64,000 bases of DNA from Candidatus Thermoplasmatota archaeon (GTDB lineage: Archaea > Thermoplasmatota > SW-10-69-26 > JACQPN01 > JAJPHT01). Below are positions 1 through 64,000 of the stretch, one piece after another (the first letter of the stretch is position 1; each line of letters opens with the position of its first letter). The stretch covers positions 1-64,000 of the forward strand of contig DATLGO010000098.1 in the NCBI GenBank assembly GCA_035540375.1, written 5' to 3'. Both the position numbers and the translations under genes were made by a program. The notes beneath the pieces were generated by a model, which ran no database searches, had not been told where the DNA came from, and saw only the letters and a program-made list of their open reading frames with translations.

Positions 1-99
1 GCCCCATGGGGCGAAGGGCCGGGATCCCGCAGGCGCGCGCCCCTGGGTGGCCGCCGCCGGACCCGGCCCGCCGTCGGCCCCGAGGGGCCGACGACCTCG

Positions 100-345
100 T
101 CACACATGCTTCGCGCCGGGCCGCACGTGGCGGATGTCCTGGCCGGCCTTGACGGCCGTCCAGATGGCGTACAGGCCCGCGAGGCCGATGAGCACGTAGA
201 GCGTACGGCTGATCAGGCTGTCCACGCCGAAAAGCGCCGCGACCAGATTGAAGTCGAACAGGCCCACGAGGCCCCAGTTCAGGGCCCCGACGATCACGAG
301 CACGAGCGCGATGAGGTCGACCGGATTCATGTGCCGTTCTGCCAT
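100..345 (-). CDS. DUF378 family small membrane protein
   Basis: An 81-residue protein matching the DUF378 (YuzA-like) pattern: a first membrane segment around residues 8-30 containing the family-typical stretch VGALNWGLVGLFDFN, a short loop with ALFG, and a second segment around 46-66 (TLYVLIGLAGLYAIW). The molecular function of the family is unknown and it is an integral membrane protein. The ATG start has no close upstream gene, so it looks monocistronic. Identification rests on the motif and length, which fit the family well. Confidence 0.85.
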   Translation of the reverse strand: MAERHMNPVDLIALVLVIVGALNWGLVGLFDFNLVAALFGVDSLISRTLYVLIGLAGLYAIWTAVKAGQDIRHVRPGAKHV

Positions 346-958
346 GGTCCCGCCTTCGCGCGGCGAGCCGTCAAGAGGGTTCTGACCGGGTCGTCGGACG
401 GCCGCCGCCGACCTCGCGGGGCGAAGGGCGGAACCGGCGGGTGCGGGGGAGGGCGTCGCCCCGCCGCGCGCACCCCCGCGCCCCGCCGCCGCGCGGCTGG
501 GGGCAGGATGTCACCCGCCCGAGTCACGCGCGGACGTTCAAGAGGTCGGAGGAGGGCGTCTGTGCGAGACCCGTGGGCTGTTCCGCAAGTCCGGGCGCGT
601 ACGCTCCCCTCCGCGGCAAGGACAGGTTCCCCGGCAGCGCGCCGTGTCACCCCCGGTTGCACCCTGCGGTGACATATCCCGCGCGGGCACCGGAGCGGCG
701 GGTTCGCCCCCGCCTGCGATGGAAACCACATACACGAGGCCGGGAAACCTTATGACACGTCAGTCCTTGTCAAGGTCGCCAGTCGCTGGCCACGCTCCCC
801 CCGAGGGAAGGCGTGTGGGAGGCATCCATGGTCCGACGTCCGACGATCGCCCTCGTCGAGGGCGCGCACGTCACACGCCCGATTCTCCCGAGCGTCCACG
901 ACGGTGCCGCGAAACTCCGCGATCCCGCGGAGCGCCGCGCAAGAAAAGAGGTGGAAAC
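346..958. other. Intergenic region with possible promoter and 5' hairpin
   Basis: About 610 bases without a credible gene; ORFs on both strands are arginine/proline-rich shadows. A TATA-like AAACCTTATGAC at 745-756 could drive the downstream secreted-protein gene with a leader of about 180 bases. A perfect 7-bp inverted repeat, CTCCGCG (915-921) and CGCGGAG (926-932) with a 4-base loop, lies just ahead of the Shine-Dalgarno site GAGGTG at 948-953. Confidence 0.4.
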
Positions 959-2656
959 GTGAAGAAATTCGTTGCAGCCATGCTAGTGGCCGTGATCGCT
1001 CTCGGGCTTGCCGCCCCCGCCGTCGCGCAGGTCCTGCCGACGGCGTCCCGCAACTATGTCTGGGAGGAGATCAACGAGCCCAACCGTCTGGCCCTGAATG
1101 CGAACATGAACCAGAGGAACAACCTCGACGTGATTCCGACGACGTGGACGCGCATTCTCGATGCGGTCTACGCGCCCCAGATCCCGGCGACGGCGTACTT
1201 CGCGGGTCCGGTCCGCATGTACGAGGCCGCGACGGGCGAGAACATGGAGCGGTCGGACATCATCCTGCCCGGAGCGTCGCTCAACTGGGCGCACTACGGG
1301 TTCTGGAACGACACCGACGGGGACGGCATCCTCGAGGCGCGCAACATCTGCTCCGCCAACACGGGCGGCTGCGTTCCCCGCAACGATGCGAACGGAACCA
1401 ACGAGTGGGCGCGCGACCCTGCAGGTCTCCTCTCGGGCCCGATCGGTCCCGACAACGCGACCTACGGCGGCGAGATCGTGTCGTTCATCGAGCCCGGCAT
1501 GCACAACGACATCTTCTCGAACTCGCGCCCCGGCCCCAACACCCCGGACTTCCGCTGGAGCTGGCTCCCGCCCGAGAACACGCGCCCCGGCCAGTGGAAC
1601 TCGCCGTTCTACATGGTCTGGTACGACGGCTCGCTCTTCCAGAAGCTGACCTGGAAGACGCTCGTCAACGCGACCCTCACGCCCTCCGGCAACAGCGATC
1701 CGTTCGAGTGCACGGTCGCCACGAACTGTCTCCTGGACGTGGACGTGTACAGCGCGGTCGCCCCCGGCCCCGTCGAGGCGCTCTACGGTGCCACGCTCGC
1801 GCCGACCGTTAACTCGCTGCCCCCGGTGAACTTCGCGATCACGAACACGCCCACGCCGCCCGAGCCGGTCGTCGCCGCGCTCGAGCCCGTGAACTACGCG
1901 TTCGCGCCCTTCCCGGCCGAGTACGACGACCCGCGCAGCAGCGCGGGCCAGGTCGGCTATGAGAACTACACGCAGGACTACCACGCCTGGATGGACTTCA
2001 CGTCGCGCTACATCGTGACGACCGGCGTCATCTCGGGCTACTACGAGAGCTTCGCCTTCGGCGGCCCGAAGGGCAACGACGCGTCGTCGCCCCCCGGCCT
2101 CTGGGGCGGCGCGCTCTACACCGGCGTGTGGAAGGACATCAACGGCGACGGCATCATCGGCGAGTACGTGAACGACGCCTGGCCCGAGAACGAGAACCCG
2201 GGCTCCGAGGACAACCGCTACTACTACGGTTGGAACATGGAGCCGAACAACTACAACGACGACACCGGCGAGTGGTTCGGCTTCTTCCCCGAGGGCTGCG
2301 ACGGCGAAAACCTCACGAAGCGCGCCCAGATCACGCTGACCCCCGCGGGCGGCAGCTGGGGCACGGTGCCGGTCCTCGTGACGGACCCCTTCATGAACGA
2401 CCCGACCGTCTGGTACCTCCCGGACGACCCCCAGGGCGTCATCAAGGGCACGGCGTCGTGCAACGAGAACGATCTCGCGATCGGCCTCTGGTTCGCCGAC
2501 TTCAGCGTGTTCTTCCCGATCGGCAACGAAGTCGCCTTCGACATCAAGGTCGACCCGATCGTGATCAACTACAAGAAGGGCGCCGTGACGGTCAAGGACT
2601 CGGTGTGGGACGTCGACACCATCCTGCCGTTCGAGCCCGCGAACAAGGCCAACTGA
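959..2656 (+). CDS. Large secreted protein with EF-hand-like Ca-binding loops
   Basis: A GTG start at 959 is chosen because GAGGTG lies 5 bases upstream and the product then begins with a clean signal peptide (VKKFVAAMLVAVIALGLAA then APAVAQ). The mature part of about 540 residues is rich in Trp, Tyr, Asn and Asp. It has two loops of the dockerin/EF-hand type, DTDGDGILEARN near residue 118 and DINGDGIIGEYVND near 393, which probably bind calcium. No membrane anchor is visible at the C-terminus. I do not recognise a family. Size, a leader carrying a hairpin and a good ribosome site suggest an abundant surface or exported protein, which is inference. Confidence 0.75.
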   Translation: MKKFVAAMLVAVIALGLAAPAVAQVLPTASRNYVWEEINEPNRLALNANMNQRNNLDVIPTTWTRILDAVYAPQIPATAYFAGPVRMYEAATGENMERSDIILPGASLNWAHYGFWNDTDGDGILEARNICSANTGGCVPRNDANGTNEWARDPAGLLSGPIGPDNATYGGEIVSFIEPGMHNDIFSNSRPGPNTPDFRWSWLPPENTRPGQWNSPFYMVWYDGSLFQKLTWKTLVNATLTPSGNSDPFECTVATNCLLDVDVYSAVAPGPVEALYGATLAPTVNSLPPVNFAITNTPTPPEPVVAALEPVNYAFAPFPAEYDDPRSSAGQVGYENYTQDYHAWMDFTSRYIVTTGVISGYYESFAFGGPKGNDASSPPGLWGGALYTGVWKDINGDGIIGEYVNDAWPENENPGSEDNRYYYGWNMEPNNYNDDTGEWFGFFPEGCDGENLTKRAQITLTPAGGSWGTVPVLVTDPFMNDPTVWYLPDDPQGVIKGTASCNENDLAIGLWFADFSVFFPIGNEVAFDIKVDPIVINYKKGAVTVKDSVWDVDTILPFEPANKAN

Positions 2657-2805
2657 AGGCTTCGTCGAACGCGCGGGGGCCCTCGCGCCCCCGCGCCCTC
2701 TCTTTTCTTCATTTCCTTCCGCGAGCGCGCGCGCCGCGTCGATCCCGCACGCGTGAGGCACGGCAGGGGACAAACCCCAAGCGTCCGGACGCTCGCCTCC
2801 TGAGC

Positions 2806-3519
2806 GTGGCCGCCATCGCTGCGCGCGCCGTCGTGAAGCGGTTCGGCGACGTCAAGGCGCTCGACGGCCTCGACATCGCGATCCCCGAAGGGGAACTCTA
2901 CGGCCTCATCGGCCCGAACGGTTCGGGCAAGACCACGCTCATCCGCATCCTCACGGGCCTCGACCGGGCGACCGCGGGCGACGCGACGGTGCTCGGCGAG
3001 CGGCCCGGCGCGCGGGCGGCGGAGGTCGGCTACATGCCGCAGGAGGAGGCGCTCTACACGGACCTGTCCGTGCTCGAGAATCTCGAGTTCTTCGGCGGCC
3101 TCTACGACGCTCCGGTCGCCGAGCGCGCCCCGGTGCTATTGCGCCTCGTGCGTCTCTGGGACGATCGCGACCGTCCCGTCTCGACGCTTTCGGGCGGCAT
3201 GCGGCGCCGCGTGAGCCTCGCGGTCTCGCTCCTGCACGAGCCGCGCGCGCTCTTCCTCGACGAGCCCACCGTCGGCGTGGATCCCCTGCTGAGGACCGAA
3301 CTCTGGGGCCGCTTCAACGCGCTCGCGCGCGAAGGCGCCGCGCTCCTCATCACGACGCACCACCTCGAGGAGGCGAAACGCTGCGATCGCGTGGGCTTGC
3401 TGTGGAGGGGCCGCATCATCCGCGAAGGCGCCCCGGCGGCCCTCCTCCGCGAGACGGAGACCGACTCGCTCGAGGGCGCTTTCCTCGTGATCCTCCGGAG
3501 GCTCGGTCTTGAACGCTGA
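2806..3519 (+). CDS. ABC transporter ATP-binding protein (ABC-2 export type)
   Basis: A nucleotide-binding subunit of 237 residues from the GTG at 2806. Walker A is GPNGSGKTT (residues 36-44), the Q-loop lies near YMPQEEALYTDL, the signature is LSGGMRRRVSLA, Walker B is ALFLDEPTVG and the H-loop is ITTHHLEEA. The order and the DLSVLENLEF segment are typical of CcmA/NatA/DrrA-type exporters. It overlaps the following permease gene by 11 bases, so the two form one transporter. The substrate is unknown. No ribosome site is obvious at this GTG, and an upstream in-frame start cannot be fully excluded. Confidence 0.9.
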   Translation: MAAIAARAVVKRFGDVKALDGLDIAIPEGELYGLIGPNGSGKTTLIRILTGLDRATAGDATVLGERPGARAAEVGYMPQEEALYTDLSVLENLEFFGGLYDAPVAERAPVLLRLVRLWDDRDRPVSTLSGGMRRRVSLAVSLLHEPRALFLDEPTVGVDPLLRTELWGRFNALAREGAALLITTHHLEEAKRCDRVGLLWRGRIIREGAPAALLRETETDSLEGAFLVILRRLGLER

Positions 3520-4612
3520 GCGCGCGCTCGTCGTCACGCGGCGCGTGCTGCGGCAGCTCGCGCGCGACAAGCGCACGGTCGCGATCCTGATCCTCCAGCC
3601 GCTCCTCATCATGGCCATCTTCGGCTACGCGTTCGGCGGCGACGTGACGGGCGCGCGGGTCGCCGTCGCGAACCTCGATCGCGGCACCCTCGCCTCGAAG
3701 GTCATGGAGCACCTCGACCACGAGGTCATTGCGGTCGTGCCCTTCGAAACCGAGCTCGCCGTGGAGCAGGCGGTGCGACGCCAGGAGGTGAGGATGGGGG
3801 TGGTCTTCCCCTTGAATTTCACGCGAAATCTCGAGGCCGGCGGAGGGGACCGGACGGCCTACCTCGTCATCTACAAGGACAACACCAATCCGTCGGTGAC
3901 GGCGGCCGCCGAAGGCGAGTTCCTCGAAGCGTTCGCGGACGCGCTGGAGGAGGAGTTCGACACGCGCGGCGCATTTGACGTCGACGAACGGGTCGTGTTC
4001 GGGGGCGACGATCCGGAGAGCCTCGAATTCTTCGTGCCCGGCATCGCGGGCTTCACGATCTTCATCCTGAGCGCCTTTCTCACGGTCGTCGCCGTCGTGA
4101 AGGAGCGCACGATGGGCACGCTGAACCGCATCCTCGTCGCGCCGATCAAGCGCACGGAGGTCGTCCTCGGCTACACCATCGCGTTCGGCTCCTTCTCGGT
4201 GCTCCAGGCGCTTTTCGTCCTCGGCATCGCGACGTTCGTGTTCGGGATCCCGGTCCGGGGAAGCCTCGCGCTCGGCCTGATCGTGACGACCATCGTGGGG
4301 TTCATGGGCATGGGCCTCGGCATCCTCATCAGCGGCGTGGCCGAGAGCGAATACCAGGCCGTGCAGGCCGTGCAGCTCCTCGTCTTCCCTAACATGTTCC
4401 TCGCGGGCATCTTCACCCCTTTCGAGGCGCTTCCCGAGTTCATCCGGTGGGCGAGCGCCGTCGTGCCGCTCACCTACGCCGTGCGCACGCTGCGCGCCGT
4501 CATCAATCACGGAGCCGGGGTCGGAGGCGTCGCGGGCGACCTCGCGATCCTGCTCGTTTTCGCCGGCGTGTTCTTCGCGGCGGGCGCCTGGTCGTTCGGG
4601 CGTCAGCGCTGA
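3509..4612 (+). CDS. ABC-2 type transporter permease
   Basis: A 367-residue membrane subunit starting at a TTG inside the end of the ATPase gene, with GGAG at 3497-3500 upstream. It has the ABC2_membrane_3 layout: an N-terminal membrane helix (AILILQPLLIMAIFGYAFGG), a large extracytoplasmic domain to about residue 170, then five or six helices including the family segment KERTMGTLNRILVAPIKRTE and MFLAGIFTPFEALPEF. Together with the upstream ATPase it should form a heteromeric exporter of the NatAB/YhgE type. Substrate not inferable. The next gene converges with a 2-base gap. Confidence 0.88.
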   Translation: MNAERALVVTRRVLRQLARDKRTVAILILQPLLIMAIFGYAFGGDVTGARVAVANLDRGTLASKVMEHLDHEVIAVVPFETELAVEQAVRRQEVRMGVVFPLNFTRNLEAGGGDRTAYLVIYKDNTNPSVTAAAEGEFLEAFADALEEEFDTRGAFDVDERVVFGGDDPESLEFFVPGIAGFTIFILSAFLTVVAVVKERTMGTLNRILVAPIKRTEVVLGYTIAFGSFSVLQALFVLGIATFVFGIPVRGSLALGLIVTTIVGFMGMGLGILISGVAESEYQAVQAVQLLVFPNMFLAGIFTPFEALPEFIRWASAVVPLTYAVRTLRAVINHGAGVGGVAGDLAILLVFAGVFFAAGAWSFGRQR

Positions 4613-4614
4613 CG

Positions 4615-5988
4615 TCAAGCGCCCTTGCCGCGCCGGAGCCGCAACGCCTCGGGATGCCGCCACGCGAGCGCCGCGACGACCGCGAGGAGGAGCGCGCCGA
4701 GGACGAGCGTCCAGAGCCACGGGCTCTGCACGGCCTGCAGGATCGCGGGTTGCGCGGCGGGCGGCGGTAGGAGCTTCGGCTCGCCTTCCACGGGCGTCGT
4801 GCGGACGTTGCCGAAATCGTCGTTCCACTCCACCTCGACAATCGCGGATTCTGGTCGCGCTTCGCGGGCCCGCGACGTCGCGATCCGGAATCCGACGGGC
4901 TCGTTCGCCTCGAGGTCCTCGACGAGCTTGGGCTCGGTCGCCTCGTACGCCGTGCCCTCCGGCACGCGAACCCGTGGATTCCACGCGGATCCCGTGCCGA
5001 CGTTCACGAGCGTTCCGGTGAGGACGAGGCCGTCGCCCGCCGTCTCCTCGCGCACCTCGAGCAGACGGAACTTGACCGACGGCGCGATGCGCGCCGCGAA
5101 GTCGAAGCGTTGCGAGCGCGCGACGCCGTCGACGACGTACGTCGCGGTGACGCTGAACGGGAAGACGTCGGGCGCCGCGAGACCGACGAGCACGCGTCCG
5201 TCGACCGCGACCTCCTGGCCGGGCGCGAGCGTCTCGTCGCGGAGGATGTCGCCGCCGTCCGCGGGGAACACGAGGTTCGTGGTGGTGGGGAAGCCGCCCG
5301 GAAAGGTCGTGGCCGGCGTGGCGCCCGCGGCGCCGGACTGACCCGTGGGGAACGTCGCGCCCGCGACGTCGAGGACGAGGCCGAGGTCCGCGATGCGCTC
5401 GTCCGACGGGTTCGAGACCAGGAACCGCAGCGTCTCCTCGGATCCGGCGGAGAGGGCGGGCGAGCGGTGCTCGATCCGCAGGATGTCGTCCTCGGGAGGG
5501 CCGACGAGGACCGCCACCTCCCGCACGGTGGTGCGCCGCGTTCCCCCGGCATCGTCGTACGTGAGCGTCACGATGAGCCGCGCCCCGCCGGGCGCCGATG
5601 GCGTCGCGAGCGTGACCCCCACGAGCTTGCTGCGGTCCTCCTCGATGGTGCCGAGATTCCGGATGCCGTCCGCGCCGACGAGGAGGACGCCCTGGCCCGG
5701 CGTCACCTCGGGCGCGGTGGTGAAGGCGGCCACGACGTTGCGCACTTCCCCCGGGCCCGCATTGTCCACCGCGAAGAGCACCGTCGCGCGCGACGAGGCG
5801 GGGATGCTCCCGAAAGGCGAGAACACCCGGAGATCGGGCCCGCCCGTCCGGTCGACGGGCACCTGGACGGGCACGACCGCGCCGCCGCCCGGCGTCTGGG
5901 CCGCGACCGACGCGAGCAAACCCGGTGCGATGAACACGAGCGCGAGGAGGGCGGCACGCGTTCGGGCGGACGGGGTGGCCCGGCGCAT
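4615..5988 (-). CDS. Secreted CARDB/COG1361-like protein with C-terminal anchor
   Basis: A 457-residue protein with a signal peptide (residues 1-31, ending near LLASVAAQT) and a C-terminal hydrophobic helix followed by basic residues (LVLGALLLAVVAALAWRH). Between them are repeated beta-rich modules with phrases such as ATVLFAVDNAGPGEVRNV, ETLRFLVSNPSDERIADL and GLVLTGTLVNVGTGSAWN, which look like CARDB/COG1361 surface adhesive domains. It is probably anchored in the cytoplasmic membrane and displayed outside. Function unknown. It converges with the ABC permease gene. Confidence 0.75.
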   Translation of the reverse strand: MRRATPSARTRAALLALVFIAPGLLASVAAQTPGGGAVVPVQVPVDRTGGPDLRVFSPFGSIPASSRATVLFAVDNAGPGEVRNVVAAFTTAPEVTPGQGVLLVGADGIRNLGTIEEDRSKLVGVTLATPSAPGGARLIVTLTYDDAGGTRRTTVREVAVLVGPPEDDILRIEHRSPALSAGSEETLRFLVSNPSDERIADLGLVLDVAGATFPTGQSGAAGATPATTFPGGFPTTTNLVFPADGGDILRDETLAPGQEVAVDGRVLVGLAAPDVFPFSVTATYVVDGVARSQRFDFAARIAPSVKFRLLEVREETAGDGLVLTGTLVNVGTGSAWNPRVRVPEGTAYEATEPKLVEDLEANEPVGFRIATSRAREARPESAIVEVEWNDDFGNVRTTPVEGEPKLLPPPAAQPAILQAVQSPWLWTLVLGALLLAVVAALAWRHPEALRLRRGKGA

Positions 5989-6155
5989 CGCTCGCGCTCG
6001 AAGGCCGCGGCGGATGAATCCTCCCGCCGCATGGACGGTTCCCCGTCCTGCTGCGCCCCTCGTCGACCGCCCGGCCGCGCCCGGCAGCGCGATCGGTGCA
6101 TGTCGCGACGTTCATAGGGGAGCATGATCCATGGCGGTGAAACCAAGGAGCGCGC

Positions 6156-7649
6156 ATGGCTGACGACGTACGGTCCGCGGGTCGGGTTCCACGCCTGCGC
6201 CGGAGCCTCTTCGGCGTCCCCGTTTCGGGCCTCGTCGTCACGATCCTCCTCGTGGCGGCGCTCGAGATTGTGAGCCGCTTCGTGACGGGGGAGCACGTCG
6301 GCGGCATCGTGGCCGTGCTCCTTCTCGCGGTCGCCTTCTCGGCCTTCGCGGGAGAGCGGCTCGGGGGTCTCGTGAGCGCCGGTCTCGTCATCCTGTACAT
6401 GCTCGTGAGCCTCAGCTTCCGCCCGGGCCTCGACCACCTCGACGAGGCGGACATGCAGCGGCTCCTCGTCACCATCGCGACGGCGCCGACGATGGCCGTT
6501 CTCGTCGGCGGCCAACGGCGGCGGGTGCGCGTGCTCGAGGAGGAGCGGGCTCGCGAGGAGCGGGAGCGGGCCCTCCAGCGCGAGGCGCGGCTTGCGGAAG
6601 TGACGGCGCTCAAGAGCCAGCTCGAGACCATCCTCGAAGCCGCGGGCGAAGGCATCTACGGCCTCGACGCACAAAACCGGGTGACTTTCGCGAACCGCGC
6701 GGCCGCGCAGCTTCTCGGCTGCGCCCCATCCGACCTCGTCGGCCACCCGCTCGAAGCCGTCGCGGGCGAAGGGGCGACGGGCCCCCTGAACGGGCCCGTG
6801 ACGTACCGGCGCGCCGACGGCTCGACGTTTCCGGCCGAGGTGACGGCGGCCCAGATCGAGCGCGACGGGGAGCGCGTGGGATGCGTCGTCGTATTCCGGG
6901 ACATCACCGAACGGGTGCGCCTCACCAACCTCGTGACCGCGAAGGCCGCCGAACTCGAGCGTTCGAACGCGGACCTCCAGCAGTTCGCCTACGTCGCCTC
7001 CCACGATCTGCAGGAACCTCTCCGGATGGTCGCGAGCTACGTGCAGCTCATCGAGCGCCGCTACCGCGGCAAGCTCGACAAGGACGCGGACGAGTTCATC
7101 GAGTACGCGGTCGACGGAGCCCGGCGTCTCCAGGGGCTCATCAACGATCTTCTCTCTTATTCCCGCGTCGGTGGATCGAACGCCCCCTTCATGGAGGTGG
7201 ATCTCGGGGCCACCGTCGATACGGTCCGCAGGCAGCTTGCGAAGACGCTCGAGGAGAAGGGCGCGAGGCTCGTCGTCGCGACGCCCCTGCCGACCGTCCG
7301 CGCCGACCCGTCCCAGATGGTCCAGATTCTCCAGAATCTCGTGGGGAACGGCCTCAAGTTCACGGCGCCCGGTCGAGCGCCGGAGGTTTCCGTCTCGGCG
7401 GAGCGCGACGAGGGCGCGTGGCGGATCGCGGTCCGCGACAACGGCATCGGTATCGACCCCGAGTACGCGGAACGCATCTTCGTCCTGTTCCAACGGCTCC
7501 ACAGCCGCGAGACCTATCCGGGCTCCGGCATCGGCCTTGCGATCTGCAAGCGCATCGTGGAGCGCCACGGGGGGCGCATCTGGGTCGAATCCAAACCCGG
7601 CGAAGGCGCGACCTTTTTGTTCCTCCTCCCGGATCCATCAGGGGCCTGA
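6156..7649 (+). CDS. Membrane PAS-domain sensor histidine kinase
   Basis: A 497-residue kinase with ATG preceded by AAGGAG at 6145-6150. Three or four membrane helices (residues 20-117) are followed by a charged linker helix, a PAS domain (about 150-250, containing [20 protein letters not shown]), a HisKA domain with phospho-acceptor His283 in [10 protein letters not shown], and a HATPase with N-box [12 protein letters not shown]1 [15 protein letters not shown] and G2 [18 protein letters not shown]. The H-box form is that of phytochrome-like and archaeal kinases. It lies 5 bases before a response regulator gene, its likely partner. Confidence 0.93.
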
Positions 7650-7654
7650 TAGCC

Positions 7655-8092
7655 ATGGACCACGGCAAGCCGATCGAAATCCTCCTCGTGGAGGACAATC
7701 CGGGCGACGTGCGCCTCACCCGTGAGGCGCTCAAGGAGGGGAAGGTCGCGAACAACCTCCACGTCGCCGGGGACGGCGCCATGGCGCTCGAGATCCTCCA
7801 CCGCAAGGGCGCCTACGCGAACGCGCCGAGGCCCGACCTCATCCTGCTCGATCTCAACCTGCCGAAGAAGAACGGCATCGAAGTCCTCTCCGAGATCAAG
7901 GCCGATCCCGACCTGCGTCGGATACCCGTCGTCATCCTCACGACGTCGCAAGCCGAGCAGGACATCGCGAAGACCTACAGCCTCCACGCGAACTGCTACA
8001 TCACGAAGCCCGTCGATCTCAACCAGTTCATGACCGTCGTCCAGCAGATCGAATCCTTCTGGCTGAGCGTCGTCAAACTCCCCTCCTCGTGA
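7655..8092 (+). CDS. Single-domain response regulator (Rcp1-like)
   Basis: A 145-residue receiver domain without an output domain. The acidic pocket is LLVEDNPGD, the predicted phospho-acceptor is Asp66 in [11 protein letters not shown], the conserved Thr lies in VVILTTSQ and the Lys in YITKPVDL. Sequence style ([31 protein letters not shown]) matches the Rcp1 group that partners with phytochrome-type kinases. It sits between the histidine kinase and the receiver-kinase fusion and overlaps the latter by 4 bases, so all three are probably one transcription unit. Confidence 0.92.
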
Positions 8093-9438
8093 GCGGAATG
8101 ATCCGGATCCTGCTCGTCGAGGACAATCCCGGCGACGCGCGTCTCGTCCGCGCCGCGCTCGACGACGTGGCCGAAGGCGAGGCCTTCGCGCTCGAGCACG
8201 TGAAGACGCTCGGCGAGGCGATCGCGAGGCTCGAGCGCGGCCGGATCGACATCGTCCTCCTCGACCTGTCGCTGCCCGACAGCCAGGGCCTCGGAGGTCT
8301 CGCGCGCATCCAGAAGGCGGAGCCGACGGTGCCGGTCGTGATCCTCACGGGCCTCGTCGACGAATCCTCCGCGCTCGCCGCGATGCGCAGCGGCGCCCAG
8401 GACTATCTCGTGAAGGGCGCGCTCGACGGTCGGGCCCTCGCTCGTTCGGCCCGCTACGCGATCGAGCGGAAGCTCGCGTCCCTCGCGAGCCGCGAAGGCG
8501 GAGGTCTCGGCGCGCGCACGGAGATCCGCCGTCAGCTCGACATCCTCGAAGCCGAGCACAATCTGCTCATGAGCCTTCTCGGCGCGCGCGACCGGCCGGA
8601 GGCCGAGACCCGCATCGAACCCGGGGCGCTCGTCGCGGGGCGTTATCGTCTCGAGCGCCTCCTCGGGGAGGGGACCTACGGAAGCGCGTTCCTCGCGAAG
8701 GACGAATCCCTCGCGCGGCGCATCGTGCTCAAGGCCCTGCGGCCCGCCCTCGCGAACCGCGACGAGCAGGTGCGCGGATTCATGAAGGAGGCCCGTCTCG
8801 CGGCGAGCCTCGACCACCCGAACGTCGTGCGCATCCACGACTTCGGCACCGCCGGGTCCATCCCCTTCATCGTGATGGAGCACGTCGAGAAGGGCTCCCT
8901 CGCGGCGCGCCTCGGCGCCCCGATGGGGGCCGACGAGGCGACGCGCATCCTCCTCGAGGTCCTCGCCGGCCTCGCCCACATGCACGAGCGCGGCGTGCTG
9001 CACCGCGACCTCAAGCCCGCGAACATCCTCCTTGCGGCCGACGGCCGCGCGAAGATCGCGGATTTCGGCCTCGCGCTCGCGGCCGATCCCTCGGCGACGT
9101 ACGTCGACCTCGACGGCCCCGACGACCCGCGCGCGGGCACGCCCGCGTACGCTTCGCCCGAGGCCGTCACGGGCGCGCCGTTCACGCCCGCAAGCGACGT
9201 CTTCTCGGCGGGCGCGATCCTCCACGAGTGCCTCGCGGGATCGCCGTGGTTCGCGGTGGACGGGCTCGACCGCGCGGGCCTGAGGCGCGCCATCCTCGAG
9301 GCGAAGCCGCGCGCGCTCCCGAAAAGCGTGGACCCCGCCCTCGCGCGCGTCGTCGCCCGGGCGCTCGAGAAGGACCCCCGACGCCGCTTCGCGACCGCGG
9401 CGGAGATGGCGGAGGCGCTGGGACAGGGGAAGAAGTAG
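8089..9438 (+). CDS. Response regulator receiver - Ser/Thr protein kinase fusion
   Basis: A 449-residue fusion. Residues 1-125 are a receiver domain with VEDNPGD and phospho-acceptor Asp59 in [12 protein letters not shown]. Residues about 185-445 are a complete Hanks-type kinase: glycine loop [14 protein letters not shown], Lys215 in IVLKAL, Glu234, the catalytic loop [11 protein letters not shown] (Asp307), the metal-binding IADFGLAL (Asp325) and the ASPEAV segment. All catalytic residues are present, so it should be active. The GTG start overlaps the stop of the upstream regulator as GTGA. The layout suggests that phospho-relay from the histidine kinase gates a Ser/Thr kinase. Confidence 0.93.
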
Positions 9439-9480
9439 CCGAGGCCTGAAGCCGCTTGCCTGTCGCGGCCTGCCGCCTGG

Positions 9481-9625
9481 TGCTTGTCACGGGCCCGAGG
9501 GGATCCGCGGAGTCACGCCTCCGCGGAGCGCCCGTGACCGCGACCGAGCGCAGCGAGGGAGCGGACCCGGGCAGATTCGAACCCTTGAAGAACAGCTCCG
9601 AACTCCGACGGCCTGAGGGCCGTCG
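9481..9625. repeat. Degenerate tRNA-Arg 3'-half copy with nested hairpins
   Basis: Bases 9481-9504 match 9662-9685, the 3' end and flank of tRNA-Arg(TCG), at 23 of 24 positions. Bases 9574-9602 match 9683-9711, the T-arm and anticodon arm, at 28 of 29. The two pieces, contiguous in the real tRNA, are separated here by about 69 bases. The insert has nested inverted repeats: GTCACGGG (9486-9493)/CCCGTGAC (9531-9538) and CCGCGGAG (9505-9512)/CTCCGCGG (9519-9526). A further perfect stem, CGACGGCC/GGCCGTCG (9606-9613, 9618-9625), follows. This looks like a scar of integration or local duplication at the tRNA. Confidence 0.7.
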
Positions 9626-9670
9626 TCGCCGCTCGTTGGCACTCGCGCTGCAGCCGCCCAATGCTTGTTA

Positions 9671-9745
9671 CGGGCCCGAGGGGATTCGAACCCCTGAAGA
9701 ACAGCTCCGAAGGCTGCCGCCTTATCCTGGCTAGGCTACGAGCCC
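9671..9745 (-). tRNA. tRNA-Arg(TCG)
   Basis: A complete cloverleaf reads on the minus strand. The acceptor GGGCTCG pairs with CGGGCCC, the D stem is GCCT/AGGC, and the anticodon stem GCAGC/GCTGT encloses loop CTTCGGA, giving anticodon TCG, which reads CGA arginine codons. The T arm is AGGGG TTCGAAT CCCCT. The discriminator is G and the 3' CCA is not encoded. No intron is present. A TATA element at 9772-9779 lies about 30 bases upstream of the 5' end. Confidence 0.95.
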
Positions 9746-9770
9746 CGCAGGCGGCGGAAAGGATCGCTCG

Positions 9771-9780
9771 CCTATAAGGG
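9771..9780 (-). promoter_or_regulatory. TATA element for tRNA-Arg(TCG)
   Basis: CCTATAAGGG, nearly palindromic, is centred about 30 bases upstream of the tRNA 5' end, the expected distance for an archaeal promoter. It could also serve the small plus-strand ORF beginning at 9857. Confidence 0.6.
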
Positions 9781-9856
9781 TCTCGGCCGCGGAGGGCCCT
9801 TTGGACAACGCCCGTTCGACAAGCGGTCTAAGCGCGCCCCGGGCGTCCTGGAACGC

Positions 9857-9979
9857 ATGCGCTGCGATCTCTGCCACCGGTCGATCCGGGTGGAGGCCAC
9901 GTCGCGCCTTCTCGCGACCGACCTCCACCTCCACGCGCTCTGCGCCGCCCGCCTCACGGCGAACGTCGCCGGGCACTGA
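9857..9979 (+). CDS. Possible 40-residue CxxC small protein
   Basis: A short ORF starting MRCDLCHRSIRVEA and ending ARLTANVAGH. It carries CDLCH near the start and HLHALC in the middle, a CxxC...HxxC arrangement that could hold one zinc ion in a treble-clef or LIM-like finger. It ends 2 bases from the stop of the convergent ferritin-like gene, filling the gap neatly. No ribosome site is obvious. It is short enough to be chance, so this is tentative. Confidence 0.35.
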   Translation: MRCDLCHRSIRVEATSRLLATDLHLHALCAARLTANVAGH

Positions 9980-9981
9980 CC

Positions 9982-10527
9982 CTAAGGCCCGTACGAACCG
10001 GGTCCGGGGCCCGGGATGGCCTGGTTCCCCGCCTCGATCGCGCGGTTCCGCAAATATTCGATGTGGCTCTCGGCGCGCGTGATCGACTGCTCGACGGCCG
10101 TCTTCCACGCGGGGTCGCCCACGCGCTCGGCGACGGGCTTCATCGCGTTCGCCGCCACGTGGCCCGCGGATTCCATCCCGCAGAGGATCGCGAAGTCGCG
10201 CGCGTCCGCGTACGGCTTCTCGCCGCTCATGAAGATGCCCTTTCCGAGGAACGCGACGACCTCGTTCTTGATGTTCGTGACGCCGCCGGGGTCTCCGCCG
10301 TAACGTCTCGTGATCTCGGCGCCGGCCTCGTACTCCTCCTTCTCCTCCTGGGCGAAGCGCTTGAGCGTGGACTTCGCGGCCGGGTCGCTCACGCGCTCGC
10401 TCACCATCTCGTAGGCCCGCATGAGCGCCTTGCGTCCCGCGAGGCCGTCCTGCAGAGCCTTCGCGAGCTTCTCGCGATGCTCGTCGGGCAGGCGCGCGTG
10501 CGGCGTGGTTCCGGGTGCTTCGGCCAT
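9982..10527 (-). CDS. Ferritin-like domain protein
   Basis: A 181-residue, mostly helical protein. Helix-forming segments carry the acidic and His residues expected of a four-helix ferritin-like bundle: RFAQEEKEEYEAGAEI, an intermediate GMESAGHVAANAMKP and a late RAESHIEYLRNRAIEAG. The E-x6-Y/E and ExxH spacings suggest a diiron or related metal site, but I cannot assign the exact family. The C-terminus is a Gly/Pro tail (PGPGPGSYGP). Likely roles are metal storage or oxidative-stress protection, by inference only. A second ferritin-like (DUF892) gene lies at 23.2 kb. Confidence 0.6.
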   Translation of the reverse strand: MAEAPGTTPHARLPDEHREKLAKALQDGLAGRKALMRAYEMVSERVSDPAAKSTLKRFAQEEKEEYEAGAEITRRYGGDPGGVTNIKNEVVAFLGKGIFMSGEKPYADARDFAILCGMESAGHVAANAMKPVAERVGDPAWKTAVEQSITRAESHIEYLRNRAIEAGNQAIPGPGPGSYGP

Positions 10528-10582
10528 GGCGGTAGGCCGCGCGCGCCCCCGGCATGAGCCCTTTCGCGGTCGCCTCGATGGC

Positions 10583-11038
10583 TCACTCGTACAGGCGATC
10601 GATCGAGGCCATGAGAGCCTGGTGGTCGAGGCCGCCCGGGGCGTCCGCGAGCGCGCCGAGGGCCGCGCCCAGGAACAGCGCGGTTTCGGCCTCCGACTCC
10701 GCGGCCGTGACGCAGGGGATCGCGTCGAAGATTACGGCGGCGAGACGTTCGCGGCCCGAGGCGTCGAAAAGGTGGATCGAGAACCGGGCGAGCCGCCGCT
10801 CCCAATGGAGGCCCACGAAGGCGGGATCGAAGCCGGTCTCGATCCAGACCTTGATCTCGATCTCGGTCGCCGCGCGGTCGTGGAGCAGGTGCGCGAACCG
10901 CGCGGCGCGCAGAATGCTCGCGGCCTTCGCGGCGAGACCGCGCTCGCAATCGTCCCGGACCTCGCGGGGGATGTCCGTCATCCATTCGACCCGGAAGGGG
11001 CTCGCGAGAAAGGCGTCGCCCTTGAACGCTTCGAGCAT
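10583..11038 (-). CDS. Hypothetical protein (151 aa)
   Basis: A soluble alpha/beta-looking protein of 151 residues with ordinary composition and strongly GC-biased third positions, so it is very likely coding. It has no signal peptide or membrane segment. Visible features are an amphipathic helix around RAARFAHLLHDRAATEIEIK and a hydrophobic C-terminal half. I do not recognise the family. It lies between the ferritin-like gene and the first lipoprotein gene, all on the same strand with gaps of 55 and 132 bases. Confidence 0.6.
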   Translation of the reverse strand: MLEAFKGDAFLASPFRVEWMTDIPREVRDDCERGLAAKAASILRAARFAHLLHDRAATEIEIKVWIETGFDPAFVGLHWERRLARFSIHLFDASGRERLAAVIFDAIPCVTAAESEAETALFLGAALGALADAPGGLDHQALMASIDRLYE

Positions 11039-11170
11039 CGCGAGTCGTTGCTCGACCGCGCGGTGCCTAACCGCGTCGCGGACGGACGGCTGACGGAACC
11101 GCGGCGGGTCCGGGTTTCAAGCACGAGGAGCGCAGCCGTGTCGCCGCGTCGTCGATCGACCCGATCTCGC

Positions 11171-12355
11171 TCATCGCTTCGACGGGGTGCCCTTGATCGC
11201 GACACCCTCGGGCCACGTCTTGTGGGCCGTGATGGTCACGTGCGTGTCCATCTCGTAGTCGAAGCAGGAGCCGAGCAGGCAGTAGATCTGGATCGGCTGG
11301 CCGGCCGCATTGTCGAACACGACGGGATAGAAGCGCCATGCGCTCTCCTCGGCGTAGAACCCGTCGCCCATCTTCATCTCCACGGGGATGGCGTAGGTGA
11401 ACGTCTTGCCGTCGCCGCTCAGGCGCTCCGCCGGCCGGTAGCGGAAGGTGTCGGCGCTGCGATAGTAGAGCTGCAGCTCGTTCGGCTGCTGCGCGGGGTT
11501 CGTGGGTCGGAACGCCTTGAGCTCGACCGTGACGGTGAGCAGCTGCGCCTCCATCGGGACGAGCTTCTGGGGAACGATGCCCGGCGGATCGTTCTTCTTC
11601 GCGACGTAGTTCTGGGTTCCCGCCGCGGCCGTGTCCGCCTTGATCGTGGCGTCCTCGTCGTGGATGACGAGCGTCTCGAGCCCCTCGAACTGGTCGGGGT
11701 GGCCGGGGAACTTCTCGATGTCGCGCATCTTCACGATGTCGATCTTCACGTTCACGGGCCCGTGGGCGAGGCCCGCGCCCGAAGGCGCGCCGCCTTCGAG
11801 GACGAAGAACCATCGGGACGACGACGAGTGCGGCATGTCGACCATCTCGGGCGTGACCTCGATCGGGTGCGTCTGCTTGTTCGCGAGGGCGATGGGCGGG
11901 CTGAGCTGGGGGCTCGCCGCATGACGGTAGCGCAGCGTCAGGCCCGTGACGGTGGCGGTGTCCCACGAGGCGGTGAACTCGAGGACGCCGGTGCCTTCGT
12001 ACACCGTCGCTCCGTCGGGAAGGTTCAGGAACGCGCCGCCGAGCCCGGGGCGGGTCTCGAAGAAGAGCGTGAAGAACGTGGTCCATGACGCGACGGAGGT
12101 GTCGACGACGCCGTCGAACAGCGTGACGCGCTCCTGCCCCTTCCAGTAGTCGTGCATGTGCGGCATCTGGTCGAGGCTCGCGTTCCTGGGCGTGACGCCG
12201 TCGTCCGTCAGGTTCACGTCGTCCGCGAGGTCGGGCGTGCGCGTGTCGTTCGTCGCGGGCGGCGGGACGTCCGAGGCGCCGCCGCCGAGGCAGCCCGAGA
12301 GGGCGCCGGCGACGAGCAGGGCGAGCGTGGCGAGGGCGAAGGTCCGCGGCAGCAT
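11171..12355 (-). CDS. Secreted lipoprotein with HxHDYW motif, paralogue 1
   Basis: A 394-residue lipoprotein with signal peptide and lipobox LSGC (Cys22) followed by an Asp/Thr-rich linker. It shares with the genes at 12443-13615 and 28748-29920 an N-terminal block TPRNASLDQMPHMHDYW then KGQERVTLF, a central block EMVDMPHSSSSRWFF, KIDIVKMRDIEKFPGHPD, and a C-terminal CxxxCxD (GSCFDYE). The His-rich HMHDYW suggests metal binding. The role is unknown and a surface binding or enzymatic activity is conjecture. TATA at 12390-12397 lies about 39 bases upstream. Confidence 0.8.
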   Translation of the reverse strand: MLPRTFALATLALLVAGALSGCLGGGASDVPPPATNDTRTPDLADDVNLTDDGVTPRNASLDQMPHMHDYWKGQERVTLFDGVVDTSVASWTTFFTLFFETRPGLGGAFLNLPDGATVYEGTGVLEFTASWDTATVTGLTLRYRHAASPQLSPPIALANKQTHPIEVTPEMVDMPHSSSSRWFFVLEGGAPSGAGLAHGPVNVKIDIVKMRDIEKFPGHPDQFEGLETLVIHDEDATIKADTAAAGTQNYVAKKNDPPGIVPQKLVPMEAQLLTVTVELKAFRPTNPAQQPNELQLYYRSADTFRYRPAERLSGDGKTFTYAIPVEMKMGDGFYAEESAWRFYPVVFDNAAGQPIQIYCLLGSCFDYEMDTHVTITAHKTWPEGVAIKGTPSKR

Positions 12356-12389
12356 GGTCGAGGCCTCGGCCGGTAGGCCTCGCGTGGGG

Positions 12390-12397
12390 TTATAAAT
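12390..12397 (-). promoter_or_regulatory. TATA box for lipoprotein paralogue 1
   Basis: TTATAAAT on the plus strand (ATTTATAA on the coding strand) is centred about 39 bases before the ATG at 12355, leaving at most a very short leader. Confidence 0.65.
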
Positions 12398-12442
12398 CGT
12401 GTGGAGGGATCGTTGTCGGTTCCGGCGCGCCCGCGCGAACCG

Positions 12443-13615
12443 TCAACTTCCCGAGGGCCAGGCGTTCTTGTCGACCTTCGCCGTGTAGGCGTAGGCCGTG
12501 AACTTGCCCGAGACCGAGGAGTCGAAGCAGTTCACGCGGCAGTCGATGAACGTCCCGCCGACGCGCTCGTCGATCGTGGGAAGGAAGCGCCACAGGCTCT
12601 CCTTCGCGTAGTAGGAGTCGCCCTGCTTCGGCTCGACGTCGATCTTCCAGAGGTAGACGTTGCCCTCCGCCGAGAGGAGCCTGGCCGGTCGGAAGCGGAA
12701 GGCCGAGTCGGCGGGGCGGTAGTGGAGCTCCACCTTCTTCGTGTCGGCGACCGGGTTCTGCGTCGTGGCGCCCGTAATCTCGCCGCGCACGAGGATCGTG
12801 ATGGTCTCCTTCGGGATGACGTGGTCCGGGGCGAAGCTATCGTCCGCGGGAGGCGTGCCGCTCACGCCGCCGACGAGGCTGCCCATGACGCCCGCGCGCT
12901 TCACCGTGTGCTCGGCGTCCATCACAAGCAGGTGGTGCGCGCCCGCGAAGAAATCGGGATGCGCCGGGAAGAGCTCGATCGCGTCCATGCGGACGATGTC
13001 GATCTTGACGTGGACGAGGCCCTCGGCGACGCCGGGCGAGCCGTTCGCGCCCGCGACGAGGTTGAACGCCCAGCGGGAGGACGAGGCGTGCGGTTCGTCG
13101 GTCATCTCGGGCGTGACCTCGATGACGATCGTCTTCTTGTTCTCGACCGGCGCGAGGTCGCTGAACTGCGGCGCGGCGGACGTGCGGTAACGGTAGGAGA
13201 GCGAGGTGATGGTGCTGTCGTCCCAGCTGAACGTGACCTCGACGAGGCCCGTGCCTTCGAAGACGATCGCCCCGTCGGGGAGCTGGATGAAGGTGCCGCC
13301 GAGGCTCGGGTTGCGGGAGGCGAGGTTCCAGAACGTCTGCTGGCTCAGGATCGAGACCTTCGCCTCGTCGTCGAGCAGCGTGATGCGCTCCTTGCCCTCC
13401 CAGTAGTCGTGGTTGTGCGGCATCTGGTCGAGGCTCGCGTTGCGCGGCGTGACGCCGTTGTCCGTGTTGTTCACGAGGTCGAGCGGCGATTCGCCGTCGC
13501 CTCCGGTCTCGTTGGTGGCCGCGGGGCCGGCGGACTTCGGGTCCCCGAGGCAGCCGGCAAGGGACGCGCCGGTGAAGGCGAGGACCGCGAGGACGGCGAG
13601 GAGACGCTGGGACAT
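12443..13615 (-). CDS. Secreted lipoprotein with HxHDYW motif, paralogue 2
   Basis: A 390-residue protein starting at the ATG at 13615; an upstream in-frame start exists but would hide the signal peptide and precede the TATA-defined transcript start. The lipobox is LAGC. It is clearly homologous to the neighbouring gene: DNGVTPRNASLDQMPHNHD then YWEGKERITLL, a central block EMTDEPHASSSRWAF, KIDIVRMDAIELFPAHPDFF and a C-terminal CRVNCFD. The two form a direct tandem pair on the same strand, each with its own TATA box, so they are separately transcribed duplicates. Function unknown. Confidence 0.8.
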   Translation of the reverse strand: MSQRLLAVLAVLAFTGASLAGCLGDPKSAGPAATNETGGDGESPLDLVNNTDNGVTPRNASLDQMPHNHDYWEGKERITLLDDEAKVSILSQQTFWNLASRNPSLGGTFIQLPDGAIVFEGTGLVEVTFSWDDSTITSLSYRYRTSAAPQFSDLAPVENKKTIVIEVTPEMTDEPHASSSRWAFNLVAGANGSPGVAEGLVHVKIDIVRMDAIELFPAHPDFFAGAHHLLVMDAEHTVKRAGVMGSLVGGVSGTPPADDSFAPDHVIPKETITILVRGEITGATTQNPVADTKKVELHYRPADSAFRFRPARLLSAEGNVYLWKIDVEPKQGDSYYAKESLWRFLPTIDERVGGTFIDCRVNCFDSSVSGKFTAYAYTAKVDKNAWPSGS

Positions 13616-13646
13616 GGGGACGACCGCTCCCAAGCTCGCGGGACGG

Positions 13647-13656
13647 TATATAAAAA
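13647..13656 (-). promoter_or_regulatory. TATA box for lipoprotein paralogue 2
   Basis: TATATAAAAA on the plus strand, centred about 36 bases upstream of the ATG at 13615 and an isolated A/T run in very GC-rich DNA. It supports the 13615 start over the longer ORF. Confidence 0.7.
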
Positions 13657-13685
13657 GTGTGGATGGGTCGATGCCCATCGACAGA

Positions 13686-13760
13686 CGCGCCCGGGGGGAT
13701 TCGAACCCCCGATCCCCGGCTTAGGAGGCCGGTGCCTTATCCGGGCTAGGCTACGAGCGC
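13686..13760 (-). tRNA. tRNA-Arg(CCT)
   Basis: A minus-strand cloverleaf. The acceptor GCGCTCG pairs with CGGGCGC, the D stem is GCCT/AGGC, and the anticodon stem CCGGC/GCCGG holds loop CTCCTAA, giving anticodon CCT, which reads AGG. The variable loop is GGATC and the T arm is GGGGG TTCGAAT CCCCC. Discriminator G, no encoded CCA, no intron. The D arm is nearly identical to that of the tRNA-Arg(TCG) 4 kb away. Confidence 0.95.
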
Positions 13761-13807
13761 AACGTGGCGGGGATTCCGTCTCGGTTCAATGACCTTTCGG
13801 TCGACCC

Positions 13808-14713
13808 TCAGCCGTACATGTCCTGCAGGTCGCCGCCGCGCCGGTCGCGCTCCGGGCCCGCGAGGCCGCGCCGCCGGGCGCGGGCCGCTTCCGACGCGCG
13901 GCGCGCCGCCTCGCGGCGCAGCGACTCCGCTTCCGATTCGAGGGCCGCGAGCGCGGCGACGGCCGCGCGCCGGTCCGCGCCGCGCGAGGCCGCCTCGATC
14001 CGGTCGAGGAGCGCCCGGCGACGTTCGCGCGCGTGCTCGGACGTCGCGGGGTCGGCGAGGGGGCGGCGCGCGCGGGCGCGGGCAGCTTCGAGGCGCTCGG
14101 CCTCGTCGAGCCGCGCCTCGACGTCGTCGAGCGCCGCGGCGCAGGCGTCCGGATCCGGCACCGCGGCCGAGCGGAGGTCCGGCACCGGGACGGGCGCGAC
14201 GCCGAGCTTCGCGGCGCGCGCGAGCGCGGCGCGGTAGCGGGCCTGGTTGCGGCCTTCGCGCGCCGCCCGTCGGCGCAGGTCCTCGGCCGCGCCGACCGCG
14301 CGCGCGAGGTCCGGAAACGCGACCCGAGCGAACGGCTCGAAGTCGAGGGCGACGAGCCGCTCCCGCGCCCCGGCCGCGACGGCGCGCGCCTCCGCGAGCG
14401 CCGCCTCGATCGCGCGCGCCGCGCGCTCGGCGGCCTCCATCTCGCGGATCTCGCGGTCGATCTCGCCCACGTCGAGGCCCGGCGGCGGATCGGCGATCAC
14501 CTCGACGATCCAGCCGCGGGCGAGCACCGCGCGCCGCAGCTCGTCGAGCCGCGCGAAGGCGGCCTCGCGGCGAAGCTCCAGGTAAACCTCGTGCGCGCGC
14601 TTCGGGTCGCTCGCTTCGAGCGCCGCGAGCGCGTCCACGCGCCCGCCAGAGGCCTCCGGGCCGACGCCGTAGCCGCGGAGGATCTCCTTCAGGCGACCGG
14701 CGAGCTGGCCCAC
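13808..14713 (-). CDS. Coiled-coil-rich hypothetical protein
   Basis: A protein of 301 residues from a GTG at 14713, chosen because a TATA element lies 23-30 bases upstream and the longer ORF would run through the divergent gene. The sequence is dominated by Ala, Arg, Glu and Leu in long helical stretches (for example EIDREIREMEAAERAARAIE) typical of coiled coils. No signal peptide or membrane segment is seen. The C-terminus ends with GGDLQDMYG. I do not recognise a family. A structural or scaffold role is possible but unsupported. Confidence 0.6.
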   Translation of the reverse strand: MGQLAGRLKEILRGYGVGPEASGGRVDALAALEASDPKRAHEVYLELRREAAFARLDELRRAVLARGWIVEVIADPPPGLDVGEIDREIREMEAAERAARAIEAALAEARAVAAGARERLVALDFEPFARVAFPDLARAVGAAEDLRRRAAREGRNQARYRAALARAAKLGVAPVPVPDLRSAAVPDPDACAAALDDVEARLDEAERLEAARARARRPLADPATSEHARERRRALLDRIEAASRGADRRAAVAALAALESEAESLRREAARRASEAARARRRGLAGPERDRRGGDLQDMYG

Positions 14714-14735
14714 GCCCCGTCGAGGCGCGTCCCGG

Positions 14736-14743
14736 CATAAATT
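14736..14743. promoter_or_regulatory. Shared TATA element between divergent genes
   Basis: CATAAATT (AATTTATG on the other strand) lies about 26 bases before the GTG at 14713 and about 30 bases before the ATG at 14772. A single A/T island therefore seems to serve both divergent leaderless genes. Confidence 0.55.
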
Positions 14744-14771
14744 CAATGGGGCGCCCGCCGCTCGGGGCGCG

Positions 14772-15059
14772 ATGCCGGAGTACCGCGCGGGCACCGTCGA
14801 GGCGCGCATCCTCGAGTTCCTGCTCGACCGCGAGAGCGCGACGCGCCGCGCCGTCGAGACCGCGCTGCGTCTGAGGCCCGCGGAGGCGGACCTCGCGCTG
14901 AAGCGCCTCGCGGCGCATGGCGTCCTCACGGTCCAGACGCTCGGCGCGGAGACGTACCTCGCGCTCTCGGGCGCGCCCTTCACGCTCGCGGGGCGCCTGC
15001 GCCGGCCGAAGCCGCCGCCTCCGCCGCCGAGGCCCGAGGACGACCCGGCGTTCCTGTGA
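14772..15059 (+). CDS. Small winged-helix DNA-binding protein
   Basis: A 95-residue protein whose first 75 residues fit a winged helix-turn-helix: EARILEFLLDRESATRRAVE as first helices, RPAEADLALKRLAAHGVLTV as recognition helix and turn, then a wing with TLGAETYLALS. The tail is Pro-rich (KPPPPPPRPEDD). It is divergent from the coiled-coil protein and shares a promoter island with it, so it may regulate that gene or itself. The target is unknown. Confidence 0.65.
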   Translation: MPEYRAGTVEARILEFLLDRESATRRAVETALRLRPAEADLALKRLAAHGVLTVQTLGAETYLALSGAPFTLAGRLRRPKPPPPPPRPEDDPAFL

Positions 15060-15098
15060 AGGGCGCCATTGACGGACGGAGGCTGGCGGCGAAGCCGA

Positions 15099-15551
15099 TC
15101 AGCCTTTCTTCGCGCCGACGACGAGCGACCATCGGATCGTCTCGGGGGCGCTCGCGGGAACGCCTCGCATGTCGCTCGCCACGATGCAGACGCCGAGCTG
15201 ATGTCCCTGTACGGGCGAGAACTCGATGGTCAACGGACTTCCTCCCGTGGCGGACACAAATTCACGGCAAGGGTAATTGCCGTAGGGTGCGATAGCCATC
15301 TGATAGGTCGCACCGCTCGCCCACTCAGCCCTGAACGTCAGATTTGTTTCATTCCCTTTCGTGGTCCAGATCTTGACCATGATCACTCTCTCGCCCAGAG
15401 CTGTGCGATACGTTGGCCCGATCTCGGCGGTTCCATTATTCCGTAGGTAAACGACAGAGCCCTCGCTCTGATCGGGCATCTCAGCGGTCGGCGAAATGCA
15501 GCCACTGATCAACAATGCCAAGCAGAAAGTGTAGGGGATGGGGCGCTCCAT
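15099..15551 (-). CDS. Small secreted lipoprotein
   Basis: A 150-residue lipoprotein starting at the ATG at 15551, which overlaps the stop of the upstream gene by one base (TGATG), so the two are translationally coupled. The signal ends in lipobox LISGC. The mature domain is beta-rich with two cysteines that could form a disulfide (YPCREF, GVCIVA) and a phrase VKIWTTKGNETNLTFRAEWA. I know no family match. Third-position GC is distinctly lower than in neighbouring genes, suggesting recent acquisition. Confidence 0.7.
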   Translation of the reverse strand: MERPIPYTFCLALLISGCISPTAEMPDQSEGSVVYLRNNGTAEIGPTYRTALGERVIMVKIWTTKGNETNLTFRAEWASGATYQMAIAPYGNYPCREFVSATGGSPLTIEFSPVQGHQLGVCIVASDMRGVPASAPETIRWSLVVGAKKG

Positions 15552-16135
15552 CAGCAACCCCCAGATGTGAGTACCACCAGAACCGCGTCAGCATTCCCTG
15601 ACATGACTGCCTCCTGCAATTCGTCGATCGTCGCATGGTCGCAGTTCGTAGGAGTGCCCCCACAGAGCGGGTCAACCTCAGAAGTGATTACGGACTTGAG
15701 CGGTTGGAATCCCCCGATATTTCCGATGCAAGCGCGCCAAGCGCCGTCATATTTGCCTTTTGAATTGGCACTTGCAGCCGCAGCGAGATTGAGAGCTGTG
15801 GGTCGGCATGGCGTATTCGGAACGCAGTATCCGATCCCCGGGGCTGAGCCGCATTCGGTGTTGTCGCCCCTGTTTTCGCACATCACCCAAGCGGGTGTGT
15901 AGACGACTACATCTCCCGTCCAAAATGCTTTCGCAATCACCGTGCAAAGACAGTCTGAGACGTTGACGTCGAGGTAATGGATGTATCCGCTCTCGAAGGC
16001 GAATACGCCATCGCAGGCCGCAGGAATGTTCATTCCGCATGCTTTGACCCATGTGATGGGTTCCGCCTTGACTTCGCCTGACGGGACAATGAAAGCGCCG
16101 AATAGCATGAGCGCTACGCCAACGACCAACTTCAT
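15551..16135 (-). CDS. Secreted cysteine-rich protein
   Basis: A protein of 194 residues starting MKLVVGVALMLFGAFIVPSG with a signal peptide cut near VKAEP. The mature part has about ten cysteines, in pairs such as SDCLCTV, GYCVPNTPC and LCGGTPTNCD, indicating several disulfides outside the cell. An alternative much longer ORF was rejected because a TATATATATAT element lies just upstream of this ATG. Base composition is unusually A/T-rich for this genome. The function is unknown, perhaps interaction with other cells, as inference. Confidence 0.65.
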   Translation of the reverse strand: MKLVVGVALMLFGAFIVPSGEVKAEPITWVKACGMNIPAACDGVFAFESGYIHYLDVNVSDCLCTVIAKAFWTGDVVVYTPAWVMCENRGDNTECGSAPGIGYCVPNTPCRPTALNLAAAASANSKGKYDGAWRACIGNIGGFQPLKSVITSEVDPLCGGTPTNCDHATIDELQEAVMSGNADAVLVVLTSGGC

Positions 16136-16151
16136 AAATTCCGAAATGCTG

Positions 16152-16162
16152 TATATATATAT
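16152..16162 (-). promoter_or_regulatory. TATA box of low-GC secreted-protein operon
   Basis: TATATATATAT lies 17-27 bases upstream of the ATG at 16135. It is the strongest A/T run in the first 20 kb and implies a leaderless transcript covering both low-GC genes. Confidence 0.65.
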
Positions 16163-16295
16163 CTTCTGAAGGCGGTTATGAAAGGTTGATCCTTGAGGGC
16201 CGAGCCGAGGCATCGCCCTGCCCTCATAGCATGCTTTGAACCTCCATCGTTCCCTCCACATCACCTTCATGACGCCAGGGGGCCCTCGCGGCGCG

Positions 16296-16745
16296 ATGAC
16301 CTCCGCCGACCTCGTCGTCCGCGTGAAGCGCCTCACGAGCGCGGCGACGCTCCCCGCGAAGGCGCACCCCTCCGACGCCTGCTGGGACCTCCATGCTTCC
16401 GAGGCCGCGAGCATCCCGCGCGGCGGGACGGTCGCGGTCCCGACCGGGCTCGTGCTCGAGGTGCCGGAGGGCTGGGGCGCGTTCGTGGAGCCGCGAAGCG
16501 GCCTCGCGCTCAAGAACGGGCTCGACGCTTTCGGCGGCGTCATCGACGCGGGCTACCGCGGCGAGGTCAAGGTCATCCTCCACAACGCCGGCGCCGCGGA
16601 CTTCCACGTGAAGCCCGGCGATCGCATCGCGCAGCTCGCGCTGCGCGCGATCCCTCGCGTCCGGTTCGTCGAGGCCCTCGAGCTCACGGCCTCGGAGCGC
16701 GGCGCGGGCGGCTTCGGCTCGACGGGCGTCGGGAGGCCGCTCTGA
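16296..16745 (+). CDS. dut: dUTP diphosphatase (dUTPase)
   Basis: A trimeric-type dUTPase of 149 residues hydrolysing dUTP to dUMP and pyrophosphate. All five motifs are visible: DACWDLHA (motif 1), EPRSGLALKNGL (2), GVIDAGYRGEVKVIL (3, with the catalytic Asp and Tyr), KPGDRIAQL (4) and the Gly-rich RGAGGFGSTG (5). In-frame ATGs at 16236 and 16269 exist; 16296 is preferred because family members start just before the VRVKRL strand. The stop overlaps the next start as TGATG. Confidence 0.93.
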   Translation: MTSADLVVRVKRLTSAATLPAKAHPSDACWDLHASEAASIPRGGTVAVPTGLVLEVPEGWGAFVEPRSGLALKNGLDAFGGVIDAGYRGEVKVILHNAGAADFHVKPGDRIAQLALRAIPRVRFVEALELTASERGAGGFGSTGVGRPL

Positions 16746-17191
16746 TGGGCCTCCCGTGCCTCGAGCGCGGCTGCTCGAAGTGCTGCTGGGAGACCGAGAT
16801 GCTCCTCACGGAGGAGGACATCGCGCGGCTCGAAGCGAAGGGACACGCCCGCGAGCGCTTCGTCGAGATCGACGGCGAGGGCTTCGCGAGCCTCCGGAAC
16901 GTCCCCGCGGCGGCGCCCGACGAGGGTCACCACTGCGTCTTCCTCACGAAGACCGGCGGCGCGCCCGAGGGAGCCGATCCCGACCACAAGCCGGGGTGGA
17001 CGTGCGGGGTCTACGCCGACCGTCCGCAGGGATGCCGCCACTACCCCCTCGCGCTCACGCCCGAGGGCCGGATGGTCCGCGACGACGAGTGCCCCCACCG
17101 GGCCGCGTTCTCGATCCCCCCCGACGGGCAGCGCCGCCTGCGGGCGCTCTACAACGTCGTCCTCAAGGAAGCGGGCCGCCGCGCGAAGTAG
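16745..17191 (+). CDS. YkgJ-like cysteine cluster (Zn/Fe-chelating) protein
   Basis: A protein of 148 residues with the signature of the YkgJ / zinc- or iron-chelating family: LERGCSKCCWETEM near the start (C-x2-CC form) and later HHCVFL, WTCGVYADRPQGCRHYPL and DDECPHR. Such proteins are thought to bind a metal or Fe-S cluster, but their role is not established. Its start overlaps the dUTPase stop by one base, so the two genes are co-translated. Confidence 0.8.
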   Translation: MGLPCLERGCSKCCWETEMLLTEEDIARLEAKGHARERFVEIDGEGFASLRNVPAAAPDEGHHCVFLTKTGGAPEGADPDHKPGWTCGVYADRPQGCRHYPLALTPEGRMVRDDECPHRAAFSIPPDGQRRLRALYNVVLKEAGRRAK

Positions 17192-17224
17192 AACCTTCAA
17201 GCCCGGTGGCGCGTCTCCGGGCGC

Positions 17225-17494
17225 GTGGCCGACGCCCTCGCGTTGAACGCCGCCGTCGCGCTCGCCGTCGCGACCTTCGGCTTCTCGCTCGCGCTCCTTG
17301 CCGTGTCGCTCCTGTCCTATGCGCGCCTCCGCTCCGCGAAGATGCTCGCCGCGGGCGGCGCCTTCGCGGTCCTCGCCGTCGCGGGCGGGCTCTCGACGTG
17401 GCGCGCGGTCGTCGCGCGCGAGGCCGACCTCGCCGCCGTGGGCCTCGACTTCCTCGTCCTCGGATTCCTGTATCTCAGCGTCGCGTTGAGGTGA
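17225..17494 (+). CDS. Small three-helix membrane protein
   Basis: An 89-residue protein from a GTG start with three hydrophobic segments (AVALAVATFGFSLALLAVSL, LAAGGAFAVLAVAGGL and LAAVGLDFLVLGFLYLSVAL). It lies 3 bases ahead of a double winged-helix regulator gene. Membrane protein plus wHTH pairs are common in Thermoplasmatota and haloarchaea, which suggests that the helix bundle senses something for the regulator, but this is inference. Confidence 0.6.
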   Translation: MADALALNAAVALAVATFGFSLALLAVSLLSYARLRSAKMLAAGGAFAVLAVAGGLSTWRAVVAREADLAAVGLDFLVLGFLYLSVALR

Positions 17495-17497
17495 GCC

Positions 17498-18112
17498 ATG
17501 CCGGAGGAGACGGCCGACGCCCTCGCCCTGGAGACGCGCCGTCGCATCTACCAGCACGTCGAGCGCGTGCCCGGCTCCCACATGCGCGAGCTGCACCGCG
17601 ATCTCGCGATCCCCATGGGGACGCTCGAGTACCACCTGCACTACCTCGTGAAGGCGGGCCTCCTCGCGACGCGCGAGGACGCCCGCTACACGCGTTATTT
17701 CACGAGCGGCGGACTCGGCCGCGCCGAGAAGGACGTGCTCGCGCTCCTGAGGCAGAAGGTCCCGCGCCAGATCGCGGCGCACCTTCTCCTCTCTCCCGGC
17801 GCGAGCCACGGCGAGATCCTGGCGCGCTTCGAGCTATCCGCCTCGACGCTGTCGTTCCATCTGAAGAAGCTCGTGGAGCGCGGCCTCGCAAAGGTCGAGA
17901 AGTCGGGCCGGGAGAACCGCTACACGATCGCCGACCCGGACCTTGTCGCGAAGGTGCTCGTCGCGCACCGCTCGACCTTCCTCGACGACGTCGTCGACCG
18001 GTTCGCCGAGGTCTGGATGGGCCTCGAGCCGAGGCCCGCCAAGACCGGAGGGACGGGCGGCGGCCTCGACCGGCTGCACGTGTTCGTCGCGGCGCTCTTC
18101 GGCGCCGCGTGA
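17498..18112 (+). CDS. Double winged-helix transcriptional regulator
   Basis: A 204-residue protein with two wHTH domains. The first covers about residues 9-72, with ELHRDLAIPMGTLEYHLHYL as recognition helix and a wing in YTRYFTSGG. The second covers about 82-145, with GEILARFELSASTLSFHLKKL and a wing in KSGRENRYTI. This duplicated ArsR/MarR-like form is typical of archaeal regulators. The C-terminal 55 residues may form a dimerisation helix. It probably acts on itself and the upstream membrane protein. The ligand is unknown. Confidence 0.8.
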   Translation: MPEETADALALETRRRIYQHVERVPGSHMRELHRDLAIPMGTLEYHLHYLVKAGLLATREDARYTRYFTSGGLGRAEKDVLALLRQKVPRQIAAHLLLSPGASHGEILARFELSASTLSFHLKKLVERGLAKVEKSGRENRYTIADPDLVAKVLVAHRSTFLDDVVDRFAEVWMGLEPRPAKTGGTGGGLDRLHVFVAALFGAA

Positions 18113-19219
18113 TCACGCCTTCGGGCGGCGGAAGAGCACCAGCGTGCCGACGCCGAGGATGAGCGCGCCCGCGACGAGGCCGACCACGACGCTCGGCGGA
18201 GCCTCGCGGATGAGGCCCTCGAGCGAGAGGACGTGGACGCTGTAGTGCGGCACGGACGCGATGAGCTGGTAGCCTTCGGTGTCGCTCACGAGCCAGGCCT
18301 CGGGGATGAGGCCGTCGTCGTCCGGGTTGAGGACATCCGTGAGGTTCGAGGCGAGGGTCATGGGCGCGCCGTCGAACGTGAGGCGGAGGTTCTCGATGGA
18401 TGCGTTCCCCACGAGGGCCGGATCGACCCGGAAGACGAGGACGCGCCCGTCGAAACCGTGGCCGTCGATGGTGAACGTGACCTTGCCGTCGCCCGTCGTC
18501 GTCGCGACGGTCACGTTGCGGTAGCTCACGACGTCGTTGCGGACGGCGCCGTTCTCCTTCACGACGGCGACCTCGGCGCCGAGCCGCTTGTCGGCGAGCG
18601 CGCCCGCGATCTGGCTTTCCGCCGGGTCGAGGTGCTCGGAAGGGCGCCCGAGCGTGGAGAACGTGAAGCCGCCCTCGGCGGAGACGACGTCGCCTTGCAC
18701 GTCGAGGCCGTCGCCGCGCGCGGTGAGGATCGCGGTGTGGTGCTCGGTCGAGAGGCGGACCCCGTTCTCGAGCGCGTGGATCGAAACGCCGGCCGCGAGC
18801 TTGAGCGACGCGACGCCGTCCGTCCTCACGACGAGCTGCCCCTTCGGGCGGTCGTGGGCCTTGAGCGAGTACCGCGCGGTCTCGACGTCGATCGACGCGC
18901 CGCGCGCAGCCGTGCCGCGGCTTTCGCGGGCGTCGTGGCGCGAGCCGTCGATCGCCACGTCGAACCACGGCGTCGACCCGACGGCGTAGCCGGTGATGCC
19001 GGCATCGGTCCAGTTGAAGCGGACGAATTCGCCCGTGACGTTCCGGTCGCCCGGCGCGGTCGAGAACTCGCCGAGCCAGGGCTTCGGGCGGGTCTCCCGG
19101 TCCGCCTTGCGCGGGCGGTCGTCGTCCCGGTCGTCGTCGTCCTTGTGGTCCCGCGCCTGGGCGACGGGGGCGAGGAGGGCGACGGCGAGGAGGAGGGCGA
19201 CGAGGGCGCGGACGGACAT
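18113..19219 (-). CDS. Secreted protein with C-terminal membrane anchor
   Basis: A 368-residue exported protein. The signal peptide covers residues 1-22 (ending VAQAR), followed by a very acidic and basic linker (HKDDDDRDDDRPRKADRE) and a beta-rich body. The C-terminal helix SVVVGLVAGALILGVGTLVL ends in FRRPKA. Repeated phrases with VSIHALENGVRL and GFTFSTLG suggest a beta-helix-like surface protein, but no named family is clear. It converges with the regulator gene, meeting without a gap. Confidence 0.7.
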   Translation of the reverse strand: MSVRALVALLLAVALLAPVAQARDHKDDDDRDDDRPRKADRETRPKPWLGEFSTAPGDRNVTGEFVRFNWTDAGITGYAVGSTPWFDVAIDGSRHDARESRGTAARGASIDVETARYSLKAHDRPKGQLVVRTDGVASLKLAAGVSIHALENGVRLSTEHHTAILTARGDGLDVQGDVVSAEGGFTFSTLGRPSEHLDPAESQIAGALADKRLGAEVAVVKENGAVRNDVVSYRNVTVATTTGDGKVTFTIDGHGFDGRVLVFRVDPALVGNASIENLRLTFDGAPMTLASNLTDVLNPDDDGLIPEAWLVSDTEGYQLIASVPHYSVHVLSLEGLIREAPPSVVVGLVAGALILGVGTLVLFRRPKA

Positions 19220-19342
19220 GCGGGCTTCCTGGCCGATTTTCCCTTTCGACGCCTCAAGAACCTTTCGTTGCGGACGTCGAAGGGTCGCCTCGACCCGGCG
19301 GCGCCGCCCGGATGGAGGCGCGCGCTCCTAAAGCCTGCGGAT

Positions 19343-19501
19343 TCACGCCCGGCCGACGTTCGCGCGGATGTGGCACACCCAGCGCTGGATCTCCTGGAGG
19401 TTCGCGAGCTCGACAGCCTCGTTGCGGCCGTAGGGGAGGCCCGCGACGCCCACAGGGCGCGGAAGGGTGACGCGCGGCGGGGAATCGTCCGCTTCCGTCA
19501 T
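19343..19501 (-). CDS. Small conserved-looking protein (52 aa)
   Basis: A 52-residue ORF beginning MTEADDSPPRVTLPRPVGVA, containing GLPYGRNEAVELANLQEIQR and ending WVCHIRANVGRA. Nearly every third codon position is G or C, as in the real genes, and no other frame here makes sense. It follows nadC by 39 bases on the same strand and so may be in the queD-nadC unit. I know of no family. The central helix and single Cys/His pair hint at a small adaptor or metal-binding protein, as inference. Confidence 0.55.
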   Translation of the reverse strand: MTEADDSPPRVTLPRPVGVAGLPYGRNEAVELANLQEIQRWVCHIRANVGRA

Positions 19502-19540
19502 GCGCCGGCCGCCCGCGGGGTCGCCCTTGACGCCTGTGGA

Positions 19541-20377
19541 TCAACGGGCGAACGGTCGCATCTCGAGGGTCAGGTCCGCGGCCCTCGGGCTGTGGGTGAG
19601 CCATCCGAGGCTCACGCGGTCGGCGGCCCGCGCGGCGAGGTGCGCGTTTTCCGGGGTGAGGCCTCCCGAGACCTCGACCTTGAGGTCCGGCTTCGCCGCG
19701 CGCGCGGCCTTCGCCCACGCCTCGGCGACTTCGGGCGTCTGGTTGTCGATCAGGATCCAGTCCGCGCCCGCGGCGGCCGCGGCGACCGCGTCCTCGAGGC
19801 TTTCGACCTCGACCTCGACGGTCTTCGCGGGGTCGTAGGCCCGGCATCGTCGCACGGCTTCCGCGACGCCGAGGAACGCGCGGTGGTTGTCCTTCACGAG
19901 AAACGCGTCGTGGAGGCCCGAGCGATGGGGCTCGCCGCCCCCGAGGGCGACGGCGCGCTTCTCGTAGGCGCGGAAGCCGGGCGTCGTCTTGCGGGTCGCC
20001 GCGACGCGGCAGGCGGGGTTCACGGCCGCGACGCGGCGTTGGATCTCCGAGGTGAGGGTCGCGATGCCGCTCATGCGCATGAGGAGGTTCAACGCCAGGC
20101 GCTCGCCCGCGAGGATCGCGCGCGCCGCGCCCTCGACCGCGAGAATGCGCGCGCCCGCGGACACGCGGGCGCCGTCGGCCGAGAGGACGTCGCAGGAAAC
20201 GCCGAGGCGCTCGAAGACGGCGACGGCCTCCTCGACGCCCGCGACGACGATGTCTCCGCGGGCGAGGATGATGGCCTCCGCCGGGAGGTCGGCGGGAAGG
20301 GTCGCGAGGCTCGTGATGTCGCCGGCGTCCGCGAGGTCCTCCTCGAGGAATCGCCGCAGATCGTCGCTCCTTGTCAT
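19541..20377 (-). CDS. nadC: Nicotinate-nucleotide pyrophosphorylase (quinolinate PRTase)
   Basis: A 278-residue quinolinate phosphoribosyltransferase converting quinolinate and PRPP to nicotinate mononucleotide, pyrophosphate and CO2. Family motifs are present: DAGDITSLATLPADLPAEA near the start, LNLLMRMSGIATLT, the catalytic stretch RVAATRKTTPGFRAYEKRAV, LGGGEPHRSGLHDAFLVKDNH, then VEVEVESLEDA, ILIDNQ and VEVSGGLTPENA. The ATG overlaps the queD stop by 4 bases. With nadA and nadX in the same window it completes the de novo route to NAD. Confidence 0.96.
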   Translation of the reverse strand: MTRSDDLRRFLEEDLADAGDITSLATLPADLPAEAIILARGDIVVAGVEEAVAVFERLGVSCDVLSADGARVSAGARILAVEGAARAILAGERLALNLLMRMSGIATLTSEIQRRVAAVNPACRVAATRKTTPGFRAYEKRAVALGGGEPHRSGLHDAFLVKDNHRAFLGVAEAVRRCRAYDPAKTVEVEVESLEDAVAAAAAGADWILIDNQTPEVAEAWAKAARAAKPDLKVEVSGGLTPENAHLAARAADRVSLGWLTHSPRAADLTLEMRPFAR

Positions 20378-20856
20378 GGGAGGTCCCGCGAGGCCCAGAC
20401 GCCCTTTCCGTAGCCTTCGTCCACGCCGACGTCGATGCGGCGCACGTTCGCGGGCCACGCGACGCCGCGGACGACCTCGTCGAGCACGTAGGCCGCGAGA
20501 TCCTCCGCGCTCGTGTACTCGACGGGCAGGAGCGCCACGTCCGCGGCCGGGAACGCGTACGTCTTGGATCCGATCGCGACGCGCACGAGATCGCCGTCCC
20601 GTTTCACGTCGACCTCGTCGCTCTTGGTCTGGACGAGGACGTGGTGGTCGAGCCGGTCCGCGACGCCGCGCAGCACCTTCTTCACGTCGCCGAAGTCGAC
20701 GATGAAGCCCGAGTCGCGCCCGCGGTCCCCGGCGACGACGGCGTGCAGGGCGTAGGTATGGCCGTGCAGCCGGCCGCATTTGGGGTGGTGCGGGATGACG
20801 TGCGCCGCGTCGAAACGGATCCCGCTTCGCCAACCGTCGACTCGGATCTCGGGCAT
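20374..20856 (-). CDS. queD: 6-carboxy-tetrahydropterin synthase QueD / PTPS-like
   Basis: A 160-residue member of the 6-pyruvoyl-tetrahydropterin synthase family. Zinc-binding histidines lie in FDAAHVIPH and RLHGHTYAL, with the catalytic Cys in HPKCGRLHGH. It also has FIVDFGDVKKVLRG, LDHHVL and VEYTSAEDLAAYV. In the preQ0 route it makes 6-carboxy-tetrahydropterin from dihydroneopterin triphosphate. It overlaps nadC by 4 bases, is divergent from mptA, and lies next to a long CCCGGN repeat tract. A generic PTPS role is possible, but the other que genes nearby favour QueD. Confidence 0.9.
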   Translation of the reverse strand: MPEIRVDGWRSGIRFDAAHVIPHHPKCGRLHGHTYALHAVVAGDRGRDSGFIVDFGDVKKVLRGVADRLDHHVLVQTKSDEVDVKRDGDLVRVAIGSKTYAFPAADVALLPVEYTSAEDLAAYVLDEVVRGVAWPANVRRIDVGVDEGYGKGVWASRDLP

Positions 20857-20929
20857 GGAGGTCGGGTTCGCCTAGCGCCTGGTCCGCTATAGTCCCTCCG
20901 GACGACGCGCCCTGCGAGGCCGGGCGCTC

Positions 20930-21193
20930 CCCGGACCCGGTCCCGGACCCGGACCCGGACCCGGTCCCGGCACCCGGTCCCGGAGCCCGAAGCCCGGTCC
21001 CGGTCCCGGCACCCGGTCCCGGAGCCCGAAGCCCGGTCCCAATCCCGGCACCCGGTCCCGGAGCCCGAAGCCCGGTCCCGGTCCCGGCACCCGGTCCCGG
21101 CGCCCGAAGCCCGGTCCCGGTCCCGGCACCCGACGCCCGTCGCCCGGTCCCGACGCCCGAAGCCCGGTCCCGGTCCCGGTCCCGGCACCCGGT
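20930..21193. repeat. GC-rich tandem repeat, 39-bp period
   Basis: Hexamer-like units CCCGGT, CCCGGA and CCCGGC are arranged in a higher-order 39-bp repeat: GCACCCGG recurs at 20970, 21009, 21048, 21087 and 21126, exactly 39 bases apart each time, usually followed by AGCCCGAAGCCC. The minus strand has many GGG runs separated by 3-4 bases (GGGACCGGGACCGGG), a G-quadruplex-prone pattern. It fills the divergent gap between queD and mptA. ORFs inside it are open only because 39 is a multiple of 3. Confidence 0.9.
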
Positions 21194-21242
21194 CTGAGCG
21201 CCCGGCGCGGGGTCCATATCCCCGTGTGATGCCGGGTCCAAG

Positions 21243-21250
21243 CTTTATGG
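21243..21250 (+). promoter_or_regulatory. TATA box for mptA
   Basis: CTTTATGG lies about 33 bases before the ATG at 21279 and immediately after the repeat tract. It implies a leaderless or near-leaderless mptA message. Confidence 0.6.
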
Positions 21251-21278
21251 GGTGGACGCGTCTTGGCGCTCGTTGTCC

Positions 21279-22160
21279 ATGCCCCCGAGCCACCTTCCGG
21301 ACGTGCAGAACTTCCGCGCGCCGCACAACTTCACGTTGACGCGGGTGGGCGTGACGGGCGTCGCGAAGCCGATCACGGTGGCGCGGCCCGGCCGCGCGGC
21401 GCGCACGCTGCTCGGGACGTTCGACGTGGCGGTGGACCTCCCGGCGGAGCAGCGCGGGACGCACATGAGCCGCAACGTCGAGGCGATCAACGCGACGATC
21501 GACGCCTTCGCGCGCGAGACGACGGCGGGCCTCGAGGAGCTCGCGTCGCGCCTCGCGGCGACGCTCCTCGAGCGGCACGCGTACGCGACGCGGGCGGAGG
21601 TGCGCGTCGAGGCGGACTACTTCCGCGAGCGCCGCACGCCGCTCGGCGCGCCCAGCCTCGAGGTGTACCACCTCGTCGCCGGCGCGGACGCGGAGCGGGG
21701 CGGCGCGGCGCGCCGGTCGATCGGCGTCGAGGTCTTGGGGATGACCGCGTGTCCCTGCGCGATGGAGGGGACGCGACACCTCCTTGAGGAGCGGGGCGTC
21801 CGCGTGCCCGAGATGCCGACGGTGACGCACAACCAGCGCAACCGCGTGAGCCTCGTGCTGGACTTCACGACGGGCGCGGTCGAGGCGGACGACCTCGTGG
21901 ACATCTGCGAGCAGTCCCTGTCGGCGCCCACGTTCGAGTACCTGAAGCGCGGCGACGAGGCCACGCTCGTCCTGCAGGCGCATGCGCATCCCCGGTTCGT
22001 CGAGGACGTCGTGCGCGAGGTCCTCGCGCGCGTCGTCAAGGCGTACGGCCAGCTTCCCGCGGATACGCTCGTGGTGGCCCGGAGCGAGGCGGAGGAGTCC
22101 ATCCACAAGCACAACGCGTACGCGGAGCGCGTGACGACGCTCGAGGAGCTCAGGAGCTAG
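21279..22160 (+). CDS. mptA: GTP cyclohydrolase MptA (type IV)
   Basis: A protein of 293 residues of the MptA/FolE2 (COG1469) family, metal-dependent enzymes opening the guanine ring of GTP as the first step of pterin and preQ0 synthesis in archaea. Visible family features are the N-terminal PDVQ, RGTHMSRNVEAIN, the motif GMTACPCAMEGTRHLL, and THNQRNRVSLVLDF. The ATG at 21279 is preferred over the longer ORF because of TATA spacing. It is divergent from queD, whose substrate lies downstream of the MptA product. Confidence 0.92.
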   Translation: MPPSHLPDVQNFRAPHNFTLTRVGVTGVAKPITVARPGRAARTLLGTFDVAVDLPAEQRGTHMSRNVEAINATIDAFARETTAGLEELASRLAATLLERHAYATRAEVRVEADYFRERRTPLGAPSLEVYHLVAGADAERGGAARRSIGVEVLGMTACPCAMEGTRHLLEERGVRVPEMPTVTHNQRNRVSLVLDFTTGAVEADDLVDICEQSLSAPTFEYLKRGDEATLVLQAHAHPRFVEDVVREVLARVVKAYGQLPADTLVVARSEAEESIHKHNAYAERVTTLEELRS

Positions 22161-23160
22161 CGGCGGCCTGCGAGGCGGCCGTGTCGTAGCGCTCGGTCGG
22201 GAAGTAGCGCACGAGCTTGCCTTCCCGGAGCTTGCGGACGAGGGCGACGGACTCGAGCCGGCGGACGTGCCACAGGACGGTGGAGGACGAGACGCCGAGG
22301 CGGTCGCCGGCCTCCTTCTGGGTCATGCCCGGGTTGTTGCGGATGAGCGCCGCGACGTCGGCCGTGCGCGGGAGGCGCAGCACGGCCACCACGTCCTTGC
22401 GCTCGTCCGTGGGAGCCGCGCCGTTCGCGAAGTACCGGCGGTACTTGCCGTACTTGCGCGAGGTGACGAAGCGGCGGCGCTCGAGCTTGAGGAGGTGGTG
22501 GGTGACGGTGCCCCAGGCGAGGCCGAGGCGGTTCGCGACGTCCTTCGTGGACACGCCGGGCTCCGCCTTGATGAGCGCGAAGATGCGGGCGCGGTTCTCG
22601 TCGTCGAGGAGCTCGTCGTCGCTGATGAAGGAGTAGAGCCCGAGGCCGAGGAGGCCGAACTTGAGTCCGCGCCAGGCGAGCCACCCGGCAAGGCCGGAGG
22701 CTGCGGCGCCCGCCGCGACGACGAGGACGGTGGTCGCGGGGAGCCCCTCGTCCGCGGGGGCCGGGACCGACGCCACGTCGACCTCCGCGGGGGCCGCCGA
22801 GGCGCCTTGCTCGAAAAGGCCGACGTCGGCTTCGACCTCGAGCCTCCGGATCTCGATGCCGGCCGCGTAATCCACGTGGCCTTTGCTGCACGAGGGCGAG
22901 GCTGCGTCCGCGACGCGGCACGCCGGACCTTCGAAGGCGAGGTCGACGTCCTTCACGGCGACGTCCGCCGCCGCGCCCGCGTCGAGGTCGCGCTGGGCGA
23001 GGCGGTCGGTGTCCGCGACGAGGTCGGTACCCTCGACCTTGAAGTCATGGCGGCCGAGGCCGATCTCCTCGGCGGCGGCGGGCGCCGCGAAGGCGACGAG
23101 GACGGCGACGATGACGAGGACGCGCGACGTCAAGAGTTGAAGCCCCCTTGGCTGTGCCAA
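22150..23160 (-). CDS. Membrane-anchored double winged-helix regulator
   Basis: A 336-residue protein from a TTG start 25-30 bases after a TTATAA. Residues 1-31 form a signal peptide (LVIVAVLVAFAAPAAAEE). An extracytoplasmic region to about 155 follows, then a membrane helix (TTVLVVAAGAAASGLAGWLA) and two cytoplasmic wHTH domains: VANRLGLAWGTVTHHLLKL with wing KYGKYRRYFA, and AGDRLGVSSSTVLWHVRRL with wing REGKLVRYFP. This one-component design should transmit an outside signal straight to DNA. Its 3' end overlaps mptA by 11 bases, tail to tail. Confidence 0.8.
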   Translation of the reverse strand: MAQPRGLQLLTSRVLVIVAVLVAFAAPAAAEEIGLGRHDFKVEGTDLVADTDRLAQRDLDAGAAADVAVKDVDLAFEGPACRVADAASPSCSKGHVDYAAGIEIRRLEVEADVGLFEQGASAAPAEVDVASVPAPADEGLPATTVLVVAAGAAASGLAGWLAWRGLKFGLLGLGLYSFISDDELLDDENRARIFALIKAEPGVSTKDVANRLGLAWGTVTHHLLKLERRRFVTSRKYGKYRRYFANGAAPTDERKDVVAVLRLPRTADVAALIRNNPGMTQKEAGDRLGVSSSTVLWHVRRLESVALVRKLREGKLVRYFPTERYDTAASQAAASS

Positions 23161-23184
23161 GTCGTCGCACGAGTCGTTTTGGCG

Positions 23185-23190
23185 TTATAA
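23185..23190 (-). promoter_or_regulatory. TATA box for the membrane-anchored regulator
   Basis: TTATAA, a palindromic TATA element 25-30 bases upstream of the TTG start at 23160. Confidence 0.55.
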
Positions 23191-23230
23191 GACCCTTGCG
23201 GTCGCAAGGTTCAATCGTCGCCCCGGGCGC

Positions 23231-23749
23231 TCACGACGTGCGCGTCGTCTTCGACTCGGCCGCCTCGGCGGGACGGCGCTCGGCGAGGCCGTTCACGGTC
23301 TCGAGGGCGGTCTCCTCCTCCTCGAGCGTCTCCTCGAGGAGGTCCACCGCTTCCTCGTGGCCGAGGTTCCGCGCGAGGCGGATGAGGCTCTCGTACGCGG
23401 TGATCTCGTAGCGCTCGGTCTTCGCCGCGGCCGAGAGGTTGAACATCTCGAGCACGGGGGGCGCGGGATTCTTCCGGCCGAAGGAGCGCTTCTCCTCCAG
23501 GAGCCCGTCGATGCCCTCGCAACCCTCGCCCCGGCTGGGCTCCTTTCCGATCATCTCGAAGATCTGGTCGAGGCGACCGATCTGGTTCTGCGTCTCCTCG
23601 CGGTGGGATTCGAAGGCTTCCTTCGCCTCGCGATCCTTCGTCTCCTTCGCGAGCGTTCCGAGCGCCTCGACGAGCTTGTGCTCGGCGTCGTAGATGTCCT
23701 TGAGTTCGTGCGCGAAGAGTTCGGCCGGCGACGAGATCTTTTCCGCCAT
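23231..23749 (-). CDS. DUF892 (YciE-type) ferritin-like protein
   Basis: A 172-residue helical protein of the DUF892/YciE family: LFAHELKDIYDAEHKLVEAL in helix 1, REAKEAFESHREETQNQI in helix 2, a Gly/Cys-containing loop (GEGCEGIDGLLEE), KTERYEITAYESLIRLA and a last acidic helix (DLLEETLEEEETALETV). The E...ExxH pairs should bind two metals. The family is associated with stress conditions in bacteria and its biochemical activity is not settled. It is monocistronic here, on the same strand as tgtA. Confidence 0.9.
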   Translation of the reverse strand: MAEKISSPAELFAHELKDIYDAEHKLVEALGTLAKETKDREAKEAFESHREETQNQIGRLDQIFEMIGKEPSRGEGCEGIDGLLEEKRSFGRKNPAPPVLEMFNLSAAAKTERYEITAYESLIRLARNLGHEEAVDLLEETLEEEETALETVNGLAERRPAEAAESKTTRTS

Positions 23750-23835
23750 GGCCCGCCCGAAAGGGGCCGGAGGCTGTGGGTCTTATGGAACGATCCGAGG
23801 CAGAGGGGTCCCGCTTTCCGCGTCTCACGGACGCC

Positions 23836-25794
23836 TCAAGGAGGCCCGGGGATCCGCAGACCTTCACGCACGTGGACGGCGGGTCCGCTCCGGAAGTAGG
23901 GAATCTCCGAAGGCGCAAGCGTGAGCTGCCCGCATCCGACGAGGTTGTCGGCGCCGTCGACCACGAGGCACTCGTCCCCCGCCCGGAGGGCCGGATCGCA
24001 CGCGAGGACGAACTTCGCGAAGGCGCTCTTCCCGTCGCGGTTGAACGGGACCGAGTCGTCGTGCACGACGACCCTGAGGCGCGGGGCGGGGAGGGCGGCG
24101 TGGAGGCGCTTCGCCCCCGCGAGCTTGAGCGTGAAGTGCCCGTCCTCGGCGCGCATCGAAAGGACGTGCTCGCCGTCCACGTGGACGGTCCGGATCTTGT
24201 CCGTGCGGCGCGACTTGCCGACCTCGGCGTTTCCATCGAGAAGCGCGAGGCCCGCGCCGGGGCCGAACTGGTGGTCGGCGACGGCGCGCACGCGGAGAAG
24301 GTCGAAGTCCGCGCTCGCGGGGCCGTCGAACCCGTCCCCCGCGGCCTCGGCTTCGACGATCGCGACGCCGTGACGCTTCGCGAACTCCGTTTCGAAGGCG
24401 GCAAGCGTGTCGAACGCCTCCCGGTCCGGGTCGCGCGGCTCGACGCTCTGCGCGAACGGATAGGCTTCGTCGAGCTCGAACGGAACGAGCCCGAACATCG
24501 AGCGCACCGCGGGGGCGCATCGCGCGAGGTCGAGGCGCGCGAGGATCGGAGCGTACGTCATGCTCGCGGGCTTGGCGCCCGGGGGCATCACGACGACCGT
24601 CCGCCCGCGCGGGTCCCAGCGCGAAAGCAGCCGCTCGCGCGCGCGGCGCGCATCGGGGCGCGCGACGCTCTCGGGCCCCGCGTAGAAGAACGCGCTGCGC
24701 TTGGAGACGGGCTCGAGCGTCTCCAGCCAATCCGCGTGGCGCGCGATGGCCTTGAGCGCGTCGAGGAGCGCGGGATGCGCGCGAGCGCGCATCTCGACGA
24801 GCTCCCAGAGGTCGCCCGCGCGGATCGCCTGCCGCACGCGGCGGACCTCCGCGAACGAGACGCGCAGGTTGTGCTCCGCGAGGAGCGCCGTGCGCTCGGC
24901 CTCTGGGGCCTTCTTGAGCTCGGCGGCCGAGTACCGGGAACAAACCGCGCACGCGCACGGAATCTCCTCGAGATCGGCGAGGTGGCGCGTGCCGTCCTCG
25001 AAGATCATGCGGCCGTCCTTCGCGTACTTCGCGTAGCTCGCGGAGTCGAAGAAGTCGCAGCCGAGGAGCGCGGCGAAGGGGAACACGAGCGGGTGGCCCG
25101 CGCCGAAAAGGTGCACAGGACGGGAGGGATCGAGGTTCATCTTCGCGGCGACGATCGCGTCGACGAGGGTCGCGTAGCGCTGCTGCTCCATGAGCGGCAC
25201 GACCCCGCCGATCGGGTGGAAGTCCGCCCCGATCGAAGCGTCGTCGCGATAGGCGCGCGCGCAGGCCGCGCGCAGGTCGGGATACACGGAGCCCTGCACG
25301 GTGCACGCGAGCGCCATCGCGTCGCCCTTGTCCGCGGTCGCCTCGCGCGCCCGGACGACGGTGCGGGCGACGTCGTCGGCGGCCTCGGCGTGCGTCCGGT
25401 CGGGCGTCGAGAAGATGTCGAGGATCGTGCCCACGTCGACGCCGATGTCGCGCTGGAACCGGACGATCTCGCGCGGGTCGATGTCGAGCCCGTCGCCGTA
25501 CACGTAGGTCTGGAACGTGCCCGAATCCGTCATGACGGGCCCGTCCCAGCCGATCACGCTCCGCACGCCCTCCGCGAGCGCCCTCTCCCGCAGCGCCTCC
25601 TTCTTGCGGATGATGTAGGAGTTCGTGATGACCATCTCGGCGCCCATCGCGCGCATGGCCGAGGCCTCGATGAGGCGGAGATTCGGATTGATGACGGGAA
25701 GGAGGGTCGGCGTGGTCACGACGCCGTGGGCCGTCTTGAAGCGGCCGAGTCGTCCGGCGCCGTCGCGCGCGACGATCTCGAAGGTGGGGCGCAC
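23836..25794 (-). CDS. tgtA: Archaeosine tRNA-guanine transglycosylase (TgtA)
   Basis: A 652-residue enzyme exchanging guanine-15 in archaeal tRNAs for preQ0. The N-terminal catalytic barrel has VMTDSGTFQTYVYGDG (active-site Asp and Ser region), GGVVPLMEQ, HLFGAGHP and the zinc-type cysteine cluster CACAVCS. Residues beyond about 350 are the archaeal C-terminal extension, ending in a PUA domain (VHVDGEHVLSMRAED through LVGCGQLTLAPSEIPYF). Start is GTG. Length is slightly above the family norm. It acts on the product of mptA, queD, queE and queC, all encoded within 20 kb. Confidence 0.95.
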   Translation of the reverse strand: MRPTFEIVARDGAGRLGRFKTAHGVVTTPTLLPVINPNLRLIEASAMRAMGAEMVITNSYIIRKKEALRERALAEGVRSVIGWDGPVMTDSGTFQTYVYGDGLDIDPREIVRFQRDIGVDVGTILDIFSTPDRTHAEAADDVARTVVRAREATADKGDAMALACTVQGSVYPDLRAACARAYRDDASIGADFHPIGGVVPLMEQQRYATLVDAIVAAKMNLDPSRPVHLFGAGHPLVFPFAALLGCDFFDSASYAKYAKDGRMIFEDGTRHLADLEEIPCACAVCSRYSAAELKKAPEAERTALLAEHNLRVSFAEVRRVRQAIRAGDLWELVEMRARAHPALLDALKAIARHADWLETLEPVSKRSAFFYAGPESVARPDARRARERLLSRWDPRGRTVVVMPPGAKPASMTYAPILARLDLARCAPAVRSMFGLVPFELDEAYPFAQSVEPRDPDREAFDTLAAFETEFAKRHGVAIVEAEAAGDGFDGPASADFDLLRVRAVADHQFGPGAGLALLDGNAEVGKSRRTDKIRTVHVDGEHVLSMRAEDGHFTLKLAGAKRLHAALPAPRLRVVVHDDSVPFNRDGKSAFAKFVLACDPALRAGDECLVVDGADNLVGCGQLTLAPSEIPYFRSGPAVHVREGLRIPGPP

Positions 25795-25834
25795 ACGTCG
25801 CGGAGGCCGAAGCCCCCGAAATAGGCTTCGGGCG

Positions 25835-26104
25835 CTAATCGAACCGGACGACGTCGATGCGGTGCAGGGGGACGAGCGCGCGCTCGCGCCCCGCGTCGTC
25901 GAAGAAGCGGACGACGGACGCGTCCGATTCGCTGCGCACGGCGCCTTCCACGACGAACTCCCGCGCGGTGTCCTCGACGGGCACGTCGACGGGGATGCGG
26001 CCCCCAGGGGACGCGCCGAAGGCGGACAGCGCCTGCGCCATCTGCGCGCCCATCGATTGGGAAAGATCGCCCGGACCCGGGAGGAGTCGCACGATGGCCT
26101 TCAT
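25835..26104 (-). CDS. Small hypothetical protein (89 aa)
   Basis: An ORF giving MKAIVRLLPGPGDLSQSMGA from the ATG at 26104, then a beta-rich half (IPVDVPVEDTAREFVVEGAV, SVVRFFDDAGRERALVPLHR, IDVVRFD). The composition is balanced and protein-like. The longer ORF reaching 26461 reads through Arg/Pro-rich low-complexity sequence and overlaps a better gene, so the shorter form is chosen. A start near 26209 is an alternative. It lies 40 bases upstream of tgtA on the same strand, so cotranscription is likely. Function unknown. Confidence 0.5.
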   Translation of the reverse strand: MKAIVRLLPGPGDLSQSMGAQMAQALSAFGASPGGRIPVDVPVEDTAREFVVEGAVRSESDASVVRFFDDAGRERALVPLHRIDVVRFD

Positions 26105-26239
26105 GGTTCCGCGGAGGCGCGGATCGGACAAGAAGCTGTCGCCGAACCCGTCCAACAACCCACCATGGTAGCCTCGGGGAGGTCTAGGAAATGAACCAGA
26201 ATCGATAACGGAAGCCAATTCCTCGTCCGCCCGTTCGCC

Positions 26240-26470
26240 ATGACCGATTCGATGGTGTTGGTGGGGCCTGTCCGGCCCGCGCGCGGGACGATCGTTCCCG
26301 GATCGTCCCTCCGGGGCCGGCCGGTTGTCGGGGACGTCGTCGCCTGCGAGGGCTGCGGCTACACGTACGTCCGCCGCAGCGCCGGCCCCGCGGGCGCCTC
26401 GTGCCGGCGATGCGGGCTCGCGGGCCTTGCGCGATGGAGGCCCGGGCCCTCCGACCGGCAATCTTTATGA
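26240..26470 (+). CDS. Small zinc-ribbon protein
   Basis: A 76-residue protein with a compact zinc ribbon: VACEGCGYTYVRR followed by ASCRRCGLAGLARW, i.e. two CxxC knuckles 18 residues apart. The N-terminal half is a short beta-rich lead. It could bind nucleic acid or protein, as many archaeal mini zinc ribbons do. It ends at 26470, inside the TATA element of the next gene, so it is probably transcribed separately. Confidence 0.6.
   Translation: MTDSMVLVGPVRPARGTIVPGSSLRGRPVVGDVVACEGCGYTYVRRSAGPAGASCRRCGLAGLARWRPGPSDRQSL
26463..26470 (+). promoter_or_regulatory. TATA box for the TrmB-PAS regulator
   Basis: CTTTATGA lies 65-72 bases before the ATG at 26535, leaving a leader of roughly 40 bases that carries the strong Shine-Dalgarno GGAGGTGA at 26522-26529. 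This gene therefore differs from its leaderless neighbours. Confidence 0.55.
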
Positions 26471-26534
26471 CCTGTCTTACGAATCGCAAGGGTCGGGATC
26501 GCGCAGGCGCCGCCCTGCGTGGGAGGTGAAGACG

Positions 26535-28196
26535 ATGCCGGTGACGGATGCGAGGATCGCTCGGCTCAGGGAATTCGGCCTCAGCGAATACGCCGCGCGC
26601 GCTTATCTCGCGCTCCTCGACCTCGGCGTGACCGAGGCGCGCGACGTCTCCGCGCTCGGGAAAGTCCCGACGAGCAAGATCTACCACGTGCTCGACCAGC
26701 TCCACGCGAAGGGCCTCGTGGAGATTCTCCCGGAGTTCCCGAAGAAGTACGCGCCCCTTCCCTTCGCCGCGTTCCTCGATGCGCTCACGCGCGAGCACGA
26801 GACGGCGGTCGCCACCATCCGTCTCGGTCGCGAGAAGCTCGAAGAGGAGTTCCGCATCTTCGGCGACGCCGACGTCGGAGACCGCGGAGCGTTCTCCGTC
26901 ATCCGCGGCCGCCGCAACGTGATGGCGAAGATCCGCGAGATCATGAGCGGCGCCGAGTCCGAGGTCTTCGTTCTCGGGACGCCGCGCGGATCTTCCCGGG
27001 TCCGATACCTGAACGACGTCGTGAACGACGTGGTCGCCCGCGGCGTCAAGATCCGCGTGCTGTCGCCGATCACGCCGGATTCGCTTCCCCGCCTTCTTCG
27101 ATTCGCGAACCGGGCCGAGATCCGCGGTCGAACGACGGAGACGGCCGAAGGTCTCAACGTCGGCATCTACATCGCCGACAACCGGCGCGCGCTCGTCGTC
27201 ACCTTCGTTCCGGACGACGAGAGCCCCGTCGCGGGCAAGGACGTCGGCTTCATCACGGACCAGGCGGCCGTCGTCGCCTCGCTCATGGCGCTCCTCGAGC
27301 CCCAGTGGGCGAAGTCGCCGGAGCTCGCCCTCGAGCGCCGCATCATCGAGGAAGGGGCCGAGCGTCCGTTCACGAACATCATCTCGGGCGAGAAACCCGT
27401 CCGGGACGCCCACGCCGCCTCGCTCGCGCGGGGCGCGCGTCGGATCCGGTATGCGTCGGCGATGCCGCAGCGGATCCTGACCGAAGTGGACCGGGCGAAC
27501 ACGACCGCGCTCGTGAACGGGGGCGTCACGCTTCTCGTCATCACCAACATCGATTCGATCGACGCCTTGCGGAGCATCGAAAGCTTCGGGGCCGATATCA
27601 GCGGCGCGATCGAGTGGCGGCACCTCGATCCGGACGCGTTCAGCCGGTTCACCATCTACGACGACCGGGAAGCGCTCTTCTCCGTCGGTCCGACGTCGAA
27701 CCCCACCGGAAACCTCGAAGGCGAGGTGTGGATCCACACGAACAACCCGACCACGGTCAAGGCGCTCTGCGAGGCGTTCGACCGGCGGTGGTCCGATTCC
27801 GTCTCGCTTGAGCAGCGCCGGCGCGAGCTCGAGATCTTCCCGCGCGTGACCCCCCGCGCGGTCGGCATCGGCCGCCTGTTCGACTCGATCCGCGACGCCG
27901 TGGTCGTCGCGGACGCGGAAGGGAGGATCCTCTTCGGCAACGCGGCCGCGCAGTCGCTCATGGGGTGGCCCCGCCGGGACCTCGCGAAGCTCACCCTCGG
28001 CGACATTTTTCCCGACGGGCTCCCCGAAACCCCGATCCTTCCGACGGGCTCCCCGGACGCGCCCGTCCTCCCGGCGAAGGCGCGCCTCAAGGACGGTGTC
28101 GCGACCGTGGAGGTCACGCAGACGCGCTTCGAGGACGGTACGTCGCCCCTCACGGTCGTGATGGCGCGGAACCGGTCGCCCCTGCCGAAGCCGTGA
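26535..28196 (+). CDS. TrmB-family transcriptional regulator with C-terminal PAS domain
   Basis: A 553-residue protein. Residues 1-70 form the TrmB wHTH (LREFGLSEYAARAYLALLDL, VPTSKIYHVLDQLHAKGLVE). A coiled linker and two sensor-like regions follow, with SEVFVLGTPRGSSRVRYLND near residue 145 and ARRIRYASAMPQRIL near 310, resembling phospholipase-D-like TrmB ligand domains. Residues from about 425 are a PAS domain (RLFDSIRDAVVVADAEGRIL, FGNAAAQSLMGW). PAS fused to TrmB implies a second input, such as redox state or a small molecule. GGAGGTGA fixes the start. Confidence 0.85.
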   Translation: MPVTDARIARLREFGLSEYAARAYLALLDLGVTEARDVSALGKVPTSKIYHVLDQLHAKGLVEILPEFPKKYAPLPFAAFLDALTREHETAVATIRLGREKLEEEFRIFGDADVGDRGAFSVIRGRRNVMAKIREIMSGAESEVFVLGTPRGSSRVRYLNDVVNDVVARGVKIRVLSPITPDSLPRLLRFANRAEIRGRTTETAEGLNVGIYIADNRRALVVTFVPDDESPVAGKDVGFITDQAAVVASLMALLEPQWAKSPELALERRIIEEGAERPFTNIISGEKPVRDAHAASLARGARRIRYASAMPQRILTEVDRANTTALVNGGVTLLVITNIDSIDALRSIESFGADISGAIEWRHLDPDAFSRFTIYDDREALFSVGPTSNPTGNLEGEVWIHTNNPTTVKALCEAFDRRWSDSVSLEQRRRELEIFPRVTPRAVGIGRLFDSIRDAVVVADAEGRILFGNAAAQSLMGWPRRDLAKLTLGDIFPDGLPETPILPTGSPDAPVLPAKARLKDGVATVEVTQTRFEDGTSPLTVVMARNRSPLPKP

Positions 28197-28641
28197 TCTG
28201 CATCGCGACGAACGTCGCGGTGACCCCGACCAGGTCGAGATAACGATCGAAGCCGAGCCGGAGCGCCACGAGGCCCACGGTCGCCGTGCCGGCGAGGGCC
28301 GCGACCTCGTCGAGAAGGGCGGTTCCCGCCTCGACGGGCGCATCGACCTCGCGGGGGAGCGAGAGCGCCGCTCCGGCGGCCGCAAGCACCGTGGTGACCG
28401 CGCCGAGGGCGAGAAGCACGGTGACGACGAGCCGCGCAAGCTGCACTCGCTTCGCGTGGCGCGTCGCCTTGTGGAACCGGCGCTTGAGCGCGGCGACGTC
28501 GCGTTCGCGCGGCGCGCGAGCGAGCTCCGCCGTGAAGCTCTCCATGAGGTCGAACCGGCTCTTCAAGAACCATCGCGCGAAGGAAAGGGCCTCGTCGCCC
28601 ACGTCCTCGAGGTGGAAGCGCGACACGTCGTCCCGGGCCAT
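28150..28641 (-). CDS. Membrane protein, hypothetical
   Basis: A 163-residue protein from the ATG at 28641 (MARDDVSRFHLEDVGDEALS). The N-terminal half is charged and helical. Two membrane segments follow (ARLVVTVLLALGAVTTVLAA and AALAGTATVGLVALRLGF), with a third weaker one (DLVGVTATFVAMQITAS). The last 47 bases overlap the end of the TrmB-PAS gene on the opposite strand. That is unusually long for a tail-to-tail overlap, so the C-terminus may in reality be shorter. Function unknown. Confidence 0.55.
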   Translation of the reverse strand: MARDDVSRFHLEDVGDEALSFARWFLKSRFDLMESFTAELARAPRERDVAALKRRFHKATRHAKRVQLARLVVTVLLALGAVTTVLAAAGAALSLPREVDAPVEAGTALLDEVAALAGTATVGLVALRLGFDRYLDLVGVTATFVAMQITASAGATGSAPSRP

Positions 28642-28704
28642 GCGGCGCGAAGGGAGGGGGGCGGGATGGGCCTTTCGGCCCCGATTGTTCAACAACCTGC
28701 GAGG

Positions 28705-28714
28705 AAAGCTTATG
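28705..28714 (+). promoter_or_regulatory. TATA box for lipoprotein paralogue 3
   Basis: AAAGCTTATG lies about 38 bases before the GTG at 28748. Its spacing favours that GTG over the in-frame ATG at 28712, which lies within the TATA element itself. Confidence 0.55.
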
Positions 28715-28747
28715 GCGTCCCCTCAAGGTGGAGCAGGCGGTGTCCAC

Positions 28748-29920
28748 GTGTCCTCCCGCCTGACGCTCCTTGTCGCCCTGCTCGTCGCGGCCGTGCCCTT
28801 CGCCGGGTGCCTCGGCGCCGCCCCCGCTCCCGACGCGGGCGACGGAAAGCTCGCAAAGGACAACACGACGGCCGACGAGGATCCCGCCGACATCCCGGTG
28901 GACGACGGCCGGACGCCGCAGAACCTCTCGGCCGGCGAGCGCCCCCACCTCCACGATTATTGGGACGGGCAGGAGCGCGTGACGCTCTACGAGGACATCC
29001 TCGACCTCGACGCCGTGAACGCCCTGTTCTGGACCGTGTTCACGACGTATCTCGTCCGGGAGCCGATCGCGGGCGGGGCCTTCGTCCGCCTTCCCGAGGG
29101 GGCCATCGTCTACGAGGGCGCCGGAAAGATGGAGATCACGGTCTCGTGGAACGACCCGACCGTCACCGGGATGCGGTTCATCTACCGCCACGCGGGCGCG
29201 AAGGACATGAGCGACGCGTGGATCCCGCTTTCGAAGGGTCAGACCTACACGTTGGACCTGACGCCGGAAATGACGGACATGCCCCACGGCAAGACGAGCC
29301 GCTGGTTCTTCCTCTTCGCCGCGGCCGGCACGCCCGCCCTCGCGATCGGCCAGGTCAACCTCAAGATCGACATCGTTCGGATGCGCGACATCTCGCTCTT
29401 CCCGGGCCACCCCGACTTCTGGAAGGGCGCGAACGAGACGACGATCCTCGAGGCGAAGGGCGTCGCGAAGAGCGAGCAGGGCCCGCGCGCCGAGGTCAAC
29501 CGGCGTCTCGACCCGCTCGCGCCGCCGCCCGGCGTCGTGCCCGGCGACAAGCCCGTTCCCATGGAGACGGTCAAGCTCCGCGGAACCGTCGTCGTCGAGG
29601 CCGTGAACCCGAGCAACCTGAAGGTCCACCATCTCCACCTGCTCGCGAAGGCCGCGGACGGCTGGGGATTCCGCGAGATGAAGCTCAACGCGTCCTCGCC
29701 GGACAAGAAGACGTGGACGTTCGAGCGCGAGGTCGAGATGAAGAACACCGACAGCCCCTACGCGCAGCAGAGCGCCTGGGAGTACCTCGTGCGCGCCGCC
29801 TACGAGCCCCCCGTTCCGGGCATGGCCCCCTGCGAGGACGGCTGCTACGACGCAGAACTCTCGTACGCGCTCACCGTCGTCGCCGTTAGGGGCGATATCG
29901 AGATGGATGACGGGACGTGA
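28748..29920 (+). CDS. Secreted lipoprotein with HxHDYW motif, paralogue 3
   Basis: A protein of 390 residues from GTG, opening with VSSRLTLLVALLVAAVPFAG then the lipobox Cys. It matches the tandem pair at 11.2-13.6 kb: DDGRTPQNLSAGERPHLHDY then WDGQERVTLYEDIL, EMTDMPHGKTSRWFF, LKIDIVRMRDISLFPGHPDF and a C-terminal CEDGCYD. Start chosen from TATA spacing and the resulting signal peptide. A third member about 15 kb away shows that the family has expanded in this genome. The ligand and function are unknown. Confidence 0.8.
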   Translation: MSSRLTLLVALLVAAVPFAGCLGAAPAPDAGDGKLAKDNTTADEDPADIPVDDGRTPQNLSAGERPHLHDYWDGQERVTLYEDILDLDAVNALFWTVFTTYLVREPIAGGAFVRLPEGAIVYEGAGKMEITVSWNDPTVTGMRFIYRHAGAKDMSDAWIPLSKGQTYTLDLTPEMTDMPHGKTSRWFFLFAAAGTPALAIGQVNLKIDIVRMRDISLFPGHPDFWKGANETTILEAKGVAKSEQGPRAEVNRRLDPLAPPPGVVPGDKPVPMETVKLRGTVVVEAVNPSNLKVHHLHLLAKAADGWGFREMKLNASSPDKKTWTFEREVEMKNTDSPYAQQSAWEYLVRAAYEPPVPGMAPCEDGCYDAELSYALTVVAVRGDIEMDDGT

Positions 29921-29957
29921 GGACGGGTTTAAGGCCCGATCCCCGCTTTGACGCCCG

Positions 29958-30983
29958 ATGCCCCCGCGCCGCGCCGGCACCCTCAGCGTCCTTGTGAAGC
30001 ACGACGCCGTGGCCCGCGAAGAGGGCGACCGCGTCCTCGCGGCGCTCAAGCGCGCCGGCGCGCGTTCGCAGGAGGTCTACCGCGCGAAGGACGCGAAGGG
30101 CGACCTGCTCATCGTCGTGGGCGACAGCGCGTTCCTCCTCTCGGCGTTCCACGAGGCGCCCTCCGACCTGCCCGTGCTCGGCGTCGGCGGGGCCGGATTC
30201 GGCGTCCTCACCGAGGTCACCGTCGCGCAGTTCGAGAGCTCCGTGAAGCGCATCCTCGCGGGCGACTGGTGGGTCGAGGAGGTCGACCGCATGAGCTGCC
30301 GCGTGGGCGGCGTCGAGCGCGCGGTCGCGCTCAACGAAGCCGCGCTCCTCGCGTCGACGCCCGGCCAGTTCGTGCGCCACACGCTGTGGGTCGGCGACGA
30401 GCTCATCTGGCGCGACCGCGGCGACGGTCTCATCGTCGCGACGCCCACGGGATCCACGGCGTACGCGCTCGCGGCTGGCGGGCCCGTCGTACTCGCGGAC
30501 TCGAAGGTCTTCTCCGTCGTTCCCATCTGCTCGTCGGACCAGAACCGGCCGATGGTCGTAAGCCAAGAGGGGCGCCTGCGCGTCACGGAGGTGGCCGCCC
30601 CCTCGGGCGTCGATCTCGTCGTCGACGGGAGGGAGCGCATCCGGGTGGGTCGCAACGACACGGTCGAGATCGTGCGCGCGGAGAAGGGGGCGCCGTTCGT
30701 GCGGCTCGGGCCGAAGCACGTCGCGCAGCTCCTCGGCAAGCTCAAGCTCGAGCGCGAGCTGGACCCGCTGCTCAAGGATGCGCCGCCGTCCGCGAAATTC
30801 CTCTACAAGCTTCTCGAGTACGAGGGCGGCATGACGCAGGCCGAGATGGTGAAGGAGAGCAATCTCTCCGCGCGCACCGTCCGCAACGCGGTCGGGTATC
30901 TCCTCGCCCGCGGCGCGATCGCGAAGGAACCGTCGCTGCGCGACGCGCGGCAGGACGTCTACAACCTCAAGCGTGCCCGCTGA
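29958..30983 (+). CDS. NAD kinase fused to a C-terminal winged helix
   Basis: A 341-residue protein. Residues 1-250 match ATP-NAD kinase (NAD to NADP): conserved NE in ALNEAALLAST, and the nucleotide-binding GDGLIVATPTGSTAYALAAG. The usual GGDG motif is altered to VVGDSAFL, keeping only the Asp (Asp56). Residues about 275-335 form a winged helix (GGMTQAEMVKESNLSARTVR, NAVGYLLARGAIAK), which NAD kinases normally lack. It may be an NADP-making enzyme that senses or regulates transcription, or a nucleotide-sensing repressor. Catalytic activity is uncertain because of the GGDG change. Confidence 0.8.
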   Translation: MPPRRAGTLSVLVKHDAVAREEGDRVLAALKRAGARSQEVYRAKDAKGDLLIVVGDSAFLLSAFHEAPSDLPVLGVGGAGFGVLTEVTVAQFESSVKRILAGDWWVEEVDRMSCRVGGVERAVALNEAALLASTPGQFVRHTLWVGDELIWRDRGDGLIVATPTGSTAYALAAGGPVVLADSKVFSVVPICSSDQNRPMVVSQEGRLRVTEVAAPSGVDLVVDGRERIRVGRNDTVEIVRAEKGAPFVRLGPKHVAQLLGKLKLERELDPLLKDAPPSAKFLYKLLEYEGGMTQAEMVKESNLSARTVRNAVGYLLARGAIAKEPSLRDARQDVYNLKRAR

Positions 30984-31725
30984 CGACGCCGAGACGGGAT
31001 CGGACCCAGGCCGGGGGACGGTACGCGAGGATGATGAGCATCGGGATCGCGAGCCCCAGGACGGCCGACACGATCGGCCACCAGTCGGTCGACGACCACC
31101 CCGTCGCGAAGCCGAGGATCGGCGCGGCCCCAAACCACACGATGAACGCGGAGGAGACGAGCGCCACGCGGTATTTCTGCAGGGGGCTTTCGACGCGCCT
31201 GTAGAGCGATCCGTAGGCGATGGCCGCGAAGAGGACCGGGCCGAGGATGAGGGCGAGCGCGATCCAGAGGACGCCTCCCGAGGCGGGCGTCGCGTATTCG
31301 AGGTTCACGGCGATCGTGCGCTGGTCGAGCGCGACGGGATCGAGGAAGACGACGAGGTAGAGCAGGTAGACGTAGATGACCGCGTGACCCGCGACGACCG
31401 GGATCCAGACGCCGCGGCGCCCCGTGTAGAGGTAAAGGAGATAGTAGGTGATGCTCGCGAGCGCGAAAACGAGCGCGAGGATGGACGCGTTCACGAACGC
31501 GACGTGGATCGCGAGATCGCTGATCCCGACCGCCGCGATCGCGCGGCGCGCCCCGTCGAGCAGGGTCATGCCCCCGAGGCTGAACCACCAGGCCGCGAAG
31601 GCCTTGTTCGCGAGGCTCGCCTCGGGGCTCACCGGCCGCGCAAGCATCAGGAAGCCGACGTAACCGTAAAGGACGCAGGTGGCCGCCGAGAGGGCGGCAC
31701 CGAAGGCGAGCAGCGCGTCGGTCAA
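30967..31725 (-). CDS. Seven-helix membrane protein, hypothetical
   Basis: A 252-residue integral membrane protein with about seven hydrophobic segments, beginning LLAFGAALSAATCVLYGYVG and ending IVSAVLGLAIPMLIILAY. Short charged loops such as RPVSPEASLANKA and RVESPLQKYR separate them. The seven-helix plan with AAWWFSLGGMTLLDG is reminiscent of haloarchaeal membrane sensor modules found near kinases, but here it stands alone. No retinal-type Lys pattern is obvious in the last helix. It overlaps the NAD kinase 3' end by 17 bases on the opposite strand. Confidence 0.7.
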   Translation of the reverse strand: MTDALLAFGAALSAATCVLYGYVGFLMLARPVSPEASLANKAFAAWWFSLGGMTLLDGARRAIAAVGISDLAIHVAFVNASILALVFALASITYYLLYLYTGRRGVWIPVVAGHAVIYVYLLYLVVFLDPVALDQRTIAVNLEYATPASGGVLWIALALILGPVLFAAIAYGSLYRRVESPLQKYRVALVSSAFIVWFGAAPILGFATGWSSTDWWPIVSAVLGLAIPMLIILAYRPPAWVRSRLGVVSGHA

Positions 31726-31878
31726 GCCCTCACCCGATGGGGCGGGCGGGGAGGCGTGTCAAGCATGCGCAAGGATGTCTCCTGCCCCGGATCGCTCATC
31801 AACCTTCCGGATCCCTCCAGGATCAGGAAAATCTTGCCGCGGCGATCGGTTGCCGGGCAGCTTTGACCGCATTCCGGG

Positions 31879-31888
31879 TTTATTTATG
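31879..31888 (+). promoter_or_regulatory. TATA box for nadA
   Basis: TTTATTTATG, a strong A/T element about 28 bases before the ATG at 31912, giving a leaderless nadA transcript that probably also carries the NadB-like gene. Confidence 0.65.
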
Positions 31889-31911
31889 AAACCCAAAGCT
31901 ACCGACGGTCG

Positions 31912-33075
31912 ATGACGCTGCCGCTCGTCGCGCCGCGCCGCTCGCCCGCCTCCCGGTGGGCCGCGAGCCTCGCGAAGCACATGTCCCTCATGGAGGTCCT
32001 GCCGGAGTCCTACGCTTCGGTCGGTCCCGACGAGCGCGCGCGGCGCATGGCCGCGGCCAAGGCCGCGCTCGGCAAGGACCTCGTGATCCTCGGACACAAC
32101 TACCAGCAGGACGACGTCATCCGCTGGGCCGACTTCGTCGGAGACTCCTACGGACTGAGCGTCGAGGCCGCCCGCACGGAGGCGAAGCACATCGTCTTCT
32201 GCGGCGTCACCTTCATGGCCGAGACGGCGGACATCCTGACGGATGGCCGCCGCAACGTCATCATGCCCAGCATGGAGGCGAGCTGTCCGATGGCCGGCAT
32301 GGCCGAGATGGTGCAGGTGCAGTCCGCGTGGGACCAGCTCGAGACGGTGCTCGGGCCCGACGCCCTCGTCCCCGTGACGTACATGAATTCCTACGCCGAC
32401 CTCAAGGCCTTCACGGGCGAGAAGGGCGGCCTCATCTGCACGTCCTCGAACGCCCACAAGGCGATGAAGTGGGCGCTCGACACGGGGAAGAAGGTCGTCT
32501 TCCTCCCGGACAAGCACCTCGGCCACAACACCGCCCACCGACTCGGCGTCAAGGATTCCGAGATCGCGCGCTGGAACGCGTGGAACCGCGACTTCGGCGG
32601 CCTCACGGAAGAGGCCGTGCGCGACGCGCGCGTCATCCTCTGGGAAGGGTTCTGCCAGGTGCACGACCGTTTCAAGCTCAGTCACGTCGAGGAGATCAAG
32701 CGCGAGCACCCGGGCATCCGGATCCTGGTCCATCCCGAATGCCGCCGCGAGGTCGTCGCGGCCGCGGACGCGTTCGGCTCCACGACCGAGATGGCGAAGA
32801 TCATCGAGGATTCGCCGCCGGGCACGAAGTGGGCCGTGGGCACCGAGATCCACATGGTGCGAAGGCTCGCGAAGGAAAATCCCGACAAGTACGTCGTGCA
32901 GCTCTGCGGCGAGCTGTGCCTCGACTGCAACGCGATGCGTCAGGTCGACCCCAACTATCTCCTTTGGGTCACGGAGTCGCTCGCGTACGAGGGTCGCGTG
33001 ATCAACCGCATCGCGACCGAGCCCGAGGAGCGCGCCGGCGCGAAGCTCGCGCTCGAGCGCATGCTCGCGCTGTGA
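31912..33075 (+). CDS. nadA: Quinolinate synthase A
   Basis: A 387-residue 4Fe-4S enzyme condensing iminoaspartate with dihydroxyacetone phosphate to quinolinate. Three tandem-like domains are visible with the substrate motif LGHNYQQDDVI, Cys97 in FCGVTFMAETAD, PSMEASCPMAGM, Cys176 in LICTSSNA, HLGHNTA, VHPECRREV, STTEM, VGTEIHMVRRL and the terminal cluster CGELCLDCNAM. The usual three iron-ligand cysteines are in place. Iminoaspartate could come from NadX (34.3 kb) or the NadB-like protein encoded 4 bases downstream. Confidence 0.96.
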   Translation: MTLPLVAPRRSPASRWAASLAKHMSLMEVLPESYASVGPDERARRMAAAKAALGKDLVILGHNYQQDDVIRWADFVGDSYGLSVEAARTEAKHIVFCGVTFMAETADILTDGRRNVIMPSMEASCPMAGMAEMVQVQSAWDQLETVLGPDALVPVTYMNSYADLKAFTGEKGGLICTSSNAHKAMKWALDTGKKVVFLPDKHLGHNTAHRLGVKDSEIARWNAWNRDFGGLTEEAVRDARVILWEGFCQVHDRFKLSHVEEIKREHPGIRILVHPECRREVVAAADAFGSTTEMAKIIEDSPPGTKWAVGTEIHMVRRLAKENPDKYVVQLCGELCLDCNAMRQVDPNYLLWVTESLAYEGRVINRIATEPEERAGAKLALERMLAL

Positions 33076-33079
33076 GAGC

Positions 33080-33874
33080 ATGATGCCGGACGTCCTCCTC
33101 GTCGGCGGCGGCGCGACCGGCGCGGCCGCGGCGCGCGCCGTCCGGGCCGCGGGCGCCTCCGTCCTCGTCGTCGACCGCCGGCGCGCCGTCGCGGGCGTGC
33201 CGTCGCGCGCGCCCGCCTTCGCGCTCGACCTCGTCCGGTCGGCGGACGGGACGCGCGTCGCGGGCCTCGCGCTCTTCGACCTCGGCGCGGAGGCCGCGGA
33301 TCTCGTCCTCGCGAAGGCCGTCGTCCTCGCGACCGGCGGCGCGGACGCGCTTGTTGCGCCCGATTCCTCGGCGACGGGCGACGCGGTCGCGATGGCCTGG
33401 CGCGCGGAGGCGCCGATCGAGGGTCTCGCCCTCGCGGCGGGCGCGCGCCCCGCGGTCGCGGGCGGCGTCGCGACGGGCGAGGACGGCGCGAGCCCCCTTG
33501 CGGGACTCTTCGCCGCGGGCCGAGCGTCGTCGACGGGCGCCTCCGCGGAGTCGGCGGGGCGCGCCGCGGCCTCGTACGCCGCGCGCGTTCCGGCCGCCGA
33601 GCCGGCGAGGGTGAAGCCGTATTCGACCGTCGACTCGCCGATGCCCACGGGCTTCGCGGCCGTGAAGCTCGAGCGCCTGCGGGAGACGATGCGGGCGTTC
33701 GCCGACAAGCGGGCGACGCTCGATCAGACGCGCATCCTCGTCGACCGCCTCAAGGGCGAAGCGGACGACTACGCGCGGGCGCGGCTCGACCCGGACCTCA
33801 AGGCGTTCCAGAACGCGTGCCACGCGGCGCGCGCGCTCCTTGGCCCTGCCGGACCGCGCCATCTCATCCGGTGA
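33080..33874 (+). CDS. Compact NadB/SdhA-like FAD-binding protein
   Basis: A 264-residue protein with a dinucleotide-binding start (DVLLVGGGATGAAAARAVRA), a second FAD segment (AVVLATGGADAL), the phrase TGDAVAMAWRAEAP seen in L-aspartate oxidases, and a C-terminal FAD motif (GLFAAGRASSTGASAESAGR). A short helical tail resembles the NadB C-terminus. Full-length NadB is about twice as long. The substrate-capping domain with its catalytic Arg/His residues is missing between AWRAEAP and GGVATG. It follows nadA by 4 bases. It may be a degenerate oxidase, a partner of nadA, or an electron carrier. Confidence 0.65.
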   Translation: MMPDVLLVGGGATGAAAARAVRAAGASVLVVDRRRAVAGVPSRAPAFALDLVRSADGTRVAGLALFDLGAEAADLVLAKAVVLATGGADALVAPDSSATGDAVAMAWRAEAPIEGLALAAGARPAVAGGVATGEDGASPLAGLFAAGRASSTGASAESAGRAAASYAARVPAAEPARVKPYSTVDSPMPTGFAAVKLERLRETMRAFADKRATLDQTRILVDRLKGEADDYARARLDPDLKAFQNACHAARALLGPAGPRHLIR

Positions 33875-33914
33875 GAAGAGCGCCCGCGGGCGAGGCCCGC
33901 GGGGCGTTGCTCGC

Positions 33915-34217
33915 TCAGATGAGGAGCGTGAGGGTCTCCGCCGCCACGTCCTCCTTCACGGCGCGGTCCGCGCCGACGGTGTAGAGGCCGCTCGGGGTCT
34001 CGAGCACGAGGGCGCGCAGGAACTTTCCGGGGCCCTGGAGCTTGATCACGCTCACGATGTCGCCCTCGATCTCGACGCGGCTTCCCGTGTGCGTGCTGAT
34101 GCCCCGGATCCGCGCGGGGACGCCGATGTCGCGTCGCTCGTGGACGAGGAGGTCGTGGATGTGGTCGAGCGCGAAGCCCACTTCTCGTTCGTTGAGCGAG
34201 AACGTCTTGCCGTGCAT
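33915..34217 (-). CDS. Small conserved-type hypothetical protein (100 aa)
   Basis: A soluble protein beginning MHGKTFSLNEREVGFALDHI with a mixed alpha/beta pattern: IHDLLVHERRDIGVPARI, SRVEIEGDIVSVIKLQG, KFLRALVLETPSGLYTVGAD and AAETLTLLI. The composition and codon bias are those of a real gene. An in-frame ATG 27 bases upstream is an alternative start. I do not recognise the family. It lies 80 bases downstream of nadX on the same strand. Confidence 0.6.
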   Translation of the reverse strand: MHGKTFSLNEREVGFALDHIHDLLVHERRDIGVPARIRGISTHTGSRVEIEGDIVSVIKLQGPGKFLRALVLETPSGLYTVGADRAVKEDVAAETLTLLI

Positions 34218-34297
34218 CGCGCGCCGAGCCCCCGGGGCGTGCATAGGAATGTCGCCTAGGGGCGGCGCTCGCGCGAGGCGTGATGGACGCTTCCTCG

Positions 34298-35062
34298 TCA
34301 CGCGAGGGTCGAGGAATCGGCGAGGCGCCGCACGAGCGCGACGGCCGCGAGGGCCGCGAGCCGGCTCGTCGCGGGATGGTCGGGGAAGGGCCTGTTCTCG
34401 ACGCGGAAGCGGAGCGATCCGAACGCGCCCCTCGCCTCGATGGTGTGCGTGTTCTCGGTGAGCGCGGGATCGGCGACGACCCGCACGCGCGTGCGGTCGA
34501 ACCCGAGGCCCGCGAGCGCGACGGCGGCGGCGACGTTGACGTTCTTCGGGTATCGCGCGACCGCCTCGCGCGCGGGACCTTCGAAGAGCGTGCGCGGCGC
34601 GTCGATCGACCCGAGACCGAAGCCGGCGGGCGGCTTCGCCGTCGTGAGCGTCACCTCGTCGAGCCCGCCTTCGCGCGCGGCGCGCAGGGCGTCGAGCGCG
34701 CCGACGGCGCCCGAGGGGAGGTGGGCGCGCGCGCCCGTCCGCGCGGCGGCGGCGTCGAGCCGCGCGCGCAGGGCGTCGTCCGCGAGGGCGCCGAGCGAGA
34801 GGATGACGACGTTCTTGCCCGCCTCGAGCGCGCGCGGCGCGACGTCGGCCGCGGCCGCCTGGCTTGCGGCCTCGACGACGAGGTCGGCCCGCGCGAGCCC
34901 CGTCGCGAGGTCCACGGCCTCGCCCCCGACCCGCGCGGCGAGCGCCCGCGCGCGGTCGCCGAGGGTGTCGACGACGTCGATGCCGGTGACGCCCTTCATC
35001 CCGCGCGCGGCCTCCGCGACGGTTGTGCCGATGGACCCCGCGCCCACGACGAGGATGCGCAT
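34298..35062 (-). CDS. nadX: L-aspartate dehydrogenase
   Basis: A 254-residue NAD(P)-dependent dehydrogenase making iminoaspartate from L-aspartate for NAD synthesis. Visible are the Rossmann start [35 protein letters not shown], the family motif [15 protein letters not shown], and the active-site stretch [17 protein letters not shown] with the expected Lys-Asn. Near the end is [16 protein letters not shown]. This is the more credible iminoaspartate source for NadA in this genome. It is divergent from queC across the second CCCGGN repeat tract. Confidence 0.93.
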
Positions 35063-35104
35063 GCGCTGGGAACGGCGCCGCGGGAATCAGGGTTTCGGCG
35101 CGCG

Positions 35105-35396
35105 CCCGGCCCCGCTCCCGGACCCGGACCCGACGCCCGGACCCGGTCCCGACGCCCGGACCCGGACCCGACGCCCGGGCCCGGACCCGACGCCCGGGCC
35201 CGGCGCCCGAAGCCCGGTCCCGGTACCCGGTACCCGGCGCCCGACGCCCGGTCCCGGCCCCCGGCGCCCGGCGCCCGACGCCCGGTCCCGGTCCCGGCGC
35301 CCGGCGCCCGGGCCCGGTCCCGGCGCCCGACGCCCGACGCCCGGTCCCGGTCCCGGCGCCCGACGCCCGACGCCTGGTCCCGATCCCGATCCCCCG
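35105..35396. repeat. Second GC-rich CCCGGN tandem repeat tract
   Basis: About 290 bases of degenerate units (CCCGGA, CCCGGT, CGCCCGAC, CCCGGC) of the same type as the tract at 20.9-21.2 kb but less regular. Longer segments such as CCCGGTCCCGGTCCCGGCG followed by CCCGACGCCCGACG recur near 35.28 and 35.34 kb. It lies wholly in the divergent gap between nadX and queC. Long reading frames through it are by-products of the repeat. Confidence 0.88.
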
Positions 35397-35454
35397 ATCG
35401 CGCGCCCGCGCCGCCTGGAAACGTTCTTGCGGAAAGCGCGGGGTGCTTGGCCGC

Positions 35455-36132
35455 GTGCGCGCGGTCTCGCTCCTCTCGGGCGGCCTGGATTCGACGGTCT
35501 CGACGGCGATGGCGCTCGCGCGGGGCTTCGAGGTGGTGGCGTTGAGCTTCCGCTACGGCCAGCGCCACGCGCGGGAGCTGGATTCGGCGCGGGCGGTCGC
35601 GAAGCGGCTGGGTCTCGCGGGCCACGTCGTGGTGGACCTGGACCTGGGGCGCCTGGGGGGTTCGGCGCTCACGGACGCGGCGATCGCGGTGCCGACCGGC
35701 CGGGACGAGGCGCGGATGGCGGCGGACATCCCGGCGACGTACGTGCCGGCGCGCAACACGATCATGCTGAGCTACGGTCTCGCGGTGGCGGAGACGCGGG
35801 ACGCGGATGCGATCTTCATCGGGGCGAACGCGCTCGACTACAGCGGGTATCCGGACTGCCGGCCGGAGTATTTCGAGGCCTTCGAGCGCCTCGCGAACCT
35901 CGCGACGAAGCGCGCGGTGGAGGGTCGCGGCGTCCGGGTCGAGGCGCCGCTCCTCCGGATGACGAAGGCCGACATCGTGCGGGAGGGCGTGCGCCTCGGG
36001 GCGCCCCTGGAGCTGACGTGGAGCTGCTACCAGGGCGGCGCTCGGGCGTGCGGCGCGTGCGATTCGTGCGCGCTGCGCCTCAAGGGCTTCCGCGAGGCGG
36101 GCCTCGAGGATCCGGTCTCGTACGAGCGTTGA
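35455..36132 (+). CDS. queC: 7-cyano-7-deazaguanine synthase QueC
   Basis: A 225-residue PP-loop ATPase converting 7-carboxy-7-deazaguanine to preQ0. It has the PP-loop [68 protein letters not shown], the [13 protein letters not shown] segment, and the zinc cysteines of [19 protein letters not shown]. The GTG at 35455 gives a start ([10 protein letters not shown]) like other QueC proteins; a GTG at 35443 is equally in frame. It supplies preQ0 to TgtA. Confidence 0.94.
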
Positions 36133-36156
36133 AACGCGGCGGGGCGGCGCGAAGCC

Positions 36157-36164
36157 TCATATAC
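36157..36164 (+). promoter_or_regulatory. TATA-like element for the MacB/FtsX operon
   Basis: TCATATAC lies about 30 bases before the ATG at 36191 and just after the queC stop, suggesting that the transporter genes have their own promoter. Confidence 0.45.
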
Positions 36165-36190
36165 GTCGCGGGGGTCATCGCCGCTTGACC

Positions 36191-36943
36191 ATGTGGCCGT
36201 TCTCGCGCCGTCCGGAAGTCTCCGACGGTCCCGTGTCGACCGCGGGCCCCATCATCGTGGCCGAGGGCGTCGCAAAGACGTACGACACGGGCGCCCTCCG
36301 GGTGCCCGCCCTCGTGGACGTCCGGCTGTCCATCGCGCGCGGCGAGATGGTCGCTGTGATGGGTCCGTCGGGGTCGGGGAAGACGACGCTCCTCAACTGC
36401 CTCTCGGGCCTCGACGACGTGGACGGCGGACGCGTCCTCATCGAAGGGCGGGAGCTCCACGCGATGGCGGACGACGCGCGCACCCGCTACCGGGCGCTCC
36501 GGATGGGCTTCATCTTCCAGAGCTACAACCTGCTGCCCGTCCTCTCCGCGGCCGAGAACGTCGAGCTGCCCCTGCTCGTCGCGGGCGTCGAGCCGGAGGC
36601 GGCGCGCGCGCGGGCCCTCGAGGCGCTCGCGGTCGTCGGGCTCTCCGACCGGGCCGACCACAAGCCGGCCGAGTTGTCGGGCGGGCAGCAGCAGCGCGTG
36701 ACCATCGCGCGGAGCCTCGTGAACGATCCCGCGATCGTGTGGGCCGACGAGCCGACGGGCAACCTCGACACCCGCACGGGGCTCGAGATCCTCTCGATCA
36801 TGAAGCGGTTGAACGCCGAGCGCGGGCAGACGTACGTCATCGTGACGCACGACGAGAGCATCGCGCGGGCCTGCGATCGCATCCTCCGGATGGAGAACGG
36901 CCGCGTCGTGCGCGAGGAGCCCGTCGCCCGGGAGGGCCGATGA
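36191..36943 (+). CDS. ABC transporter ATP-binding protein (LolD/MacB type)
   Basis: A protein of 250 residues (ATG 36191; a TTG 6 bases upstream also fits). Walker A is [11 protein letters not shown], the Q-loop is [20 protein letters not shown], the signature is [15 protein letters not shown], Walker B is [12 protein letters not shown] and the H-loop is [18 protein letters not shown] and [11 protein letters not shown] are hallmarks of the mechanotransmission class (LolD, MacB, FtsE). It overlaps the following FtsX-like permease by 4 bases. The pair probably moves lipid, lipoprotein or peptide substrates or transmits mechanical work across the membrane. Confidence 0.93.
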
Positions 36944-39900
36944 ACCCGCTCGCGCTCGCGCGGTGGGCCCTCCGGAACGCCTTCCGCCGGCGCGCGCAGA
37001 CGCTCGTCGTGGTCGCGGGGCTCATGGTCGGCACGGCGATCATCTCGGGGTCGCTCGTGTCGGGCGACTCCGTGACCTACGGCATCCGCAAGGGCACGCT
37101 CGACGCCTTCGGCCCCGCGGACTCCTTCGTCCTCATCGAGGGCAACCTGCATTTCCCCCGCTACGTGTACGACGAGCTCGCCGCGCACCCCGCGGTCCGG
37201 CGCGAGGCGCACGCGCTTTCGCCCGTGCTCATCGAGGACGGCGCGGTGTCGAACCCGCGCACGCGGCAAAGCGAGCCGCGCGTCACCGTCGTCGGGCTCG
37301 ATCCCGTCCTCGACCGTCCGTTCGAGCCCTTCGTCTTCGCGGATGGACGGAGGACCGACGGGTCCGAGCTCCGCGCGGGGGAGGTCTACGTCTCGCGCGT
37401 CCTCGCCGAGCGCCTCGACGCGCGCGCGGGCGACCGCGTGAAGCTCAGCCACCTCGTTCCGCCCACGCCCCTCCTTCCGACGCTCACGGTGTTCGACGGC
37501 GCGATCGCGGCGGGCGCCGGCGCCTGTCCCGTCCCCGGCGTCCTCTGTCCTTATCCCTCCGCCCCGGGATCGACCGACACCTTCACCTTCGACGTCGGGC
37601 CCGCGACGACCCGCGCCGTCGTCGTCCTCGCGTGGTTCGGGCCGGCCGCCGACCGCGTCGATCTCGATCCCTTCGTCACGTCGCCCTCGGGCCGGGTCTT
37701 CGCGAACGTGAACGGCACGACGGGCGACCCGGACGGCCCGGCGTTCCTCAACGTCACGTCGCCCGACGAACGGCTCGAGAAGGGCACGTGGACGCTCCGC
37801 GTCGGCGCGAAGGCCGCCGCGAACCAGCCGTTCCGGGCTTTCGTCGTGACGCTCGCGGAGGAGTACGACCTCGGCAAGCTCCGCAACGCCTCGGCGGCGT
37901 TCGAGCGCGCGGGGTTCGAGATCCCCCCGGGCCTCGCCGACGGCGCTTTCGACGGCCGCGTGCGGACGGAGAACGTGACCCTCCGCGACGTCGTCGAGAT
38001 GGAGGGCAAAGGCGACTCCTTCCTCGGTTCCGCGATGTTCATGCGCCTCGAGGAGGCGCAGCGCATCTACGGGCAGGAGGGTCGCATCAATGTCGTCAAG
38101 GTCTCGAACGACGGCAGCCTCGAGGGGGGGCTCGCCCGCGGCGCCGCGGTCGAGGCCGCGCTTCGCGAGGCCCTGCGCGACATCGCCGCGGCGCATCCCG
38201 ACGAACCCTCCGTGAAGGCCGTCGCGCCGCGCAACGTGAAGGCCATCTTCCTGGAGCGCGCCGAGCGCGCGGGGACGATGCTCAAGGAGTTCCTCACGGT
38301 GATGGGCTCCTTCACGATCATCGCGGGCGTGCTCCTCATCGTCAACATCTTCGTCATGCTCGCGGAGGAGCGCCGGAGCGAGCTCGGAATGGCGCGCGCG
38401 GTGGGCCTGCCGCGGCGCGATCTTGTGTCGCTCTTCCTCATGGAGGGCGTCCTTTACGCGGTCGCGGCCGCGTTCATCGGCGTCCTCCTCGGGCTCGCGA
38501 TCGCCTACGTGCTCATCCTGGGCATCAACGACCTCGTGCGCGCGACGCCCGACACGCTCATCTCGATCCCCTTCCACGTGGAGCCGTCGAGCCTCCTCGT
38601 CGCCTTCGCCCTCGGCTTCGCGCTCACGATGGCGACGGTCGCGGTCGCGAGCGCGAAGGTCTCGCGCCTCAACGTCGTCCGCGCGATCCGCCGCATCGAG
38701 GAGCCGAAGCGCAGGCTCCGGCGGTCGACCTTCGCGTGGTCGCTCGCGTTCCTCCTGCTTTCGGTGCTCGCCGTCCTCGGCGCATTCGTTTCGGACAACC
38801 ACGTCCTCCAGGTCCTCGCGCCGCCGGTCGCGCTCGTCGCGTTGGCGTTCACGCTCCTGCGGTGGTTCCGGGCGGACCGCGTCTTCCCGTTGATCGGCGC
38901 CGCGATCGCGATCGAGAGCCTCGGGTCGTTCTTCTTCCTCGCGAGCCCCGAGGGCCTCGTCAACCGCGTCATGGTTCCGGTCCGCGGCGTGCTCGTCGTC
39001 CTCGCCGTCGTCCTCATCCTCGTGCATTCGCGCGCGCTCATGCGCTTCTCGAAAGCCGCGCTCATGCGCGTCCGGCGCCTGCGCGAGGCCGTCGTCCCCG
39101 CCGTCGCCTATCCGCTCGAGCGCAAGCTCCGCACGGGCCTCACAACGGGAATGTTCGCGCTCGTCGTGCTCGTCGTGGTCGTGTTCAGCGTGTTCGGGGC
39201 GACGTTCACCCTCGACCTCAAGGACCAGAGCGGCGGCTACGACGTCGAAGCCGAGACGACGCTCGCGGTCGACGACCTCGGCGCCTGGTTCGCCGCGAAC
39301 AAGCCTGGCGAGCCCGATCCCTTCGTCGACGTCGAGCGCCACGACGACCTCGTGTACGCCTGGCGCTACGGCGGCGATTTCATCACCATCGACGGCGAGC
39401 GCATCCACTACCAGGGCCCGATCGTGGATTACGTGTACGCCTATGGCCCCGGCTTCGCCGCGAACAACGCCTACGCGCTCGACCAGCGCGCGCCGGAGTA
39501 CGCGACCGACCGGGAGGCCTACGAAGCGGTGCTCAAGGACCCGGGCCTCGTCATCATCTCGCTCGTCTACACGTTCGACGAGACGGGGGAGCCGGGCCAC
39601 CACTCGGTCGGCGCGACGCTCGTCATGAACACGACCTCGGGACCGGAGAGCTTCCGCGTGATCGGCATCCAGAAGCAGCTCTATCTGGGCGGCGTCTTCG
39701 CGCATCCCGACGTCGTCGAGACGAACTTCCAGCGCGTCCGCGGCGAATACCTCTTCAAGCTCAAGCCCGGCGCCGATCCCGTCGAGGTCGCGCGGACGCT
39801 TGAGGCGGCCTTCGAGGACCTCGGCATGAACGCGGTCGCGATCGAGGAGGAGGCGCAGAACGTCGTCGAGCAGTCGCGCCGCGTCGTCACCCTTTTCCAG

Positions 39901-40287
39901 CTCTTCCTCGGCTTCGGTCTCGTGGTCGGGATCGCGAGCCTCGGCATCGTGACGGCGCGCGCCGTGATCGAGCGCCGACAGGAGATCGGGATGCTCCGCG
40001 CGATCGGGTACCCGCGGCGCGCGATCCTCAAGATCTTCCTCCTCGAGATCCTGTTCACGGTCACCCTCGGCATCGCGGCCGGCGTCGCGATCGGGATCGC
40101 GGTGGCCTACGGGGTCACGGTCACGACCGAGTCGTTCACGCGCCTGGGGCTGGAGTTCCGCGTGCCGTGGCGCGGTATCGCGGAGATCCTCGTTCTCACC
40201 TACGCCGCCACCGTTCTCGCAACGTTCTATCCTTCGTGGCGCGCCGCGAACACGCCGCCAGCGGAGGCCGTGCGCTACCTCGAGTGA
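36940..40287 (+). CDS. Large FtsX-like ABC permease with inserted beta domain
   Basis: A permease of 1,115 residues from the ATG at 36940 (GGAGGG at 36931). The N-terminal helix ([20 protein letters not shown]) is followed by a large outside region to about residue 445. A three-helix FtsX core ([20 protein letters not shown] with [16 protein letters not shown]), a run of extra helices (about 590-720), a second outside domain and a second FtsX core ([38 protein letters not shown]) complete it. Both FtsX halves are thus in one chain. An inserted beta-rich segment at about residues 183-310 resembles PPC-type domains. Confidence 0.88.
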
Positions 40288-40288
40288 A

Positions 40289-41044
40289 TCAGGCGAGGAA
40301 GGCGCCGAGGAGCTGGTTCATCGCCCGGGTCCCGGCGCGTCCGTCCGCGAAGAACGCGTGGTCGCCGTCGACCGTTTCGGTCTTCGCCTGCGGAAGGAGC
40401 CGTTGCCACTCGTCGAGGCTTCCCGGCTCGAGGAGATCGTCGTGGCGTCCCTGCAGGACGAGCGCCGGACCCTTGTACGCCGCCAGATCCTCCGCGGGCG
40501 CGAAGACCTCGGGACGCGACTTCGCGAAATACGCGAGCCCGTGGCGCGCGAGGTCCTTCCAGTACGGTTCGCCGTGCCAGAGCGCCATGAGCCGGCGGTC
40601 CGGCTCGGGGAGCGTGTCGGGCGTGTGCCGGGAGAACCAGCGCTCGAAGCGCTCCTGCGGGCCGGGGGGCGTCGAGACGAGCACGAGGCTCTTCACGCGG
40701 TCGGGCCGGCGCGCCGCGGCCCACGCGGCGACGATGCCGCCGAGCGAGGCGCCGACGAGCTCGACGGGGTCGTCGCGCGAGACGCGGTCGACGAAGGCGA
40801 GGAGATCGTCCGTGAAGAGGCCGACGTTCCACCGCTCCCACGGATTCCCCGCGACGCCGAACCGCGTCGTCTTTCCGTGCCCGCGGAGGTCCGGCGTCAC
40901 GACGCGGCGCGAGCGCGCGAAGACGGGCACCTGCCCGATCCAGGCGCGATGGCTCGCGAGCGCGCCGTGGAGCATGACGAGGGCGGGGCCTTCGCCCCGG
41001 GTCTCGTAGTGGACGCGGATGCCTTTCAAGGGGACGGCGGGCAC
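40289..41044 (-). CDS. Alpha/beta-fold hydrolase
   Basis: A protein of 251 residues from the GTG at 41044 (VPAVPLKGIRVHYETRGEGP). It is a canonical alpha/beta hydrolase with oxyanion motif MLHGALASHRAW, VVTPDLRGHGKT, nucleophile elbow LVGASLGGIVAA (Ser), the acid in LQGRHDDLLEP and the catalytic His in DGDHAFFADG. The substrate cannot be predicted; the style fits esterases or 2-hydroxymuconate-type hydrolases. A related but degenerate gene lies 40 bases upstream on the same strand. Confidence 0.88.
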   Translation of the reverse strand: MPAVPLKGIRVHYETRGEGPALVMLHGALASHRAWIGQVPVFARSRRVVTPDLRGHGKTTRFGVAGNPWERWNVGLFTDDLLAFVDRVSRDDPVELVGASLGGIVAAWAAARRPDRVKSLVLVSTPPGPQERFERWFSRHTPDTLPEPDRRLMALWHGEPYWKDLARHGLAYFAKSRPEVFAPAEDLAAYKGPALVLQGRHDDLLEPGSLDEWQRLLPQAKTETVDGDHAFFADGRAGTRAMNQLLGAFLA

Positions 41045-41084
41045 CAAGGGGGCGATGGGGCGCGCCTCTACTTGGTTCTGCTTC

Positions 41085-41576
41085 CTAGAGAAGGTCGGCG
41101 GGGTCGAACGCTTCCCGGCGGGGCCGGCGTTCGTACGAAGCCTGCGGCAGCCACGCCTTCCAGAACATCGCGCGGGTCGCCGAGAGCGACGGGTCGTCCT
41201 CGAAGTCCACAACGCGCGCCGGGCCCTTGTAGGTGGTCAGCGCCTCCATCGGCATGTCCCAGGCGGCAAGCGCCGGCTCGTCGGGGAGGACCGCGCGCCG
41301 GGTCTCCTCGGGCGTCGGGGGCGTGGCGAGGAGGGTCAACGCGGCAACGCGCGCGGGCGACTCGGCCGCGACCCAGCACGCGGCGACGCCGCCGACGCCG
41401 ACGCCCGCGAGGCGCACGGGCCCGCTCGCCGCGGCGACGCGCCCTTCGACGCGCTCTCTGAAGGCCGCGAAATCGGGGCTCGCGCCGGGCGCGAGGGGCG
41501 CCGCGTCGGGGCGGGACGCCGCAAGGCGCGCCGCGAAGCCGCGGGAAGGCATGTCGTCCACGACGAGGAGGACCAC
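41085..41576 (-). CDS. Truncated alpha/beta-hydrolase-like protein without nucleophile
   Basis: A 163-residue protein (GTG start) that aligns by eye with the middle of alpha/beta hydrolases: VRLAGVGVGGVAACWVAAES corresponds to the GxSxG elbow and strand of its neighbour, and LTLLATPPTPEETRR to the lid entry. The nucleophile Ser is replaced by Val, the N-terminal strands are short, and no C-terminal catalytic His is seen. It shares the phrase TTYKGPARVV with the neighbour (AYKGPALVL). Probably a non-catalytic paralogue, or a decaying gene. Confidence 0.6.
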   Translation of the reverse strand: MVLLVVDDMPSRGFAARLAASRPDAAPLAPGASPDFAAFRERVEGRVAAASGPVRLAGVGVGGVAACWVAAESPARVAALTLLATPPTPEETRRAVLPDEPALAAWDMPMEALTTYKGPARVVDFEDDPSLSATRAMFWKAWLPQASYERRPRREAFDPADLL

Positions 41577-41600
41577 GCGCCGTCATGTCCCGCGGGCGAC

Positions 41601-42350
41601 ATGAACGCGCGCCCCGAAGGGTTCATGCCCGAAGCCCCGCGTGGAGCCCCCGTGGCCGCGCCCGTCCAGATCACGGAGGTCTTCCATTCCGTCCAGGGCG
41701 AGGGCGCGCACGTGGGTCTTCCGACCACGTTCGTGCGCCTGACCGGGTGCAGCCTCCGCTGCGCGTGGTGCGACACGCAATATTCGTTCTACGGCGGCGA
41801 GGCGTCGGACGTCGACCGCGTGATGGACGAGGTGCGGAAGTTCCTCCCCGTGAAGCGCGTCTGCGTGACGGGCGGCGAGCCGATGGACCAACCGGACGCG
41901 TGCGTCGCCCTCATGGAGCGTCTTCTCGCGGAGGATTACGACGTCGTGCTCGAGACGTCGGGCGGCGTCCCCGTGGACCGGGCGGCCGCGCTTGCGCCGC
42001 GCGAGAGGCTCATCCTGAGCCTCGACGTGAAGTGCCCGGCAAGCAACATGCAGAAGCGCAACGTCTGGTCGAACCTCGCGCTCCTCCGTCCCCACGACCA
42101 GTTGAAGTTCGTCATCGCCGACGAGCGCGACTATCAATACATGCTGGACACGCTCGCGAAGCACCCGGTGCCGTGCCGCGTGCTCCTGCAGCCCATGTGG
42201 GACATTCCGAACCCGATGGGCCTCAAGCTCGCGGGCGCGCCCTGGGACCTCCGTACGCTCGCGGAGCGGGTCGTCGCCGACCGGCTCGACGTGCGCGTGG
42301 GGACGCAGCTCCACAAGCACATCTGGGGCCCGCAGCGCAAGGGCGTCTGA
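41601..42350 (+). CDS. queE: 7-carboxy-7-deazaguanine synthase QueE (radical SAM)
   Basis: A 249-residue radical SAM enzyme converting 6-carboxy-tetrahydropterin to 7-carboxy-7-deazaguanine. It has the N-terminal ITEVFHSVQGEGAHVGLPTT, the cluster motif CSLRCAWCDTQYSF (CxxxCxxC), RVCVTGGEPMDQPD, VLETSGGVPVD, LSLDVKCPASNM and the family-typical QLHKHIWGPQRKGV end. An ATG at 41625 is an alternative start that still keeps the conserved region. It lies divergent from the hydrolase pair and provides the substrate for QueC. Confidence 0.94.
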   Translation: MNARPEGFMPEAPRGAPVAAPVQITEVFHSVQGEGAHVGLPTTFVRLTGCSLRCAWCDTQYSFYGGEASDVDRVMDEVRKFLPVKRVCVTGGEPMDQPDACVALMERLLAEDYDVVLETSGGVPVDRAAALAPRERLILSLDVKCPASNMQKRNVWSNLALLRPHDQLKFVIADERDYQYMLDTLAKHPVPCRVLLQPMWDIPNPMGLKLAGAPWDLRTLAERVVADRLDVRVGTQLHKHIWGPQRKGV

Positions 42351-43307
42351 TCACGGGGGCGAAAGCACGCGCACGCGCGCCGAGCGGAGCGCGTCCTCGA
42401 GCAGGATGATGCCTTCGAGACCCGCGACGACGCCCGCGTCGAGGCCGAGCCTCTCCGCCATGATCACCGCGCGCTCGCGCTCCGACCCGGCGAGGCCGTC
42501 CGCGCGCGCCGTGTGCATCGCTTCGTACAGGACGACCCGCGCGAGCGGCCGGAGGGTCGCGTCGAGCGCGTCCGCGACGTCGTGCGAGCCCGGGTCCTGG
42601 TTGAGGAGCTGCTCGATCGCGGGCGGGAGCATGCCGTACGCGCGAAGGGTGCTGCGGAACCAACCGCGCTCGCCGACGGAGAGCGCGCCGTCTGCGCTCG
42701 CGACCGCGAGGACGGCGCGGGCGAGCTTCTCGACGGTGGCTCGGGAGGGCTCTCCGCGCGTCCCGAAGCGCTCGCGCACGAACACGTTGGGCGTGCTCCG
42801 CGCGGCGGGCGATCCGAAATCGACGGGCTCGCCGGCCCCGAGCTGGACGGCGCGCGCCGCGCGCAGCGCGTCGTCCACCGCGAGGAGGCTCTCGATCGCG
42901 AGGACCACCTCCGCGTCGACGCCCACAAGGCGGGCCGCGCGCCGGGCGGCCTCCCGCTCGCGCCCCGCGAGGCCGTCCGCGCGCGCGACGCGGATCGCGT
43001 CGTGGACGACGAGCCGCGCGAAGGGCGCGACCTCCTCGTCGAGGATCTCCTTGAGGTCGGCCGAGCGCGGATCGAACTTAAGGAGCGCCTCTACGGCGTC
43101 ATCGGGGGCGCCGAGGGCGCGGAAGGACCCGAAGAGCCAGGCCGTTTCCGCCTCGGTGACGTCCCCGTCCGCGGCCGCGACCGCGAGGATGGCCTTCGCG
43201 ACCTTGACGCCGGTCTCCACGGGCACGGGACCGGTGACGCCATAGAGGTCGCGCAGGCGGATCGCATCCATGTACCGGGGTCGGGTGAGCGGCGTGGGGT
43301 TCGTCAT
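42351..43307 (-). CDS. Protein with two TerB-like domains
   Basis: A 318-residue soluble helical protein made of two similar halves: VAKAILAVAAADGDVTEAET (first) and LARAVLAVASADGALSVGER (second). Later repeats are HDAIRVARADGLAGREREAA and YEAMHTARADGLAGSERERA. These A-x-ADG phrases are the signature of TerB/DjlA-like helical domains, linked elsewhere to tellurite resistance and membrane stress and probably metal binding through the Asp residues. It meets the queE stop directly (convergent). The role here is unknown. Confidence 0.75.
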   Translation of the reverse strand: MTNPTPLTRPRYMDAIRLRDLYGVTGPVPVETGVKVAKAILAVAAADGDVTEAETAWLFGSFRALGAPDDAVEALLKFDPRSADLKEILDEEVAPFARLVVHDAIRVARADGLAGREREAARRAARLVGVDAEVVLAIESLLAVDDALRAARAVQLGAGEPVDFGSPAARSTPNVFVRERFGTRGEPSRATVEKLARAVLAVASADGALSVGERGWFRSTLRAYGMLPPAIEQLLNQDPGSHDVADALDATLRPLARVVLYEAMHTARADGLAGSERERAVIMAERLGLDAGVVAGLEGIILLEDALRSARVRVLSPP

Positions 43308-43405
43308 GGGGAAGCCTCCGCGGCCGGACGGACCGCCCTCCCGCGACGGTCTCCGCGGTGCAAATACGCGCGGTCGCCCCGCGCATTCCTCCGGCGACCC
43401 AAATC

Positions 43406-43413
43406 GTTAAAAA
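43406..43413 (+). promoter_or_regulatory. TATA-like element for etfBA
   Basis: GTTAAAAA lies about 70 bases upstream of the etfB ATG, which would leave a leader of roughly 45 bases. It is the only A/T island in the gap. Confidence 0.45.
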
Positions 43414-43482
43414 GGGTCATGGATTAACGGAGCGTGCCCCCAGGTTCCCCCAGGGAATCCGAGGGGCGCGGGGACCCCTTTC

Positions 43483-44448
43483 ATGCACGTCGTGGTTTGC
43501 CTCAAGCCCGTGCCGAACGCCCAGGACATCCGGATCAACCCGGAGACGAAGACGCTCGACCGCTCGAGCGCCCAGAATGTCATCAATCCCCCGGACCTGA
43601 ACGCCCTCGAGCTCGCCCTCCAGCTCAAGGACAAGCACGGCGCGAAGGTCACGATCCTCTCGATGTCCCCTCCGTTCGCGGAGCCCTTCCTGCGCGAGTG
43701 CATCGCGATGGGCGCCGACGACGCCGTCCTCATCTCGGACCGCGCGTTCGCGGGCAGCGACACCTACCCGACGTCCTACACCCTCGCCGCGGGCATCCGG
43801 AAGCTGAACTCGGTGAAGCAGGGCGAGTACTACGGCCACGTGCCCCCGCCGAAGACGCAGCCCGACGGCAAGCCCACCCCGCCCAACGCCCCGTGGGTCC
43901 AGGCGGATCTCAAGACGTACCTCGGCGCCGTCGACCTCGTGATCTGCGGCGAGGAGACGACGGACTCGTCGACCGGCCAGACGGGCCCCGGCATCGCGGA
44001 GTGGCTCCGCTGGCCCCAGGTCACGTACATCAAGGACCTCGCCCTCGTCGACGCCTCGGGCAAGCCCGCGGGCAAGGTCGACGGCCCCGCGACGAACCTG
44101 CGCATCCACTGCACGCAGGACCTCGAAGGCGCCCGATCCACGTGGGAAGCCGAGCTCCCCGCGGTCGTCACGGTCAACCTCGGCATCAACGCCCCGCGCG
44201 CGCCCAACCTGATGCGGTCGATCATGGCGAAGCAGAAGTTCCAGCTCACCCTCTACACGTCGAACGACCTCGACGTGGACCGCACGAAGCTCGGCCTCAA
44301 GGGCTCGCCCACGGTCGTCGGCAAGATCATCACGATCGACGTCGGCGGCAAGAAGACCGAGTTCATCGAGGGCGCGACTCCGGAGGAGATCGCGAAGAAG
44401 GTCGTCGACCGTCTCGAGGAGAAGGGTCTCCTCAAGGGGGTGCTCTGA
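43483..44448 (+). CDS. etfB: Electron transfer flavoprotein, beta subunit
   Basis: A 321-residue EtfB/FixA protein carrying electrons from acyl-CoA or related dehydrogenases. Family features are the start MHVVVCLKPVPNAQDIRINP, NPPDLNALELALQLKDKHG, VTILSMSPP, the AMGADDAVLISD segment, TTDSSTGQTGPGIAEWLRWP and a nucleotide-loop end PRAPNLMRSIMAKQK. A segment of about 40 residues after GIRKLN (GEYYGHVPPPKTQPDGKP and following) lengthens it compared with the usual 250-265. It is directly followed by etfA with a 1-base gap. Confidence 0.95.
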   Translation: MHVVVCLKPVPNAQDIRINPETKTLDRSSAQNVINPPDLNALELALQLKDKHGAKVTILSMSPPFAEPFLRECIAMGADDAVLISDRAFAGSDTYPTSYTLAAGIRKLNSVKQGEYYGHVPPPKTQPDGKPTPPNAPWVQADLKTYLGAVDLVICGEETTDSSTGQTGPGIAEWLRWPQVTYIKDLALVDASGKPAGKVDGPATNLRIHCTQDLEGARSTWEAELPAVVTVNLGINAPRAPNLMRSIMAKQKFQLTLYTSNDLDVDRTKLGLKGSPTVVGKIITIDVGGKKTEFIEGATPEEIAKKVVDRLEEKGLLKGVL

Positions 44449-44449
44449 G

Positions 44450-45496
44450 ATGCCCGCCGTCACCACGCCCGAGGAAGGCGCCGCGTACACCGGCGTCTGG
44501 ATCTTCATCGAACAGCACCAGGGCGAGATGGCCAAGGTGTCGAAGGAGCTGCTCACGAAGGGCCGCGAGCTCGCGACCCAGCGCGGCACCACGCTCACCG
44601 CCATCCTGCTCGGCCACAACGTCGAGCACCTTGCGAAGGAATGCGTCTCCTACGGCGCCGACAAGGTCGTCCTCGCGGAGCACAAGGACCTCGAGAAGTA
44701 CTCGACGGAGCCCTACGTGGAGGTCTGCGCGAAGCTCGTCGACGAGCGCAAGCCCGAAGTGTTCCTCATCGGCGCGACCCACACGGGCCGCGACTTCGGC
44801 AGCCGCATCGCCGTGCGCAACCACACGGGCTGCACGGCCGACGCGACGAAGCTCGAGTGGGACATGAAGAAGGTCGAGGAGAAGAACGAGTGGGAGCTCA
44901 TCATGCTCCGCCCGGCCTTCGGCGGAAAGATCCTCGCCGGCATCGTGTGCCCGAAGCACCGCCCGTGGATCGCCTCCGCGCGCCCCAACACCTTCGAGGT
45001 CGGCACGCCCGACCCCGCGCGCAAGGGCGAGATCGAGAAGCTCACCCCGCAGCTTGCGGGCGGCTACAAGAGCCGCGTCATCCGGTTCGAGAAGATCCCC
45101 GAAGGCGGCGTCCACCTCGACAAGGCCGAGATCATCGTCGCGGGCGGCATGGGCCTCGCGCAGAAGGAGAACCTGAAGCACGTCGAAGAGGTCGCGAAAG
45201 CGATCGGCGGCGCCGTCGGCGCGAGCCGCAAGATCGTCGACCAGGGGTGGATCGGCCGCACGCACCAGGTCGGCCAGACGGGCATCACCGTCCGCCCGAA
45301 GCTCTACATCGCGGCCGGCATCTCGGGCGCGGTCCAGCACCTCGCGGGCATGCAGGAGGCGGGCTTCGTCGTCTCGATCAACAAGGACGCGAAGGCCCCC
45401 ATCTTCGGGGTCAGCGACGTGGGCATCGTCGGGGATGCGACGAAGATCCTGCCCGCGATCGCGGCGGAGATCCGACGGCGGAAGGCGCACAAGTAG
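44450..45496 (+). CDS. etfA: Electron transfer flavoprotein, alpha subunit
   Basis: A 348-residue EtfA/FixB protein. N-terminal half: GVWIFIEQHQGEMAKVSKEL, ILLGHNVEHLAKECVSYGAD and FLIGATHTGRDFGSRIAVR. The FAD domain has IIVAGGMGLAQKENLKHVEE, VGASRKIVDQGWIGRTHQVG, QTGITVRPKLYIAAGISGAV, QHLAGM and the final PIFGVSDVGIVGDATKILPA. The conserved Arg and Ser/Thr contacting FAD are present. It pairs with etfB. No ETF-quinone oxidoreductase or acyl-CoA dehydrogenase is visible in the window, so the electron donor is unknown. Confidence 0.95.
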   Translation: MPAVTTPEEGAAYTGVWIFIEQHQGEMAKVSKELLTKGRELATQRGTTLTAILLGHNVEHLAKECVSYGADKVVLAEHKDLEKYSTEPYVEVCAKLVDERKPEVFLIGATHTGRDFGSRIAVRNHTGCTADATKLEWDMKKVEEKNEWELIMLRPAFGGKILAGIVCPKHRPWIASARPNTFEVGTPDPARKGEIEKLTPQLAGGYKSRVIRFEKIPEGGVHLDKAEIIVAGGMGLAQKENLKHVEEVAKAIGGAVGASRKIVDQGWIGRTHQVGQTGITVRPKLYIAAGISGAVQHLAGMQEAGFVVSINKDAKAPIFGVSDVGIVGDATKILPAIAAEIRRRKAHK

Positions 45497-45597
45497 GGGG
45501 ACATTCATGGGTGGGCCGGTCTCGGGTCCTTCAACCCGCCCCCGTCCTACGACCCTCAAGAGCGTCGGCGGTCCGTAACAATTTCCCTCCAATTGTG

Positions 45598-45605
45598 ACT
45601 TAAGG
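45598..45605 (+). promoter_or_regulatory. TATA-like element before secreted-protein cluster
   Basis: ACTTAAGG lies 22-29 bases upstream of the ATG at 45627. A closely similar CCTTAAGT precedes the gene at 47932 and its truncated copy, hinting at a shared promoter type in this cluster. Confidence 0.45.
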
Positions 45606-45626
45606 CGACAAACTCTTACCGGCGAC

Positions 45627-45779
45627 ATGTCTCGTTCCAGGCCCACGTGTCCCGGGGATCAACGTTCTGAGCGCGGCGTCCTTCCGTTCCAGCTGGGGGG
45701 CTTGGCGCTTCTCCTGCTTCTCGCCGCAGTGTTCATTTCCCCCACGAGCGCGCGGCGCAGTCTTGCGGATCGACGATGA
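45627..45779 (+). CDS. Signal-peptide ORF, out of frame with the next gene
   Basis: A 50-residue ORF with a basic n-region (MSRSRPTCPGDQRSERGVLP), a strong hydrophobic core (LGGLALLLLLAAVFI) and SPTSA, then RRSLADRR and a stop. This is a classical export signal with nothing behind it. The stop overlaps the ATG of the following ORF (ATGA). The following frame contains, upstream of that ATG, the residues QSCGSTM, which begin a repeat module. The two ORFs should therefore be one protein joined by a -1 shift near the run of five C at 45739-45743. Confidence 0.6.
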   Translation: MSRSRPTCPGDQRSERGVLPFQLGGLALLLLLAAVFISPTSARRSLADRR

Positions 45780-47038
45780 CCCATGTGGGCGGATCCTTGC
45801 CCCCCACATATACGGGACAAACCACGATCGCCCTTTCCGCCGCGTTCCTCGACGAACCGGAGCACTGCGGCATCCAGGGCGGATACATGCTCGACAACGG
45901 CCAATTTTTCCCGACCCAGAAATGGCAGGACGGGAACAACTACGGGATCTCAGGCAGTCGTCAATTCAGCGCGGGCCACCACACCATCCACGTTCGCCTT
46001 GCCGAGAACGGCGGCGCCGTGGGCGAGCTGACGCATCACTTCTTCGTTCGCCTTTGCGGAACCGGGATGCTCGCCCCCTCGTCCATGACGCCCACGAGCG
46101 CCGCGCACGGCGTTCCAACGATCCGCGTCGTATTCAGGGACCCTGACGCTGCGTGCGGCATCGGCGCGCACCGGTTGCTCCTTGATGGCATCGAGGTTCC
46201 GGCGAAAGCCACCACGGTCGGCAAGGACTACGTGCTCACGTACACGCCCCCGGATCCCCTCCCCGATGGCGTGCACTTTGTCGAAGCCTGGGTCGAGGAG
46301 ATCTGCTGCACGACCAACACCGTGGAGGATCGCAACTCGGGGTCCACGAGCTGGTCGTTCGAGGTGAAAACATGCGGTGGCGCGCCGCTCGTCCTCGACA
46401 CGTGGGGCCCTCGCGAGTCGACGTCCCGCAGGCAGCCGACGATCCACGCCGCCTTCCACGATCGGGAAACGCCGTGTGGCGTCGCGGCGGCCACGATGCG
46501 GATCGACGACGTCGTCGTCCCTGCGACGGTGACGATCGAGGATCACGTCTACCGCGTCTCCTACATTCCGATCGAACCCCTCGCGCCAGGGCCCCATCGC
46601 GTCTCGGTCCGGGTGACGGAAACGTGCTGCGCTCCCGCCAACGTCCCGAACGAGGCCGTGCACGCGTGGACCTTCACGGTAAGCCCCTCCGGACCGGAGG
46701 GTGAACGCAGCCTCGGCAGGACGACCCTGAACGTCACGACGCCCGAGCGCGTCGAGGACCAAGGGTGTCATGCGGGCGTGTGCATCGAGGAATGGGTCGT
46801 ACCCGTGCGCCTCGCGGCGCGGGCGGAGGTCGGCCCGGCGTGGGTCCACTACAACCTGGACCCGGACGATCGCACGCCGATCGGGCCGCTTTCGATCCCG
46901 GGGACCCCGATCAGCGTGTGCAACCAAGGCGTCTGCGACGTCCCAATCCCCCAGCTGACCGTCTGGACCCTGTTTCGGGGACGGGTCGAGGTGGACGGCT
47001 CACCGATCCACGACACGGGCGACCTGACCCTCCCCTGA
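45776..47038 (+). CDS. Secreted Ig-like repeat protein (signal peptide in other frame)
   Basis: The ORF from 45776 encodes 420 residues with at least three tandem beta-sandwich modules of about 100 residues. Each opens with CG and carries a second Cys about 35-40 residues later: CGTGMLAP...DPDAACGIG, CGGAPLVL...RETPCGVAA, and a first module whose CG lies just upstream of this ATG (CGSTMTHVGG...EPEHCGIQ). Paired cysteines and EICCTTN / ETCCAPA phrases indicate extracellular disulfides. Without the upstream signal peptide the product could not be exported, so a frameshift (real or assembly error) is likely. Function unknown. Confidence 0.65.
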   Translation: MTHVGGSLPPTYTGQTTIALSAAFLDEPEHCGIQGGYMLDNGQFFPTQKWQDGNNYGISGSRQFSAGHHTIHVRLAENGGAVGELTHHFFVRLCGTGMLAPSSMTPTSAAHGVPTIRVVFRDPDAACGIGAHRLLLDGIEVPAKATTVGKDYVLTYTPPDPLPDGVHFVEAWVEEICCTTNTVEDRNSGSTSWSFEVKTCGGAPLVLDTWGPRESTSRRQPTIHAAFHDRETPCGVAAATMRIDDVVVPATVTIEDHVYRVSYIPIEPLAPGPHRVSVRVTETCCAPANVPNEAVHAWTFTVSPSGPEGERSLGRTTLNVTTPERVEDQGCHAGVCIEEWVVPVRLAARAEVGPAWVHYNLDPDDRTPIGPLSIPGTPISVCNQGVCDVPIPQLTVWTLFRGRVEVDGSPIHDTGDLTLP

Positions 47039-47096
47039 GCTTGACGTTCATCAACCCAGAAAACGAGCGAATCAATTCCAAGGAGACGAGAACACC

Positions 47097-47828
47097 ATGA
47101 AACCAATCGTGCAACGTGCCATGACGACCTTCGCGATCGCGGCCTTCGCGGCCTCCGGACTCCTCGCGCCTGCCGGCGCGAGCGCGCCGGGCGGCTGCGA
47201 CGGAGCCGTGGAACAGTTGAAAACAACGCTTGAGGACTCGCCCGTCGGCGGCGCCATGCCGCCCGCGGTCGCGGCCGCGCTCGCCGAGGTCGCGGAGGCG
47301 TGCGATCCACAGCCTGGGACGAATGATTGTTGCTTCGAGCCGGCGCCGCTCCCCGAGGGGGTCTTCCAGGAGTGGTGGCTCGAGGATCCGCCGGCGCTCA
47401 TGACGTCGGCGACCTCGGCGGTGTGTAGGCCGAGCAGGTATGAGAGGGAGCCTGGGACGGAGCTGAAGGTCATCGTTGCAATCGACGATTACGCGCCGTA
47501 CACGTACGAGGAGGTTGCGTTCTCTTCATACGTGGACTTCAAGCCAACGCGCCCGTCGTTCACGACCGAGTTCTACGCGATGGCCGACACGTTCGGCATG
47601 CTCGCGCGCAACGTCCGCGACGACTCCCTCGTGCGCGGCTACATCTACATCAACACGGTGGATGCGACCGGTTACGGTCCCGTCGCCCTCCCCGCGACGT
47701 CGGCCGACGCCAAGGCCTGGTGCAAGAAGGAGAACACGGACGTTTGCGGCGGCTCTGGCACGGCGGGCTACGAAGCGTCGCGCCTCAAGGTGCTCGCGAT
47801 CAGCCAGTTCGACCGGTGCAACCGCTGA
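47097..47828 (+). CDS. Secreted cysteine-containing protein
   Basis: A 243-residue exported protein. AAGGAG at 47080-47085 lies 11 bases before the ATG. The signal peptide is residues 1-31 (TTFAIAAFAASGLLAPAGAS). The mature protein has eight cysteines, including ACDPQPGTNDCCFEP and WCKKENTDVCGGSG, and a beta-rich C-terminal half. The last 49 codons are duplicated about 1.3 kb downstream as a remnant. I do not recognise the family. Likely surface or secreted, possibly interacting with the neighbouring Cys-containing proteins. Confidence 0.7.
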   Translation: MKPIVQRAMTTFAIAAFAASGLLAPAGASAPGGCDGAVEQLKTTLEDSPVGGAMPPAVAAALAEVAEACDPQPGTNDCCFEPAPLPEGVFQEWWLEDPPALMTSATSAVCRPSRYEREPGTELKVIVAIDDYAPYTYEEVAFSSYVDFKPTRPSFTTEFYAMADTFGMLARNVRDDSLVRGYIYINTVDATGYGPVALPATSADAKAWCKKENTDVCGGSGTAGYEASRLKVLAISQFDRCNR

Positions 47829-47837
47829 GCGTCGGAC

Positions 47838-47855
47838 GGGGGCGCCCTCGCCCCC
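47838..47855. terminator. GC-rich hairpin after secreted-protein gene
   Basis: GGGGGCG and CGCCCCC form a perfect 7-bp stem with a 4-base loop, 10 bases after the stop at 47828. In copy B (49139-49159) the stem is unchanged while the loop is 7 bases and different, so the stem seems to be conserved. There is no clear T-run, so termination is only one possibility. Confidence 0.45.
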
Positions 47856-47886
47856 GCCCGCGTTTCACAAGAATCGTCGAAGGTGA

Positions 47887-47894
47887 CCTTAAGT
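47887..47894 (+). promoter_or_regulatory. TATA-like element for the 47932 gene
   Basis: CCTTAAGT lies 38-45 bases upstream of the ATG at 47932. The identical element occurs in the duplicated copy at 49191-49198. Confidence 0.4.
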
Positions 47895-47931
47895 GATGCC
47901 AGACCCACGCCCAAGCCGGAGGCGCGACCCC

Positions 47932-48903
47932 ATGAACCCCCGCCGACCCTTCCTTCTCGCCCCGCTCGCCGTCGTCCTGACGCTCATGACCACGCTCCCG
48001 GGCCTCACCGCGGGTACGAGCGAAGAATACCCGGATTACACCGTGCACTTCCAACTCGCGGGGCTCGAACCTGAAGGCGCTGTCGTCCTCCACGTCCAAA
48101 ACCCGGAGGGCCTGGCCTTCGCAAGCCGCACGCAACTCGTGAGCGATTCCAGTCATCATAATCCGTTTTATCGGACGACAATCTTTCCCGATGGCAGCGG
48201 ATCACAATATTACTACTGGGGCAATTCGGGGTCAAACTGGGGTGTAGGGAGGGGAGTCGTGTACCTGGGGCTCAAGGATTCGCGGGCGGAGGTTTCCGGC
48301 CTTCCGACTCGGCGTATCGAACATTATCGAAGCGAGGAGTATGAGTGGCATCATCAGGAAGCCTGGATGACGTTCTATTGGAAGAACCAGACCGGCCCAT
48401 GGTGGTTCAATTCCTCATGGTTGCCGGGAACAACCATCCGCGAAGTGGCTCGCGGAATCGCCGAAGCTTACGAATTGAAGGACTTCGAGCACGGTGCACG
48501 GGCGGGAGTTCCTGCTGCAGCGCGCGTCCACGTCCTCGACGGGCTCACCATCGACCCAGACGGCGGGCAGGTCCTGGCGTCGATCAGCATCACTCAAACG
48601 GACGCTTGGGGCTTCGGCCATTTCACGGTCGAGCGCGATGACGGTTTTCACAGGCGTCTCAATTTCGTCGGCGTTCACGATGTCGTTCACGAGCTTGAGA
48701 ACGATCCGCTCAACAACTGTATCTGCTACAAGGATGAGGAGTGGATTTTCACGAGCACACTACTCCATCGCCTACGCCTGGATTACGTGGGGGATGGTAG
48801 ATCGACGACCATTTTCGTGGTTCTCGCGAAATTCCATGAGACCGTTCTTCCGAACGAGCTCTGGCGGGAGCGAAACAAGCGGGAGCCGGGGACGTCCTTT
48901 TGA
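47932..48903 (+). CDS. Secreted hypothetical protein of low-GC composition
   Basis: A protein of 323 residues from ATG 47932 (MNPRRPFLLAPLAVVLTLMT, signal peptide to about residue 28). The first part has ordinary GC-rich codons. From about residue 65 the DNA becomes clearly more A/T-rich, and the protein rich in Trp, Tyr, His and Asn (SGSQYYYWGNSGSNWGVG, EYEWHHQEAWMTFYWKN), then ICYKDEEWIFTSTLL. The composition change suggests that a foreign domain was joined to a native signal peptide. An in-frame ATG at 47893 or 47896 is possible. No family recognised. Confidence 0.6.
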   Translation: MNPRRPFLLAPLAVVLTLMTTLPGLTAGTSEEYPDYTVHFQLAGLEPEGAVVLHVQNPEGLAFASRTQLVSDSSHHNPFYRTTIFPDGSGSQYYYWGNSGSNWGVGRGVVYLGLKDSRAEVSGLPTRRIEHYRSEEYEWHHQEAWMTFYWKNQTGPWWFNSSWLPGTTIREVARGIAEAYELKDFEHGARAGVPAAARVHVLDGLTIDPDGGQVLASISITQTDAWGFGHFTVERDDGFHRRLNFVGVHDVVHELENDPLNNCICYKDEEWIFTSTLLHRLRLDYVGDGRSTTIFVVLAKFHETVLPNELWRERNKREPGTSF

Positions 48904-48980
48904 CAAGCGCCCGAAAAACGCCGCCGCTCCCCACCGCGCGCCTTCGGACGCCTCACGCCTGTTGTCGCGAGCGCGCGGAC

Positions 48981-49129
48981 GCGTGGCCCTGCCCGCGACG
49001 TCGGCTGATGCGAAGGCCTGGTGCAAGAAGGAGAACACGGACGTTTGCGGCGGTTGGGGCACCGCGGGCTACGAAGCCTCGCGCATCAAGGTGCTCGCGA
49101 TCGGCCAATTCGACCGGTGCAACCCCTGA
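48981..49129 (+). pseudogene. 3' remnant of a copy of the 47097 gene
   Basis: The reading VALPATSADAKAWCKKENTD then VCGGWGTAGYEASRIKVLAI and GQFDRCNP repeats the last 49 residues of the secreted protein at 47097-47828 with few changes, but no start, signal peptide or N-terminal part precedes it. The frame upstream reads into arginine-rich shadow sequence. It is a duplication by-product. Confidence 0.8.
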
Positions 49130-49138
49130 GAATCGGAC

Positions 49139-49159
49139 GGGGGCGCCGAGGACGCCCCC
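49139..49159. terminator. GC-rich hairpin in duplicated copy
   Basis: GGGGGCG (49139-49145) and CGCCCCC (49153-49159) with loop CCGAGGA. The stem matches the copy A hairpin while the loop differs in length and sequence. Confidence 0.4.
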
Positions 49160-49235
49160 GCCCGCGTTTCACAAGAATCGTCGAAGGTGACCTTAAGTGA
49201 TGCCAGACCCACGCCCAAGCCGGAGGCGCGACACC

Positions 49236-49427
49236 ATGAATCCCCGCCGACCCTTCCTTCTCGCCGCGCTCGCCGTCGTCCTGACGCTCATGACCACGCT
49301 CCCGGGCCTCACCGCGGGCGCGAGCGAAGAATGCCCGGATTACACGGTGGACTATTGTTGCGCGCGCCTCGAAACCGACGCGTCGCGGGCCCGGGCCAGA
49401 CCGCTCGGAAACCCGTCCCCTTCATGA
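49236..49427 (+). pseudogene. 5' remnant of a copy of the 47932 gene
   Basis: It starts MNPRRPFLLAALAVVLTLMT with the same signal peptide as the 47932 gene, continues to TAGASEECPDYTVDYCC, then runs into unrelated Arg-rich sequence and stops at 49427. The stop overlaps the ATG of the next gene by 4 bases. A truncated copy; it might still make a 63-residue exported peptide. Confidence 0.7.
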
Positions 49428-50227
49428 CCCAGGCCGAGCATGCGCGCCGCATGGCCGCGCCGCGCTCGAACCGCGCCCTGCTCGCCGAGGTGCTCGCCCG
49501 CCCGCACTGGACGTGGCATCGGCTCGTCGGCAAGCTCGAAGGGCGCGACCCCCGCGCGGGGCGCCTCGCGGAGTACGAGCGCTTCACGGAGCCGCTCGAG
49601 AGCGCGGTCGCGCGCATGGCGGGGGCGCGCGCGGAGGACGTCGCGAAGACGCTCGCATCATTCGTGCCCGTTGACCGCGCGCAGGGCTCCGGTCCCATCC
49701 CGCGGTGGCAGGACGGCACGCTGGAGCTTTCGCGCGTCGCGTACGCGATCGTGCGGGCGCTCAAGCCCGAGGTCGTCGTCGAGACGGGCGTCGCGCGCGG
49801 CGTCACCTCGCACGCCATCCTCTCCGCGCTCGAGGACAACGGCCGCGGTCGCCTCGTGAGCGTCGATCTCCCCGGCCTCGAAGCGGGCGCGACGGAGGCC
49901 GTGGGCGAGCTTGTCCCGGAGGCGCTTCGCGCCCGCTGGGACCTGCGGCTCGGCCCGAGCGCCTCGCTCCTCCCGGGCATCCTTCGCGGCGTCGGACCCG
50001 TCGACCTCTTCATCCACGACTCGGCGCACACGTACCGCAACATGGCGCGCGAGTACGCGCTCGGCCTCGCGGCGCTCAAGCCGGAGGGCGTCCTCATGTC
50101 GGACGACGTGTGCAACGACGCGCTTCTCGAGATCGTCGAACGCGAGCGCCTCGATCTCGCGGTCGTGCGGCAGTCGAAGGCGCCGCCGTGGTCGTACATC
50201 GGCCTCGCCAAGCGCCGCGCTACCTGA
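49424..50227 (+). CDS. Class I SAM-dependent methyltransferase
   Basis: A protein of 267 residues from ATG 49424. The Rossmann-type SAM site is EVVVETGVARGVTSHAILSA, followed by RLVSVDLPGLEAGATEAVG and the motif VDLFIHDSAHTYRNMAREYA with the later GVLMSDDVCNDALLEI. This pattern fits the Methyltransf_24 group. An N-terminal helical region of about 80 residues precedes the fold. The acceptor is unknown. The start lies at the end of a truncated duplicate gene, so its promoter context was probably changed by the duplication. Confidence 0.85.
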   Translation: MTQAEHARRMAAPRSNRALLAEVLARPHWTWHRLVGKLEGRDPRAGRLAEYERFTEPLESAVARMAGARAEDVAKTLASFVPVDRAQGSGPIPRWQDGTLELSRVAYAIVRALKPEVVVETGVARGVTSHAILSALEDNGRGRLVSVDLPGLEAGATEAVGELVPEALRARWDLRLGPSASLLPGILRGVGPVDLFIHDSAHTYRNMAREYALGLAALKPEGVLMSDDVCNDALLEIVERERLDLAVVRQSKAPPWSYIGLAKRRAT

Positions 50228-51071
50228 GTCGCCGGACGGCGAGCAAGGCCGCGACGGCGAGGGCGCCCCCCAGCGGCGCGAGGCCGGGCGAGGGCACGCG
50301 CGATGGCGCGGCGGCGCCGTGCGCGTGAACGGTCATCGAGACGAACGCGCCTTCCCCCCAGAGCGTCGCGTCGAGCGCGAACTGCGTCGTCACGAGGAAT
50401 CCGGCCTCGATCTCGCTTGGCGCGTCGCCCGCCGGGATCACGCCGATGGAGAGCCTCCCGGTCTCCCCGGGCTCGAGCACGATTGCGTGTGCGGGCGCGA
50501 GGCTCACGCCGCGAATCGACGAGGCCTGGTTGACGCCGATGCGAGAGATCGCGTTTCCCGTGTTCTTGACGGCGAGGACGGCTTCCGCGTAGCCGCCGCG
50601 GGGCGCCTCGACGTCGAGGCGCGCCGGCTTCGTCTCGACCGCGCCGCGGTAGCCGACCCGGAAGATGTGCTCCTGGTGGCCGTACGTCCACGACCCGTCG
50701 GCCTCGGCCGCCCGGATCGTCAGGTTGGAGATCGCGAGGCCGGGCGCGTCGTGGGAGACGTTCACGCGCAGGACGCCCGTCGCGCGACCGCACTGGTTGG
50801 GCAGCACGAGCGCGAACGGGTGGCGATCGGGCTCGAAGACCCCCTTGAGCCATGCCGGCGGATCGGCGAGGCTGAGCGTGACCTGCCGCGCACCGGGCGC
50901 GAGCGCCGTCGCGCACATGGTGACGTTGACGTCGAACGCGACCGCGCGGCCGGGCGGCAGGGTGGAGGGTCCGTTGATCTCGAGCATCACGACGTCCCCC
51001 GGCACCGCGTCCGCCGCGGGCGCGAGCTGGACGAGCGCGATGGCGACGAGAAGCGCGGGGAGGGCGCGCAT
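50220..51071 (-). CDS. Secreted beta-sandwich protein with C-terminal sorting-like tail
   Basis: A 283-residue exported protein. The signal peptide covers residues 1-22 (LPALLVAIALVQLAPAADAV). NEW3/CARDB-like modules follow (GGYAEAVLAVKNTGNAISRI, VLEPGETGRLSIGVIPAGD). The C-terminus PSPGLAPLGGALAVAALLAV then RRLR has the PG...helix...Arg layout of archaeal sorting signals of the PGF-CTERM kind, though the PGF triplet itself is PGL here. It overlaps the methyltransferase end by 8 bases on the opposite strand. Probably surface-attached; ligand unknown. Confidence 0.7.
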   Translation of the reverse strand: MRALPALLVAIALVQLAPAADAVPGDVVMLEINGPSTLPPGRAVAFDVNVTMCATALAPGARQVTLSLADPPAWLKGVFEPDRHPFALVLPNQCGRATGVLRVNVSHDAPGLAISNLTIRAAEADGSWTYGHQEHIFRVGYRGAVETKPARLDVEAPRGGYAEAVLAVKNTGNAISRIGVNQASSIRGVSLAPAHAIVLEPGETGRLSIGVIPAGDAPSEIEAGFLVTTQFALDATLWGEGAFVSMTVHAHGAAAPSRVPSPGLAPLGGALAVAALLAVRRLR

Positions 51072-51133
51072 CCGCCGCCCGTCCGGCGACGCGGGTTAAG
51101 CCTTTGTGGAGCGGAGCGTGAAAGTCCGGTCGC

Positions 51134-51841
51134 CTACACGGTGAAGACCGCGTATCCGCGTTCGAGCCCCGAGCGCTCCAGGACCGGCTTCGAGACATTG
51201 TAGACCGGCACGCCCCCGGGCGTCGCGCCCGAGAAGGCGCCGCCGTGGGCGTGGCCGTGGAGCGCGAGCTCGCAACCGGCCTCGTCGATCGCGGCGCCGA
51301 GGCGGCTCGTCCCCAGGAAAGGGACGATCTCGAGGGGCTCGCCGTCGAGGGTGGCCTGGACGGGGGCGTAGTGCAGGACGGCGACGCGCTTGCGTGTGCC
51401 GAGGGCCCGAAGCGCGTTGCGGAGCGCGTCGGCCTCGATGACGCTCTCGGCGACGAAGGCCTTGAGCGGCGTCTCCCCGAAGGCGCGGACGACGCGCTCG
51501 GCGAAACCGCCCGCGAAGCCTTTCGCGCCCGCGAACCCAACGCCGTCCACGACGGCGGAAGCGCGGTCGACGAGCTTCACGCCGCGACCCTCGAGCATGC
51601 GCACCACGTCGTCGAGGGCGCCGAACTCGTGATCGTGGTTGCCGAAGACCGCCACGATAGGGATCTCGACGCCGTCGAGCGCCGCAAGCAGCGCCTCGGC
51701 CTCCTCGGGGCGCCCGTGGTCGGTGAGGTCGCCCGGGAGGACGAGGACGTCGGCCTCGTCGTCGACCCCCTCGAAGGTCTTCGCGAGCCGCTCGGCGTCG
51801 TCGGCGCGCGCGTGCAGGTCGGCGACCGCGGCGATGCGCAC
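51134..51841 (-). CDS. Calcineurin-type metallophosphoesterase
   Basis: A 235-residue protein with all five motifs of the family: IAAVADLHARADD (D-x-H), VLVLPGDLTDHGRPEEAEAL (GD), VAVFGNHDHEFG (GNHD), VAVLHYAPVQAT (H) and LALHGHAHGGAF (GHxH). It should bind two metal ions and cleave a phosphomonoester or diester; the substrate is unknown. The close relatives are small archaeal phosphoesterases. It follows the nucleotidyltransferase-like gene with a 3-base gap on the same strand, so the two are co-transcribed. Confidence 0.92.
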   Translation of the reverse strand: MRIAAVADLHARADDAERLAKTFEGVDDEADVLVLPGDLTDHGRPEEAEALLAALDGVEIPIVAVFGNHDHEFGALDDVVRMLEGRGVKLVDRASAVVDGVGFAGAKGFAGGFAERVVRAFGETPLKAFVAESVIEADALRNALRALGTRKRVAVLHYAPVQATLDGEPLEIVPFLGTSRLGAAIDEAGCELALHGHAHGGAFSGATPGGVPVYNVSKPVLERSGLERGYAVFTV

Positions 51842-51844
51842 GCT

Positions 51845-52648
51845 TCAACCCTCCTCGTGCGCCGCGCGGCGGGCCTCGGCGCGCGCGTCGGGGAGCCCCC
51901 ATTCGCGCACGTCGACGAGGAAGCTCACGGGGTCGAGCATGGTGCCCCTGAACGCGAGCCCCGTCTGCCGCTCCCCGGCGTGCTCGCGGAAGCGCTCGAC
52001 GAGCGTGTCGAACACCCAGGCCGGGACGCGGTCGACGTGACCCGGGTAGGCGTAGCCGAAAAGATGGAGGTACGACAGGAGAAGCTCCCAGTGCTCCCCC
52101 ACCTTTTCGAGCACGCGCGCCCAGTCCATGACCCCGTTCGCGGCGAACATGATGTGCAGCACGTCGGCGCCGTCCCACCGGTCGCGCGTTCCCACGAACA
52201 TCTTCGAGAGGAAGAGCTCCTCGACGGGGACGACGGGCACGACGCGGCCGAGCACCTCCATGCGCGGCGCGCGTTCGAACCAGCCGTCGTCGACGGGCCC
52301 CGTTCCGTTCGCGTTCCGGTGGATGACGTCGATGAAGAACTTCCCGAGCCAGGCTTTGGAGAGCCAGACGGGATCGACCGTCTCCACCTCGAAACCGCGG
52401 CGCTCGAAGGCCTCGAGCGTCTTCGCGACGTCGTCCGGGCGGACGAACACGTCGAGATCCTTCGTCTCGCGCCAGATGCCCGTGTGCGCATTCAGCGCGA
52501 CCGCGCCCCCGAGCAGGTAATCCACCTTCGCCGCGGAAAGCACGTCGAGCGCCCTCGCATAGGCCTCGCGCTCGCGCGAATTGAAGCGCGGCGGCTCGAG
52601 CCGCGTCGGGAGGAGCTTCGTTCCGGTTTCCGGCCTGCGCGCGCCCAT
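51845..52648 (-). CDS. Nucleotidyltransferase-fold protein
   Basis: A 267-residue protein with a nucleotidyltransferase core: ALDVLSAAKVDYLLGGAVAL, NAHTGIWRETKDLDVFVRPD (GG...DLD metal-binding pattern), then FIDVIHRNANG and LFLSKMFVGTRDRWDGADVL. This resembles the family of hypothetical nucleotidyltransferases related to AbiEii/MNT proteins, but no partner antitoxin is adjacent, so a toxin role is not supported. The C-terminal half is helical. Coupled to the phosphoesterase gene downstream. Confidence 0.75.
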   Translation of the reverse strand: MGARRPETGTKLLPTRLEPPRFNSREREAYARALDVLSAAKVDYLLGGAVALNAHTGIWRETKDLDVFVRPDDVAKTLEAFERRGFEVETVDPVWLSKAWLGKFFIDVIHRNANGTGPVDDGWFERAPRMEVLGRVVPVVPVEELFLSKMFVGTRDRWDGADVLHIMFAANGVMDWARVLEKVGEHWELLLSYLHLFGYAYPGHVDRVPAWVFDTLVERFREHAGERQTGLAFRGTMLDPVSFLVDVREWGLPDARAEARRAAHEEG

Positions 52649-52740
52649 GAGAGGTCACTTATTCGTCGGCCGTCCCGTTTCAATCTTGCCGACGCGATCG
52701 GCCCTCCGCGCCCCGGGGAGGCGGGCGGGCAGGCGGGCCC

Positions 52741-53433
52741 TCAGGGCTTCCATCGGTCGCGGCGCGCGCGTGCCGCGCGGCATTCCGCGACGAGGCCGCC
52801 CACGCGCTCCGCGAGGGCGCGGGTCGCGGCGCGCGCAGGGTCGGCCTCGCGCACGACATCGAGGTCGCGCGCGGGCGTCCATGGCTCGCCGACCGCGATC
52901 CAGGCGCCGCGCCCGAACCGCGGGAACGTCCGGTCGTGGGGCCAGAAGCGGTAGAGGTCGAGGCCGACCGGGAGGATCGGGCATCCGGTCTCGAGCGCGA
53001 GGCGGGCGACGCCGGTTCGGAACTCGAGCAGGGCGTCGGGGCCCGCGCGTGTCGCTTCGGGGTAGACCATGACGGCGTGGCCCGATTCGAGCTTCTCGCG
53101 CGCGAACCGGACGGCGTCCGGGTTGCCCTCGCGCGCCCCCCGGAAGACGGGGACGGCCCCGTTCGAGCGGAAGAACCAGTTCGTGAAGCGGTTGCGGAAA
53201 AGCTCGGCCTTCGCGAGGAAGAAGGACGGACGAGGCATCACGGCCGCGACGAGGACCGGGTCCGCGTACGTCTGGTGGTTCGGCGCGATGATGACGCCGC
53301 CGGACCTCGGCATGTTCTCCGCGCCCTTCGCGAAGAGCGGCACGAGGGCGATGAGGGGCCGGCGACCGAGACGGTACGTCGCCCGGTAGAAGAGGGAGAC
53401 GTCACGCCAATCCGGCCCGTCGTAGCGGAGCAT
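52741..53433 (-). CDS. PlsC-like 1-acyl-glycerol-3-phosphate acyltransferase
   Basis: A 230-residue acyltransferase-fold protein with the HX4D motif in IIAPNHQTYADPVLV (His53, Asp58), block II VFRGAREGNPDAVRFAREKL, block III VMVYPEATRAGPDALLEF (the usual EGTRS form changed to EATRA) and a hydrophobic N-terminal helix. In bacteria such proteins acylate lysophosphatidate. Archaeal membranes are ether-linked, so the acceptor here is unclear. Possible roles are acylation of another lipid or protein. Assignment to the fold is secure; the substrate is not. Confidence 0.82.
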   Translation of the reverse strand: MLRYDGPDWRDVSLFYRATYRLGRRPLIALVPLFAKGAENMPRSGGVIIAPNHQTYADPVLVAAVMPRPSFFLAKAELFRNRFTNWFFRSNGAVPVFRGAREGNPDAVRFAREKLESGHAVMVYPEATRAGPDALLEFRTGVARLALETGCPILPVGLDLYRFWPHDRTFPRFGRGAWIAVGEPWTPARDLDVVREADPARAATRALAERVGGLVAECRAARARRDRWKP

Positions 53434-53470
53434 CCGCGCCGCGAAGGCGGGACCGCGACATAAAGGCCGG

Positions 53471-54328
53471 CTATCGGAGGTCCGTCATCGCGGCTTCCCA
53501 CGGGGTCGGCGTGATCCCGAGATCCTCCGCCCAACGCGCATCCGCGCAGGCATTGCCGGCGAAAAGCATCCGCAGCTGGTCGGGCGTCGCGGGGAAGCCT
53601 GGCAGCTTCGCCATGGCGAGGGCGAGACCTTCGGGCACGGGGGCGTAGGCGCGCTTCCGTCCCATGAGCTTCGCGAGCCGCTCGAGATACTGCCTGAACG
53701 TCAGCGTCTCGGGGCCCGCGACGCAGTAGGTCTTCCCCACGGCGACCGGCTCGTCGAGGGCCTTCGCGAATGCGAGGCCGACGTCGCCCGCGGCGACGGG
53801 TTGCATGACCGCGCTCCCGCCGCCGAGGACCGGCACCACGGGCGCGTACCGGATGACCGGCGCGAGCTTCGCGTGGAAGCCCTCGCCGGGACCGGCGATG
53901 AACGAGGGGCGGAAGATCGTCGCGTCGAGGCCTGCGTCCTTCACGACCTGCTCAGCCGCGAGTTTCGTGCGCTGGTAGGGGGTCAGCGCGAGGTCGGCGC
54001 CGTTCGCGCTCATGTGCAGGAAGCGGCGGATGCCCACCCGTTTCGCGGCTTCGACGACGTGGCGCGTCGCCTCGACGTGGAGGCGCTCGAACGTCAACCC
54101 CTTCGACGGTTTCTCGTCGATGATGCCTACGAGATGCACGACGGCGTCGTGCCCGGCGAGGTCCGGAAGCTCGCCGCGCGCGACGTCGCCTTTCGCGGTC
54201 GAGAGGCCGGGCCGGGCCGGCGGCGGTTGCCGATGCACGAGCGCGGTGACCCTGTGGCCGCGCGCCAGGATCGCGTCGAGGATCGAGGGTCCAACGAAGC
54301 CCGTCCCTCCGGTGACGAAGACGCGCAC
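53471..54328 (-). CDS. NAD-dependent epimerase/NmrA-like (NDUFA9-type) protein
   Basis: A protein of 285 residues from the GTG at 54328 (VRVFVTGGTGFVGPSILDAI). An atypical short-chain dehydrogenase: Rossmann motif GGTGFVG, GDVARGELPDLAGHDAVVHL, HMSANGADLALTPYQRTKLA (YxxxK), IFRPSFIAGPGEGFHAKLAP and the substrate domain with PVAAGDVGLAF and GPETLTFRQYLERL. The pattern matches the NDUFA9/complex-I-like and sugar-epimerase group. The cofactor is probably NAD(P). The longer ORF start was rejected because it precedes the fold by an unrelated Cys-rich segment. Confidence 0.85.
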   Translation of the reverse strand: MRVFVTGGTGFVGPSILDAILARGHRVTALVHRQPPPARPGLSTAKGDVARGELPDLAGHDAVVHLVGIIDEKPSKGLTFERLHVEATRHVVEAAKRVGIRRFLHMSANGADLALTPYQRTKLAAEQVVKDAGLDATIFRPSFIAGPGEGFHAKLAPVIRYAPVVPVLGGGSAVMQPVAAGDVGLAFAKALDEPVAVGKTYCVAGPETLTFRQYLERLAKLMGRKRAYAPVPEGLALAMAKLPGFPATPDQLRMLFAGNACADARWAEDLGITPTPWEAAMTDLR

Positions 54329-54514
54329 GCTGGACGCGAAGCCGCAAGAACGGAAAAGCCCTCCGCCATGCTTGCCGCAGCCGACGGGGCGGATCCCCTC
54401 ACGCATCGGGGAGGAATGGCATCACGTCGGCACCAAGGGAGGGACGGATCTCGCCCCCCCGTTCGCGGAGCACGTCCGGCAAAGGTGTCCACCGCATGCC
54501 ACGGAGTGTCGCTG

Positions 54515-55300
54515 TCACGACGCCGGCGCGAGCTCCACGTCCGCGAAGACGGGGAAGTGGTCGCTCGGAAGCATGCCCGCTTCCCGCTCCTTGACCGTCA
54601 CGAGGCGCGGGACGCGGATGACCTGCTTCAGGAAGATGTAGTCGATGCGGTAGAGGCCGCGGCCTGTCCAGTGGTGGAAGGTCGCGCCCCAGCGCTCGGG
54701 CTTGCGCTCCTCCGCGAGACGGAGGGCGTCGACGAAGCCCGCGCGCTCGAGGATGCGGTACACGCGGCTCTTCGGAAGCGAATTGAAGTCGCCCGTGAGC
54801 ACGACGGGCTCGTCGGCGCGCGGCATGCGGGCGTGGAGCAGCGCCGCGGACTTGCGTCGCGCGCCGGGGCTCGCGTGGTCGAGGTGCGTGTTGTAGACCG
54901 AGAAGCGTTCTCCGGATTCGCGGTCCGCGAAGCGCGCCCACGTCACCATGCGCGGGCAGTAGTTGCCCCACGACATCGATCCGGGGACGTCGGGGGTCTC
55001 GGAGAGCCAGAAGTTGCCGCGGTCGAGCACGTCGAAGCGCTCCTCGCGGTAGAGGATGGCGTTGAACTCGTCCTCGGCGCCGCCGAGGCGGCCCTCGCCG
55101 ACCATCGCGTACCCCTCGCTCGCCGCGAGGAGATCGGCCATCTGGTCGCCCAGGCCCTCCTGGGTCCCGATGACGTCGGGGCGCCAACGCCGGATGACGC
55201 CCGCCGCGGCTTCGCGGCGCCGACCCCATTGGTGTTCCCCGTCGCTCCAGCGGCGGCGACGGAGGTTGAACGTCATGGCCCGGAGGGCGATCGATGACAT
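54515..55300 (-). CDS. Endonuclease/exonuclease/phosphatase family protein
   Basis: A protein of 261 residues from the ATG at 55300 (MSSIALRAMTFNLRRRRWSD). It has EEP-fold metal and catalytic motifs: MTFNLR, DVIGTQEGLGDQM (catalytic Glu), RFSVYNTHLDHASPGARRKS, VVLTGDFNSLPKSRVYRIL (Asp-Phe-Asn), RIDYIFLK and the terminal LPSDHFPVFADVEL (Asp-His). Members cleave DNA, RNA or phosphoesters; this one resembles small metal-dependent hydrolases of the exonuclease III-like superfamily. No signal peptide, so cytoplasmic. A TATA-like CTTATGAATATT lies about 40 bases upstream. Confidence 0.88.
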   Translation of the reverse strand: MSSIALRAMTFNLRRRRWSDGEHQWGRRREAAAGVIRRWRPDVIGTQEGLGDQMADLLAASEGYAMVGEGRLGGAEDEFNAILYREERFDVLDRGNFWLSETPDVPGSMSWGNYCPRMVTWARFADRESGERFSVYNTHLDHASPGARRKSAALLHARMPRADEPVVLTGDFNSLPKSRVYRILERAGFVDALRLAEERKPERWGATFHHWTGRGLYRIDYIFLKQVIRVPRLVTVKEREAGMLPSDHFPVFADVELAPAS

Positions 55301-55382
55301 GGCGACGGTGATAGAAGGTGCTCCTTCTCCCCTTATGAATATTGGGAGGGACGCAGGGGCGCAGTGCCCCCCGGGGCCGGCT

Positions 55383-55838
55383 TCAGCGCATCTTGGACTT
55401 CGTGAGGGCGTCCGCATGACGATTCAGGGACCGGGGGATCCACTCGAGGGTGCTTCCGGTCTCGCCGAGGAGCGTCTGGGCCTTGCGGCAGAGGGGCAGC
55501 AGGATGCCGGGCCTGCAGATCCACTCCCCGGTCACGCACCGCTTCACGTTCAGGGAATCTGTGTAGAGGATCCCGGAGAGGCCGTGCGACTTCAGGAACT
55601 TGAGCGCCTTGAGCACGGCGACGTACTCGGCCACGTTGTTCGTCGCGCCCCGCTCGCGCGCGGCGCGGCCCCGCTCCTCGTGGAGGACGCCGCCCTCGTG
55701 GCTCATCACGACGAACGCGTAGCGCGCCTCGATGCCGCGGTCGGCGGAGCCGTCCGCGTACACGACGACGGAGTGCCCGGGCGCGGGCAGCGGGAAGTCT
55801 TCCTTCTCGTCGGGCAGCGGGCAGAACGGGAAGGTCAT
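55383..55838 (-). CDS. Ribonuclease H (type 1 fold)
   Basis: A 151-residue RNase H. Catalytic acidic residues are visible in order: VVVYADGSADRG (first Asp), TNNVAEYVAVLKAL (Glu), GILYTDSLNVKRCV (Asp) and SLNRHADALTKSK (last Asp). The arrangement without a basic protrusion is that of archaeal/Bacillus-type RNase HI. It degrades RNA in RNA-DNA hybrids. It lies upstream of the EEP gene on the same strand and may share its transcript, with an 82-base gap. Confidence 0.9.
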   Translation of the reverse strand: MTFPFCPLPDEKEDFPLPAPGHSVVVYADGSADRGIEARYAFVVMSHEGGVLHEERGRAARERGATNNVAEYVAVLKALKFLKSHGLSGILYTDSLNVKRCVTGEWICRPGILLPLCRKAQTLLGETGSTLEWIPRSLNRHADALTKSKMR

Positions 55839-55979
55839 CCGCGCTCACCCCTGAGCGCGCGGACGACGAGGCTCGATCGCTTGGCGGGAACTCCTCCTTT
55901 CCACGGGAGATTTGGGCGTCGGATCGAGATAAGAGTTCCGATTCCCTCTCGGGGGCACCCGCTCGGGCCCGTCCGTTCG

Positions 55980-56849
55980 TCAGCGCATGCCCGCGAGCTT
56001 CTCGAGGCGCGCGATGCGCTCCTCGGTGTGCGGGTGCGTGCGGAAGAGGCCCGAGACGAACCCCGCGCGGAACGGATTCACGATGTAGAGGTGGGACTGC
56101 GAGGGCGAGCCCGTCTGCATCGGGATGCGCGAGGCTCCGGTCTCGAGCATGCGGAGGGCGCGGGCAAGCTCGAGCGGGCGGCCCGTGATCTCCGCGGCGC
56201 CGCGGTCCGCCATGAACTCGCGGCTCCTGCTGATCGCAAGCTGCACCATGATGGCGGCCAGCGGGGCGAGGATCGCAAGGAGGATCATGCCGAAGATGTT
56301 GCCGCCGCCCTCGCCGTCGCGCGAGCCGCCGAAGAGCGCGCTCCAGAAGAAGGCGCGGGCCGCGAAGGTGATCGCGCCGGCGACCGTCGCCGCGGCGCTC
56401 ATGACGAGGACGTCGCGGTTGCGGACGTGGGCCATCTCGTGGGCCATCACGGCCTCGACCGCGTCGTCGTCCATCATCTTGAGGAGGCCCGCGGTCGCCG
56501 CGACGACCGCGTTCTGCGGGTTGCGGCCCGTCGCGAACGCGTTCGGCTGGTCCGTGGGGATGATCGCGACGCGCGGCATCGGAAGCCCCGACTTCTGGGA
56601 AAGGCTCCGGACGATGCCGTGGAGGCGCGGCGCCTGCTCGGGGGTCACGAGCTTCGCGCCCGTGGACCAGAGGACGATGCGGTCCGACCAGAAGTAGGAG
56701 ACGAAGTTGATCGCCGCGGCGATGACGAGGAAGACCACGCTCCCGAGGAGCGGGGCGTTCGCGAAGTACGCGCCCACGACGAAGCCCACGGCCATGAAAA
56801 GCGCCGTGAGGGCGGCGAAGAGCCCGAGGGTGCGCCAGGTGGAAGCCAT
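55980..56849 (-). CDS. htpX: HtpX-type membrane zinc metalloprotease (M48)
   Basis: A 289-residue membrane protease. Two N-terminal helices (residues 8-50), the loop QPNAFATGRNPQNAVVAATA, the zinc motif MAHEMAHVRNRD (His137, Glu138, His141), two more helices (VLVMSAAATVAGAITFAARA, IILLAILAPLAAIMVQLAIS) and the third ligand region REFMADRGAAEITGRPLELA. The end HTEERIARLEKLAGM is typical. HtpX degrades misfolded membrane proteins. It appears monocistronic. Confidence 0.94.
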   Translation of the reverse strand: MASTWRTLGLFAALTALFMAVGFVVGAYFANAPLLGSVVFLVIAAAINFVSYFWSDRIVLWSTGAKLVTPEQAPRLHGIVRSLSQKSGLPMPRVAIIPTDQPNAFATGRNPQNAVVAATAGLLKMMDDDAVEAVMAHEMAHVRNRDVLVMSAAATVAGAITFAARAFFWSALFGGSRDGEGGGNIFGMILLAILAPLAAIMVQLAISRSREFMADRGAAEITGRPLELARALRMLETGASRIPMQTGSPSQSHLYIVNPFRAGFVSGLFRTHPHTEERIARLEKLAGMR

Positions 56850-56911
56850 CGGGCCGGAAGGAATCCGCCGAGTTCTTGAGCCTTACCCTCCCGTCCGGTT
56901 CGTAAACCGGC

Positions 56912-58093
56912 TCAGCGGAGACGGTACACGTCCAGTCCCCGGCCGCCGTCGCCCGTGTAGACCGCGCCCTCGTGCCAGTAAGCCGCCCAGGCGCTCCCGT
57001 CCGGCGGGGCGACCTGGGAGACGAGCTTCGGGTTCGCGGGGTCCTTGAAGTCGACGAGCATCGTGCCGCCCGAGTAGAAGCCCGCGACGACGAGGGGCCG
57101 GTCCGCGACGACGTTGAAGTTGTGCGCCGTGCAGACGTTGCCGTTGCCGCGGGGCGGCGAGAAGTATCCCTTGAGCTGCACGTCGCCGTTCGGCGCGAGC
57201 GTGTAGAACCAGAGGGCCCCGGTCGGCGTCCTCCCGTGGGCCGGGCAGGCGGGCGCAAGGGCCCCGCCGGACTCGTCCCCGATGATGAGAAGGGTCCCGT
57301 TCAGGGCCGTCGCCGCGCTGTGGTGGATATTGATCGCCGGGTTCGTGAGCGTCGCGATCACGCGCGGCTTCATCGGGTCCTTCATGTCCCAGATCATCGT
57401 CTCGTGGATGCCTCCGCAGATCGCGCGCGAACGCTCGGGCTCCGCGAGGATGTCGTGGCACCCGGGAGCCTTGCTCGTCGCCGGGAACTCGAACGCGCCG
57501 ACGACCTTCGGCGCGGTCGGGTCCGAAACGTCGACGATCTCGCTCTTGTGGTGAGCCATCACGTTCACGAGGTCGTAGGCCGAATTGTAGACGAGTCCCG
57601 TGTCGCCCCAGGGCGTGTGCGTGTGGCTGCCGTACTTCAGCGGAACCTGCGAAAGCGCGACGGGGTTCGCGGGATCGGTCACGTCGACGAGGCGGATGCC
57701 GCCCGAGGGCGCCGCGCCGGGACACCCGTCGTCGCCCTGGTACGAGATCGTCGCGATGCGGCCCTTCGTCGTCTCGACGACGCCGACGTCGATGCCGCGA
57801 CACGGGACGGAGCCCACCTCGGTCGCGTTTTCGGGGTCCCTGATGTCCACGACGTGCAGCCCCGACCGCGACGAAACGTAGGCGTAGCCTCCCTTGAAGG
57901 CGATGTCGTTGCCGCCGCCGAAGTCGACCCTCCGCACGGGGTCGAGCTTCGTGACGACGTCCGGGAGGACGTACGGCGCGCGCGGCGCCTCGAGGCGGGG
58001 GTCCCCGCCGTCGCCCGCGCCCGGCGTCGAGACGCATCCCGCAAGCGCGGGGAGGACGAGGAGCGCGAAGGCGGCGAGGAGGCGGGAGGCCAT
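56912..58093 (-). CDS. LVIVD-repeat secreted lipoprotein (beta-propeller)
   Basis: A protein of 393 residues from the ATG at 58093 (MASRLLAAFALLVLPALAG then lipobox Cys). Repeats of the LVIVD type build a beta-propeller: GLHVVDIRDPENATEVGSVP, GIRLVDVTDPANPVALSQVP, SEIVDVSDPTAPKVVGAFEF, MIWDMKDPMKPRVIATLTNP and MLVDFKDPANPKLVSQVAPP. His-containing strands (YGSHTHTPWG, GCHDILAE, INIHHSAATA, CTAHNFNV) line one face and could bind metal. Probably attached to the outer face of the membrane by lipid. The ligand is unknown. Confidence 0.85.
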   Translation of the reverse strand: MASRLLAAFALLVLPALAGCVSTPGAGDGGDPRLEAPRAPYVLPDVVTKLDPVRRVDFGGGNDIAFKGGYAYVSSRSGLHVVDIRDPENATEVGSVPCRGIDVGVVETTKGRIATISYQGDDGCPGAAPSGGIRLVDVTDPANPVALSQVPLKYGSHTHTPWGDTGLVYNSAYDLVNVMAHHKSEIVDVSDPTAPKVVGAFEFPATSKAPGCHDILAEPERSRAICGGIHETMIWDMKDPMKPRVIATLTNPAINIHHSAATALNGTLLIIGDESGGALAPACPAHGRTPTGALWFYTLAPNGDVQLKGYFSPPRGNGNVCTAHNFNVVADRPLVVAGFYSGGTMLVDFKDPANPKLVSQVAPPDGSAWAAYWHEGAVYTGDGGRGLDVYRLR

Positions 58094-58189
58094 GGGTCGC
58101 GGACGCGTCCCCCGGAGCATGATCCTTTCCCGTTGGGCGTTCGGCGGGCTTGGAGACACGTTCATGGGGCCGACCGCGCTCGACCGGTC

Positions 58190-59113
58190 GTGGAGCCGGC
58201 CGTCGTCGCCCGAGGACTCGCGAAGCGCTTCGGCGCCCACGAGGCCGTGAAGAACGTCGATTTCGACATTCCCGCGGGAAGCACGTTCGCGTTCCTCGGC
58301 CCGAACGGCGCGGGGAAAACCTCCACCATGCGGATGATCTACGGCCTGTCGCCCGTCTCCGCGGGGACGCTCACGGTCCTCGGGCACGACGTTGCGACCG
58401 AATCGCGGGCCCTCAAGCGTCTCATCGGGGTCGTGCCCCAGGAAGCGAACCTCGACATGGACATGACGGCGCTCGACAACGTCGTGACGTTCGCGCGCTT
58501 CTTCGACATCACGGGCGCGCCGGCGAGGTCCCGCGCGAAGGAGCTTCTCGCGTCCGTCCAGCTCGAGGAGAAGGCGGACGCGCGCGTCGCGACGCTCTCC
58601 GGGGGCATGAAGCGGCGGCTCCTCATCGCGCGCGCCCTCGTGAACGACCCCGCGCTCCTCGTGCTCGACGAGCCCACGACGGGCCTCGATCCGCAGTCGC
58701 GCGCGCTCCTCTGGGAGCGCATCCGCGACATGCGCCGGGCCGGAAAGACGGTCATCCTCACGACGCACTACATGGAGGAGGCCGAGCGGCTCTCGGACGA
58801 GCTCGTCCTCATGGACGGCGGCCGCATCATCGAGCGCGGGACGCCCCGCGAGCTTGTGCTCCGCCACATCGGTCGGGAGGTGCTCGAGCTCGAGCTCCCC
58901 CGGGCCGAGCAGGAGCGCGCGCTCAAGGCGCTCGCGGACCGGGCGCGAGGCTCCGACCGGTCGCGCGACTTCGTCCTCTTCCACACGGACGACGCCGAGG
59001 CGCTTTTGCGCGAGGCCGAATCCGAGGGTCTTGAACCCGCCTCCGCCGTGCTGCGCCGCGCGAGCCTGGAGGACGTCTTCCTGAAGCTCACCGGCAGGAC
59101 GCTCCTTGAGTAA
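58190..59113 (+). CDS. ABC transporter ATP-binding protein (DrrA-like)
   Basis: A protein of 307 residues from GTG 58190 (VEPAVVARGLAKRFGAHEAV). Walker A GPNGAGKTSTM, Q-loop VVPQEANLDMDMTALDNV, signature LSGGMKRRLLIARAL, Walker B LLVLDEPTTGLDPQSRALLW and H-loop ILTTHYMEEAERL. The C-terminal extension (residues about 215-307) with a small alpha/beta domain is usual for DrrA/CcmA-like exporters. Its permease partner starts at 59515, with a basic-protein gene between them. A weak TATA-like element lies about 30 bases upstream. Confidence 0.92.
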   Translation: MEPAVVARGLAKRFGAHEAVKNVDFDIPAGSTFAFLGPNGAGKTSTMRMIYGLSPVSAGTLTVLGHDVATESRALKRLIGVVPQEANLDMDMTALDNVVTFARFFDITGAPARSRAKELLASVQLEEKADARVATLSGGMKRRLLIARALVNDPALLVLDEPTTGLDPQSRALLWERIRDMRRAGKTVILTTHYMEEAERLSDELVLMDGGRIIERGTPRELVLRHIGREVLELELPRAEQERALKALADRARGSDRSRDFVLFHTDDAEALLREAESEGLEPASAVLRRASLEDVFLKLTGRTLLE

Positions 59114-59144
59114 GGCTAAATCGTCCCTCGGGGATGACGGACGC

Positions 59145-59474
59145 ATGGCGGAGACCCCGATGGACCAGGCGATGGAGCGCGCGAAGGCGGCGGCGGACGA
59201 GGCGGCGCGGATGGCCAAGCAGGCCGCCGCGGACGCGAAGGCCAAGGCGGCCGAGGCGAAGCAGACGGCCGTCGGCGCCGCCGAATCGCTCCTCGACAAG
59301 GTCGCGGCCACCGCGAAGGCCGTCGGGAACAAGGCCCGCGCCGCGAAGCGCCGCGTCACGAAGGCGAAGAAGCCCGCGAAGAAGGCCCCCAAGCGCGCGA
59401 AGGCCTCGAAGGCGAAGCGCGCGGCGCCGCGCAAGGCCGCGAAGAAGAAGGCGAAGAAGGCCCGCCGCCGCTGA
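59145..59474 (+). CDS. Lys/Ala-rich histone H1-like protein
   Basis: A protein of 109 residues from ATG 59145, following GCTAAATC at about 30 bases. The first 55 residues form an acidic/basic amphipathic helix (MDQAMERAKAAADEAARMAK). The last 50 are a highly basic tail made of KAKKPAKKAPKRAKASKAKR type repeats ending KKAKKARRR. Such tails resemble eukaryotic H1 and bacterial Hc1/AlgP-like proteins and should bind DNA non-specifically. An in-frame TTG at 59106 is possible. It sits between ABC ATPase and permease genes. Confidence 0.7.
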   Translation: MAETPMDQAMERAKAAADEAARMAKQAAADAKAKAAEAKQTAVGAAESLLDKVAATAKAVGNKARAAKRRVTKAKKPAKKAPKRAKASKAKRAAPRKAAKKKAKKARRR

Positions 59475-59514
59475 AGCCGAAGATTACTTCCCCGGCGCGG
59501 CCGCTCGCGCGGCC

Positions 59515-60291
59515 ATGGTCGCGCTCCCGTTCTCGCCGAGGCTCGCCTTCCGCGTGTGGCAGCGCGAGGCGACGCTCTACCGGAAGCTCTGGGCCTCCAC
59601 CATCCTCTCGAATCTCTTCGACCCGTTCATCTACCTCGTCGCGATGGGCTACGGCCTCGGCGCGTATCTGACCGAGGGCTTCGAAGGCGTCTCCTATCTG
59701 CAATGGATCGCGCCGGGCCTCGTCGCGTCGAGCGTCATGATGGCCGCCGCGTACGAGGTCGCGTGGAACGCGTACGTGCGCATCCACATCGAGCGGACGT
59801 ACGAGGCGATGATGACCACGCCCGCCGCCCTCGAGGACGTCGTCGTGGGCGAGATCGCCTGGGCGACGACGCGCGCCGTCATCTACGCGGCCGTCATGCT
59901 TGTCGTCCTCCTCGCGCTCGGCCTCGTGCGCTCGCCCTGGGCGCTCCTCGTGCCCGCGATCGCGGCGCTCGGCGGCGCGACGTTCGCGGTCCTCGGGCTC
60001 ACGTACACCGTCCTCGTGAAGCACATGGAGCAGCTCACCTTCTACTTCACCCTCGTCGTGACGCCGATGTTCCTCTTCTCCGGCGTCTTCTTCCCGCTCG
60101 ACGAGCTGCCGGCCTTCGCGCAGGTCGTCGCCCAGTTCTCGCCGCTCTACCATCTCGTCGAGGTCGTGCGGGCCCTCGTGCTCGGCACCGTGCACGCGGG
60201 GCTCTTTGTCCACACGGCCGTGCTCGCCGGTGTCGTCGTCGCGTTGGGATTCCTGCCCGTGAGGCTTCTGCGGCGGAAGCTCCTGATCTGA
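59515..60291 (+). CDS. ABC-2 type transporter permease (NodJ/DrrB-like)
   Basis: A protein of 258 residues from ATG 59515, with six membrane helices. Typical family stretches are WASTILSNLFDPFIYLVAMG, YLQWIAPGLVASSVMMAAAY, RTYEAMMTTPAALEDVVVGE, LGGATFAVLGLTYTVLVKHM, TPMFLFSGVFFPLDELPAFA and FSPLYHLVEVVRALVLG. This is a NodJ-type permease, working with the ATPase encoded at 58190. The pair probably exports a drug-like or lipid-linked compound; the substrate is not inferable. Confidence 0.9.
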   Translation: MVALPFSPRLAFRVWQREATLYRKLWASTILSNLFDPFIYLVAMGYGLGAYLTEGFEGVSYLQWIAPGLVASSVMMAAAYEVAWNAYVRIHIERTYEAMMTTPAALEDVVVGEIAWATTRAVIYAAVMLVVLLALGLVRSPWALLVPAIAALGGATFAVLGLTYTVLVKHMEQLTFYFTLVVTPMFLFSGVFFPLDELPAFAQVVAQFSPLYHLVEVVRALVLGTVHAGLFVHTAVLAGVVVALGFLPVRLLRRKLLI

Positions 60292-60346
60292 CGCCTACAA
60301 GGCCTCGTTCCAGGTTCTTCATGTCCCGCGCGTTCATCCAAGGCGC

Positions 60347-61138
60347 ATGCAGGCACGCCCGTTCGTCGCGCCCTTGCTCGTGATCGCCCTCCTCGCCACA
60401 CCGGTCGTCGCGGGTCAGGTGACCTACTCCTTCAACGGGGGGACGACGAACGCGATCCAAGGCCTCGACATCGACCCGAAGACGCCCATCCTCGTCGTGC
60501 GGCCGAACACGACCGTGGAGACGACGTTCGCTCTCAAGAACACCGGAAACCGGACGCTCAACGTCACGCTGTCGACGATGTCGATGTCGACGAGCGGCGG
60601 CGCGACGTACACGGTCACGCGCCCGGACGGCGGCGGAAGCGGGAGTTCGCAATCTAACGCGCAACCGGCCGGCAGCGGCAATGCGACCCTTGATGATCGG
60701 CGCGGCGACAACGCCACAGTCTTCACGACACCCGCAGGCGGCGGGAACGGGACAGCGAGCGGGAGCGGCCAGTCGGTCGCATACTCGCGTGGCGCCTTCG
60801 CGCCCGCCCTCGACGTGAGCGTATCGCCGCGCAACGTGACGGTCCCCGCGGGAGAGACCGTCGAGGTCAGCGTGCGCCTGAAGGCGAACGCAAACGCGAC
60901 GGGCGACCACCAGGTCATGCTCATGGCCAACGAGATGGAGGATCCGCGCCGGTCGGCTTCGGGAAGCGTGAGCGTCAGGATCCCGAAGCCATCCGCTCCG
61001 AGGGGCGGCGCCAACGACTCGCGGTCGTCATCGCTTCTCGACGTCGAGCCCGTCGAGACGCCGTTCGCCGGGGCCGCCGCTCTCGCCGGAGCGAGTCTCG
61101 TCGCGATTGCGCTGCGACGCGCCGGGGGGCGCCGATGA
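60347..61138 (+). CDS. Secreted NEW3-like protein with C-terminal anchor
   Basis: A 263-residue exported protein. The signal peptide ends near ATPVVAGQV. The middle has CARDB/NEW3-like phrases (NTTVETTFALKNTGNRTLNV, NVTVPAGETVEVSVRLKANA) separated by a Gly/Ser/Asn-rich linker with many N-x-T/S sites. The C-terminus is ETPFAGAAALAGASLVAIAL then RRAGGRR, a hydrophobic helix with basic tail that could be a membrane anchor. It overlaps the next gene by 4 bases and opens an operon leading to an ABC exporter. Confidence 0.75.
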   Translation: MQARPFVAPLLVIALLATPVVAGQVTYSFNGGTTNAIQGLDIDPKTPILVVRPNTTVETTFALKNTGNRTLNVTLSTMSMSTSGGATYTVTRPDGGGSGSSQSNAQPAGSGNATLDDRRGDNATVFTTPAGGGNGTASGSGQSVAYSRGAFAPALDVSVSPRNVTVPAGETVEVSVRLKANANATGDHQVMLMANEMEDPRRSASGSVSVRIPKPSAPRGGANDSRSSSLLDVEPVETPFAGAAALAGASLVAIALRRAGGRR

Positions 61139-62547
61139 ATCGCGTGTCCGCCGTGGTCCTCGCGACGCTCCTCCTTGCCTCGGCCGTGGGCCTCGCGGAA
61201 GGACAGCGCTCGCGTACCTTCGTGGTTTCCGACGTCGCGCGCGATGGAAACGACGTCTCCGTCTCGCTTCGAAACGTCGCGTCGTTCGCGCGGATCCATT
61301 TCGCGTCGCTTACGGACGACGGCGTCCTCGTCGCTTCGGAATTCAGCGGCGAGGCGTGGAGCCAAGGCCACGTGACGCTTCCGTTTCGGCTCTTTCGCGA
61401 TGCGCGCGTCGTGACGCTCACCATCTCGTTCGAGCGGGGCAACGGCGAGGAGCGCGAGACGTTCGCCATAGAAATCCCGAGACCCCCGGCCGACGCCGGT
61501 CTCTACAAGGTGATCGTTGAAGACGCGACGACGGACGGCGAACGCGCGCGGGTCACGCTCCGCAACGCCGGCAACCGCACGGTGGCCTCCGTCGTCTTAA
61601 GCCTCGAGGATCTCGCCGGAATCAAGATCGGAACGCCCTACTTCCGCACGATCGAACGGCTCGCGCCCGGCGATTCCGCCGTTGCGGAATTCGGTCTCGT
61701 GAAGGATGCCGCCGACGTTGCCGTCGCCCTCGAATACGACAACCGCACGACGACGACCAAGGTGCGCCTTCGCGAAACGGAAGGCGCGTCGGGAGGAGCG
61801 CCCGGGCGGCTCGGCCTCAAGACGGACTTCCCGATCCGCGAGCAGGAGCCGGGGCGCTCAGCCGACTACTCGGTCAAGGTCGAGAACCCTGGCCGCGAGC
61901 GGCTCGTGGAACTTGCGACGCGCGGGCTCCCGGAAGGATACGTTGCTCGGTTCTTCGTCGGGAATGCCCCGGCGCCGAGCGTGCGGCTCGCCGCGGGGGG
62001 GTCGCGGGACGTTGTGGTCTCTCTCTCGCTTCCCGCGGGAGCGACGAAGGACGTGGGGCGCACACTCGCCTTCGAACTCGTCGCGACTTCGGAGGGCGTC
62101 GAGACCGTTCTTCCCCTGCAAGTGACCGTACTTGGGGCCGGCCGACTCGAACTCGAGGGCGAGAACTGGTTCGCGAATCTGGCGCCGGGCGAGACGCGCG
62201 AGGTGAACGTGACGGTTCGAAACTCGGGCACGGCCGCGCTGCGCGATGTCGTCCTCGGCGCCTCGAAGCCCACGGGTTGGCGGACGGCCTTCGATCCGCC
62301 CCGCCTCGCGAAGCTCGATCCCGGCGAGCGGAGGGAGGTCACGATGCGCGTCTCTGCGCCGGAGGACGTCGGGACAGGCAAGTACGTCCTCGACGTCGGC
62401 GCGAGCGCGGGGGACGTGAACGCGCGCACGCGCACGTTGAGCCTCGACGTCGCGGCGCCTCCGTCCTCCGACCTCGGCTGGATCGCGGCGGCAGCGGTCG
62501 CCGCAGTCGTCGCCGTCTTCGTCATCGTCAAGGCCAAGCGAAGGTGA
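61135..62547 (+). CDS. Secreted NEW3/COG1470-like protein with C-terminal anchor
   Basis: A 470-residue exported protein with signal peptide (VVLATLLLASAVGLAEG), four or five beta-sandwich modules of NEW3/CARDB type (ARVTLRNAGNRTVASVVLSL, SADYSVKVENPGRERLVELA, REVNVTVRNSGTAALRDVVL, REVTMRVSAPEDVGTGKYVL) and a terminal helix LGWIAAAAVAAVVAVFVIVK then AKRR. It overlaps the ATPase gene region downstream and is co-translated with its upstream neighbour. It may be an extracellular binding or auxiliary component of the following ABC system, as inference. Confidence 0.8.
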   Translation: MNRVSAVVLATLLLASAVGLAEGQRSRTFVVSDVARDGNDVSVSLRNVASFARIHFASLTDDGVLVASEFSGEAWSQGHVTLPFRLFRDARVVTLTISFERGNGEERETFAIEIPRPPADAGLYKVIVEDATTDGERARVTLRNAGNRTVASVVLSLEDLAGIKIGTPYFRTIERLAPGDSAVAEFGLVKDAADVAVALEYDNRTTTTKVRLRETEGASGGAPGRLGLKTDFPIREQEPGRSADYSVKVENPGRERLVELATRGLPEGYVARFFVGNAPAPSVRLAAGGSRDVVVSLSLPAGATKDVGRTLAFELVATSEGVETVLPLQVTVLGAGRLELEGENWFANLAPGETREVNVTVRNSGTAALRDVVLGASKPTGWRTAFDPPRLAKLDPGERREVTMRVSAPEDVGTGKYVLDVGASAGDVNARTRTLSLDVAAPPSSDLGWIAAAAVAAVVAVFVIVKAKRR

Positions 62548-62552
62548 TCGTC

Positions 62553-63278
62553 ATGATCGTCGCAGAACACCTCCACAAGCGATTCGATGACGGCGACGTC
62601 GCCGTCAAGGAAGCGCACTTCGACGTCGCACCCGGGGAGATCTTCGGGCTTCTTGGGTCGAACGGCGCGGGCAAGACCACGACCGTCCACATGATTCTCG
62701 GCCACGTCGAGCCCACCTCGGGCCGCGCCCTCGTGAACGGGATCGACGTCACGAAGGATCCCCTCGCGGCCAAGCGGCACGTCGGGTACGTGAGCGAGAA
62801 CGTCCTGCTCTACGGCACGCTCACCGCCGAACAGAATTTCCGCTTCTTTGCGCGCATCTCCGGCGCCGACGTCCCAGCCGCGCGCGAGCGGGAGCTGCTC
62901 GCGAAGGTCGGCCTCGGCGGCGCAGCGAAGCGCCGCGTCGAGACGTTCTCGAAGGGCATGCGCCAGCGCCTCGGAATCGCGATTGCGGTTGCGAAGGATC
63001 CCGCCGCGATCGTGATGGACGAGCCGACGACGGGCCTCGATCCGGTCGGCGCGCGAGAGCTTTCGATGCTCATGGGCGAGCTTCGAAGCGCCGGCAAGGC
63101 CATCCTCCTCGTGACGCACGACATCTACCGGCTGAAGGAGCTCGCCGACCGGATCGCGGTGATGCGCGACGGCGAACTCCTTGCGCCGGTCGCGACGTCC
63201 GCGATCCGCGATCTCGAAGCGCTCTACCACGAAGCCATGGGCGCCCCTCTCGTGCGGGAGGTGGGACGCGTTGCCTAA
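62553..63278 (+). CDS. ABC transporter ATP-binding protein
   Basis: A protein of 241 residues from ATG 62553, with AAGGTGA (62541-62547) as ribosome site; a GTG at 62544 overlapping the upstream stop is an alternative. Walker A GSNGAGKTTTVHM, Q-loop GYVSENVLLYGTLTAEQN, a signature of unusual form ETFSKGMRQRLGIAIAV (FSKGM for LSGGQ), Walker B AIVMDEPTTGLDPVGAREL and H-loop LLVTHDIYRLKELA. It is close to the NosF/CcmA type of exporter ATPase and overlaps its permease by 8 bases. Confidence 0.92.
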   Translation: MIVAEHLHKRFDDGDVAVKEAHFDVAPGEIFGLLGSNGAGKTTTVHMILGHVEPTSGRALVNGIDVTKDPLAAKRHVGYVSENVLLYGTLTAEQNFRFFARISGADVPAARERELLAKVGLGGAAKRRVETFSKGMRQRLGIAIAVAKDPAAIVMDEPTTGLDPVGARELSMLMGELRSAGKAILLVTHDIYRLKELADRIAVMRDGELLAPVATSAIRDLEALYHEAMGAPLVREVGRVA

Positions 63279-64000
63279 CCCGACGATCGAGATCGCGAAG
63301 AAGGAGTTTCTTGAGAACGTCTTGAGCATGCGGTTCCTGATCGCGCTCGGGTTGTCGCTCCTCATCCTGACGACGAGCGTGCTGGTCCTCGCGGCCAACC
63401 ACCGCGACGACCAGGGTTCGTTCGCGACGAACCAGGCGAGCATGGAGCAGATGTCCGAAAACGACTTCGTGAAGGTGTCGCTGCAGATCAGCCGTGTCAT
63501 CGCGAAGCCGAACCTCCTCAGCATCTTCACGGGGGGCCCCGGCGACGAGTTCCGCAAGTCGACGGACGCGATGCCGTTCCGGATGTCGTCGGCCGAGACG
63601 AGCGGCGGAAGCTCCTCGCCCACGAACAAGCGATTCGACCCCCTGGACCTCGGATTCGTCGCGGCCGTCGTCATGACGTTCATGGCCGTCGTGTTCTCGT
63701 ACGACGCGGTGAGCGGCGAGCGCGAGCGCGGCACGCTCAAGCTCATGCTTGCGAATCCGGTGCCGAAGGACGCCGTCCTCTTCGGGAAGTACCTCGGCGG
63801 GATGGCGAGCATCCTGCTCCCGTTCGCGCTGAGCGTTGTCGTCGCGCTCGCCGCGCTTTCGCTGACGGGTGTCAGACTCAACGGCGACGAATGGGGTCGG
63901 CTCGGCCTCATTCTGCTCCTCTTCGTGCCTCTCGCGAGCGCGTTCTATCTCCTCGGGCTCCTCGTGTCGAGCCTCTCGCGCAAGTCCTCAACGAGCCTTC
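63271..64000 (+). CDS. ABC-2 permease (NosY-like), cut by window end
   Basis: It begins at TTG 63271 with GGGAGGTGGG (63256-63265) as ribosome site, overlapping the ATPase by 8 bases. The start LPNPTIEIAKKEFLENVLSM is followed by a first helix (RFLIALGLSLLILTTSVLVL), an outside segment of about 90 residues, LGFVAAVVMTFMAVVFSYDA, the family motif VSGERERGTLKLMLANPVPK, GKYLGGMASILLPFALSVVV and a further helix (RLGLILLLFVPLASAFYLLG). The frame is open to the last base, so the C-terminal part is missing. NosY-type (ABC2_membrane_2-like) assignment is likely. Confidence 0.88.
   Translation, partial: MPNPTIEIAKKEFLENVLSMRFLIALGLSLLILTTSVLVLAANHRDDQGSFATNQASMEQMSENDFVKVSLQISRVIAKPNLLSIFTGGPGDEFRKSTDAMPFRMSSAETSGGSSSPTNKRFDPLDLGFVAAVVMTFMAVVFSYDAVSGERERGTLKLMLANPVPKDAVLFGKYLGGMASILLPFALSVVVALAALSLTGVRLNGDEWGRLGLILLLFVPLASAFYLLGLLVSSLSRKSSTSL

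Follow-up and report, generated by a model that had tools for sequence, protein, structure and literature searches.

Two overlapping open reading frames on the forward strand, ORF1 (45627–45779) and ORF2 (45776–47038), were analyzed together with the genes that follow them in the window, which is the whole stretch of 64,000 nucleotides under analysis. ORF1 encodes a peptide of 50 amino acids (MSRSRPTCPGDQRSERGVLPFQLGGLALLLLLAAVFISPTSARRSLADRR), the signal-peptide frame of gene A, and ends with the stop codon TGA at 45777–45779. Its hydrophobic core (LGGLALLLLLAAVFI; 45693–45737, forward strand) was read directly and ranked by hydropathy. Among 811 ATG-started stretches in the window, only 11 reach the value of this core, and these read as membrane or signal segments. 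About 25 nt upstream of the ORF1 ATG, a TATA-box-like TTAAGG can be read directly on the same strand (45600–45605), and no Shine–Dalgarno-like motif was found upstream of 45627. ORF1 looks leaderless, in the manner of an archaeal start, and the TTAAGG may serve as its promoter. A scan for sigma-70 promoters and terminators gave no match, as expected for an archaeon.

ORF2 encodes the body of gene A, 420 amino acids in the −1 frame relative to ORF1, and the two frames overlap by the ATGA at 45776–45779. All 420 codons are open, with typical codon usage and a GC3 of 0.84. In the 5′ direction, the ORF2 frame stays open to 45671 (ARRPSVPAGGLGASPASRRSVHFPHERAAQSCGSTM), and this upstream part contains no ATG, GTG, or TTG and no hydrophobic stretch; leading into the ATG, it reads QSCGSTM, with its Cys at module spacing. 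The first-pass annotation had described ORF1 as an export signal of 50 residues, ORF2 as a body devoid of a signal, and the −1 frame as meaningful 5′ of the ORF2 ATG. Our results agree with this description, and a re-reading of the sequence upheld its coordinates, the −1 relationship, the ATGA overlap, and a run of five C at 45739–45743. A second signal peptide in the ORF2 frame was looked for and is not present.

Modular architecture and predicted fold

The body is composed of repeated cysteine modules, all on the forward strand. Module 1 (45764–46048) opens with a Cys-Gly pair (TGC GGA, 45764–45769) that lies in the −1 frame, 5′ of the ORF2 ATG, and that was located by spacing, a leave-one-out HMM, and a profile search. 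Modules 2 (46055–46372) and 3 (46373–46687), recognized by their cysteine pattern and by profile search, follow the order CG...CG...CC, and module 1 is without the CC pair that both of them have. The C-terminal part (46688–47035) contains two Cys pairs and is common to a paralogue on contig C21 of the same genome.

When module 1 was modeled with AlphaFold, including the residues upstream of the ATG, an eight-stranded beta-sandwich with a pLDDT of 88 was obtained; the alignment behind this model consisted of three window sequences, and the model is no proof that the upstream residues are translated. Its structural neighbors are Ig/FN3-like (TM about 0.6–0.7, best E 0.001), and the comparison with solved structures gave no match with an E below 0.001. 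The Pfam cut-offs were likewise missed, at 18.2 of 27 bits for Big_13 and 19.6 of 26.9 bits for Filamin, and the full-length single-sequence model reached a pLDDT of only 43. Module 1 is described here as a predicted Ig-like beta-sandwich. The gene A product resembles bacterial and archaeal secreted repeat proteins with Ig-like domains (Big_13, Filamin; SiiE, 2yn3/2yn5) in its predicted beta-sandwich, its tandem modules, and its export. However, its modules fall below the Pfam cut-offs and, unlike those domains, carry conserved CG...CG...CC cysteines.

Evidence joining the two reading frames

One indication that both frames belong to one protein comes from the paralogue on contig C21 (L033, 5854–6687), in which a signal runs directly into a CG module within a single open reading frame (MRFLVATALLLVTAILPTAAAAPDCGLAPF). 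The linker from the signal to the first Cys would measure 9 residues in gene A and measures 8 in the paralogue. Cysteine spacing points in the same direction. The first Cys of module 1 is the codon at 45764–45766, four codons 5′ of the ORF2 ATG, and the distance between the first and second cysteines is 34 in module 1, 33 in module 2, 34 in module 3, and 33 in the paralogue; a Cys-Gly at either spacing would be met by chance in about 0.4% of cases. When module 1 was left out of the profile, position 1 of the profile still fell exactly on this Cys, although the score exceeded that of the ATG-started version by only about 1 bit. Up to about 45738, codon scores mildly favor frame 0, and from 45740 they favor the −1 frame; for 45740–45775, they amount to −1.9 nats in the −1 frame against −6.0, a small gap over 12 codons. 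Given the intact paralogue, the cysteine spacing with the leave-one-out profile, and the codon scores, the reading of ORF1 and ORF2 as two halves of one secreted-protein gene, gene A, is well supported at the sequence level.

The frames would have to meet on the forward strand between 45738 and 45763, after the hydrophobic core and before the first module Cys, an interval that holds the C run. The first-pass annotation had likewise placed the junction after the signal core and ahead of the first Cys-Gly, and both the contiguous paralogue and the leave-one-out profile support it. A homologue whose first module lacked the CG start would speak against this placement; the module of the paralogue opens with CG. 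In the window, which has 70% GC, about 3% of the 30-nt stretches contain a run of at least five C, and the gene A region alone has five such runs. With these frequencies, the C run by itself points only weakly to the exact position of the change.

Gene neighborhood, second cassette, and genomic setting

Gene A is the first of a cassette of three secreted-protein genes, A-B-C. Gene B (47097–47828, forward strand) has an intact signal and an AAGGAG motif, and gene C (47893–48903, forward strand) starts at GTG 47893 or ATG 47932. A diverged second cassette is found on contig C21 (L033, 5854–8438), in which the gene A paralogue is followed by homologues of gene B (6702–7445, 25% identity) and gene C (7488–8438, 26% identity, E 4e-30). 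Overall, the two copies (45627–48903 of the window and 5854–8438 of L033) share 25–31% identity and are without Pfam or NCBIfam assignment. Directly downstream of gene C, a decayed and truncated partial duplicate (48976–49353, forward strand) comprises, in this order, the 3′ end of a further B and the initial part of a further C. This tandem partial duplication is 90–96% identical between 47675–48049 and 48976–49353. Of the 51 codons compared in the duplicated B part, 15 differ, 10 of them synonymously and 5 nonsynonymously, suggesting selection on the B genes since the duplication.

No orthologue of gene A was found in 97 related genomes, GTDB contigs, IMG/VR, phages, or plasmids; IMG/VR was searched both with the gene A protein and with the module profile. 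The matches of the module profile in relatives are Ig-like domains of long proteins and not orthologues. In a genome of the same family, other secreted proteins lie downstream of etfA, and synteny was therefore of no help. A locus on contig C12 of a same-family genome, G001 (L169, 7894–9707), contains two adjoining secreted-protein genes, the second of which weakly resembles gene C (profile E 2.6e-4; BLASTP E 0.003). For the first, no similarity to gene B could be detected, nor was a gene A found. Gene A thus appears to be lineage-restricted, and the duplicated cassette has so far been found only in this archaeon.

The window belongs to contig C98 (105,529 bases) of a genome of 3.13 Mb that comprises 110 contigs, is 97% complete, and has a GC content of 70%. 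Contigs spanning 1.7–105 kb would fit a short-read assembly. The archaeal relatives of etfA are from Euryarchaeota/Thermoplasmata metagenome genomes, with no named etfA match above 52% identity, and the source of the window is probably an uncultured Thermoplasmatota-like archaeon. Elsewhere in the window, an archaeal tRNA-guanine transglycosylase, TgtA, is encoded at 23836–25794. Two GC-rich tandem repeat arrays with 39-nt and 33-nt periods (20930–21194 and 35104–35388) stand at the start of a nadC-like and a queC-like gene, respectively, and the unit types are alike at the two sites. At 59113–59472, codon scores favor another frame over the Arg-rich N-terminus of the ORF at 59134–60291; this N-terminus is probably not coding, and the permease gene likely starts later.

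Discussion

Very probably, gene A is a single gene for a secreted protein that an indel of one base has interrupted. The gain or loss of one base in the interval of about 45738–45763, with the five-C run as a quite possible site, would leave signal and body in different frames. With the gene as written, a ribosome would make the 50-residue peptide and stop, and the body would not be exported. Whether the indel belongs to the organism or to its assembly was addressed by a frame-integrity test, in which about 1.0 Mb of this genome was compared with 0.78 Mb of a same-family genome. Among 77 conserved genes (26,184 aligned amino acids, about 79 kb), no frame break was found, giving an upper limit of roughly 3 breaks per 79 kb (95%), and the window itself, when scanned coarsely for coding frames, revealed no other clear break. 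The absence of breaks in about 79 kb leans toward a real indel, with an error in gene A possible but not expected. We estimate a slightly better than even chance that the frame change is a real mutation in the organism, and we regard an assembly or base-calling error, the second choice, as a rather less likely source.

Gene A would then probably be a young pseudogene, presumably inactive. The fully open body of 420 codons and its typical codon usage count against long-standing loss, and any inactivation must be recent. Duplication and decay immediately next door fit such a recent loss. According to Antonov et al. (2013; PMC3711429), unclustered singleton frameshifts should for the most part be gene overlaps, indel mutations, or sequencing errors. 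Like the GeneTack singletons of that survey, gene A has a single change of frame and an intact homologue elsewhere, and the searches brought up no conserved cluster of homologues split alike. However, the one intact homologue of gene A, a diverged paralogue, comes from this genome and is not an orthologue from another species. Of the three mechanisms offered by the first-pass annotation, the one-base indel remains; the coupling of two polypeptides is disfavored, and a programmed −1 shift is unsupported.

That ORF1 and ORF2 yield two separate polypeptides, their translation coupled through the exact ATGA overlap at 45776–45779, is improbable. Such an overlap is cheap, as an A stands before 26% of the TGA triplets found on this strand in the window, and no Shine–Dalgarno-like motif precedes the ATG at 45776, whereas gene B has its AAGGAG. 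Coupling is disfavored because the second product would come without a signal and with a conserved Cys pair left incomplete, since the first Cys of module 1 lies outside it, while the paralogue carries this Cys and a signal in one chain.

A programmed −1 frameshift, in which the Pro-tRNA on CCC would move back by one base, with a fraction of ribosomes producing the exported repeat protein and the others the short signal peptide, is more doubtful still. The direction of the frame change and the geometry of the site are suitable, as CCC at 45741–45743 can re-pair with CCC at 45740–45742, and a predicted stem starts at 45750, 6 nt after the C run (z about −1.8 to −1.9), where a stimulatory structure would be looked for 5–9 nt downstream. 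Nevertheless, that stem is matched by about 8% of 52 control windows. Canonical −1 slippage needs a heptamer of the form X-XXY-YYZ, in which Y is usually A or U (PMC8211752). The zero-frame codons here are TCC CCC ACG, and the sequence T-TCC-CCC-A (45737–45744) does not have that form and would pair through C rather than A or U, so that slippage could proceed only if one Pro-tRNA re-paired in the P site. Moreover, the paralogue is made without any shift, and the genomes and databases searched yielded no orthologue that could show a conserved split. Precedent does exist in the proven fucA1 of Saccharolobus solfataricus, the one reported cellular case in archaea known as of 2021 (PMC8211752). 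Gene A shares with fucA1 its archaeal origin, the 0/−1 arrangement of the ORFs, a homopolymer in the overlap, and, as predicted for gene A, a structure downstream. In fucA1, however, the slippery heptamer includes an A stretch and the shift is proven by experiment (PMC8211752); in gene A, a C run without a heptamer would have to serve. It is even less likely that such a shift sets how much of an archaeal secreted protein is exported. If programmed shifting did occur, gene A would be a rare second cellular case in archaea, and one without a heptamer of the A/U type.

Phase variation usually targets genes for surface or secreted proteins and normally needs a longer tract. On/off switching of gene A through slippage at the C run within the population is the least likely of these readings: the junction interval does contain a homopolymer, but five bases are short beside the 7-nt minimum for homopolymers of the GeneTack survey (PMC3711429), and five such runs occur in the gene region alone.

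Nothing at this locus requires a new mechanism, and the ordinary explanations, a mutation or an error of one base, lead. The interruption of one gene by an indel has its main consequence in annotation: automatic gene callers would report a peptide of 50 amino acids and a cytoplasmic protein, and would miss an exported Ig-like repeat protein of this archaeon.
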